Shown: positions 1-35,843 of the stretch, one piece after another
How positions within the stretch are numbered: the first letter of the stretch is position 1
How the letters are laid out: the number at the start of each line of letters is the position of its first letter
From: Candidatus Segetimicrobium genomatis
Lineage (GTDB): Bacteria > Sysuimicrobiota > Sysuimicrobiia > Sysuimicrobiales > Kaftiobacteriaceae
Length of the DNA: 35,843 nucleotides
Direction of reading: 5' to 3'
NCBI GenBank assembly: GCA_005888595.1
Contig: VBAL01000091.1
Location: forward strand, 1-35,843
Program-made: the position numbers and the translations under genes
Notes under the pieces: generated by a model
Told to the model about the DNA's origin: nothing
The model's input: the letters and a program-made list of their open reading frames with translations, nothing else
Databases searched by the model: none

Positions 1-246
1 CACGCGCACTGTCCCGGGGAGCCCCATTTCCTGCAGCAGCCGCGCCATCACCGTGTGCGCGATCGCGCCGGGGTTGCCTTTGAGGGTCACGCGGACCCGA
101 GCCTCACGCGCGCCCAGACCGAGCATCCCGCGGGCGCCCGGATCGACGATCTCGACATCGACGTCATCGCGCTCGACGCCAAGCTCCCCCGCGGCCCTGC
201 CGACCGCCTCCTCCACCGTCCGCCCAGTTGTTTCGACTTGCCTCAT
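1..246 (-). CDS. jag: Jag/KhpB-like protein, N-terminal Jag domain, truncated by window edge
   Basis: Reverse translation from ATG at 246: MRQVETTGRTVEEAVGRAAGELGVERDDVDVEIVDPGARGMLGLGAREARVRVTLKG...; Jag_N-like; located directly downstream of yidC with ATGA stop/start overlap. Confidence 0.8.
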   Translation of the reverse strand, partial: MRQVETTGRTVEEAVGRAAGELGVERDDVDVEIVDPGARGMLGLGAREARVRVTLKGNPGAIAHTVMARLLQEMGLPGTVRV

Positions 247-977
247 CTCTTTTTCGTCCCCTTGGGGCGCTGTGGCAGCAGAGACGGTAAGGCCTTCTGG
301 GGGGCCGGCCCAGAGGCAGGTGTGGGCCTCGGCCGGCCGACGACGACGAGGTACTCAACCAGGTATGCGAGCGTCGAGACGGCCCAGTAGATCGACAAGG
401 CGACCTGAAAGCTCAGTGCGAAGAAGGCGATCATGACGGGCATGAAGATGAACATCCGGGCCTGCTGCGGGTCGGAAATCGTCATCCGTTGCTGCAAGTA
501 CGTGGTGAAGCCCACCAGGACGACTATCGCCAGCAACACCGGCTGGCGAACGAGGTCGATCACGCAGGTCGTCGAGAACGGATGCTGGCACGGTACCTTG
601 TCGAGCACCAAGCCGAGAAAGGTTTCGCCACCGAAAAGATTCGGCCGCCGCAGTGCGCCGAACAGGCCGTACAGCACCGGCAACTGCACCAGCTGAGGCA
701 GGCAGCCGGAAAACGGGTTGACGCTGTTGGCGCGGTAGAGATTCATCATCTCTGTGTTCATGGCCCGGGGGTCGTCGCGGTACTTCTCCCGCAGCACGGC
801 AAGTTGGGGCGCCAACGCCTGCATGGCTTTCATCGACTTCAGCGACTTCCGCGTCAACGGATGCAGGACGAGTTTCATGGCCAGCGTCAGCAGGATGATG
901 TCGACGCCGTAGTTGGCGATCCAGCCGTGGAGCGTGTTCAGAATCTGCACCAGCACGTCCGCGATGGGTTTGATCAA
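243..977 (-). CDS. yidC: Membrane protein insertase YidC/Oxa1 family
   Basis: 244-aa ORF with LHPLTRKSLKSMKAMQALAPQLAVLREKYRDDPRAMNTEMMNLYRANSVNPFSGCLPQLVQLPVLYGLF, canonical YidC core; conserved rpmH-rnpA-yidD-yidC-jag order. Confidence 0.96.
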   Translation of the reverse strand: MIKPIADVLVQILNTLHGWIANYGVDIILLTLAMKLVLHPLTRKSLKSMKAMQALAPQLAVLREKYRDDPRAMNTEMMNLYRANSVNPFSGCLPQLVQLPVLYGLFGALRRPNLFGGETFLGLVLDKVPCQHPFSTTCVIDLVRQPVLLAIVVLVGFTTYLQQRMTISDPQQARMFIFMPVMIAFFALSFQVALSIYWAVSTLAYLVEYLVVVGRPRPTPASGPAPQKALPSLLPQRPKGTKKR

Positions 978-1010
978 CTGCGCACGTCCTCCTCGCTCAC
1001 CACCGCGCCG

Positions 1011-1223
1011 CTATGGAACCGGATCATAGCCGCCGGGATTCCACGGATGGCATCGCAGCAAGCGCCGCACCGCCAGCCCCGCTCCCCGCCAGGGCCCGTG
1101 GCGGGCGATGGCCTCCGCCGCGTACGACGAACACGATGGGGAGAACCGGCAACTCGGCGGCGTGTAGGGGGAAACAAATCGCTGGTAGGCACGGATCAGG
1201 ACCAACAGCAGACGGGTCATCAC
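1011..1223 (-). CDS. yidD: Membrane protein insertion efficiency factor YidD
   Basis: [70 protein letters not shown]; canonical YidD. Confidence 0.95.
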
Positions 1224-1233
1224 ACCTGCACCA

Positions 1234-1590
1234 CTAGAAACCTTCGCCAGCGCCGCGGACGACCCCCGCCTGCCTCAGAAGGCCGCGCACAGCCTCACGC
1301 AGCGCAGTGAACGGCGCATCGGCTGCCGGGATGCGAGGCACCAGCACAACGTCGAACCCACCGGCCACTCGATCCCGCTCCAAACGAATCGCTTCACGCA
1401 CGCGGCGGCGTATCCGGTTACGGCGCACGGCGCTGCCCGCGCTCCGTCTCACGGAGATGCCGATGCGCGTCACCGGCAGGCCGTTGGGCCGCGCGTATAA
1501 CACGGCCACATCGCCGGTCAATCGCCGGCCCTCACGATATGCGAGGCGGAACGCCGCAACGGAGCTCAGGGGATGTACCCGCGCCGGCAA
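1234..1590 (-). CDS. rnpA: Ribonuclease P protein component
   Basis: ORF with [28 protein letters not shown], the RnpA signature; between rpmH and yidD. Confidence 0.93.
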
Positions 1591-1611
1591 CGTACCCGCA
1601 GCCGCCGGCGC

Positions 1612-1749
1612 CTACACCGTCAGCCGCCAGCGCCCTTTGGCCTTACGCCGCCGCAGAACGTTGCGGCCACCGGTTGTACGGATCCGCTGCAAGAAGCCGT
1701 GAGTCTTCTTCCTGCGGTGCGCCTTCGGTTGGTATGTGCGTTTCGGCAC
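1612..1749 (-). CDS. rpmH: 50S ribosomal protein L34 (GTG start)
   Basis: Reverse translation [46 protein letters not shown]; upstream GTGAGGG Shine-Dalgarno; not in the supplied ORF track. Confidence 0.94.
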
Positions 1750-1782
1750 GTGCCCTCACCCGCGTTCGGAGGAACAGCCTCC

Positions 1783-1788
1783 ACTATA
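1783..1788 (-). promoter_or_regulatory. Probable -10 box (TATAGT, extended TGTGTTATAGT) of the rpmH operon
   Basis: Reverse strand ctgtgttatagtgg about 35 bp upstream of the rpmH GTG; same TGTGTTATA context as the -10 upstream of the T-box at 30007. Confidence 0.5.
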
Positions 1789-1826
1789 ACACAGCCGGAA
1801 AAACCGCTTCAGCGCGAGCGGGGTGG

Positions 1827-2106
1827 TGTGGATAACCTGGGCACAACACGGCCCTGTATCCACAGATTCTCCGGAAAGTAACGGCCCCGTGACGAACACA
1901 CTCTCCCGAAACCATGGGGAGTCCCGGTCGTGGAGCTTTCTCACCAGTCCTCCGTTCAGACTATCCACAGCATTTTTCATTGCTGTGGATAACTCCGCGA
2001 AGGCGCCCGGATAGCGGATGCCATTGCGCCGCCGCGCACCTGTGTTCGGCAGGAAGCGTCTTCACGCTGCACGAACATCCGGTCACTTCCCCAGGGACTA
2101 TCCACA
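1827..2106. promoter_or_regulatory. oriC-like region 1: cluster of DnaA boxes between rpmH and the dnaA-proximal genes
   Basis: DnaA-box matches (TTATCCACA/TGTGGATAA): 1827-1835 tgtggataa (exact), 1856-1864 gtatccaca (1 mismatch), 1961-1969 ctatccaca (1 mismatch), 1984-1992 tgtggataa (exact), 2098-2106 ctatccaca (1 mismatch). Confidence 0.8.
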
Positions 2107-2283
2107 ATCGTGGTCACCGTTCGCTCGCTCACGGAGTATCGTGAAATGTGCTTCCGCGCGCTCGCCGGGGTAGGACTTTGCGACCCGGCGGCAAACTTCG
2201 GTGACCATCTCACACGATCAGACGGCCCATGTCCGCGCACCGTCGCCCTGCGGCAGCACCACTTGACCTGACGGAGGGCGGCA

Positions 2284-3051
2284 ATGGCGGAGTTCTTGCG
2301 ATCTATTCAGGACAGCGACGGACCGGCGGACGCCGCCGAGCCAGAAGTCCGGCTCGCCGTGTATGATTCGCCGCTGGCCGCGCCCAGGGTGGTGTCGCTG
2401 CGCGGGCGCGAATTCCACGAGTTCGTGGGCGATCTTGCGGCACGGACGTACAACTTCGGGCGAGAACGCGGCGGCCGCATCCCGTACATCGTCATCCGGG
2501 AGATCATCGAGAATCTGATCCACGCATACTTCCAGGGCGCCGTGATCAGCATCTTGGACGACGGGAACACGATCCGTATCTCTGACCAGGGACCAGGCGT
2601 TCCGGACAAGGAGAAGGCGCTGCAACCCGGATTCACGACCGCCACGCCCCAGATGCGCCGCCTCATCAAAGGCGTGGGCTCGGGCCTACCCGTGGCCAGA
2701 GAGCAACTGGCATTCCTCGGCGGCGCGATCGCCATTGACAACAACCTCGCCCGCGGCACCGTCGTCACGCTCACCGTCGGCGCCGAAAGTCCCAAGGCCT
2801 CCCCTCAAGTGCTGGAGCACCCCAGCCGGCCCGAACCTACACCCCGACAAAAGAAAGTCCTCCTGCTCATCGCCGAGCTGGGATCCGCGGGACCATCGGC
2901 GATCGCGAAAGAACTCGCCGTCAGCCAGAGCACGGCCTACCGCGAACTCCATCTCCTGGCGCGCTGGCGGCTCGTGGACAGCAAGGGTGGTGGAAAACGC
3001 ACGCTCACGGAAGAAGGCATCGCGGTCCTAGGCGAGGTCTTTAAGCCGTAA
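2284..3051 (+). CDS. GHKL-type ATPase domain protein with C-terminal winged-helix/HTH, adjacent to dnaA
   Basis: N box [14 protein letters not shown]1 DQGPGVP, G2 [10 protein letters not shown]-terminal [47 protein letters not shown] wHTH. No HisKA dimerisation region visible. Confidence 0.8.
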
Positions 3052-3089
3052 GGCATGACCACCAGCACTCATCCCGGGGGGCAACAGTC

Positions 3090-3941
3090 ATGGCCGTCGA
3101 CACGTCATCTGCGGTCGGCATCTGGCAGGAAGCGCTCCGCCGCATCGAGAGCCGACTGAGCAAACCGACGTACGAGTTGTACCTCAAGAACATGACGCCG
3201 CTGGCGGTCCGCGGGGACACCTTTGTGTTTTCCGTGCCCAGCCGCCACGCCAAAGAGTGGATCGAGTCGCGACATGCCAGTCTGATCCACGGCGCGTTGC
3301 AGGAAGTACTGGCGCGCGCCATCACGATTCAACTGACCGTGGTGGAAGACGGCCCGGCCGCACCCGCCCCGACGGCGCCCGTGCGCGGACCGGACGGACT
3401 CCCGCTGAGCCCCAAGTACACGTTCGATACGTTTGTCATCGGCACGGGCAACCGCTTTGCACACGCAGCCGCGATGGCCGTGGCGGAAGCGCCGGCCCGC
3501 GCCTACAACCCCTTGTTCATCTACGGCGGCGTGGGCCTCGGCAAAACCCACCTGCTGCAAGCCATCGGGCACCACGTCGTTCATCGCCAGCAATTACACC
3601 GCGTCGCCTACATCAGCAGCGAGAAGTTTACGAACGAACTGATCAACGCCATCCGCGACGACCGGACCCTGGAGTTCCGCACCAAGTACCGGAGCGTCGA
3701 CGTCCTGCTCATCGATGACATCCAGTTCCTGGCCGGAAAAGAACGGACACAGGAAGAGTTCTTCCACACCTTCAACACGCTGCATGAAGCCAGCCGGCAG
3801 ATCATCATCACCAGCGACCGACCACCCAAAGAGATCCCCACGCTGGAGGACCGTCTGCGCTCCCGTTTCGAGTGGGGCCTCATCGCCGACATCCAGCCGC
3901 CGGACCTGGAGACACGCATAAGGCCGAACTTGACGGCCTGA
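3090..3941 (+). pseudogene. dnaA: Chromosomal replication initiator DnaA, N-terminal and AAA+ part (frame-disrupted)
   Basis: [25 protein letters not shown]..., Walker [16 protein letters not shown], Walker [48 protein letters not shown] then frame loss (RPNLTA*). Confidence 0.9.
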
Positions 3942-4408
3942 GCGTTCCAGACGAAGTCGCGGAATTTATCGCCCAGCGCATCCAATCCAACATCCGCGAG
4001 CTCGAGGGTGCGCTTGTCCGCGTCGTCGCTTACGCCAGCCTGACCCGCGCTCCTATGACGGTGGATCTCGCCGCTGAGATCCTCAAAGAATTGCTCCCGG
4101 CCTCCGCCAGCCGGCCCGTCACGATCCAGATGATCCAGAAAGCCGCAGCCGAACACTTCGGGTTGCGCGTTGAGGAAATGCGGGCCAAGCGTCGCACCAA
4201 AGGAATCGCTTTCCCCAGGCAAGTCGCCATGTACCTGGCGCGCGAACTGACGGACGCTTCGCTCCCGCGGATCGGCGAAGAATTCGGCGGTCGCGATCAT
4301 ACGACTGTGATGCATGCGTGTGATCGTGTGAAAGAAGCGCTTACAAAAGACTCGTATCTCGCCGCAGGCCTGAAAAAACTCATAGACACTTTACGCAACT
4401 CCGAGTGA
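3920..4408 (+). pseudogene. dnaA: DnaA C-terminal part (lid and domain IV) in a different frame
   Basis: [41 protein letters not shown]...GRDHTTVMHACDRVKEAL; directly continues DnaA homology from the 3090-3941 ORF but in a shifted frame. Confidence 0.9.
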
Positions 4409-4504
4409 CCTCCGCCCTGTTTGGGGATACTGTGGATGGACCCGCGTATCTATCCCCGGGCTATACACACCCCTTTCCCCTTGATACTGTAAGCGTGCAT
4501 CGGC

Positions 4505-4562
4505 TTGTCCACACTATCCACAGCAATATTAGTACTACGTATAGTTTTGTAATTATTAATTC
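4505..4562. promoter_or_regulatory. oriC-like region 2: DnaA boxes next to an AT-rich tract between dnaA and dnaN (candidate DUE)
   Basis: ttgtccaca 4505-4513 and ctatccaca 4514-4522 (each 1 mismatch) abutting, followed by gcaatattagtactacgtatagttttgtaattattaatt, the most AT-rich stretch noticed in the window. Confidence 0.65.
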
Positions 4563-4574
4563 CGGAGGGAAACG

Positions 4575-5687
4575 ATGTGGGTGAGTTGTCCACAGACGGC
4601 GTTGTTGAAAGCAGTACAAATCGTGGGACGAGGAATTTCAGCGCGCACAACGATGCCCATTTTAGGCTACGTTTTGATGGAGACCCAAAAAGACGGGATC
4701 AAATTAACAGCAACCGATCTGGAACTTGCGATGCAAGTAGTGGAAGTGGCCGCCGAGGTGAAGCAGGGCGGCCAGTTGACGCTGCCGGCGCGGATTCTGA
4801 GCGAGATCATAGGCAACTTACCTGTGGCGACGGTCGAGATCAAGGCGCCGGAAGGAAGTGCGCAGGCGGAGATCACTTGTGAGACGAGTCACTTCGAGAT
4901 CCTGGGCTTACCCGCGACTGATTTTCCCACGTTGCCGCGTACGGATGGAGAGGCTGTGGGCGAAGTCGATGCCGATGTCATGCGTATGATGATCAACCAG
5001 ACCATTTTTGCCGTTTCCGCGGACGAAACGCGGCCATTCTTAACCGGTGTATATACGGTGCTAGACGGTGGGGAGGCCAAGTTCGTCGCAACGGACGGCG
5101 GTCGTTTGGCATTGCGAAAAGCGCAGCTCCCGCAAGCCGCGCGGCAGAAGATCGGGGTGATTGTACCGGCGAAGGCGATGCAGGAACTAGCGCGCGCGCT
5201 GGCGGGCGTGGAGGGTGCGGTGCAGCTGAGGATGGCCGACAACCAGCTGGTCTTTACCGTGCCGGGTCTACGCGTGTACTCCCGTTTGATCAGCGGGCAG
5301 TTTCCGAATTACCAACAGGTCATCCCGCAGGAATTTAAGCAGCGCATCCGCGTCCAGACCGAGCGCTTGCTGCGCGCCGTACGCCGCGCCTCAATCACGG
5401 CGCGGGACTCGGCGAATGTCGTGCGGTTGCGGGCCGAGGGCAAGAAGTTGACGCTGACGTCGAATACGCCGGAAGTCGGCAAGGCGCGCGAGGAAGTAGA
5501 GGTCGCCGCCGAGGGAGAGCCAATCGAGGCGGCGTTCAATGCGCGGTATCTGATGGACTGCCTCAACAGCATCGAGGCAGATGAACTGTTTTTGGAACTC
5601 ACCGGACCGCTCAGCCCCGGGGCGATCCGCCCGGCCCACCACAGCGACTACGTCTACGTTCTTGCGCCGGTGCGAGTCTATTCATAA
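4575..5687 (+). CDS. dnaN: DNA polymerase III beta subunit (sliding clamp)
   Basis: 370-aa ORF with ARTTMPILGYVLMET, LPATDFPTLPR, FLTGVYTVLDG, YLMDCLNSIEAD; RBS ccggagggaaacg. Confidence 0.96.
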   Translation: MWVSCPQTALLKAVQIVGRGISARTTMPILGYVLMETQKDGIKLTATDLELAMQVVEVAAEVKQGGQLTLPARILSEIIGNLPVATVEIKAPEGSAQAEITCETSHFEILGLPATDFPTLPRTDGEAVGEVDADVMRMMINQTIFAVSADETRPFLTGVYTVLDGGEAKFVATDGGRLALRKAQLPQAARQKIGVIVPAKAMQELARALAGVEGAVQLRMADNQLVFTVPGLRVYSRLISGQFPNYQQVIPQEFKQRIRVQTERLLRAVRRASITARDSANVVRLRAEGKKLTLTSNTPEVGKAREEVEVAAEGEPIEAAFNARYLMDCLNSIEADELFLELTGPLSPGAIRPAHHSDYVYVLAPVRVYS

Positions 5688-5785
5688 TAAGAACGGATTC
5701 TCCCCGGTCTTCCTGGTCTTCGCGGTTTCATCCGGCACGGCCACGCGCATGCAACCGACCGCGTGCAGGTAGACCAGATAGACGC

Positions 5786-6004
5786 TTGGCGGCGAAGCGC
5801 ATTCTCATCGAAACGAAGAGCGTTGAGTTGGCCGCATTCTTAAAGTGGGCTCAGGCCGTCGGTACCGGGGGGCAGGCGAAGACGTTGATTCAATCCGGGC
5901 GGGTGAAGGTGAACGGTCAGGTGGAACTCCGGCGGGGGCGGACGCTTGTGCCGGGAGACCGCGTGGAGGTCGGGGGGCGCGTTCTGGAGGTCGTTGGCGC
6001 GTGA
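5786..6004 (+). CDS. yaaA: S4-domain RNA-binding protein (YaaA/RlbA-like), TTG start
   Basis: VELAAFLKWAQAVGTGGQAKTLIQSGRVKVNGQVELRRGRTLVPGDRVEV; conserved location between dnaN and recF. Confidence 0.85.
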   Translation: MAAKRILIETKSVELAAFLKWAQAVGTGGQAKTLIQSGRVKVNGQVELRRGRTLVPGDRVEVGGRVLEVVGA

Positions 6005-6005
6005 G

Positions 6006-7133
6006 ATGTACCTGACGCAGTTGCGGCTCGTGAACGTGCGGAATCATCGCCGGACTGAACTTGAACCGGCGCCGGGCGTCAATATCTTTGTGGGAGCGAA
6101 CGCCCAGGGGAAGTCAACGGTGTTGGAAGCGGTGGAACTGACGGCCACCGGCCGGTCGCAGCGCGCTGCGCAGGAGGCCGAGCTGATCACGCTGGGAGAA
6201 AGCTGGGCCCGGGTGCACGCACGCAGCAGGCGCGCCGATCGCGATGAAGACGTCGATCTGGCGTTTCGGCAAGAGGCCTCGGCCCCGCGCGTGGACCACA
6301 CCTGGAGAGAGATCCGCATCAACGGAGTGCCGGTGCGCAGGGGTGAGCTGTTTGGGCACGTGCTGTGCGTGACGGCGGGCCCGGATGATCCCGAGGTCGC
6401 CCGGGGACGTGCCGCGTTCCGCCGGCGCTTGGTGGATGTGTTGCTGGCGCAGATCAGTCCCGCATACTATTACGTGGCGACGCGCTACGCGCGGGCGGTC
6501 GTGCAGCGCAACCGGTTGCTGCGCGGCAAGACCGTGGCTGCGGCCGACTTCGATCCGTGGGACGATCAGGTAGCATCGCTCGGCGCTACGGTAACATTGC
6601 GCCGTCGGGATCTGGTGGCGCGACTGGCTGCGGCGGCGGGCCGGATCTACCGGGAGCTCAGCGGGGGCCGCGAGGAGCTGGTTGTGACATACGCGGCGAA
6701 CCTCCCCGGGAGTGAAGAAGCTGAACTCATCCAGGCGGCCCGAGAGGCGATGGCCGCACAGCGTCAGGCCGAGCGGGCTCGGGGCGTGACGCTGGTGGGA
6801 CCGCACCGGGATGAGATTACGCTGGAAGTGGACCGCCGGCTCCTGCGGCTTTACGGGTCGCGAGGGCAGCAGATGGCGGCGGTGCTGGCGCTGCGCCTGG
6901 CGGAACGGCAAGTGCTGCACGAAGAAACCGGAGAAGAGCCGGTGCTGCTGCTGGACGACGTCGTCATGACCCTCGATGAGTCCCGGCAGGCGCGGCTGCT
7001 GGCATTTGCCCGCGGCGCCCAGGCGCTCGTCACGGTTACGACGCTGGCCGCTCTGGCCGTGCTGCCGTCTGATGCCATGGTATTCCGAGTCGCCGGGGGG
7101 GCCGTTGAAGCGCAGCGCGCTCACCTCGCTTAG
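6006..7133 (+). CDS. recF: DNA replication/repair protein RecF
   Basis: MYLTQLRLVNVRNHRRTELEPAPGVNIFVGANAQGKSTVLEAVEL ...; LYGSRGQQMAAVLALRLAE; LLLDDVVMTLDESRQARLL. ORF track start at 5946 is upstream of the natural ATG. Confidence 0.94.
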   Translation: MYLTQLRLVNVRNHRRTELEPAPGVNIFVGANAQGKSTVLEAVELTATGRSQRAAQEAELITLGESWARVHARSRRADRDEDVDLAFRQEASAPRVDHTWREIRINGVPVRRGELFGHVLCVTAGPDDPEVARGRAAFRRRLVDVLLAQISPAYYYVATRYARAVVQRNRLLRGKTVAAADFDPWDDQVASLGATVTLRRRDLVARLAAAAGRIYRELSGGREELVVTYAANLPGSEEAELIQAAREAMAAQRQAERARGVTLVGPHRDEITLEVDRRLLRLYGSRGQQMAAVLALRLAERQVLHEETGEEPVLLLDDVVMTLDESRQARLLAFARGAQALVTVTTLAALAVLPSDAMVFRVAGGAVEAQRAHLA

Positions 7134-7635
7134 AACGATCCTGCGCTCCGCGGCCACGGCGCTCGGTGTCGAACGGGCCGCGCACGAAGCGCTGATCGTC
7201 GAGATGTGGTCGGAGATCGTAGGCCAGGAGGCGGGTGCACACGCACACCCGGTCGAGTTACGCGGGACCACACTGCTCGTAGAGGTGGAACCGGGGTTGT
7301 GGGTGCAGGAACTGTCGGCCCGGCGGGGGCAGTTCGTGGAAGCCATCAACCGCCGGCTGGAGGGCCGCGTCGTCGCCGAGATCCGGATCCGACCGGGCCG
7401 CGATGCGGCGGTAGAGCCTGGGCCGGAAGGTGCGCCGCGGGTCGAGGGCGGTGGGCCAGAACTATCAGAGCAAGAGCTGAGCACGATTGACCGGACCGTC
7501 GCGGAGATTCCCGACCAGGAGTTGCGTGAAGCCGCGCGGCGGGCGATGCACAGCGAGATGATGTGGAGGAAGCGCCGTGCTCAGGGTCAGCAGCCGGCAG
7601 TCACCACTCAACAGTCATCCGAACCCCATGATTGA
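7105..7635 (+). CDS. DUF721 domain-containing protein (DciA-like)
   Basis: ALGVERAAHEALIVEMWSEIVGQEAGAHAHPVELRGTTLLVEVEPGLWVQELSARRGQFVEAINRRL; conserved recF-DUF721-gyrB neighbourhood. TTG start at 7105 is likely; C-terminal tail is encoded by the heptamer array. Confidence 0.82.
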   Translation: MKRSALTSLRTILRSAATALGVERAAHEALIVEMWSEIVGQEAGAHAHPVELRGTTLLVEVEPGLWVQELSARRGQFVEAINRRLEGRVVAEIRIRPGRDAAVEPGPEGAPRVEGGGPELSEQELSTIDRTVAEIPDQELREAARRAMHSEMMWRKRRAQGQQPAVTTQQSSEPHD

Positions 7636-7674
7636 CTGCAGACTGTCGACTGCCGCCTGCTGACATGCTGCTGT
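7586..7674. repeat. Heptamer inverted array O (consensus AGTCAGC / GCTGACT)
   Basis: Left arm 7586-7620 gtcagca gccggca gtcacca ctcaaca gtcatcc; right arm 7633-7674 tgactgc agactgt cgactgc cgcctgc tgacatg ctgctgt; roughly 26 of 32 positions complementary by eye. Confidence 0.8.
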
Positions 7675-7948
7675 GTACGTCCACCTCGGCGGTGAGTTGA
7701 TCGCGCGCGTCACCGATATCGTGGCGGTGCTTGATGTCCGGCTGGTGCACAGCTCCGATATCAACCAGGAGTTCGTCGACAAAGCCGGGGCGGCGAAGCG
7801 CCTGTTGGGAAGTGGGCTCACGCCCGACTGCCGGGCCCTCGTCGTCACCAAAGCGGGTGTCATTACGTCCTCCCTTTCCCCCGCGACGCTGGCCCGCCGG
7901 ATGACCCATCTGCGGCAAGCGGCGATGGCCTGGGAACGCGAAACGTAA
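7673..7948 (+). CDS. remB: RemB/DUF370-family extracellular matrix regulator-like protein
   Basis: YVHLGGELIARVTDIVAVLDVRLVHSSDINQEFVD..., located between DUF721 and gyrB as in Firmicute-type origin regions; GTG start. Confidence 0.8.
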   Translation: MYVHLGGELIARVTDIVAVLDVRLVHSSDINQEFVDKAGAAKRLLGSGLTPDCRALVVTKAGVITSSLSPATLARRMTHLRQAAMAWERET

Positions 7949-7970
7949 GGCTGGGCGCGGGTTTCGTGCG

Positions 7971-8000
7971 TTGACACCCCTTCCAGGTGCGTGATAAACT
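7971..8000 (+). promoter_or_regulatory. Probable sigma-A-type promoter of gyrB
   Basis: TTGACA at 7971-7976, 18-bp spacer, TAAACT at 7995-8000. Confidence 0.6.
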
Positions 8001-8094
8001 GACTTGTGCTGCTTTTTGGCACCCTTACACGCGCTAGGCCAGCAACGTCTGTTTCGCAAGCGCCTGCAGGGTCCAAAAAAGTCTACGATTCGGG

Positions 8095-8122
8095 GAGGGG
8101 CACCGGCTGCGGTAGGCCCCTC
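8095..8122 (+). promoter_or_regulatory. Hairpin in gyrB 5' leader (gaggggc...gcccctc)
   Basis: Inverted repeat 8095-8101 / 8116-8122 followed by a weak pyrimidine tract ttccttt; between promoter and gyrB start. Confidence 0.45.
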
Positions 8123-8134
8123 TTCCTTTGTTGA

Positions 8135-10084
<1,950 letters not shown>

Positions 10085-10089
10085 CCACC

Positions 10090-10134
10090 GGAAACGCGGA
10101 ATCGCGTTTCCCCGTTTCCGCGTTTCCTGCTTCC
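10090..10134. repeat. Octamer inverted array A (GAAACGCG / CGCGTTTC)
   Basis: ggaaacgcggaatcgcgtttccccgtttccgcgtttcctgcttcc; right units cgcgtttc cccgtttc cgcgtttc ctgcttcc (10103-10134); left units gaaacgcg gaatcgcg; arms abut. Confidence 0.75.
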
Positions 10135-10151
10135 GTCAGTGAGGTGATCCG

Positions 10152-12575
10152 ATGGCGTTGGCCGACGAATCTCGCATCGTTCCCAAGCCGATTGAGGAGG
10201 AGATGAAGACCTCCTACCTCGATTACGCCATGTCCGTCATCGTCAGCCGGGCGCTGCCGGACGTCCGCGACGGGCTGAAACCCGTACAGCGCCGCATCCT
10301 GTTTGGGATGCTGGAAGCGGGGTTGCGGCCCGACCGCCCGTACCGCAAATCCGCGGCCGTGGTGGGCGATGTGATGAAAAAGTACCATCCTCACGGCGAC
10401 GTCCCGATCTATGAGTCGCTGGTGCGGATGGCCCAGCCCTGGTCGTTCCGATACCCGCTGGTCGACGGCCAGGGGAACTTTGGCTCGATCGACGGGGATC
10501 CGCCGGCGGCCATGCGGTACTCGGAGTGCCGCCTCACGCCGCTGGCGATGGAGCTCCTGGCCGACATCGACCGGGACACCGTCGACTTCATCCCCAACTA
10601 CGACGAGTACGAGAAGGAGCCGGTGGTGCTGCCGGCCAAAGTCCCGGACCTGCTCATGAACGGCGCCTCCGGCATCGCCGTCGGTATGGCCAGCAACATT
10701 CCGCCCCACAACCTGGGCGAGCTGGTGGATGGCCTGGTGGCGATGATCGACGACGCGGATACCACCGACGAGACGTTGAGGAAGATCATCAAAGGTCCGG
10801 ATTTCCCCACCGGCGGGATCATCATTGGCCGCGACGGGATCAAGGCCGCATACACGACCGGCCGGGGCAGCATCACGCTGCGGGCCAAGGCCGACATCGA
10901 AGAATTGAAGGGCGGCCGCACGGCGATCATCGTCACGGAAATTCCGTACATGGTGAACAAGTCGGCGATGATCGCCCGTATTGCCGAGCTGGTGCGCAAC
11001 AAGAAGCTGGCCGGGGTCTCTGATCTGCGCGACGAATCCGACCGCAGCGGGATGCGGATCGTCATGGAATTGCGCCGCGACGCCAACCCGCAGATCGTCC
11101 GAAACCAGCTGTTCAAGCACACGCAGATGCAGACCACGTTCGGCGCCAACATGCTGGCGTTGGTGGGGGGCGTGCCGCGCACGTTGAAACTGCGTGAGAT
11201 GCTGGACCAGTATCTGAAGCATCGCCGCACGGTGGTCATCCGCCGCACCAAGTTCGAGTTGTCCCGCGCCGAGGAGCGGGCCCACATCCTCCAAGGTCTG
11301 AAAGTGGCCTTGAAGCACCTGGACGACGTCATCGCCCTAATCCGCAAATCCAAAGACGTACCGGTCGCGCGCGAGGGGTTGATGAAGCGGTTTAAGCTCA
11401 GCGAGCGGCAGGCCGACGCAATTTTGGAGATGCGATTGCAGCGCCTGACCGCGCTGGAGCGCGAGAAGATTGAGGAAGAGTACAAACTGCTGGTCAAGGA
11501 CATCGCCAGGTATAAGGAGATGCTGCGCGACGCCACGTCGGCTCGACCGAAGCTGATCATGGCGGCGGTGCGCGCGGAACTGCTGGAGATGAAGGAGAAG
11601 TATGGCGACGCGCGGCGCACCCGGATCACGAGCAGGGAAGCCGAGGAGTTTGAGGCTGAGGACCTCATCCCTAACGTGGACGTGGTGATCAGCATGACCC
11701 ACAACAACTACATCAAGCGCCAGCCCCTGGAGACCTACAGGTTGCAGCGGCGTGGGACGCGCGGGGTCATCGGGGTGGCCACGAAAGAAGAGGACTTCGT
11801 GGCGCAGGTGCTCACCACGACCAACCATGCCTTCCTGCTGTTTTTCTCCGACCGCGGGAAGGTGTACCGGATGAAGGCGCACGAGGTCCCGGAGGCGGGC
11901 CGCACCGCCCGCGGCACGGCGATGGTGAACCTGCTGGCGCTGGCCCAAGGCGAGCGAATCAACGCCATGATCGGTCTGCGCTCATTCGAAGATGCGGGTA
12001 GTATCGTCAAGCACACCGGCCTGATGGAATTCATCAACGCCAAGCGCGCCGGCATCTTTGCCATCACGCTGGACCGTGCGGACAGCCTCGTCGGCGTCAA
12101 ATTGATTTCGAAAGAGACGCAGATCGTACTGGCCACGCAGCAGGGCAAAGCGATCCGCTTCAAGGCCGGGCAGGTTCGCGAGATGGGCCGCGGTGCCCGT
12201 GGCGTGCGGGGGATCCGGCTCCGAACCGGTGACGCGGTGGTGGGCGTGGCCGATGCCAAGGAAGGACGGACCCTGCTCACGGTGACGGAGCTGGGTCTGG
12301 GCAAGCGTACCCCAATGGGACAGTATCCCATCAAGAGCCGCGGCGGCATGGGCGTGATCAACGTAAAGATCACCAAGAAGTCGGGAGCGGTCGTCAGCGT
12401 GCGCGCGGTGGACGACGATGATGAGATCCTGCTCGGGACCACCGGCGGGGTATTCAATCGCATTCCGGTGGCGCAGATTTCGGTGATGAGCCGCCACGCG
12501 CAGGGCGTGCGGGTGATGAAGCTGGGTGAGGGGGAGAAAGTGGCCGCGGTGGCCCACATTCCGGCGAAGGAGTAA
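10152..12575 (+). CDS. gyrA: DNA gyrase subunit A
   Basis: [99 protein letters not shown]. Confidence 0.97.
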
Positions 12576-12580
12576 CCGCC

Positions 12581-12651
12581 GGGAACGCGGAGACGACGAA
12601 TGCGGGAACACGACGCGATGCGAAGCCGCGAAGCACGAATCACAAATCACG
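12581..12651. repeat. One-armed heptamer tract B (CACGAAT CACAAAT CAC)
   Basis: cacgaatcacaaatcac at 12634-12650, same word as array I at 26217-26240; preceded by gggaacgcgg...gcgggaacac. No complementary arm seen. Confidence 0.5.
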
Positions 12652-13325
12652 GTCCCCGCCACTGGCGACACCTCCTTACCGCGCTGGGCGTGATCGGCGC
12701 CACCGTGGCGCTCCATGAGGGAGCGCATGCCCTCGTCACCGCGCGCGCAGGCGGGAAGGTGAAGGAGATCGGCATCGGCTTTGGCCCTCCTCTGTTCCGC
12801 CTCCGGGTCCGCCATCTGCCCGTCGTGGTGCGGATGCTGCCGCTGGGCGGGTACGCCGCGGTGGATCCAGAGCAGATCCCGCCACGCCGCAGGATCCCGA
12901 TGCTGCTGGCCGGCCCCTTGGCCAATATCGCTGCCGGACTGCTGCTGATGCTGGCGTTCCGACGCCATCCGGTGGAGATCCCTACCGACGGCAGGCGCGT
13001 CGGCCTCACCGGGTTCGCGGGTACCCTGGCGGCTCTGGTCCGGGCCGCGGCGCGGGGTCCCGGGTCCATTGCCCGGCTGGCCGGTTCCATGAACGTCGGC
13101 CTGGGCCTCGCGAATCTGCTCCCGGTCTACCCGCTGGACGGCGGCCACGTGGTGATGAGCATCCTGGAAGAGCGCGGCGTTCCGCGCGAGACCCGCATCC
13201 GATTCGCCCGCTGGACTGCTGCCTTGTTCATCATGCTGGCGCGGGCGGCCATGCTCGGCGACCTGCGCCGCCTCGCCGGCAAGGAACCAGGCGACCAAGG
13301 AACCAGGGGACCAGACAACACGTAA
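12600..13325 (+). CDS. Site-2-protease (M50)-like integral membrane metallopeptidase
   Basis: TVALHEGAHALVTARAGG (HExxH), later NLLPVYPLDGGHVVMSILEERG (xPxDGG). True start may be downstream of 12600, since the N-terminal residues are encoded by repeat words. Confidence 0.85.
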   Translation: MREHDAMRSREARITNHGPRHWRHLLTALGVIGATVALHEGAHALVTARAGGKVKEIGIGFGPPLFRLRVRHLPVVVRMLPLGGYAAVDPEQIPPRRRIPMLLAGPLANIAAGLLLMLAFRRHPVEIPTDGRRVGLTGFAGTLAALVRAAARGPGSIARLAGSMNVGLGLANLLPVYPLDGGHVVMSILEERGVPRETRIRFARWTAALFIMLARAAMLGDLRRLAGKEPGDQGTRGPDNT

Positions 13326-13415
13326 GACGCCTCAGATAATTCAGAAGGTCAACTAAATTCAGAAGGTCAACGAGATGCTTACGTGGTCCCCGGGTTCCGT
13401 GGTCCCGAGGTTCCC
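13282..13415. repeat. Octamer inverted array C (GGAACCAN alternating with GGGACCAN)
   Basis: Left 13282-13313 aggaacca ggcgacca aggaacca ggggacca; right 13384-13415 tggtcccc gggttccg tggtcccg aggttccc; 26/32 complementary by eye, with alternating word pattern in both arms. Confidence 0.85.
13338..13371. repeat. 16-bp perfect direct repeat (AATTCAGAAGGTCAAC x2, 18-bp period) inside array C
   Basis: 13338-13353 and 13356-13371 identical; flanked by cacgtaag (13319-13326) / cttacgtg (13378-13385). Confidence 0.9.
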
Positions 13416-13424
13416 CTAACTGGA

Positions 13425-14294
13425 ATGTCAATCATCATCCGCACCGCAACTCCGGACAGCGCGCAACTCCCCCTTCGCATCGGCGGGCGTGCCGCCGGTC
13501 CGGAAGAGTGGGACCAATGGAGCGAGGAGCCCGGGCATGACCTGGTCGCCCAGGATGACAGTCGTGTGGTGGGCGGTCTTCACGTCAGCCTGGTCAGCCG
13601 CAGCGAAGCGTGGCTTGAAAATCTCCGTGTGCATCCCGATGTGTGGGGCCGCGGCATTGCCGTGCAACTGGTGAAAGAGGGCGAAGCGGTGGCCCGGCGT
13701 TATGGGGCCGCAGTGGCACGCACCGCCATCCCGGCGCACGAGTACGCGGCTCAGGCGGTGGCTGAGCGTGCGGGGTACAAGCCGTCGCTCCGGTGCGTGG
13801 TGGTCGAGGCTCCCCTGCCATCCGGTCCTGCGCACATGCCCTACGATGCGCCGGTACAGGCGCTCGGGCCGGATCGGGCATCCGACCTGATGCGGTTTTT
13901 GGAATCCACGCCGGCGCTGGCCGCATGGCACCGTCTCGTGCCGCTGGGGTGGCGGTTCCGCCGGATCGAGCTGGACCTGGTCCGGGGCCTGCTCAAGGAT
14001 CGCCGCGCGCAGGCGGCGCTGCATCCGGGCGCGCAGGCCGGCGTGGTGCAGGCAGCCGCCCTGTTCACGGTGCGTGGAGACGCCGTCGTGCTCTCGGTCC
14101 TGGACGGGAGTCCGCCCGGAATGCAGGCGGTGTTCGGCACGGTGACCGAAGACGCGCGGGCTGCTGAGGCCACGCGCGCCGCGATTTTTGCCCCGGAGTT
14201 TCGGTCGCTCGAGACGCTCGATGTGCGCGGATGGACGCCTCATCCGTGGTGCCCGGAAGGGCTCGTGGTCGTCGAGAAAAACCTCGCCTCCTGA
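13425..14294 (+). CDS. GNAT-family N-acetyltransferase-like protein
   Basis: VVGGLHVSLVSRSEAWLENLRVHPDVWGRGIAVQLVKEGEAVARRYGAAVARTAIPAHEYAAQAVAERAGYKP; acetyl-CoA-binding motif-like RVHPDVWGRGIA. Confidence 0.8.
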   Translation: MSIIIRTATPDSAQLPLRIGGRAAGPEEWDQWSEEPGHDLVAQDDSRVVGGLHVSLVSRSEAWLENLRVHPDVWGRGIAVQLVKEGEAVARRYGAAVARTAIPAHEYAAQAVAERAGYKPSLRCVVVEAPLPSGPAHMPYDAPVQALGPDRASDLMRFLESTPALAAWHRLVPLGWRFRRIELDLVRGLLKDRRAQAALHPGAQAGVVQAAALFTVRGDAVVLSVLDGSPPGMQAVFGTVTEDARAAEATRAAIFAPEFRSLETLDVRGWTPHPWCPEGLVVVEKNLAS

Positions 14295-14456
14295 CCGCGT
14301 CGGCACGGCACCGAACCACGAATCACCCGCTTCGCTCGGGTACGTGGCCCTGCGCGTCTGACAGGAGGCACCCGCTACTGCGCCGAAGTCATCGCTGCGA
14401 ATCTTTCCCTGCAATCGCAACTGGCTGGTTTGATTTCCCAGGGGGTGGTATTGGCA

Positions 14457-15805
14457 TGAGCAACGGTGCGACGAAGGCGCCGGTCTCCCAGATCGTGGTC
14501 GGCGTGGTCATTGCCGCGCTGGTCGCCGGCGTAGCCGGATACTGGGCCGGTACGCAGCGCGGTGGTGGGATGGCGAAGGCGGAAGAGCGCAAGCTGGAAA
14601 TCTTCCACTGGTGGACAGCCGGCGGTGAGCGCGAGGCTGCCGACGCCATGTTCAAGGCGTTGAAGGCAAAATACCCGGACATCCAGCTCGTGGAGAACCC
14701 GGTGGCCGGTGGGGGCGGCGTCAGCCACCGTGTCGTCCTGCAGGCGCGGCTGTCGGCCAACCTTCCGCCTGACACCTGGCAGACGCTCGGCGGCGCGGAG
14801 TTGAAATCATACGTGGACGGCGGATACCTGGTGCCGCTGGATAGTCTCTACACAGAGATTAAGTATTCCGACGCGATCCCGAAGCCATTGGCGAACGCGG
14901 TGACCATCGGCGGCCATCCGTACGTGGTCCCGCTGAACATGCACATTCAAAACATCCTGTACTATAACAAGAAACTGTTCGATGAACTTGGCTTGAAGCC
15001 GCCGACAACCTTCGACGAGTTGCTGGCGGCTGCCAAGGCGATCAAGGCAGCGCGCCCGAAGATGTCGCCGTTAGGGCTGGGTACGAAGGAGAAGTGGGAG
15101 GCCGCCTTTGTGCTGGATAGCCTCCTGCTTGAGCTCGGTGGACCCGAGTACTATGTAAAGCTGTACAAGGGAGAAGTGGACGTCGCCACGGACCCAATCT
15201 TCAAGGCGGCGCTGGACAGGCTGAATACGTTGAGGCCATTCACCTATCAGTTCCATGCGGGGCTCACGTGGGACGAGTCCTGCGGCCTTGTGGTCTCCGG
15301 CGACTCGGCGATGGTCATCATGGGCACGTGGGCCATCGGCTACTTCAAGAGCCGAGGATGGAACCCCGGGGTGGATTTCGGCGCGGTCACGTTCCCGCAG
15401 AAGCCGGATCGCATTTTGCTGTTCCACCCAGACACGTATGGCCTGGCCAAGGGCGCACCACACCCCAAGGCCACGCTGGACTGGCTGAAGGTGGTGGCGT
15501 CGCCCGACCTCCAGGTGCCAACTGACGTGACGCAGGGTGGACTCTTCGCCAGGATCGACATCGACCCCGGGCAGTTCCCGGACCCGATTCGCCAGGAGCT
15601 GCAGAACTACGTGCGCAGCAACCCCGGCAAGTTAATCCTGGATCAGCATGGAAGCATCGCCCCGTTCAGCTTCACGCAGGCCTACTGGGACGTCGCGGCG
15701 GCCTTCACCGCTAAACCCGACGTCGCCGGTACGGTGAAGGGGGTGAATGGTCTGTTCACGACATACAAGGTCCAGGAGGGCGCGGCGTGGTATCAGTGGC
15801 CTTAA
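14457..15805 (+). CDS. ABC transporter extracellular solute-binding protein (sugar family 1-like), TM-anchored
   Basis: IVVGVVIAALVAGVAGYWAG hydrophobic anchor, then KLEIFHWWTAGGEREAADAMFKALKAKYPDIQLVE..., ILYYNKKLFDELGLKPPTTFDEL. No lipobox Cys. Confidence 0.9.
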
Positions 15806-15855
15806 GTCTGACTTCGGAGCCACCCAGCCGCACGTCCAGGTTTTGCAGCCCAGGT

Positions 15856-15917
15856 AGCTAGGAGCGGCTGTTTGGACGATAGCGGGTAAAGGCCGTCAGC
15901 TAGGAGCGGTTGTTTGG
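15856..15917. repeat. 20-bp direct repeat (agctaggagcggYtgtttgg), 42-bp period
   Basis: 15856-15875 agctaggagcggctgtttgg and 15898-15917 agctaggagcggttgtttgg, one mismatch. Confidence 0.85.
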
Positions 15918-15942
15918 TCGTCGCACCCAGGTATGTGTATGA

Positions 15943-15988
15943 GGGTCCCTCACGGGCACGGCAACGTCGTGAGGGACCCGTCTTTTTT
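15943..15988 (+). terminator. Rho-independent terminator/attenuator between SBP and permease genes
   Basis: Perfect 12-bp stem gggtccctcacg (15943-15954) / cgtgagggaccc (15968-15979) followed by gtcttttttcc. Confidence 0.85.
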
Positions 15989-15999
15989 CCGCTGATGTC

Positions 16000-16902
16000 G
16001 TGAATCCCACAGGCCTCGCCGCCCGGCTCGCCCGCGCGAAGGAAGCGGCCGTCTTCGTACTTCCCCTGCTGGCGTTCCTGCTTGTGCTGTATGGCATGCT
16101 GGCGTGGACGTTTTATACTTCGTTCGCGGACTGGGAGGGCACCGCACCTAACTACACGTTCGCCGGCCTGAAATGGTATCGTTTTATGGTCGGCCTCGAC
16201 CGTTTCTGGGTCGACCTCGGCAACAATCTGCGGTGGTTGATCCTCGGTGTCGCCCCCACTGTGGTCCTGGCACTCTTCATCGCCTACCTGCTTGAAATTG
16301 GTGCGATCAAGGGGATCGAGGCGTACCTCCGCACGCTGGTCCTCTATCCGGCGGCGATGTCGTTCGTGGTGACAGGGACGATCTGGTCGTGGATGTATCA
16401 GCCCGATCGGGGTGTGCTGAACACCCTGCTGCGAGCCGTCGGACTGGACGCGCTGACGAGCGGGTACACGACGGACCCCGGGACGGCCACCTACTGGCTC
16501 ATTCTGATCTTCGTGTGGCAGTATCTGGGGCTGGCGGTGCTCATCCTGCAGGCGTCGTTCCGCAGCGTCGAGTTGCAGGAGATGGTGGAATCGGCCATGC
16601 TCGACGGCGCGTCGCGGCTGCGCATCCTCTTCGCCGTGCTCATCCCGAACATCCGGGGCGGGATCCTGGTGGTCGTCTCCCTGTTGCTGATCGCGGCGTT
16701 GAAAGTCTTCGACATCGTGTATGTCGTCACGTTCGGCGGCCCGGGCTACGCCACCGACGTGCTGGCGCTGTTCCAATTCATTGCCACGTACCAACAGCAC
16801 CTGGTGGCGCTCGGTTCTGGGCTGGCCATGGTGATCTTCGCCCTGGCATTTATCATCATCATCCCCTACACCGTCTATGCGCTGCAGCGGTGGTTCGAAT
16901 GA
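16000..16902 (+). CDS. Sugar-type ABC transporter permease (MalF/UgpA-like)
   Basis: AYLRTLVLYPAAMSFVVTGTIWSWMYQPDRGVLN; EAA motif ESAMLDGASRLRILFAVLIPNIRGGI. Confidence 0.9.
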   Translation: MNPTGLAARLARAKEAAVFVLPLLAFLLVLYGMLAWTFYTSFADWEGTAPNYTFAGLKWYRFMVGLDRFWVDLGNNLRWLILGVAPTVVLALFIAYLLEIGAIKGIEAYLRTLVLYPAAMSFVVTGTIWSWMYQPDRGVLNTLLRAVGLDALTSGYTTDPGTATYWLILIFVWQYLGLAVLILQASFRSVELQEMVESAMLDGASRLRILFAVLIPNIRGGILVVVSLLLIAALKVFDIVYVVTFGGPGYATDVLALFQFIATYQQHLVALGSGLAMVIFALAFIIIIPYTVYALQRWFE

Positions 16903-17723
16903 AGATGCGGGGGACCCCGCTGCGGGTGCTGGTGCTGGGGACGGTGGCGGTCCTGTCCGTCATCTACATCCTCCCCGTCTACGTGATGGTGACGACCTCG
17001 CTGAAGACCCCGCTGGAAATTACGCAGCGGCAGTACCTGGCGCCCGGGGGGAATTTGCAGTTCGGCAACTTTGCGACCGCACTGCGTTTGGTCGCGCCGG
17101 CGCTCTTGAACTCCTCGGTGATCAGCGTGACGGTCACCGCCCTATCGGTGTTCCTCGGTGGCCTGGGGGGATATTTCCTGGCCCGGTTCCGGTGGCCGGT
17201 GACGAAGGTCATCTTCGTTCTGCTGGCCATCGCGTTGTACCTGCCCTACCAGGCGGTGCTGATCCCCCTCGTCCGGATCATGGCCACGACCAAGCTGGCC
17301 CTCACGCATTTCGGTCTGATCTTCAGTTATCTGATCCTCAACGTGCCGCTGGCCTCGATCCTGATGGCCACGTTCTTCTTCTCGGTTCCGCGGGAATTGG
17401 AGGAGTCGGCGCAGATGGACGGCGCCTCGCGGCTGCAGATTTTCTTCCGGATTGTGTCGGTGGTGGCGCTCCCCGGATACGCCTCTACGGCGATCCTGGT
17501 GTTCATCCAGGTGTGGAACGAGTTTCTCCTGGCCCTCACTCTGGTCACGCCGTACACCACGACCATCCAGGTAAAGCTCAACGACATCAAGGGGAGCTAC
17601 GTCGCCTTGTACAATCTCCAAATGGCCGCCGCCCTGATCACGGTGGTGGTCCCGCTGACTTTCTTCCTGTTCCTCGGTAAGTATTTCATCCGCGGTATTC
17701 TGGCCGGAGCGCTGAAAGGCTGA
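16899..17723 (+). CDS. Sugar-type ABC transporter permease (MalG/UgpE-like)
   Basis: YILPVYVMVTTSLKTPLEI; EAA motif EESAQMDGASRLQIFFRIVSVVALPGYAS; ATGA overlap with upstream permease. Confidence 0.92.
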   Translation: MKMRGTPLRVLVLGTVAVLSVIYILPVYVMVTTSLKTPLEITQRQYLAPGGNLQFGNFATALRLVAPALLNSSVISVTVTALSVFLGGLGGYFLARFRWPVTKVIFVLLAIALYLPYQAVLIPLVRIMATTKLALTHFGLIFSYLILNVPLASILMATFFFSVPRELEESAQMDGASRLQIFFRIVSVVALPGYASTAILVFIQVWNEFLLALTLVTPYTTTIQVKLNDIKGSYVALYNLQMAAALITVVVPLTFFLFLGKYFIRGILAGALKG

Positions 17724-17743
17724 CACGTAAGGAGACGTTGTTG

Positions 17744-18151
17744 ATGGATCCGCACTGTGACATCCATGCGTTAGAGGCGGACGTTGTCGTCCAGGAGGAC
17801 AGCAGCGTCGTCCTGGTTCGCCCGAGGACTCCATCGGATGGCGCTGAAGGGTGGCGATTGCCCACAGATATGCTGCGGTTTGGCGAAGCGCCAGAGACCG
17901 GCGCGCGCCGCATCCTACGAGACCGGCTGGGCCTGGAACCGGAGTGGGTGGTCCTCGCCGAGGTCGAATCGTCCGTGGATGGCGGCGTGTGGAGCCTGGT
18001 TTTCCATTTCCAATGTGATGCGGACCGCCGGCCGGCTCCGGGGCCGGCGATTGCCGAGGCGCGGTTCTTTCAGATCGAGCATCTTCCCCCCACCGCGCAT
18101 GGGACGAGGGAGCGAGATGTCATCTACCGTGTGATCACGGCAGCGGGATGA
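17744..18151 (+). CDS. Nudix-fold-like protein with degenerate Nudix box
   Basis: VVVQEDSSVVLVRPRTPSDGAEGWRLPTDMLRFGEAPETGARRILRDRLGLEPEWVVLAEVESSVDGGVWSLVFHFQC; fold-like layout but no REUXEE. Confidence 0.6.
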   Translation: MDPHCDIHALEADVVVQEDSSVVLVRPRTPSDGAEGWRLPTDMLRFGEAPETGARRILRDRLGLEPEWVVLAEVESSVDGGVWSLVFHFQCDADRRPAPGPAIAEARFFQIEHLPPTAHGTRERDVIYRVITAAG

Positions 18152-18229
18152 TTCTGCCCGCCGAGGTACAGCGGTTTCTCGAAGCCTGGTATCCGACCGG
18201 TTGGCCTGGGTGTCCGAACGTAGTGTGCG

Positions 18230-18940
18230 ATGACTGAGTTGCTCTATTTGCACGACAGTTATTTGCGGGAGTTTGATGCGACTGTCCAGGCGCACAGCGG
18301 CCAGGCTGTATCGTTGGACCGCACGGCGTTCTTCATTGGCGGCGGCGGCCAGCCCGCGGATGTGGGACTGCTGCGATGGGCCGGCGGCGAGTGCCGCGTG
18401 GTTGAGATGCGCAAAGACGCCGAGGGCGTGTGGCATGTCTTGGAAGGGGCGCCGCCCCCTGCCGGGACGCCCGTCCGCGGGATTGTGGAGTGGGAGCGGC
18501 GGTACGCCATCATGCGGCACCACTCCGCGCTGCATGTGCTCGTCGGCGTGGTCTACAAGCAGTTCAACGCGCTGGTGACCGGTGGGGCGATCCACCCGGA
18601 TCGCGCGCGGATGGATTTCTCGCTGGAGGACCTCGACAAGGTACGCGTGGCCGCGATCGAAGCCGAAGCCAACCGTGTCATTGCAGAGCGCCGGCGCATC
18701 CTGGTGCGTTTTGTGTCGCGCGAAGAATTTGAGCGGTCTGATCTCACCCGCCTGGCCAGGAATCTGCTGCCGCCGGAAATTCGGGAGGTCCGTGTGATCG
18801 AGATCGAAGGCTTCGATGCGCAGGCTGACGGTGGGACACACGTGCGCAGTACGACGGAGATCGGGCGGCTCCGGATTACGAAGACGGAGAACAAAGGGAA
18901 GATTAATCGGAGACTGGAGATCGCGCTCAGCGGGGAATGA
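18230..18940 (+). CDS. AlaX-like alanyl-tRNA editing domain protein
   Basis: AFFIGGGGQPADVGLL, RHHSALHVLVGVV, IEGFDAQADGGTHVRSTTEIGRLRITKTENKGKINRRLEIAL; second-domain AlaRS editing motifs. Confidence 0.88.
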   Translation: MTELLYLHDSYLREFDATVQAHSGQAVSLDRTAFFIGGGGQPADVGLLRWAGGECRVVEMRKDAEGVWHVLEGAPPPAGTPVRGIVEWERRYAIMRHHSALHVLVGVVYKQFNALVTGGAIHPDRARMDFSLEDLDKVRVAAIEAEANRVIAERRRILVRFVSREEFERSDLTRLARNLLPPEIREVRVIEIEGFDAQADGGTHVRSTTEIGRLRITKTENKGKINRRLEIALSGE

Positions 18941-19012
18941 GACAGGAGGAGGACTCCTTCGCGCGCGGCGCCAACCCATATCAGTGCGTTCCCCGGAGGA
19001 CTGAGATCTGTC

Positions 19013-19411
19013 ATGCAGTGGCGGTCTGCTGGCGACCTTTTCGACCGTTTGCGCCGCGTGGTCCGGGCGCTGGACTTGAACTACGTCGATGTGCGGCGGA
19101 TCCGGTGCGTCCGGGTGACGGGGTCGCGCGCCAATGCCCTGGCGCGCATCTGGGGGCTGCCGCCGGTATTTCAGGACGCCCTGCGCCTCCGACCCCATTA
19201 CGTGATTGAGTTCATGGTGCCGGCGTTCGACCGGCTCCCCCACGAAGAACAGGATCGCGTGATTATCCACGAACTCCTCCACATCCCCCGGACGTTCAGT
19301 GGCGGGATCCGGCCGGAACGCTCGCCCTCGATGAGCATCAACCGGCACACCGTAGAGCGGTACTATCGGCAGTACCTGGCCGCCATGCGACAAACGAAAC
19401 AACGGGAATAG
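19013..19411 (+). CDS. Putative small metallopeptidase (HELLHIP motif)
   Basis: RPHYVIEFMVPAFDRLPHEEQDRVIIHELLHIPRTFSGGIRPE, HExxH-type. Stop codon TAG lies within the first heptamer of array F. Confidence 0.75.
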   Translation: MQWRSAGDLFDRLRRVVRALDLNYVDVRRIRCVRVTGSRANALARIWGLPPVFQDALRLRPHYVIEFMVPAFDRLPHEEQDRVIIHELLHIPRTFSGGIRPERSPSMSINRHTVERYYRQYLAAMRQTKQRE

Positions 19412-19490
19412 GGATTAGGGAGTAGGGATTGGGAATGCCCTGCCCTCACCTGTTTGGCCTGCTAATCCCTAATCCCCAATCCCCAGTCCC
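19404..19490. repeat. Heptamer inverted array F (GGGATTA / TAATCCC)
   Basis: Left 19404-19431 gggaata gggatta gggagta gggattg; right 19463-19490 taatccc taatccc caatccc cagtccc; 4+4 units, 23/28 complementary by eye. Confidence 0.92.
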
Positions 19491-19498
19491 GTAGTTTC

Positions 19499-20107
19499 GT
19501 GCCTACCCGTATTTATCTCATCCGGCACGGCGAATCCACTTGGAATGCGCAGCGTCGCTGGCAAGGCGTCGCGGACGCGCCGCTGTCCGACGCCGGACGG
19601 GCCGAGGCGACACTCCTGGCGGACGCGTTGCACACCGTGCCACTGCGGGCTGTGTATTGCAGCCCTCTGCGGCGGGCAGTAGACACGGCAGCTGTGGTCG
19701 CCGCCGTGCACCGGCTGGACGTGATACCGGTGGCGGATTTGCGCGAGATCGCGTTTGGCGTCTGGGAGAGCCTGCTCGCTACGGAGGTGGAGCAGCGGTT
19801 TGGGGCGCTGCTGAAGGAGTGGTGGGACCGGCCGGACCAGGTGCAGATCCCGGGGGCGGAGCCCCTGGAGGCCGCGCGCGCACGGGTCGCGGCCGCCATT
19901 CATGAGATCGTCGCCCGCCACGAAGACGGTCAGGTGGCCGTTGTTGCCCACGGCGGTGTGAACAAATTGCTCGTGCTGACGCTGCTGGACGCCCCGCTGT
20001 CCTCATACTGGCGGATGCGCCAGGACAATGCCTGCGTCAACATCGTCGAGTTTGACGGCGATCGCGGACGCGTGTTGGTACTGAACGATACGACGCACCT
20101 GAGATAG
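19499..20107 (+). CDS. Histidine phosphatase (phosphoglycerate mutase-like)
   Basis: RIYLIRHGESTWNAQRRWQGVADAPLSDAGRAEA; VAVVAHGGVNKLL. Confidence 0.92.
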   Translation: MPTRIYLIRHGESTWNAQRRWQGVADAPLSDAGRAEATLLADALHTVPLRAVYCSPLRRAVDTAAVVAAVHRLDVIPVADLREIAFGVWESLLATEVEQRFGALLKEWWDRPDQVQIPGAEPLEAARARVAAAIHEIVARHEDGQVAVVAHGGVNKLLVLTLLDAPLSSYWRMRQDNACVNIVEFDGDRGRVLVLNDTTHLR

Positions 20108-20169
20108 CGTCCCCGTTCCCCCGCGCCGCCCCGAGCGAAGCGTGGGGGTTCCCGTCATATCGCGTAAGT

Positions 20170-20175
20170 TATAAT
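20170..20175 (+). promoter_or_regulatory. Probable -10 TATAAT immediately upstream of aroE (leaderless or near-leaderless transcript)
   Basis: gtTATAATctcaatcaATG: -10 end to ATG only 8 bp; no Shine-Dalgarno visible. Confidence 0.5.
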
Positions 20176-20183
20176 CTCAATCA

Positions 20184-21029
20184 ATGGTTGAGATCGACGC
20201 CCAGACAACCCTGGTCGGAATCATCGGCGATCCCGTGGCGCACTCGTTATCGCCGCGGATGCATAACGCTGCTTTCAACGCGCTGCAGATGAACTGGCGG
20301 TACGCTGCGTTTCGCGTGCCTGCGGCCGGGTTGAGCCAGGCGCTGCGTGGGATCGTGGGCCTGGGGATGGCCGGAGTCAACGTGACCATCCCCCACAAGG
20401 AATCCGCGGCAGGCGTGCTCGATGAACTGGATGACCTGGCGCGGCAGATTGGTGCCGTCAAGGGGATGCTCGATGCGTTGACGTCCGATGGAGGAATGCC
20501 GGCAGCGGGTCGTCGCTGCGTTGTGGTTGGGGCCGGTGGCGGCGGACGGGCCGCGGCGTTTGCGCTTGCGGCCGCGGGCGCCTCGCGGGTCACCGTGCTC
20601 AACCGTACCGAACGCAAGGCGCAGAGTCTCGCCGACGCGGTGCGCCGTGCCGCTCCAGGTTGCCGGGTCGAGCCGGCTCCACTCCTGGCGGAGGCGGTGG
20701 AGCGTGCTGTCGCAGATGCCGAGATCGTCGTTCATGCCACCGCGGCGACGATGTCCGCGGCGATGGGCGGCGGCGGCGGACGGGCCGACTGGCTGCAGGT
20801 CCTGGCCCGCCGCCTGCATCGGGGTATGGCCGTGCTCGACATGGTGTACACTCCGGCGTGGACGGAGTTGCTCGGCGCGGCGAAGGCGGCCGGGGCGACC
20901 GCAGTGAGCGGTCTCTCCATGCTCGTCTTCCAAGGAGCCCGCAGCTTCCAGCTGTGGACGGGACGCCAGGCGCCGCTGGATGTGATGCGGCGGGCCGTCG
21001 GACTAAACGAACTGCCGTTGAAGCGTTGA
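20184..21029 (+). CDS. aroE: Shikimate dehydrogenase-like, apparent deletion of catalytic NTD segment
   Basis: LVGIIGDPVAHSLSPRMHNAAFNALQMNWRYAAFRV, GVNVTIPHKE, VVVGAGGGGRAAAFAL, VSGLSMLVFQGARSFQLWTG; the expected AVNT..DG..xGYNTD segment is absent after ARQIGAV. Confidence 0.88.
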   Translation: MVEIDAQTTLVGIIGDPVAHSLSPRMHNAAFNALQMNWRYAAFRVPAAGLSQALRGIVGLGMAGVNVTIPHKESAAGVLDELDDLARQIGAVKGMLDALTSDGGMPAAGRRCVVVGAGGGGRAAAFALAAAGASRVTVLNRTERKAQSLADAVRRAAPGCRVEPAPLLAEAVERAVADAEIVVHATAATMSAAMGGGGGRADWLQVLARRLHRGMAVLDMVYTPAWTELLGAAKAAGATAVSGLSMLVFQGARSFQLWTGRQAPLDVMRRAVGLNELPLKR

Positions 21030-21164
21030 AACGTTGGGACGTTGAAACGAAGTATGGTTGAAACGTTGAAGCGTTGGAGCGTTGAACCGAACATGCCGAA
21101 TCGTCGTGATCCTAGGTTTCCATGGCTTTCACGTTTCAACGTTTCAACGTTTCAACGTTCCAAC
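21016..21164. repeat. Octamer inverted array G (CGTTGAAA / CGTTTCAA)
   Basis: Left sub-arrays 21016-21049 (cgttgaag cgttgaaa cgttggga cgttgaaa cg) and 21057-21089 (gttgaaa cgttgaag cgttggag cgttgaac cg); right 21132-21164 (cgtttcaa x3, cgttccaa, c). Confidence 0.93.
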
Positions 21165-21187
21165 ATCTGGGTGGAGCGATCGGCGTT

Positions 21188-22309
21188 ATGCTGCGCTTTC
21201 TAACGGCCGGGGAATCTCACGGGAAGGCGTTGACCGCTGTCGTGGAGGGACTGCCGGCCGGGCTTGGGGTGAGCGAGGACGCCGTCAACGCGCAGATGAT
21301 CCGCCGCCAGCTTGGCTACGGCCGGAGCGTGCGGATGAAGCTGGAAGCAGACCACGTAGAGCTCGTGTCAGGCGTCATGGGCGGGCAGACCATCGGGGGA
21401 CCCGTCGCGCTGCGCATTGAGAACCGCGATGCCAGAGCTGATGAGCCGCCCCTCACTCGACCGCGGCCCGGGCATGCCGATCTCGTCGGCACCATGAAGT
21501 TTGGTTTTGACGATGCCCGGCGCGCCCTGGAACGCGCCAGCGCCCGGGAGACCGCGGCCCGGGTGGCGGTCGGCGCCCTCTGCCGGACCCTGTTGAACGA
21601 GTTCGGCATACAGGTGTGTAGCCACGTCGTGGAGATCGGCGGCGTCGCGATCCGCACACGGCCGGAGCGCTGGGAGGACATTCCATCGCTCGCGGAGGCC
21701 TCCGAGCTCCGATGTGTCGATGCCGGCGCGGAAGGGGAGATGCGGGCGGCGATCGATGATGCGCGCCAACGTGGCGACACCCTGGGCGGCGTGTTCGAGG
21801 TCATCGCCCTGGGCGTCCCGCCGGGGTTGGGGAGCTATGTGCACTGGGACCGGAAGCTGGACGGGCGCCTGGCCCAGGCGGTGATGTCCATCCACGCCGT
21901 CAAGGGGGTCGAAGTCGGCCCAGGATTCGAGATGGCACGCACGCCGGGCTCGCGCGCCCATGACGAGATCTTCTGGACCCGCGGGCGCGGCTTTTTCCGA
22001 GAGACCAACCGCGCCGGGGGAACCGAGGGCGGGGTCACCACCGGGGCGCCGGTGGTAGTGCGGGGAGCGATGAAGCCGCTGTCTACGCTGATGTCTCCGC
22101 TGCGATCTGTCGACATTAAGACCAAGGAAGCGATCACCGGCGCGGTCGTCCGCAGCGACGTCTGTGCGGTACCGGCCGCCGGCGTCGTGGCAGAGTCCAT
22201 GGTGTGTTTCGTGCTGGCCGACGCCTTGTTGGAGAAGTTTGGGAGTGACAGTCTTTCCGATATCAAGATGGCATACGAGGCGTATCTACGGCGGATCAAG
22301 GAGATGTGA
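21188..22309 (+). CDS. aroC: Chorismate synthase
   Basis: MLRFLTAGESHGKALTAVVEGLPAGLGV; GGVTTGAPVVVRGAMKPLSTL. The ORF-track start at 21122 reads through repeat G; natural ATG 21188. Confidence 0.95.
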   Translation: MLRFLTAGESHGKALTAVVEGLPAGLGVSEDAVNAQMIRRQLGYGRSVRMKLEADHVELVSGVMGGQTIGGPVALRIENRDARADEPPLTRPRPGHADLVGTMKFGFDDARRALERASARETAARVAVGALCRTLLNEFGIQVCSHVVEIGGVAIRTRPERWEDIPSLAEASELRCVDAGAEGEMRAAIDDARQRGDTLGGVFEVIALGVPPGLGSYVHWDRKLDGRLAQAVMSIHAVKGVEVGPGFEMARTPGSRAHDEIFWTRGRGFFRETNRAGGTEGGVTTGAPVVVRGAMKPLSTLMSPLRSVDIKTKEAITGAVVRSDVCAVPAAGVVAESMVCFVLADALLEKFGSDSLSDIKMAYEAYLRRIKEM

Positions 22310-22314
22310 CCTGA

Positions 22315-22418
22315 CGTTGAAACGTTGGAACGTTGAACCGTTGAAACGTCAATGGCGACGGATGGCCGCTCGACACACGAGTCTTCGTTTCAACGCTCCA
22401 ACGCTCCAACGCTTCAAC
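22315..22418. repeat. Octamer inverted array H (CGTTGAAA / CGCTCCAA)
   Basis: Left 22315-22348 cgttgaaa cgttggaa cgttgaac cgttgaaa cg; right 22386-22418 cgtttcaa cgctccaa cgctccaa cgcttcaa c; 4+4 units, 29/33 complementary by eye. Confidence 0.93.
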
Positions 22419-22444
22419 AACCGTGCCGGGAGAGCTGGCCGAGT

Positions 22445-24052
22445 ATGCGCAACGTCGTCCTGATTGGTTTCATGGGTACCGGGAAGAGCGAAGTCGGTCA
22501 ATTGTTGGCGCGCCGGCTGGGATGGACGTTCATCGACACCGACCGCCGCATCGAAACCCGCCAGCGGGCCACCGTGGCCCAGATTTTTGCACGCCACGGC
22601 GAGGAGTATTTCCGCAGGGCGGAAGCGGGCGTGGTGGCGGAGGTGGCGTCGCGACGCGACGCAGTGGTCGCCACCGGCGGCGGCGTGGTGCTGCGGCCGG
22701 AGAACATGATGCACCTCCGCCGTCAAGGGTTGATCGTGTCCCTGACCGCGCCGGTGGACATCCTGGTCCAGCGGCTGGGCGAGGCAAAAACCCGTCCCCT
22801 GCTCCGTGGCAACGTCCGTGAGAGCGTCGTCCGGCTTCTCGATCAGCGCCGGCCTCTCTACCGCGATGCCGACCTGCTTGTGGATGTGTCCGACGCGACG
22901 CCGGAGCGTGTCGTCGAGGCGATCATGGCCCTTCTGCGCACGCGTGAGCGGACCACGATCTCCGTGCGACTGGCTGACCGGACGTACCCGATTCACGTCG
23001 GCGAAGGGATCCTGCCGCTGCTGCCTGCCGATCTCCGTGAAATAGAGGCGGGTACGAAGGTCGCGGTGGTTTCGCACCACGCCCTGTTGCGGGGCCCCGG
23101 GGCAAAGCTGCTGGCCGCGCTCCGGGCCGGGGGGTACGAGGGGTTCCCGATCGCAGTGCCGGCCGGCGAGGCCAGCAAAAGTCTGACCGCCGCCGCGCAC
23201 CTGTATACGCGGCTGGCACGGTTCCGCCTCGACCGCTATAGCCCGCTGATCGCCCTGGGGGGTGGGGTCATCGGAGACCTTGCCGGATTTGTCGCGGCCA
23301 CGTACATGCGCGGGATTCAGTTGATCCATGTGCCCACAACGCTGTTGGCGATGGTGGACAGCAGCATTGGCGGCAAGACCGGTGTGAACCACGCCCGGGT
23401 GAAGAACCTGGTCGGCGCATTTTACCAACCCGCGCTCACCGTGGCTGACGTGCGCATGCTCGCCACGCTGCCCGAGCGCGAACTGCGCAGCGGTCTAGCG
23501 GAGGTGATCAAGACTGCCGTAATTGGGGACGCGGTGTTGTTCGAGTTCCTGGAACAGCACCTGCCCGCCGTGCTCCGGCGCGAGACGGCGGCGCTGGTCG
23601 AAGTCATCTCCCGCTGCGCCGGGTTCAAGGCCCGGGTGGTGGAGGTCGACGAGCGCGAGCGATCGGAGCGCCGCATCCTCAATTATGGGCACACCATCGG
23701 CCACGCCGTGGAGGCCGCCGCGGGATTCCGGCGCCTGACCCATGGAGAGGCCATCGCCATCGGGATGGCGCTAGAAGCCCGTGTGGCGCAGCGCCTGGGG
23801 GTCGCCGATGCTAAGATGGTAGACCGTCAGAACACGCTCCTGACTCGAGCGGGACTGCCGACCAAACTGGGCGCCGTGAACCGCCGAGCGGTGTGGCGGG
23901 CGATGGCCCTGGACAAGAAGATCCGCGACGGGGTGCTGCGCTGCCCGCTGCCGGTAGGCATCGGTGAAGTTGTGCGCGAACAGGAAGTGCCGGATACGCT
24001 GCTGCGGGAGGTGCTGGCCGGTGGCCAGAATTCTCGTCGTCTACGGGCCTAA
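22445..24052 (+). CDS. aroKB: Bifunctional shikimate kinase / 3-dehydroquinate synthase fusion
   Basis: N-term MRNVVLIGFMGTGKSEVGQLLARRLGWTFIDTDRRIE (AroK); C-term ALGGGVIGDLAGFVAATYMRGIQLIHVPTTLLAMVDSSIGGKTGVNH (AroB). Confidence 0.95.
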   Translation: MRNVVLIGFMGTGKSEVGQLLARRLGWTFIDTDRRIETRQRATVAQIFARHGEEYFRRAEAGVVAEVASRRDAVVATGGGVVLRPENMMHLRRQGLIVSLTAPVDILVQRLGEAKTRPLLRGNVRESVVRLLDQRRPLYRDADLLVDVSDATPERVVEAIMALLRTRERTTISVRLADRTYPIHVGEGILPLLPADLREIEAGTKVAVVSHHALLRGPGAKLLAALRAGGYEGFPIAVPAGEASKSLTAAAHLYTRLARFRLDRYSPLIALGGGVIGDLAGFVAATYMRGIQLIHVPTTLLAMVDSSIGGKTGVNHARVKNLVGAFYQPALTVADVRMLATLPERELRSGLAEVIKTAVIGDAVLFEFLEQHLPAVLRRETAALVEVISRCAGFKARVVEVDERERSERRILNYGHTIGHAVEAAAGFRRLTHGEAIAIGMALEARVAQRLGVADAKMVDRQNTLLTRAGLPTKLGAVNRRAVWRAMALDKKIRDGVLRCPLPVGIGEVVREQEVPDTLLREVLAGGQNSRRLRA

Positions 24053-24488
24053 CCTCAACCTGCTGGGGGAGCGCGAACCCCACATCTATGGCCGTGAGTC
24101 GATGCAGCAGATCAACGCGAAACTGGCCGAGTTCGCCCGGCGCGAGGACGCCGGCGTGGAGTTCTTCCAGTCCAACAGCGAAGGCGCCATCATTGACCGC
24201 CTGCACGCGGCGCGCCAGACCAGTGACGCAGTGGTGATCAACGCGGGCGCCCTGTCCCATTACAGTTATGCGCTGCGCGATGCGATCGCTGCGATTCAGA
24301 TTCCTGTGATCGAAGTGCACATGACGAATGTCGTGGCCCGGGGTGAGTTCCGGACGTCGCTGGTGCTCGCGCCGGCGTGCCGGGGCGTGATCTACGGCTT
24401 TGGGGCAAACAGCTTCCTGCTCGGCCTTCGCGCCGCGATCGACCTGGTGAGTGACGGGGCCCGAACCCCGAAGCCCGAGGCCCGGTAG
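24021..24488 (+). CDS. aroQ: Type II 3-dehydroquinate dehydratase (GTG start)
   Basis: RILVVYGPNLNLLGEREPHIYG; FFQSNSEGAIIDRLHAA; INAGALSHYSYALRDAI. C-terminal tail GARTPKPEAR is encoded by a 7-nt periodic tract. Confidence 0.93.
   Translation: MARILVVYGPNLNLLGEREPHIYGRESMQQINAKLAEFARREDAGVEFFQSNSEGAIIDRLHAARQTSDAVVINAGALSHYSYALRDAIAAIQIPVIEVHMTNVVARGEFRTSLVLAPACRGVIYGFGANSFLLGLRAAIDLVSDGARTPKPEAR
24459..24486. repeat. One-armed heptamer tract P (GCCCGAA) in the 3' end of aroQ
   Basis: gcccgaa ccccgaa gcccgag gcccggt, 4 consecutive 7-nt units; no complementary arm nearby. Confidence 0.6.
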
Positions 24489-24490
24489 TC

Positions 24491-24859
24491 ATGCATATCC
24501 GAGGGATCCGCGGGGCGACGACGGTCGAGGAGAACTCCGAGCCCGCTGTACTGGAAGCCACGCGTGAGCTCCTCGGGCGACTGGCGCAGGACAACAACGT
24601 CGAGCCCGACGAGATTGCCGCGATCATGTTCACCTGCACCCCCGACCTCACCGCCGCGTTTCCCGCTGAGGCGGCGCGCCAGCTGCAGTGGACACACGTC
24701 CCGCTGATGTCCGCCACGGAGATCGGTGTGCCCGACAGCGTGCCGATGTGCATCCGCGTGCTGATCCTGTGGAACACGGCGCGGTCACAGGAGGAGATCG
24801 TACACGTGTACCTGCGGCGTGCCACTGCGTTGCGGCCGGACCTCCGCGCGCGCCGCTAG
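24491..24859 (+). CDS. aroH: Chorismate mutase, AroH type
   Basis: MHIRGIRGATTVEENSEPAVLEATRELLGRL...MFTCTPDLTAAFPAEAAR...VLILWNT. Confidence 0.93.
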   Translation: MHIRGIRGATTVEENSEPAVLEATRELLGRLAQDNNVEPDEIAAIMFTCTPDLTAAFPAEAARQLQWTHVPLMSATEIGVPDSVPMCIRVLILWNTARSQEEIVHVYLRRATALRPDLRARR

Positions 24860-24867
24860 GCGATTCG

Positions 24868-26142
24868 ATGGACATCACGATCTCGCCCGTCCGCAACATT
24901 CAGGGCCGCCTCCACGTCCCGGGTGATAAGTCGATCTCGCACCGTGCGGCGCTGATCGGTGCGCTCGCCCGCGGCGATACTCTCATCGATAACTTCTTGC
25001 GCGCCGAAGACTGCCTGAGCACGCTGAGCTGCCTGCGGGCGCTGGGCGTGGCGATTGAGGACGACGGCAGCCGCGTCATCGTCCACGGGGTGGGACCACA
25101 TTGGCGCGCCCCGGCCTCCCCGCTGGACGCGGGGAACTCGGGGACTACGATGCGGCTGCTGGCGGGGATCCTGGCCGGGCAGCCCTTTGAGGCCGAACTG
25201 ACCGGCGACGCATCGCTGCGGAACCGGCCGATGGATCGCATCGTGGAACCACTGTCGCAGATGGGCGCGCGGATTGCCGCCCTGGGCGACGGGCGCTTCC
25301 CGCCGCTGCGGATCACGGGCGGGCCGTTGCGAGGGATTTCGTATACGTTGCCGGTGGCCAGCGCGCAGGTGAAATCCGCCGTGCTGCTGGCCGGACTGTT
25401 TGCCCGTGGAGAGACGACCGTGGTCGAGCCCACCCTCACGCGGGATCACACGGAGCGCATGCTGGCCTGGTTCGGTGCCCAGGTCCACCGGCAGCCGGGG
25501 AGAGTTTCGGTCACGCCCGGCGGGTTGCGCGGCCGCGAGCTCGCCGTGCCGGGCGACATCTCGTCCGCCGCGTTTGTCCTCACCGCCGTCGCCGCACGGC
25601 CGGGTTCGGAGGTCATCGTGGAAGGCGTCGGCCTGAATCCAACCCGGACCGGAGTGCTGGACGTCCTGCGCGCCATGGGCGCCGATGTTGCGGTTCTCAA
25701 CCCCACCGTCCGTTGTGGGGAACCGGTCGCTGATGTGGTGGTCCGCGGTCGGTCGTTGCGTGGAGTGCGGATCGCCGGCGAGATGATTCCGCGTGTGATC
25801 GATGAGCTGCCGGTGCTGTGCATGGCCGCGGCGCTGGCTGGCGGCGACACGGTGATCGCCGACGCCAGTGAGTTGCGCGTCAAGGAATCAGACCGCATCG
25901 GTGTGATGGCTCGAGGGCTGCGGGCCCTCGGCGTCCAGGTGGTTGAACGGCCGGACGGGATGATCATCACCGGGGGACGGCTGCGCGGTGGCCGCGTGGC
26001 CAGCACCGGTGACCATCGTATCGCGATGGCATTCGCCGTGGCCGGACTGCTGGCTGACGGACCGGTGACGGTGGAAGGGGCAGAGTCTTTAGCGATCTCG
26101 TTTCCGGAGTTCGAGAGGGTTCTTCAGGAGGTTGGGCATTAG
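24868..26142 (+). CDS. aroA: 3-phosphoshikimate 1-carboxyvinyltransferase (EPSP synthase)
   Basis: GRLHVPGDKSISHRAALIGALARG; LDAGNSGTTMRLLAGILAGQPF; RVKESDRIGVMARGL. ORF-track start 24688 is too early. Confidence 0.95.
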   Translation: MDITISPVRNIQGRLHVPGDKSISHRAALIGALARGDTLIDNFLRAEDCLSTLSCLRALGVAIEDDGSRVIVHGVGPHWRAPASPLDAGNSGTTMRLLAGILAGQPFEAELTGDASLRNRPMDRIVEPLSQMGARIAALGDGRFPPLRITGGPLRGISYTLPVASAQVKSAVLLAGLFARGETTVVEPTLTRDHTERMLAWFGAQVHRQPGRVSVTPGGLRGRELAVPGDISSAAFVLTAVAARPGSEVIVEGVGLNPTRTGVLDVLRAMGADVAVLNPTVRCGEPVADVVVRGRSLRGVRIAGEMIPRVIDELPVLCMAAALAGGDTVIADASELRVKESDRIGVMARGLRALGVQVVERPDGMIITGGRLRGGRVASTGDHRIAMAFAVAGLLADGPVTVEGAESLAISFPEFERVLQEVGH

Positions 26143-26150
26143 GCGAAAGG

Positions 26151-26240
26151 CGTGATTTGTGATTCGGAACGACAATGTTTCGCGCCAACTCGTGAGCTTC
26201 ATTTGTGCGCAGTTGCGAGTCACGAATCACGAATCACGCG
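26151..26240. repeat. Heptamer inverted array I (CGTGATT / CACGAAT)
   Basis: Left 26151-26167 cgtgatttgtgattcgg; right 26217-26240 gagtcacgaatcacgaatcacgcg; gcgtgatttgtgattcg vs revcomp gcgtgattcgtgattcg. Confidence 0.85.
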
Positions 26241-26255
26241 CGTGGGAATGTGAGG

Positions 26256-27209
26256 GTGACATCTCCTGTGGTCGTGGCTGAAGTTGCCGGTCGCATCCGC
26301 GCCAGTATCGAGCAGGTCATCGTCGGCAAGAGCCAGGTGATCGATCTGGCCCTGGTGACGCTGCTCTGCGAAGGGCACCTGCTCATCGAAGACGTACCCG
26401 GCATCGGGAAGACGATGCTGGCGAAAGCCCTGGCCAGATCGCTGGGGTGTACGTTTCGCCGGCTGCAGTGCACCCCAGATCTGCTGCCGACCGACATTAC
26501 CGGTCTCCACTACTTCAATCAGAAAACTCAGGAATTCGAGTTCCGGCCGGGTCCGGTCTTCACCAGCGTGTTGCTGGCCGATGAAATCAACCGCGCCACC
26601 CCCCGCACTCAGGCTGCACTGCTGGAGTGCATGGAAGAACGTCAGGTCACGCTGGAGACCGGGACGGTGCCGCTGGGGCGGCCGTTCATGGTGATCGCCA
26701 CTCAGAACCCGATTGAGCTGCAGGGTACCTTCCCGCTGCCCGAAGCGCAACTGGACCGGTTCTTGATGCAGCTCCCGGTGGGGTATCCGTCCGCGGAGGA
26801 AGAGGCGGAGATTCTGCGTCGTTTCCGGGCGTCCAATCCTCTGGAGGATCTGCAGCCGGTGACGTCGGCCGATGAGCTGGTGGCCATGGAGCGAATGGTG
26901 CGGGACGTGCACATTAGTTCGGCCGTGGAAGAGTACATCGTCGCCATCGTGCGGGCCACCCGGTCCCATCCTGAGATCGAGCTCGGGTCCAGTCCTCGCG
27001 GCAGTCTGGGCCTGCACCGGACCGCTCAGGCTCTGGCTGCCATCCATGGCCGGTCGTTTGTCCTTCCCGATGACATCAAAACCCTTGTTCCGTATGTCTT
27101 ACCCCACCGGCTGATCACCACATCACAGGCCCGGTTGCGTGAGCGCGGCGCGCGCGAAATTGCACGCGAAATCTTAAAGTCGGTTCCTGCTCCGGTGGAA
27201 GCCGAGTAG
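26256..27209 (+). CDS. MoxR-family AAA+ ATPase
   Basis: LLIEDVPGIGKTMLAKALARSLGCTFRRLQCTPDLLPTDITG; LLADEINRATPRTQAALLECMEERQVT. ORF-track start 26205 is inside array I. Confidence 0.93.
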   Translation: MTSPVVVAEVAGRIRASIEQVIVGKSQVIDLALVTLLCEGHLLIEDVPGIGKTMLAKALARSLGCTFRRLQCTPDLLPTDITGLHYFNQKTQEFEFRPGPVFTSVLLADEINRATPRTQAALLECMEERQVTLETGTVPLGRPFMVIATQNPIELQGTFPLPEAQLDRFLMQLPVGYPSAEEEAEILRRFRASNPLEDLQPVTSADELVAMERMVRDVHISSAVEEYIVAIVRATRSHPEIELGSSPRGSLGLHRTAQALAAIHGRSFVLPDDIKTLVPYVLPHRLITTSQARLRERGAREIAREILKSVPAPVEAE

Positions 27210-27215
27210 GTTCGT

Positions 27216-28529
27216 ATGTTCACGCAGGGCTGGCTCCTCCTGGCGTGGTTTCTCCTCGCCGTCGGCGTGGCCACCCGGCACGCGTTTGCCTTTCTGCTGG
27301 GGCTGGTGGTTCTGGGCAGCGCGGCGGCATCATACTTGTGGGACCGGTATTGCCTGGCACGCGTGGAATACCGGCGCGCGTTTACGCCCCGTCGAGCGTT
27401 CTACGGCGAAACGGTGACCTTCACCATGGAGGTCACAAACCGAAAACCACCGCCCCGTCGAGCGTTCTACGGCGAAACGGTGACCTTCACCATGGAGGTC
27501 ACAAACCGAAAACCACTGCCGCTGGCCTGGCTGGAGGTCGTCGATGAACTTCCGCAGCAGCTGGTGCCGCTGTACGGCCGGGTGATTCCCAGCGTACGCC
27601 AGCGCCGCCATCATCTGGTGAATCTCTTTAGCGTGCGCTGGTACGAGCGGGTGCGCCGGCACACGACGCTGCGCTGCGACGCTCGTGGCTATTTTCCACT
27701 CGGCCCGGCGAGGCTGCGATCGGGCGATATCTTCGGCTTCACCGTGCGCGGCATCGACAGCGAGCAGGTGGATCACCTGCTCGTCTACCCGAGGGTCGTT
27801 CCCCTGGCCGCGCTGGGGCTCCCCGCCCTCTACCCGCTGGGCGATGTCCGGCGCCGGCATCTGCTCGAGGACCCCACCCGGATTGCCGGCACCCGCGAGT
27901 ATTCTCCGGGCGATCCCCTGCGCGCGATTCATTGGAAGGCAACCGCGCGGGTGCAGGCGCTGCGGTCTAAGCAGTACGAGGCATCGGCCAGCCATCGCCT
28001 CGTGATTTTCGTCAATCTCGACACGCTGGGCAGGTATGCGGAGTACCGAGGCTTTGTGCGGCCGCTGTTGGAGTTGAACATCATGACCACAGCCTCGATC
28101 GCGAACTGGGCTGTGGAGTCCGGGCATCACCTCGGGCTCTTCGCCAACGGCTACCTCCCGCAGGGGCTGCGATGGGTGCGCATTCTGCCGGCTGCCGGGA
28201 CCAGCCAGCTGGCATCGGTGCTCGAAGCACTGGCCAAGATCTTTCCCACCCCCGTCATGCCGATTGGAGACCTGATGCAGCTGGAGGCCTCCGCCCTGCC
28301 GTGGGGCACCACCGCGGTTGTGGTGACTGCTGTGACGGATGATCCGCTTCGGGTCGGACTGGCGCGGCTGGCGGACGCCGGACACGCCACCGTGGTGATT
28401 CTCATCGGCGACGAGGTGGCCCCGCCGGACATGGCGGTGGCAACGTATCGCGTGCCTGAGGCGCGCGGCTGGCAGGCGCTCGATGGCATTGTGCCCCAGA
28501 CGATTCGCGCAGTTGAGGGTGAGCGCTGA
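27216..28529 (+). CDS. DUF58 domain-containing protein with 22-aa internal tandem duplication
   Basis: RYSPRRAFYGETVTFTMEVTNRK-type DUF58 N-part, DPTRIAGTREYSPGDPLRAIHWKATARVQALRSKQYE (DUF58 core). Confidence 0.9.
   Translation: MFTQGWLLLAWFLLAVGVATRHAFAFLLGLVVLGSAAASYLWDRYCLARVEYRRAFTPRRAFYGETVTFTMEVTNRKPPPRRAFYGETVTFTMEVTNRKPLPLAWLEVVDELPQQLVPLYGRVIPSVRQRRHHLVNLFSVRWYERVRRHTTLRCDARGYFPLGPARLRSGDIFGFTVRGIDSEQVDHLLVYPRVVPLAALGLPALYPLGDVRRRHLLEDPTRIAGTREYSPGDPLRAIHWKATARVQALRSKQYEASASHRLVIFVNLDTLGRYAEYRGFVRPLLELNIMTTASIANWAVESGHHLGLFANGYLPQGLRWVRILPAAGTSQLASVLEALAKIFPTPVMPIGDLMQLEASALPWGTTAVVVTAVTDDPLRVGLARLADAGHATVVILIGDEVAPPDMAVATYRVPEARGWQALDGIVPQTIRAVEGER
27385..27516. repeat. Perfect 66-bp tandem duplication in the DUF58 gene
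   Basis: 27385-27450 and 27451-27516 identical (cgccccgtcgagcgttctacggcgaaacggtgaccttcaccatggaggtcacaaaccgaaaaccac). Confidence 0.97.
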
Positions 28530-28578
28530 GCATGCGTCGGCCCGCGCGAATCGTCCGGGGTGTGCCAGAGATGGTGCG

Positions 28579-29997
28579 ATGAAGGTCGAGGTGCGGCAGC
28601 TGCTTGCGCTGACCATCGTCGCCATAGAGTTCACATGGGCCTACCCGTGGGTGCTGCTGGTGAGCGGCACCTTCTACGGGCCGTCGGCGGCGCCGTTGCT
28701 TCCTCCGGCTTCGGCGTTCGCATTGCTGATGCTGGCGTATCTTGCTGTCCGCGCGGCTGTGACGCGGCCGTGGTCGCTGCGCGACACGCGGGTGATGATC
28801 GTTGCGGCCGGATTCCTCAGCGGGATGACTGCGGTGAGGCTTGCGTATTATCCGGGGCGCGGACAGATGGATTTCCGCTGGATCGGGACGCTCCTGCTGG
28901 CCGCGCACGACGCGCTGCCGGCGATCACGCCCGCGGTCATGGCCGCGCTCCTGGCGACGGTGCTGTGGTGGCGCGGCGTGGTGTTGAGTGAGCGGGAGTT
29001 CGGCTACTTCGAAGTTGACCGGGCTTTCCGCCGGGGGATCGGCTGGAGTGTGCTGTTTGTGATTCTGCTGGCAGCCTATGGAGATACTCGCGGCTTCACA
29101 CTCACGGCTGCGGCTCCAGCCTACCTGCTGGCGTTCTTCTCTCTCTGCCTCATGACGCTGTCCATCACCCGGCTGCTGATGTTGTGGGAAGAGACACACG
29201 CCGATCCGGCGCAGGCGCTGGCCGCCAACCGGCACTGGTTGCTGTTGCTCCTCGGAGTCGTCGGCGTAATCTTCGTCTCGGCCGCCGGGCTGGCCACGGC
29301 CGTGCATGTGGAGTTTCGACCTGTGCTGGCCCGGCTGCTGCGCCCGCTGGCCCCCCTGGCGGAGGCACTCTTTTATGCGCTCTTCGCCGTGGCGATGGTG
29401 GTCGCGCGCGCGCTCGTCTTCGTGTTCGCGCGGCTGCCGTTCCGCCGGATGATCTCCCCAACGCCGTCGGCGGCGCCTCCGTCATTTCGTGACCTGTTGA
29501 AGGACTTACCGCCACGACTGGTGAGCGGGGCGCGGTGGGGCATGGTGGCGGTAGCCATCGCCGTTCTGGTTATTCTCGTCGCCATCTCGGTGGTGCGGGC
29601 CCGCCGGAGGATGCGCAGAAACGACGAAGATGAGCGCGAATCGGTATGGTCGAGCCAGCTTGCGCTCAGCGGGTTGGGCGAGGCATGGCGGAGGCTATGG
29701 CGCCGCCAGCGCCTCGTAGGGCGCGATCACGAGGTTGCCGCAGTGGGCGCCATCCGGGCCATCTACCGGGAGATGCTGCGTCTTGGTGCGGCGGCGAACT
29801 CCCCCCGGGCGCGGCATCAGACCCCTCATGAGTATCGCCCGGTGCTGGCCGGCCGCCTGCCGGCGCGTGGAGTGGACATCGAGACCGTTACCGAGGCCTA
29901 CGTGCGGGCACGGTATTCGCCGCGTCTGCCGGAACTGTCCGAGATTTCCGGCGCGCGGGAAGCACTCGAACGCATCAAAACGTCCGCTAATCCTTGA
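28579..29997 (+). CDS. Multi-TM protein with C-terminal DUF4129-like domain
   Basis: Several hydrophobic segments, then VGAIRAIYREMLRLGAAANSPRARHQTPHEYRPVLAGRLPARGVDIETVTEAYVRARYSPR (DUF4129-like); moxR-DUF58 context. Confidence 0.8.
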   Translation: MKVEVRQLLALTIVAIEFTWAYPWVLLVSGTFYGPSAAPLLPPASAFALLMLAYLAVRAAVTRPWSLRDTRVMIVAAGFLSGMTAVRLAYYPGRGQMDFRWIGTLLLAAHDALPAITPAVMAALLATVLWWRGVVLSEREFGYFEVDRAFRRGIGWSVLFVILLAAYGDTRGFTLTAAAPAYLLAFFSLCLMTLSITRLLMLWEETHADPAQALAANRHWLLLLLGVVGVIFVSAAGLATAVHVEFRPVLARLLRPLAPLAEALFYALFAVAMVVARALVFVFARLPFRRMISPTPSAAPPSFRDLLKDLPPRLVSGARWGMVAVAIAVLVILVAISVVRARRRMRRNDEDERESVWSSQLALSGLGEAWRRLWRRQRLVGRDHEVAAVGAIRAIYREMLRLGAAANSPRARHQTPHEYRPVLAGRLPARGVDIETVTEAYVRARYSPRLPELSEISGAREALERIKTSANP

Positions 29998-30002
29998 CAG
30001 TT

Positions 30003-30012
30003 GTGTTATAAT
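30003..30012 (+). promoter_or_regulatory. Extended -10 promoter (TGTGTTATAAT) upstream of T-box leader
   Basis: TG-T-TATAAT at 30004-30012; no well-spaced -35. Confidence 0.55.
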
Positions 30013-30145
30013 TCCGCTTACCAATTCCATAGTGGCCAATGATCGAGAAGAGTACCCGCCGTCGTGTTTCGAAGAGAGCCGCGGGCCGGTGAGAACGCGG
30101 CAGCCAGACGGTGAGGGAATGGACTCGTGAGGCGCGCACCAAACA

Positions 30146-30218
30146 AGTGAAGAGTGATTAGTGAATAGTGAGTACCTGCTGGCAGTCAGCAGTCACTATT
30201 CACCATTCACTATTCACT
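30146..30218. repeat. Heptamer inverted array J inside T-box leader (AGTGAAT / ATTCACT)
   Basis: Left 30146-30173 agtgaag agtgatt agtgaat agtgagt; right 30191-30218 agtcact attcacc attcact attcact; 4+4 units. Confidence 0.93.
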
Positions 30219-30275
30219 GTAGTAGGTTGCGCCGGTCCTCCACCGTAACTCCGGAGTAACGAGCGCCGGCCCAAA

Positions 30276-30344
30276 CTGAAGTTGGAAAGTTGAAAGTTGA
30301 AGAGTTGAATCCAACCCTCCAACTTTCCAACTCTTCAACTCTGC
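30276..30344. repeat. Octamer inverted array K inside T-box leader (GAAAGTT / AACTTTC)
   Basis: Left ctgaagtt ggaaagtt gaaagtt gaagagtt (30276-30306); right aaccctcc aactttcc aactcttc aactctgc (30313-30344). Confidence 0.88.
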
Positions 30345-30387
30345 AGTTGAGGGCGGGAAGCCGGGTGGCACCGCGGGAGTTTCTAGT

Positions 30388-30430
30388 ACCTCTCGCCCCC
30401 TTGATGGGGTGAGAGGTGTTTGTTTTTTGT
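30388..30430 (+). terminator. T-box rho-independent terminator
   Basis: acctctcgcccc (30388-30399) / ggggtgagaggt (30406-30417), then gtttgttttttg. Confidence 0.92.
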
Positions 30431-30456
30431 GAGCTGTGTTTCGGGCGAGACTTGGA

Positions 30457-30541
30457 AGAACGCAGATGGCAGAACGCAGCAGGCAGAAAGCATTATCTCA
30501 GGGTAGTCTGCGTTCTGCATTCTGCGCTCTGCGTTCTGTCA
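30457..30541. repeat. Heptamer inverted array L (AGAACGC / TCTGCGT)
   Basis: Left 30457-30491 agaacgc agatggc agaacgc agcaggc agaaagc; right 30507-30541 tctgcgt tctgcat tctgcgc tctgcgt tctgtca; 5+5 units. Confidence 0.93.
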
Positions 30542-30606
30542 GGGGTGGTCGACGTGGCCGCTGAAAGCGAGAAGCCGGAATGGGACTTTTCATCGGGGGC
30601 GAGAGC

Positions 30607-31647
30607 ATGATTGTCGTCATGGAACCTCGCGCGACGCGCGAGCAGATCGATGCCGTCGTCAAGAAGATCCAGGAGGCCAGCCTGGGTACGCATCTGTCGG
30701 TAGGCGTGGAGCGTACCGTCATCGGCGTGGTGGGCGACAGCCACACCAAGGAACTCCTGCGCCAGTCGCTGGAGGCGACATCCGGTGTGGAGAGAGTCGT
30801 CCCCATCCTGCAGCCGTTCAAACTCGTCAGCCGCGAGTTCAAGTCCGATAACACGGTGGTCGACGTCAAAGGCGTCCACTTCGGCGACGGGTCGGTCGCC
30901 GTCATCGCCGGCCCTTGTTCGGTGGAGGGTCTCGAACAGATTATTGCCACGGCGAAGGCGGTGAAGGCAGCGGGCGCAGTGATGCTGCGCGGCGGAGCGT
31001 TCAAACCGCGTACATCGCCCTACTCGTTTCAGGGCCTGGAGGAGGAGGGCCTGCGCTATCTGGCGGAGGCGCGGAAAGAGACGGGCCTGCCGGTGGTCAC
31101 CGAAGCCATGGATGCGTACCAGTTGCAGCTGGTCACGAAATACGCCGACATGATACAGATCGGCGCCCGGAACATGCAGAACTACACGCTTCTGCGGGAG
31201 GCCGGTCGCGCCAAATACCCGGTACTGATCAAACGCGGCCCCAGCGCCACCATCCAAGAACTGCTGCTGGCGACCGAATACGTCATGAACGAGGGCAACT
31301 ACCAGGTGGTGTTGTGCGAACGCGGCATCCGCGGGTTTGACAACTACACGCGCTATCTGCTCGATCTCAGCGCCGTCCCCGTACTCAAGGAACTCTCGCA
31401 CCTGCCCGTGATCATCGATCCCAGCCAGGGGACGGGGAAGCGCAAATACGTCTCGCCTATGTCGCGGGCGGCAGTGGCCGCCGGCGCGGACGGGTTGATC
31501 ATCGAGGTCCATCCCGACCCCGAAAAGGCGCGCAGCGATGGCCCACAGCAGTTGACCCCGGAACATTTTCGGACCTTGATGTCGGAGCTGGACCCGCTGG
31601 CGAAAGCACTCGGACGAAGGATGCAGGCGCCCCTACTAACGCGATGA
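30607..31647 (+). CDS. aroF: 3-deoxy-7-phosphoheptulonate (DAHP) synthase with N-terminal ferredoxin-like domain
   Basis: [21 protein letters not shown] (N-domain), [48 protein letters not shown] cgggggcgag before ATG 30607. Confidence 0.93.
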
Positions 31648-31648
31648 T

Positions 31649-31726
31649 TGCGGACCGTAAATTGACGATTTTGAATTGGCACGCACGTCCCAATTTACAA
31701 TTTACAATTGTCAATTGGCAATCCGC
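31649..31726. repeat. Heptamer inverted array M (GNNAATT / AATTTAC)
   Basis: Left gcggacc gtaaatt gacgatt ttgaatt (31649-31676); right 31692-31726 aatttac aatttac aattgtc aattggc aatccgc. Confidence 0.9.
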
Positions 31727-31741
31727 AGTGGGGGTTTTGTA

Positions 31742-32611
31742 GTGGATCGTCTCGGCACTGTCGGCATCGTTGGTGTAGGCCTCATCGGCGCGACTATTGG
31801 TTTGGCCCTCCGGCAGCGGGCGGTGGCCGGGCAGGTCGTGGGCGTCGACATCGACGCGCAGGCGATTGCGGCGGCGCGCGAGATCGGCGCACTGGACGCC
31901 GGGGGCGCGGACCTGGACGCGCTCCGCCCCGCCGACTTGGTCGTCGTGGCCGTGCCGCCGGACGACGTGGTCAGCACGGCGGTGCAGGCGGCCGCGGTGA
32001 TGAAGCGAGGGAGCATTTTGACCGATGTAGCCAGCACGAAAGCTGAGATCGTGCGCGCGCTGGATGAGAGGCTGGCCGGGCGCGTTCGCTACATCGGCGG
32101 GCATCCCATGGCCGGCTCCGAAGGCCGTGGCGCGCGCATGGCCGATCCCGCATTGCTGTCGGGCCGGCCGTTTCTGTTGACGCCGACCGACCGCACGGAT
32201 CCTGCCGCGGTGTCGACGATGACAGAAGTTGCGGAGCAACTGGGGATGCTGCCGGTGCTGCTGTCGCCGGATGATCACGATGATCTGGTGGCGCAGGTCA
32301 GCCACCTCCCGTACCTGATGGCAGTGGCAGCGGTGGGGGCGGCCACGGACCGGGCGATCGGCATCGGCGGTCCGGCGTTCGGTGGGCTGGGCCGCATCGC
32401 CCGTGGCCCGGTCGAACTGTGGGTCCAGATCTGCCGGAGTAATCGTGCCGCCATCAGGCGGGCGCTGGGACAGTTCCGGCGGGAGCTGGACCGGTTGGAA
32501 CGCGCGATGGAAGGCGAAGAGCCATTGGAGATCCTGTTGCAGCGGAGCCGGCGTCGAGCCCCCGTGGACGGCGTTCCACTCGATAAGCCTCCGCGCAAGT
32601 CGGTAACGTGA
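31742..32611 (+). CDS. tyrA: Prephenate dehydrogenase (GTG start)
   Basis: VGIVGVGLIGATIGLALRQR; DVASTKAEIV; YIGGHPMAGSEGRGARMADP; DDHDDLVAQVSHLPYLMA. Confidence 0.9.
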   Translation: MDRLGTVGIVGVGLIGATIGLALRQRAVAGQVVGVDIDAQAIAAAREIGALDAGGADLDALRPADLVVVAVPPDDVVSTAVQAAAVMKRGSILTDVASTKAEIVRALDERLAGRVRYIGGHPMAGSEGRGARMADPALLSGRPFLLTPTDRTDPAAVSTMTEVAEQLGMLPVLLSPDDHDDLVAQVSHLPYLMAVAAVGAATDRAIGIGGPAFGGLGRIARGPVELWVQICRSNRAAIRRALGQFRRELDRLERAMEGEEPLEILLQRSRRRAPVDGVPLDKPPRKSVT

Positions 32612-34149
32612 TGGCGACGGTACTGGATATCGAACCGACCAAAACTGAGTTTCTCAGCCGCGCCCGCGGCGGCAACCTCATCCCGGTGTCATGCGAGTTG
32701 CCGGCCGACCTGGAAACACCCATCTCCACATTTATGAAGGTCCGCGGGGACGGCGACGCCTTCTTGCTGGAGAGCGTGGAAGGCGGCGAGCGCATCGGCC
32801 GCTATTCCTTCATCGGCAGCCGCCCGATGATGACCATCGTCTCCCGAGGCGATCAGGTGGAGATCCGCGAGGGGCCGCCAGGCGACGGTGCGCGCGCCAG
32901 GCGGGTGGAACGGCAGACGGCTGATGTGCTGGACGTGACCCGCGGCCTTCTCCGCCGACACCGGCCCGTGCCGGATCCTTCGCTGCCCCGGTTCGCCGGC
33001 GGCGCCGTCGGCTACTTCGGGTACGATCTGGTGCGCTCATGGGAGCGGCTGCCCAACCGGCCGGTGGATGACCTGAGCCTGCCGACATGCTATCTGGCCG
33101 TGGCCGATACCGTCGTCATCTTTGATCACGTGCGGCACACGATGAAGATCGTGGCGAACGCGGCCGTGGACGGCGACGGAGGTGCCGCCTACCGGCGTGC
33201 CGTTGAGAGAGTCGAGCAACTCTACGAGCGGCTGCGAACGCCGATCGTGGCGGTCCAGGGCGGCGGCAGGATCCACCCCGCGATGGACACCGACATGCCG
33301 GTGTCCGCGTTCCTCGGGGCCGTCGAGCGTGCCAAGGAGTACATCCGCGCCGGTGACATCTTCCAGGTCGTGCTGTCACGCCGGTTCTCAGCGGTGGTCG
33401 AGGATGTGGACGCGCTGGACATCTACCGTGCGCTGCGCACGGTAAACCCCTCGCCGTATATGTTCTTCCTGGACTTCGAAGACGCGAAAATCATCGGATC
33501 CTCGCCGGAACTGCTGGTGCGCCTGGAAGGCGGCGTCGTGGAATCCCGGCCGCTCGCCGGCACGCGGCCGCGTGGGGATACGGACGAGGATGATCGGGGG
33601 CTGGAAGCGCAGCTGCTGGCCGACGAGAAGGAGCGCGCGGAGCACGTGATGCTGGTGGACCTGGGGCGGAATGACCTGGGCCGGGTCTGTGACTACGGGA
33701 CCGTGCGTGTGACGGATCTGATGAGCGTGGAACGATTCTCGCACGTCATGCATATCGTCTCGGATGTGCAGGGCCGCCTCAGAGCGGACCTGGACGCGAT
33801 TGACGTGTTGCGGGCCTGCTTCCCTGCCGGCACCGTGACCGGCGCACCGAAAGTGCGCGCCATGGAGATTATCGACGAGCTGGAACCGGTTTCGCGTGGC
33901 CCGTATGCCGGCGCGGTCGGCTATCTCGGCTTCTCGGGCAACATGGACACGGCCATCACCATTCGTACCATCGTCATGGCCGGGAACCGTGCCTACGTGC
34001 AGGCCGGCGCCGGGATCGTGGCCGACTCTGTCCCGGAACGCGAGTATGTGGAGACGGTGAACAAAGCCAAGGCACTTGTGAAAGCGATGGAGAGAGTGAA
34101 TCGGAGGAAGGTGGAGGCGCCCCCGCGCGTGGACGCGGATACGCGATAA
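32611..34149 (+). CDS. trpE: Anthranilate synthase component I
   Basis: NPSPYMFFLDFEDAKIIGSSPELLVRLEGGVVESRPLAGTRPRG; FPAGTVTGAPKVRAMEIIDELE; ORF 32608-34149. Confidence 0.95.
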   Translation: MATVLDIEPTKTEFLSRARGGNLIPVSCELPADLETPISTFMKVRGDGDAFLLESVEGGERIGRYSFIGSRPMMTIVSRGDQVEIREGPPGDGARARRVERQTADVLDVTRGLLRRHRPVPDPSLPRFAGGAVGYFGYDLVRSWERLPNRPVDDLSLPTCYLAVADTVVIFDHVRHTMKIVANAAVDGDGGAAYRRAVERVEQLYERLRTPIVAVQGGGRIHPAMDTDMPVSAFLGAVERAKEYIRAGDIFQVVLSRRFSAVVEDVDALDIYRALRTVNPSPYMFFLDFEDAKIIGSSPELLVRLEGGVVESRPLAGTRPRGDTDEDDRGLEAQLLADEKERAEHVMLVDLGRNDLGRVCDYGTVRVTDLMSVERFSHVMHIVSDVQGRLRADLDAIDVLRACFPAGTVTGAPKVRAMEIIDELEPVSRGPYAGAVGYLGFSGNMDTAITIRTIVMAGNRAYVQAGAGIVADSVPEREYVETVNKAKALVKAMERVNRRKVEAPPRVDADTR

Positions 34150-34183
34150 CGTGACCGCGCGACCGCGCGACGGCGCCACGGCC

Positions 34184-34819
<636 letters not shown>

Positions 34820-34870
34820 CTGCGTTCTGCATTCTGCGGTCTGCATTCTGGCATTAGCGGGGAGGCCCGT

Positions 34871-35843
34871 GTGGCGATTAAAGAGACGCTGAAGAAAGTG
34901 GTCGATAGAGAGGATCTCTCGGAGAGCGAGGCCTGGAGCGCCATGGGCGAGGTGATGGACGGGCAGGCGACCCAGGCGCAGATTGCCGCGCTGATCACCG
35001 CGATGCGGATGAAGGGCGAGACGGTGCAGGAGATCGCCGGATTCGCCCGGGCGATGCGGGAGCGGGCGCAACGCATCACCCCCAAGGCCGATGCGCTCAT
35101 CGACATCGTGGGGACCGGCGGCGATCGGCTGAACACCTTTAACATCAGTACGACCAGCGCGTTCGTGGTCGCCGCCGCCGGCGGATACGTGGCCAAGCAC
35201 GGCAACCGGGCGGTGTCGCGTTTGTCCGGCGCGGCCGATGTCTTGGAGGCGCTGGGTGTGCAGATCCAGGTGCCCCCCGAGGTGGTGCGACGCGCCATTG
35301 AGGATATCGGCATCGGCTTCATGTTTGCGCCGATCTATCACACGGCGATGAAGCACGCCGTGGGCCCGCGCAAGGAGATCGGGATCCGCACTGTGTTCAA
35401 CATCCTGGGGCCGCTGACCAACCCCGCCAACGCGAACTACCTGGTCGTGGGGACCTATGATCCCGCGCTAACCGAGATCATGGCCCGCGTGCTCGGCGAG
35501 ATGGGGGCCCGCCGCGCTCTGGTGGTCCATGGGCTGGATGGCGTGGATGAGGTGTCGACGATGGGGTCGACGCGCGTCTCCGAGTTGCGGAACGGCAGCG
35601 TGCGGACGTACGCGATCGCACCCGACGACCTTGGACTTCCCAAGACCTCGCCCGAGGCGATCGCCGGGGGCCGTCCGGATGAGAACGCCGCGATCACCAC
35701 CGCCGTCCTGCAGGGCGAACGCAGCCCGCGCCGCGATATTGTGTTGGCCAATGCCGGCGCGGCGCTGTGCGCGGCCGAACTGGCCGGCGACTGGAAGGAT
35801 GGGATCGAGCTGGCCCGACGGGCCATTGACTCCGGCGCCGCCT
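34871..35843 (+). CDS. trpD: Anthranilate phosphoribosyltransferase (GTG start, truncated by window end)
   Basis: Translation VAIKETLKKVVDREDLSESEAWSAMGEVMDGQATQAQIAALITAMRMKGET...IDIVGTGGDRLNTFNISTTSAFVVAAAGGYVAKHGNRAVSR; absent from the ORF track because it runs off the edge. Confidence 0.94.
   Translation, partial: MAIKETLKKVVDREDLSESEAWSAMGEVMDGQATQAQIAALITAMRMKGETVQEIAGFARAMRERAQRITPKADALIDIVGTGGDRLNTFNISTTSAFVVAAAGGYVAKHGNRAVSRLSGAADVLEALGVQIQVPPEVVRRAIEDIGIGFMFAPIYHTAMKHAVGPRKEIGIRTVFNILGPLTNPANANYLVVGTYDPALTEIMARVLGEMGARRALVVHGLDGVDEVSTMGSTRVSELRNGSVRTYAIAPDDLGLPKTSPEAIAGGRPDENAAITTAVLQGERSPRRDIVLANAGAALCAAELAGDWKDGIELARRAIDSGAA

Follow-up and report, generated by a model that had tools for sequence, protein, structure and literature searches.

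Tandem-repeat arrays of 7-9-bp units with the geometry of hairpins at gene 3' ends, and a double left arm between aroE and aroC, in a genus of the Sysuimicrobiota

REP and BIME elements are often located close behind stop codons, and the STRR heptamers of heterocystous cyanobacteria are tandem heptamers that lie between genes and are not organised as converging arms. REP elements consist of a palindrome of 20-40 nt with a GT(A/G)G head at its foot and represent abundant, RAYT-associated extragenic hairpins (PMC2817692, PMC3733652). The TAACTGA repeats of the Beggiatoaceae are intergenic heptamer arrays dispersed through the genome, with a single unit in direct orientation that is placed before start codons (PMC4679880). 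The closest precedent for the arrays described below is provided by the heptamer repeats GGGAATC and GGGGA(C/T)T of Xanthomonas and Nostoc, which are dispersed, intergenic blocks of about four short tandem units (Rehm et al. 2015, PMC4692102), are located near or over stop codons and in few divergent gaps, and differ in length and sequence between related species (PMC4692102). In Xanthomonas, 70-75 convergent pairs of these repeats could form hairpins, and G-quadruplex formation was proposed, with the function remaining unknown (PMC4692102). The literature available to us, which was covered in part, yielded no description of such arrays for the phylum studied here.

The stretch of DNA analysed, hereafter the window, is a contig of 35,843 nt (C311) belonging to the 2.94-Mb MAG of the soil bacterium Candidatus Segetimicrobium genomatis (G000), whose AroC protein shares 98, 88 and 83% identity with those of the nearest named relatives, 'Terrabacteria group bacterium ANGP1' and Armatimonadetes MAGs. 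The gap between aroE and aroC contains array G, which is composed of CGTTGRAR octamers arranged as four plus four units on the left and four units on the right (Table 1). The extent of this array, its twelve octamers in three blocks, the AAGTATG separator and the location of the aroE stop codon in the first block had been reported in a preliminary description and were all recovered from the window sequence. The stop codon lies inside the second octamer of block 1, and the array encodes the final residues of AroE (...VGLNELPLKR*). Between consecutive genes of the aro cluster, the next start follows only ~25-30 nt 3' of the arrays.

Table 1. Coordinates of array G, of the adjacent genes and of further repeat arrays in the window
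Feature	Position	Strand	Remarks
aroE (shikimate dehydrogenase)	20184..21029	+	Pfam Shikimate_dh_N, 5e-27; translation
First (extra) left block of array G	21016..21049	+	octamers GTTGAAGC GTTGAAAC GTTGGGAC GTTGAAAC; contains the aroE stop TGA (21027-21029); missing from G002
Separator AAGTATG, 7 nt	21050..21056	+	aligns, as a diverged copy, with AACATG, the first loop bases 3' of block 2
Second left block, four octamers	21057..21089	+	orthologous to the one left block that G002 has; differs at 1 of 33 positions
Loop, 42 nt	21090..21131	+	40/42 (95%) identical to G002; no further copy in the congener sequence searched
Right arm, four octamers	21132..21164	-	CGTTTCAA when read on the + strand; sequence
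aroC (chorismate synthase)	21188..22309	+	Pfam Chorismate_synt, 1e-116
CGTTGAAA sister array, gap between aroC and aroK-aroB	22314..22418		G002 has a 9-mer array (CTTGGTCTA) instead
Array with two arms of CAAGGAAC/CCAGGCGAC-type octamers	13280..13414		at a gene end (13325)
GGGATTA heptamer array	19404..19490		first arm includes the TAG stop codon of the upstream gene; missing from G001
AGTGAAT heptamer array	30146..30218		detector
AAGTTGA array	30279..30342		sequence
CAGAACG heptamer array	30457..30537		detector
CAGAACG heptamer array	34760..34855		overlaps a gene end at 34819

Each left block had been described as aligning with the right arm at 28-29 of 33 positions; recomputation gave 29/33 paired positions (88%) for block 1 (21017-21049 versus 21132-21164) and 28/33 (85%) for block 2 (21057-21089 versus the same arm). 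RNA folding of positions 21016-21164 yielded a minimum energy of -62.7 kcal/mol, compared with -40.1 +/- 3.8 kcal/mol for shuffled sequences (z = -6.0), whereas near-equal energies of -49.7 and -48.1 kcal/mol were obtained when pairing was restricted to block 1 and block 2, respectively. In these models, alternative hairpins via one or the other left block, as suggested in the preliminary description, are possible. The minimum-energy fold is, however, already a composite of half of block 1 and half of block 2, so that a switch is not required as an explanation. No T run follows position 21164 in the window sequence, and the U tract of an intrinsic terminator is thus absent. A search of Rfam returned nothing above the gathering score and only sub-threshold matches to microRNA precursors, as expected for any long hairpin.

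The second suggestion, a duplication of one arm, gains support from the comparison with relatives. A single-block version is present at the orthologous aroE-aroC site of the congener G002, where positions 21057-21164 of the window, including the loop, are identical at 104 of 108 positions, with the flanking genes of both genomes being ~80-85% identical. The extra segment of the window amounts to exactly 40 bp, is placed after CTGCC and matches block 2 together with the adjoining first bases of the loop (GAAGTATG vs GAACATG) in ~34 of 40 columns. The alignment supports the view that the double left arm represents a local 40-bp tandem duplication of arm and loop edge. Block 1 and block 2 have diverged from each other more than block 2 has from its counterpart in G002. 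The duplication may accordingly predate the split from that congener and have been lost there, or block 1 may have changed at a later time, so that either a gain in the window or a loss in G002 may underlie the difference. A sequence constraint stronger than that on genes was also considered, but the evidence is mixed, as the elements retained between G000 and the congener G001 are less alike than the genes (0.87 vs 0.94).

G001, with 98% AroC identity, contains in the same gap two left blocks of three and four AGTTGRAR octamers, a right block of four and an unrelated loop. The double arms of the two genomes differ in both unit and loop, and a shared origin is therefore not supported. The more distant G007 (78%) carries the octamer AGCTGRAR (L022), and the site thus displays three different octamers across G000/G002, G001 and G007. 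In all four genomes the aroE stop codon is a TGA within an early unit of the first block. No array was detected in the aroE-aroC gap of G003, G005, G006 and G009. In G004, the place taken by octamer arrays in the window's congeners is occupied by another short hairpin, CCCTCTCCCC...GGGAGAGGG (L093).

Array G belongs to a class of repeat-built hairpins at gene 3' ends that is spread over the whole genome. A detector for inverted pairs with both arms tandemly periodic, with periods of 5-12 allowed, found 59 elements in ~325 kb of G000, a sample in which matches are over-represented. Composition-shuffled sequence (174 kb) yielded no element, so that the class cannot be attributed to chance. The catalogue comprises 169 elements in ~0.92 Mb of the three congeners, i.e. 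77 in 490 kb of G000, 52 in 264 kb of G001 and 40 in 169 kb of G002. Arbitrarily chosen contigs of G000 contained 8 elements in 92 kb, a density that extrapolates to several hundred elements per genome. The best period was 7, 8 or 9 in all elements, which have arms of about four units, and in GTTGRAR, the largest family, 76 of 100 blocks consist of four units. More than ten unit families were distinguished, and none of the main families occurs in opposite polarity. The order of blocks is always '> <' and never '< >', and a '>> <' order was encountered at three places only, two of which are aroE-aroC sites, the script merging the two left blocks of the window into a run of eight. A CGTTGAAA array with a double left arm, flanked by two tRNA-like sequences, was noted at L124:10244-10363.

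The arrays are closely tied to the ends of genes. According to gene calls made with a purpose-written codon-usage gene finder, 6.6% of the array bases are coding versus 86% overall, and the edge of an array is separated from the stop codon by a median of 5 nt (quartiles 0 and 12). Of 173 stop codons, 42 are located inside the array. Arrays occupy 139 of 699 tandem, 17 of 58 convergent and 5 of 60 divergent gaps, i.e. only about one fifth of all gaps. Where a tandem gap leaves at least 120 nt of free space, 14 of the 18 arrays begin at most 16 nt from the upstream stop codon or modestly overlap it. Arrays between convergent genes are mostly no further than ~15 nt from either stop codon and fill the space between the two.

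In comparison with the described systems, the arrays resemble the Xanthomonas and Nostoc heptamers in their tandem blocks of about four units, their location near stop codons and their rarity in divergent gaps. They differ in comprising more than ten unit families side by side (7, 8 and 9 bp), in being paired as hairpins as a rule, and in the exchange of one family for another at orthologous sites. Moreover, neither GGG nor CCC occurs in the units of two thirds of the elements (112 of 169, among them those with GTTGAAAC), and the design cannot therefore be explained in general by G-quadruplex formation. Like REP and BIME elements, the arrays are extragenic hairpins of high copy number in a genome that encodes a RAYT, but they measure 55-150 bp, have arms of tandem units and show no excess of GT(A/G)G heads, since GTAG or GTGG was found near 14 of 338 array ends compared with 59 of 845 random 12-mers. 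The Beggiatoaceae repeats are likewise dispersed intergenic arrays, whereas those studied here are inverted, follow stop codons and use many units; tandem intergenic units are also common to the STRR heptamers, which lack the converging arms. Tandem repeats behind stop codons were thus known in bacteria and had been attributed to G-quadruplexes, and the same design is now seen with quadruplex-incapable units.

The turnover of these elements is fast between congeners whose genes are ~93-95% identical. Orthologous sites exist in four states: inherited elements, a related unit with a different loop, an unrelated unit, and sites that are empty or decayed. Non-inherited G000 sites nevertheless still carry an array in 12 of 18 cases in G001 and in 13 of 20 cases in G002, compared with 22-24% of comparable gaps (p = 6e-5 and 1e-4, respectively). 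For unrelated units alone, 5 of 11 (G001) and 7 of 14 (G002) sites have an array, which is a weak excess (p = 0.07 and 0.03). When 128 loops were compared with the ~0.92 Mb of congener sequence, which includes about a sixth of the G000 genome, they matched at orthologous sites, and non-orthologous matches were limited to 'loops' containing unit arrays or other short dispersed repeats. Units are thus common genome-wide while loops are private, and copy-and-paste of whole elements was discarded on these grounds for the sequence searched. A MITE-like mobile element is likewise not supported, as the loops are not common to the copies and no target duplication was evident by eye at pairs of filled and empty sites. 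A mechanism in which the hairpin lets one arm serve as template for its partner was rejected for the GTTGRAR family, in which arms match no better within an element (0.845) than between elements (0.850), and repeat addition by a telomerase- or reverse-transcriptase-like enzyme is unsupported, with no RVT_1 gene found in G000-G002 (MAGs 88-93% complete). Congeners that swap units at one site provide a natural experiment that separates structure from sequence.

The stop anchoring, the hairpin geometry and the interchangeability of units point to a structural role on the mRNA just after the stop codon. On balance, we give about even chances to the view that the arrays are REP-like hairpins of gene 3' ends in which the letters of the unit are replaceable, the double arm of array G being a local duplication. 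The hairpin would form directly behind, and sometimes over, the stop codon, with the arms converging around a unique loop; it could block 3' exonucleases, affect ribosome release and downstream reading, or both, and the upstream gene of an operon such as aroE-aroC-aroKB might thereby be stabilised or uncoupled from the next gene. Structure and position would outweigh the unit letters, which would permit unit families to replace each other. Base-by-base pairing is not visibly maintained, since the two arms within a GTTGRAR element are no more alike than arms taken from separate elements, and selection at the RNA level in the form of a G-U bias was not significant, with 180 G-U pairs versus 152 A-C mismatches on the sense strand (p = 0.14). 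Any such function must be dispensable, because most gaps are without arrays and most genera of the order lack them. A more far-reaching proposal, which we hold only tentatively, is that the more than ten unit families are interchangeable and compete at post-stop sites, where a lineage-specific, undescribed process would add about four units per side with fixed polarity and unique loops; if true, the four-unit rule would be general and independent of G-quadruplex formation. The arrays raise the questions of what role hairpins play right after stop codons and how arms with unique loops originate.

The main competitor of the mRNA-hairpin interpretation is that the arrays are selfish or mutational repeats, for instance mobilised by RAYT or grown by slippage, that are tolerated at 3' ends and whose hairpin effect is incidental. 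This explanation appears less probable, yet deserves serious consideration, as it would account for the fast turnover and agrees with the distribution of transposase genes. Arrays are dense in the genus of the window and were also detected in G004 (7 in ~104 kb) and G007 (4 in ~89 kb) of the same family, with base totals that are slightly altered by a shift of a few locus labels by one between G004, G005 and G011 and with unchanged hits; G005 has one weak case, and roughly 760 kb from 13 other members of the family and order contained none. Y1_Tnp genes occur in G000, G001, G002, G004, G005, G007 and G011, among them all genomes with arrays, and in none of 12 sampled relatives without them. 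G000 contains PF01797 twice, and one of the two genes, at L180:1128-2009, is a RAYT (NCBIfam NF047646, REP-associated tyrosine transposase, 83.1 bits with a cut-off of 80). The link between RAYT or Y1 transposases and arrays is suggestive, but the correlation is confounded by kinship, and G011 has a Y1_Tnp gene and no arrays in ~110 kb. Moreover, arrays are missing from the ~1 kb on either side of the RAYT gene (L180), the one of the two Y1_Tnp genes covered by this check, the other being C88. The tight anchoring to stop codons even in long gaps also argues against this explanation, and the lack of paralogous loop copies argues against a spread as whole elements. Outside the order, a survey of aroC neighbourhoods in other phyla revealed a few similar converging octamer arrays with TCGTGCTG-like units in Acidobacteria MAGs (L026:5622-5806 and L030:6958-7123).

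Unusual transcription terminators, in which a hairpin lacking a U tract would stop transcription arriving from either direction, are improbable. The arrays are located at 3' ends and would be bidirectional between convergent genes, and canonical intrinsic terminators are near the shuffled background behind most genes of G000-G002, on account of which this lineage may terminate transcripts mostly by Rho or in some unusual way. The lack of a U tract excludes the arrays from being canonical intrinsic terminators, and no enrichment of U-tract hairpins was found at gene ends with arrays. Additionally, the enrichment at convergent ends is modest, and arrays between consecutive aro genes leave little room for a new promoter before the next start. 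Still less likely is an element acting at the DNA level, i.e. a protein-binding site or a G-quadruplex or cruciform as proposed for the GGGAATC repeats of Xanthomonas. The fixed polarity and the blocks of about four units in most families, as in Xanthomonas (PMC4692102), would fit such an element; such quadruplexes are nevertheless impossible for units without GGG or CCC, and the exchange of units at one site is a poor fit to a single binding protein. An assembly artefact with collapsed or expanded repeats, although conceivable for a MAG with short contigs, is hardly credible in view of separately binned congeners that have arrays at the same sites in one-block, two-block and other-unit versions.

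Some minor features of the window were recorded in addition. A single intergenic gap (29997-30580) combines AGTGAAT, AAGTTGA and CAGAACG arrays with a canonical U-tract terminator (30385-30420). At positions 20114-20153, a short CCCCGTTCCCCCG...CGAGCGAAGCGTGGGGG stretch resembles a loop in G002, belonging to a CGGGAACG element (L161:4124), as well as spots in G001, and is possibly a second dispersed repeat. A 66-bp segment is present in 2.1 copies at positions 27385-27520, inside the coding sequence 27216-28529, and its 98% identity indicates a recent in-frame duplication.

Follow-up and report, generated by a model that had tools for sequence, protein, structure and literature searches.

A dispersed word-array hairpin in the Stem II tip of a predicted Trp-type T-box leader and its turnover among related genomes

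In the group I intron of the Nostoc tRNA-Leu(UAA) gene the stem P6b is made from either of two heptanucleotide motifs, Class I (TDNGATT) and Class II (NNTGAGT), whose copy number varies and of which one class has repeatedly been replaced by the other (PMC4476775, PMC3488679). According to the title of an earlier study, short tandemly repeated repetitive (STRR) sequences are also found in the RNase P RNA of heterocystous cyanobacteria (Vioque 1997, title in PMC2858038), and direct heptamer repeats of the word TAACTGA have been described from Beggiatoaceae, Cyanobacteria and Bacteroidetes (PMC4679880).

The window, i.e. the whole stretch of 35,843 nucleotides that was analysed (Candidatus Segetimicrobium genomatis, genome G000; G numbers denote genomes and L numbers the loci compared), contains an inverted array of heptamers, array J, at 30146–30218, the position given in the initial annotation. 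There it was described as near-perfect, 28+28 nt long and consisting of 4+4 heptamers; the inverted array stands but its size had to be reduced to arms of 26+26 nt with about 3.7+3.7 words, which are 88% complementary. The 21-nt spacer holds a small hairpin of its own and J folded alone reaches -36.3 kcal/mol. A match to the T-box model RF00230 spans J, in agreement with its earlier placement inside a T-box leader. The features of the leader and its operon are:

29994–30012, + strand: likely promoter upstream of the leader, TTGACA and TATAAT 7 nt apart (sequence)
30030–30403, + strand: T-box leader, match to RF00230 (cmscan 69.3 bits, E 6.4e-15, model 1–219)
30120–30122, + strand: predicted specifier codon UGG (Trp), after GAA (CM alignment, operon fit)
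30131–30140, + strand: Stem II 5' strand, GGCGCGCACC (CM alignment, folding)
30146–30218, + strand: J, inverted heptamer array, 26+26 nt arms and 21-nt spacer
30146–30171, + strand: left arm of J, AGTGAAT-type heptamers (AGTGAAG AGTGATT AGTGAAT AGTGA)
30193–30218, + strand: right arm of J, complementary heptamers (TCACTAT TCACCAT TCACTAT TCACT)
30221–30224, + strand: S-turn of Stem II, AGTA (CM alignment)
30225–30233, + strand: Stem II 3' strand, GGTTGCGCC (CM alignment)
30266–30272, + strand: Stem III 5' strand, with the purine string GAGCG before it (sequence, RRRxG-Stem III-AA motif)
30279–30342, + strand: second array, AGTTGRAR octamers, capping Stem III (repeats, folding)
30351–30359, + strand: Stem III 3' strand GGGCGGG, then AA (sequence)
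30360–30379, + strand: antiterminator region with the T-box bulge, GCCGGGTGGCACCGCGGGAG (sequence, CM alignment)
30388–30417, + strand: intrinsic terminator hairpin, then a T-run (inverted repeat, 11.95 expected pairs)
30457–30538, + strand: third array, GCAGAACG-type words, between terminator and coding sequence (-43.5 kcal/mol)
30580–31647, + strand: DAHP synthase, aroF-type (Pfam PF00793, PF18152)
31676–34819, + strand: rest of the operon, prephenate dehydrogenase, trpE and trpG (Pfam)

Since the specifier reads UGG, where the CM alignment places ...GGGAA-UGGACUC against GAAauuca, and the operon encodes DAHP synthase, prephenate dehydrogenase, TrpE and TrpG, the T-box was assigned to the Trp type, and judged by its sequence the leader is a genuine T-box and a predicted tRNA-sensing switch. 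The motif RRRxG-Stem III-AA belongs to the discriminator (PMC7583486) and is fitted by the GAGCG and AA flanking Stem III in the window, while the bulge within 30360–30379 reads TGGCACC (consensus UGGNACC). The spacing of TTGACA and TATAAT is repeated in the aroF leaders of L014, L015, L016 and L018 and possibly represents an extended -10 promoter with a conserved upstream TTGAC. For the DAHP synthase the ATG at 30608 is the more likely start; the enzyme of L015 starts at the equivalent position. With its 69.3 bits the leader lies below the RF00230 gathering score of 93, the CM alignment having opened two large insertions to get past the arrays (a 70-nt insertion between the Stem II strands and a 76-position gap within Stem III). 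None of the 13 RF00230 matches in G000 reaches the Rfam cut-off, so that in genomes like these standard covariance models recover too few T-boxes. Rfam matches of the arrays to miRNAs and snoRNAs, all below gathering scores, were discarded as chance hits on hairpins.

A gap of 5 nt lies between the 5' strand of Stem II and J, and another of 2 nt between J and the S-turn AGTA. J had been suggested to sit where Stem II/III elements would be expected; this was not borne out, as none of Stem II, Stem IIA/B and Stem III is missing and J lengthens Stem II at its distal end. From the positions of the inserts it follows that the arrays extend two outer ends and leave the known contact elements in place, with the exception of the strand facing the S-turn AGTA, which reads CCAAAC in the window versus CCGAAC in L014 (motif CAAAC versus CGAAC), a lost S-turn G that might indicate relaxed function. 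The hairpin of the third array (30457–30538, -43.5 kcal/mol) would be present in every full-length transcript.

When the leader was folded its energy was 7.1 s.d. below that of dinucleotide shuffles, and the left arm of J had 21.8 expected pairs with the right arm and 0.00 with the rest of the leader. The second array likewise pairs with itself in the full leader, and arms of different arrays pair weakly with one another. Cutting out both arrays in silico left the base of Stem II at 6.88 pairs (6.88 with the arrays) and the terminator at 11.94 (11.95 with them). These predictions argue against a large equilibrium effect of the arrays on the leader, kinetics and tRNA lying outside the reach of the folding. 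An effect of J on gating, proposed earlier, thus found no support in folding, where the pairing of Stem II base and terminator is equal with and without arrays, kinetics being beyond a thermodynamic treatment; the other idea put forward, a structural linker, is supported in that J appears as a peripheral structural insert.

The words of J form arrays at many loci outside T-boxes in the same genome. J compared with its own genome gave 67 alignments, although a good number of these are fragments of a single array that overlap each other; this upholds the dispersed repeat family of the initial annotation, and BLAST of J against plasmids gave no match. A detector for such arrays called 48 in 345 kb of G000 and 0 in one trinucleotide-Markov shuffle, and at a stricter threshold 41 against 3 in five shuffles, the counts being approximate since some GC-rich coding stretches are called as well. 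Per 100 kb there are around 12 arrays in G000, 8 in G001, 27 in G002 and 12 in G007, with few or none in Markov shuffles, and the words are many (ACGTTGAA, GGGATTA, ATTGCGG, GCAGAACG, AGTCTTCC and others). Overall there was no evidence for enrichment of arrays in T-boxes over other non-coding DNA; T-boxes as hotspots, an idea taken from 58 array-free kb of G004, was dropped when 270 kb of that genome gave 25 stringent calls. Nor could T-box arrays be called more compact, their paired fraction and energy per nt not being clearly different and the gap in length coming partly from how the intervals were cut. RNase P RNA was considered as another RNA with arrays and rejected, since its copies in relatives showed none by eye or with the detector and the longer RNase P RNA insert of G001 is not a word array, and the known T-box aside no other Rfam RNA with arrays was found in 260 kb at gathering scores. 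Within the window the arrays at 10065–10129, 13298–13406 and 34764–34850, and likewise the one in L304, overlap reading frames at their 3' ends, where they may supply stop codons and C-terminal residues.

Comparison of the same aroF leader in relatives revealed both filled and empty sites. In L014 (G001), where the enzyme is 98% identical, all three arrays are found in the same places with 95–100% identity, whereas L015, the same leader as L166 on contig C10 of G007 and with an enzyme 79% identical, aligns along the T-box core with J, the second and the third array almost wholly in gaps, its Stem II tip being just GATAC and its Stem III tip CAAAG. J is not conserved as a canonical Stem II/III, the T-box of the same enzyme being array-free in G005, G006, G007 and G009. 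In another genus, AGTGAAT-type words again form an array at this Stem II tip in the aroF T-box of G004 (L161); an array nearly identical to it (95% over 64 nt, centre included) stands at the same tip of the metG T-box of that genome (L174). Since the centres differ between G004 and the window and G007, of the genus of G004, is empty, independent gains together with copying within G004 are the probable history. No target-site duplication was obvious by eye in the two comparisons made, L007 with L155 and the window with L015.

The comparison with other T-boxes of relatives, proposed earlier as a check, showed that in several T-boxes one and the same site is occupied by differing word arrays. About 40 leaders from G000, G001 and G002, which form one genus, and G004 and G007, which form a second, were read by eye without model scoring; the arrays within them occupy the tip of Stem II, of Stem III or of both stems, and none was seen in Stem I, IIA/B or the antiterminator/terminator. 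Gene names were assigned by reading the downstream sequence by eye and deserve less confidence than the sequences themselves. At the Stem II tip ileS has AGTGAAT in G001 (L149) and TGATTCG in G002 (L143), and ilvE has GGATCTTG-type words in G000 (L013), none in G001 (L156) and GTCGCG-type words in G002 (L152). At the Stem III tip ilvB has CAGTCGCG in G000 (L001) versus AGTTGRAR in G001 (L105) and G002 (L113), serS has none in G000 (L007) versus AGTTGRAR in G001 (L155), and pheS is found in two copy-number states (L002, L144) and without an array in L146 of G002, which has GGGAACGC words in Stem II instead. Arrays are present in valS of L008 and L151 and missing in L148 (G002), alaS differs by one 8-nt word between L010 and L154, and metG has TCGTGAT in L004 versus GTGACTC in L157. 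Between sibling species the same tip is thus, as read from these leaders, occupied by other words, another copy number or nothing.

Some leaders deviate in other ways. The Stem II tips of L247 and L249 (G004) and L146 (G002) contain GGGAAC-type words with few or no complementary words, i.e. half arrays. The ileS T-box of G000 (L012, contig C288) seems to be without the 3' half of Stem I, the specifier and Stem II, all present in L149 of G001, a gap that seems to be either a deletion or an assembly error. Inside the ilvE-type leader, at the place of Stem III, a tRNA-Ala(GGC) gene with encoded CCA was identified, in most such leaders shortly before the antiterminator (L013 1823–1897, L156 1643–1717, L152 236–310, and further in L163, L165, L177 and L280–L291). 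The pattern CCACCA-N5-35-GGGTGGTACCNCGGAG occurs once each in 13 of the 43 genomes of the phylum (reversed control 0), and ARAGORN found a tRNA in all 12 of 12 loci checked. That a riboswitch sensing tRNA should contain a tRNA gene merits a separate study.

The two tips differ in their words, Stem II tips having mostly GTGA words and Stem III tips mostly AGTTG words centred on GGATCC. The zero-loop GGATCC centre of the Stem III arrays, AGWTGRATCCAACYYT, was found at 12 loci in G000, G001 and G002 of which 11 are T-boxes, the twelfth (G001, contig C59) lying at the end of an apparent rsmH gene, and the reversed pattern gave 0; on these counts the GGATCC-centred subtype appears to have spread among T-boxes, GTTGRA arrays in general being far commoner than this subtype. 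The proC T-boxes (L009, L153, L150) have their array split over two stems, with its left arm at the tip of Stem II and its right arm at that of Stem III; predicted folds pair the two arms around IIA/B, and pheS of G007 (L173) has the same split layout. The proC words are ACGTTGRA in G002 versus GTCGCG in G000 and G001, with complementary arms in each; the duplexes of own pairs range from -41.6 to -46.2 kcal/mol and those of swaps between G002 and G000/G001 from -14.9 to -19.6, while the arms of G000 and G001, having words in common, cross-pair. Either the pairing would be selected or a word-changing process would alter both arms together. It could be imagined, though we hold this for rather doubtful, that the arrays are exchangeable cassettes, each tip with its own word type, copied from T-box to T-box, with proC arms bridging Stem II and Stem III and words changing in concert. 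If true, a peripheral helix of a riboswitch would be kept by complementarity alone and receive its sequence from a repeat-generating process.

The best explanation, to which a probability of roughly 0.7 is given, is that J is a dispersed word-array hairpin in a permissive Stem II tip, and that such tips exchange arrays with little effect on gating. It starts from what was observed, i.e. the location and complementarity of the arrays, the empty and refilled sites and the copying within genomes. J would be one copy of a genome-wide class, in which words of 7–8 nt are repeated a few times on one strand and followed by complementary copies, and would have settled in the distal Stem II tip of the Trp-type T-box. 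In the RNA it would fold into a long hairpin that stacks on Stem II at its outer end, past the S-turn by which Stem II contacts the codon-anticodon helix, and the second array would cap Stem III in the same manner. Because the outer ends of both stems are variable, long inserts would be tolerated there, while selection would remove inserts elsewhere in the leader. Arrays would then come and go at such tips, alter by whole words, give way to other words and be copied from one T-box to another in the same genome, copying presumably proceeding by recombination guided by the words and the shared T-box flanks, together with replication slippage. From the folding, regulation is predicted to be nearly unaffected. 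Against tolerance speaks that the proC words differ between species and stay complementary, which is more than passive tolerance predicts, and that the words at the tips are a non-random draw.

These points would suit a recruitment of the arrays, in which the outer hairpins set the order or timing of folding (polymerase pausing, Stem II-Stem III contact) and tune gating, any words that pair being sufficient. The proC arms pairing across IIA/B in the predicted fold with words that differ yet are self-complementary, the same split layout in pheS of G007 and the dominance of one GGATCC-centred type among Stem III arrays are consistent with this, but tips are array-free within the same genus (serS in G000, valS in G002, ilvE in G001), several members of the family are array-free in the T-boxes examined, the equilibrium pairing of Stem II and terminator is the same with or without arrays and a mutation mechanism alone could produce the concerted change of words, so that recruitment is regarded as unlikely.

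Far less probable still is an ordinary variable distal Stem II in which the word structure of J is incidental. The Stem II region does range from about 10 to 200 nt across T-boxes (PMC7583486) and the tips vary among relatives, yet the words of J recur in arrays at many non-T-box loci, the detector separates the genome from its shuffle (48 arrays in 345 kb versus 0), the three arrays are clean extra blocks against L015 and the sequence of J is present elsewhere in the genome and not conserved in the aroF T-boxes of the family. The window and its nearest relatives come from draft or metagenome assemblies. The bin of G000 is fragmented, with 325 contigs and a completeness of 87.8%, and hairpins are difficult to assemble; even so an artefact of the metagenome bin is scarcely credible, since a separate genome (L014, G001) has the three arrays in the same places with 95–100% identity and the pattern was seen again in five genomes.

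The words make it possible to trace how arrays arise, spread and change both arms together. Sibling species with filled, empty and re-filled versions of one riboswitch amount to a natural experiment on where a T-box can accommodate large inserts, a fast-changing genomic repeat being carried here by a conserved regulatory RNA.

When compared with known systems, all core parts of the T-box (RF00230) are present, whereas the two long word-array hairpins inserted and the score below the gathering cut-off set the leader apart from the norm of the family. REP/BIME palindromes and MITEs are likewise dispersed, hairpin-forming elements between genes but their copies share sequence, while here the words differ at most loci and the form of the array is what is common; a REP- or MITE-type mobile element was therefore rejected, different words being found at most loci in place of one conserved sequence. 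The TAACTGA repeats are also intergenic heptamer arrays spread across genomes with a patchy phylogeny (PMC4679880), but consist of one word, are direct and lie just upstream of start codons, in contrast to the many words and inverted, hairpin-forming arrays described here. With the STRR sequences, as far as the cited title tells, the arrays share dispersed short tandem words that also occur inside a structured RNA gene, but here the RNase P RNA of relatives is array-free and the words form inverted arrays of 7–8 nt. The detector made no call in 20 kb of a Nostoc plasmid. The P6b stem of Nostoc shows the same degenerate 7-nt repeats pairing with complementary repeats in a peripheral hairpin of a structured RNA, the same copy changes by whole words and the same swapping of class in one place with the fold kept; it belongs, however, to a ribozyme intron of cyanobacteria with two classes, while the arrays here belong to a tRNA-sensing riboswitch of another phylum, where each RNA offers two tips, the word types are many and siblings can be wholly without arrays. 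In the literature searched, most subscription journals being outside its coverage, no report of word arrays in T-boxes was found. Dispersed tandem words of 7–8 nt, complementary arms and a place in a peripheral hairpin of a structured RNA, the characters of the heptanucleotide-repeat/STRR kind, were all found here, and by this comparison the arrays would belong to a kind already known from the Nostoc intron and STRR, of which the T-box setting probably represents a new variant.
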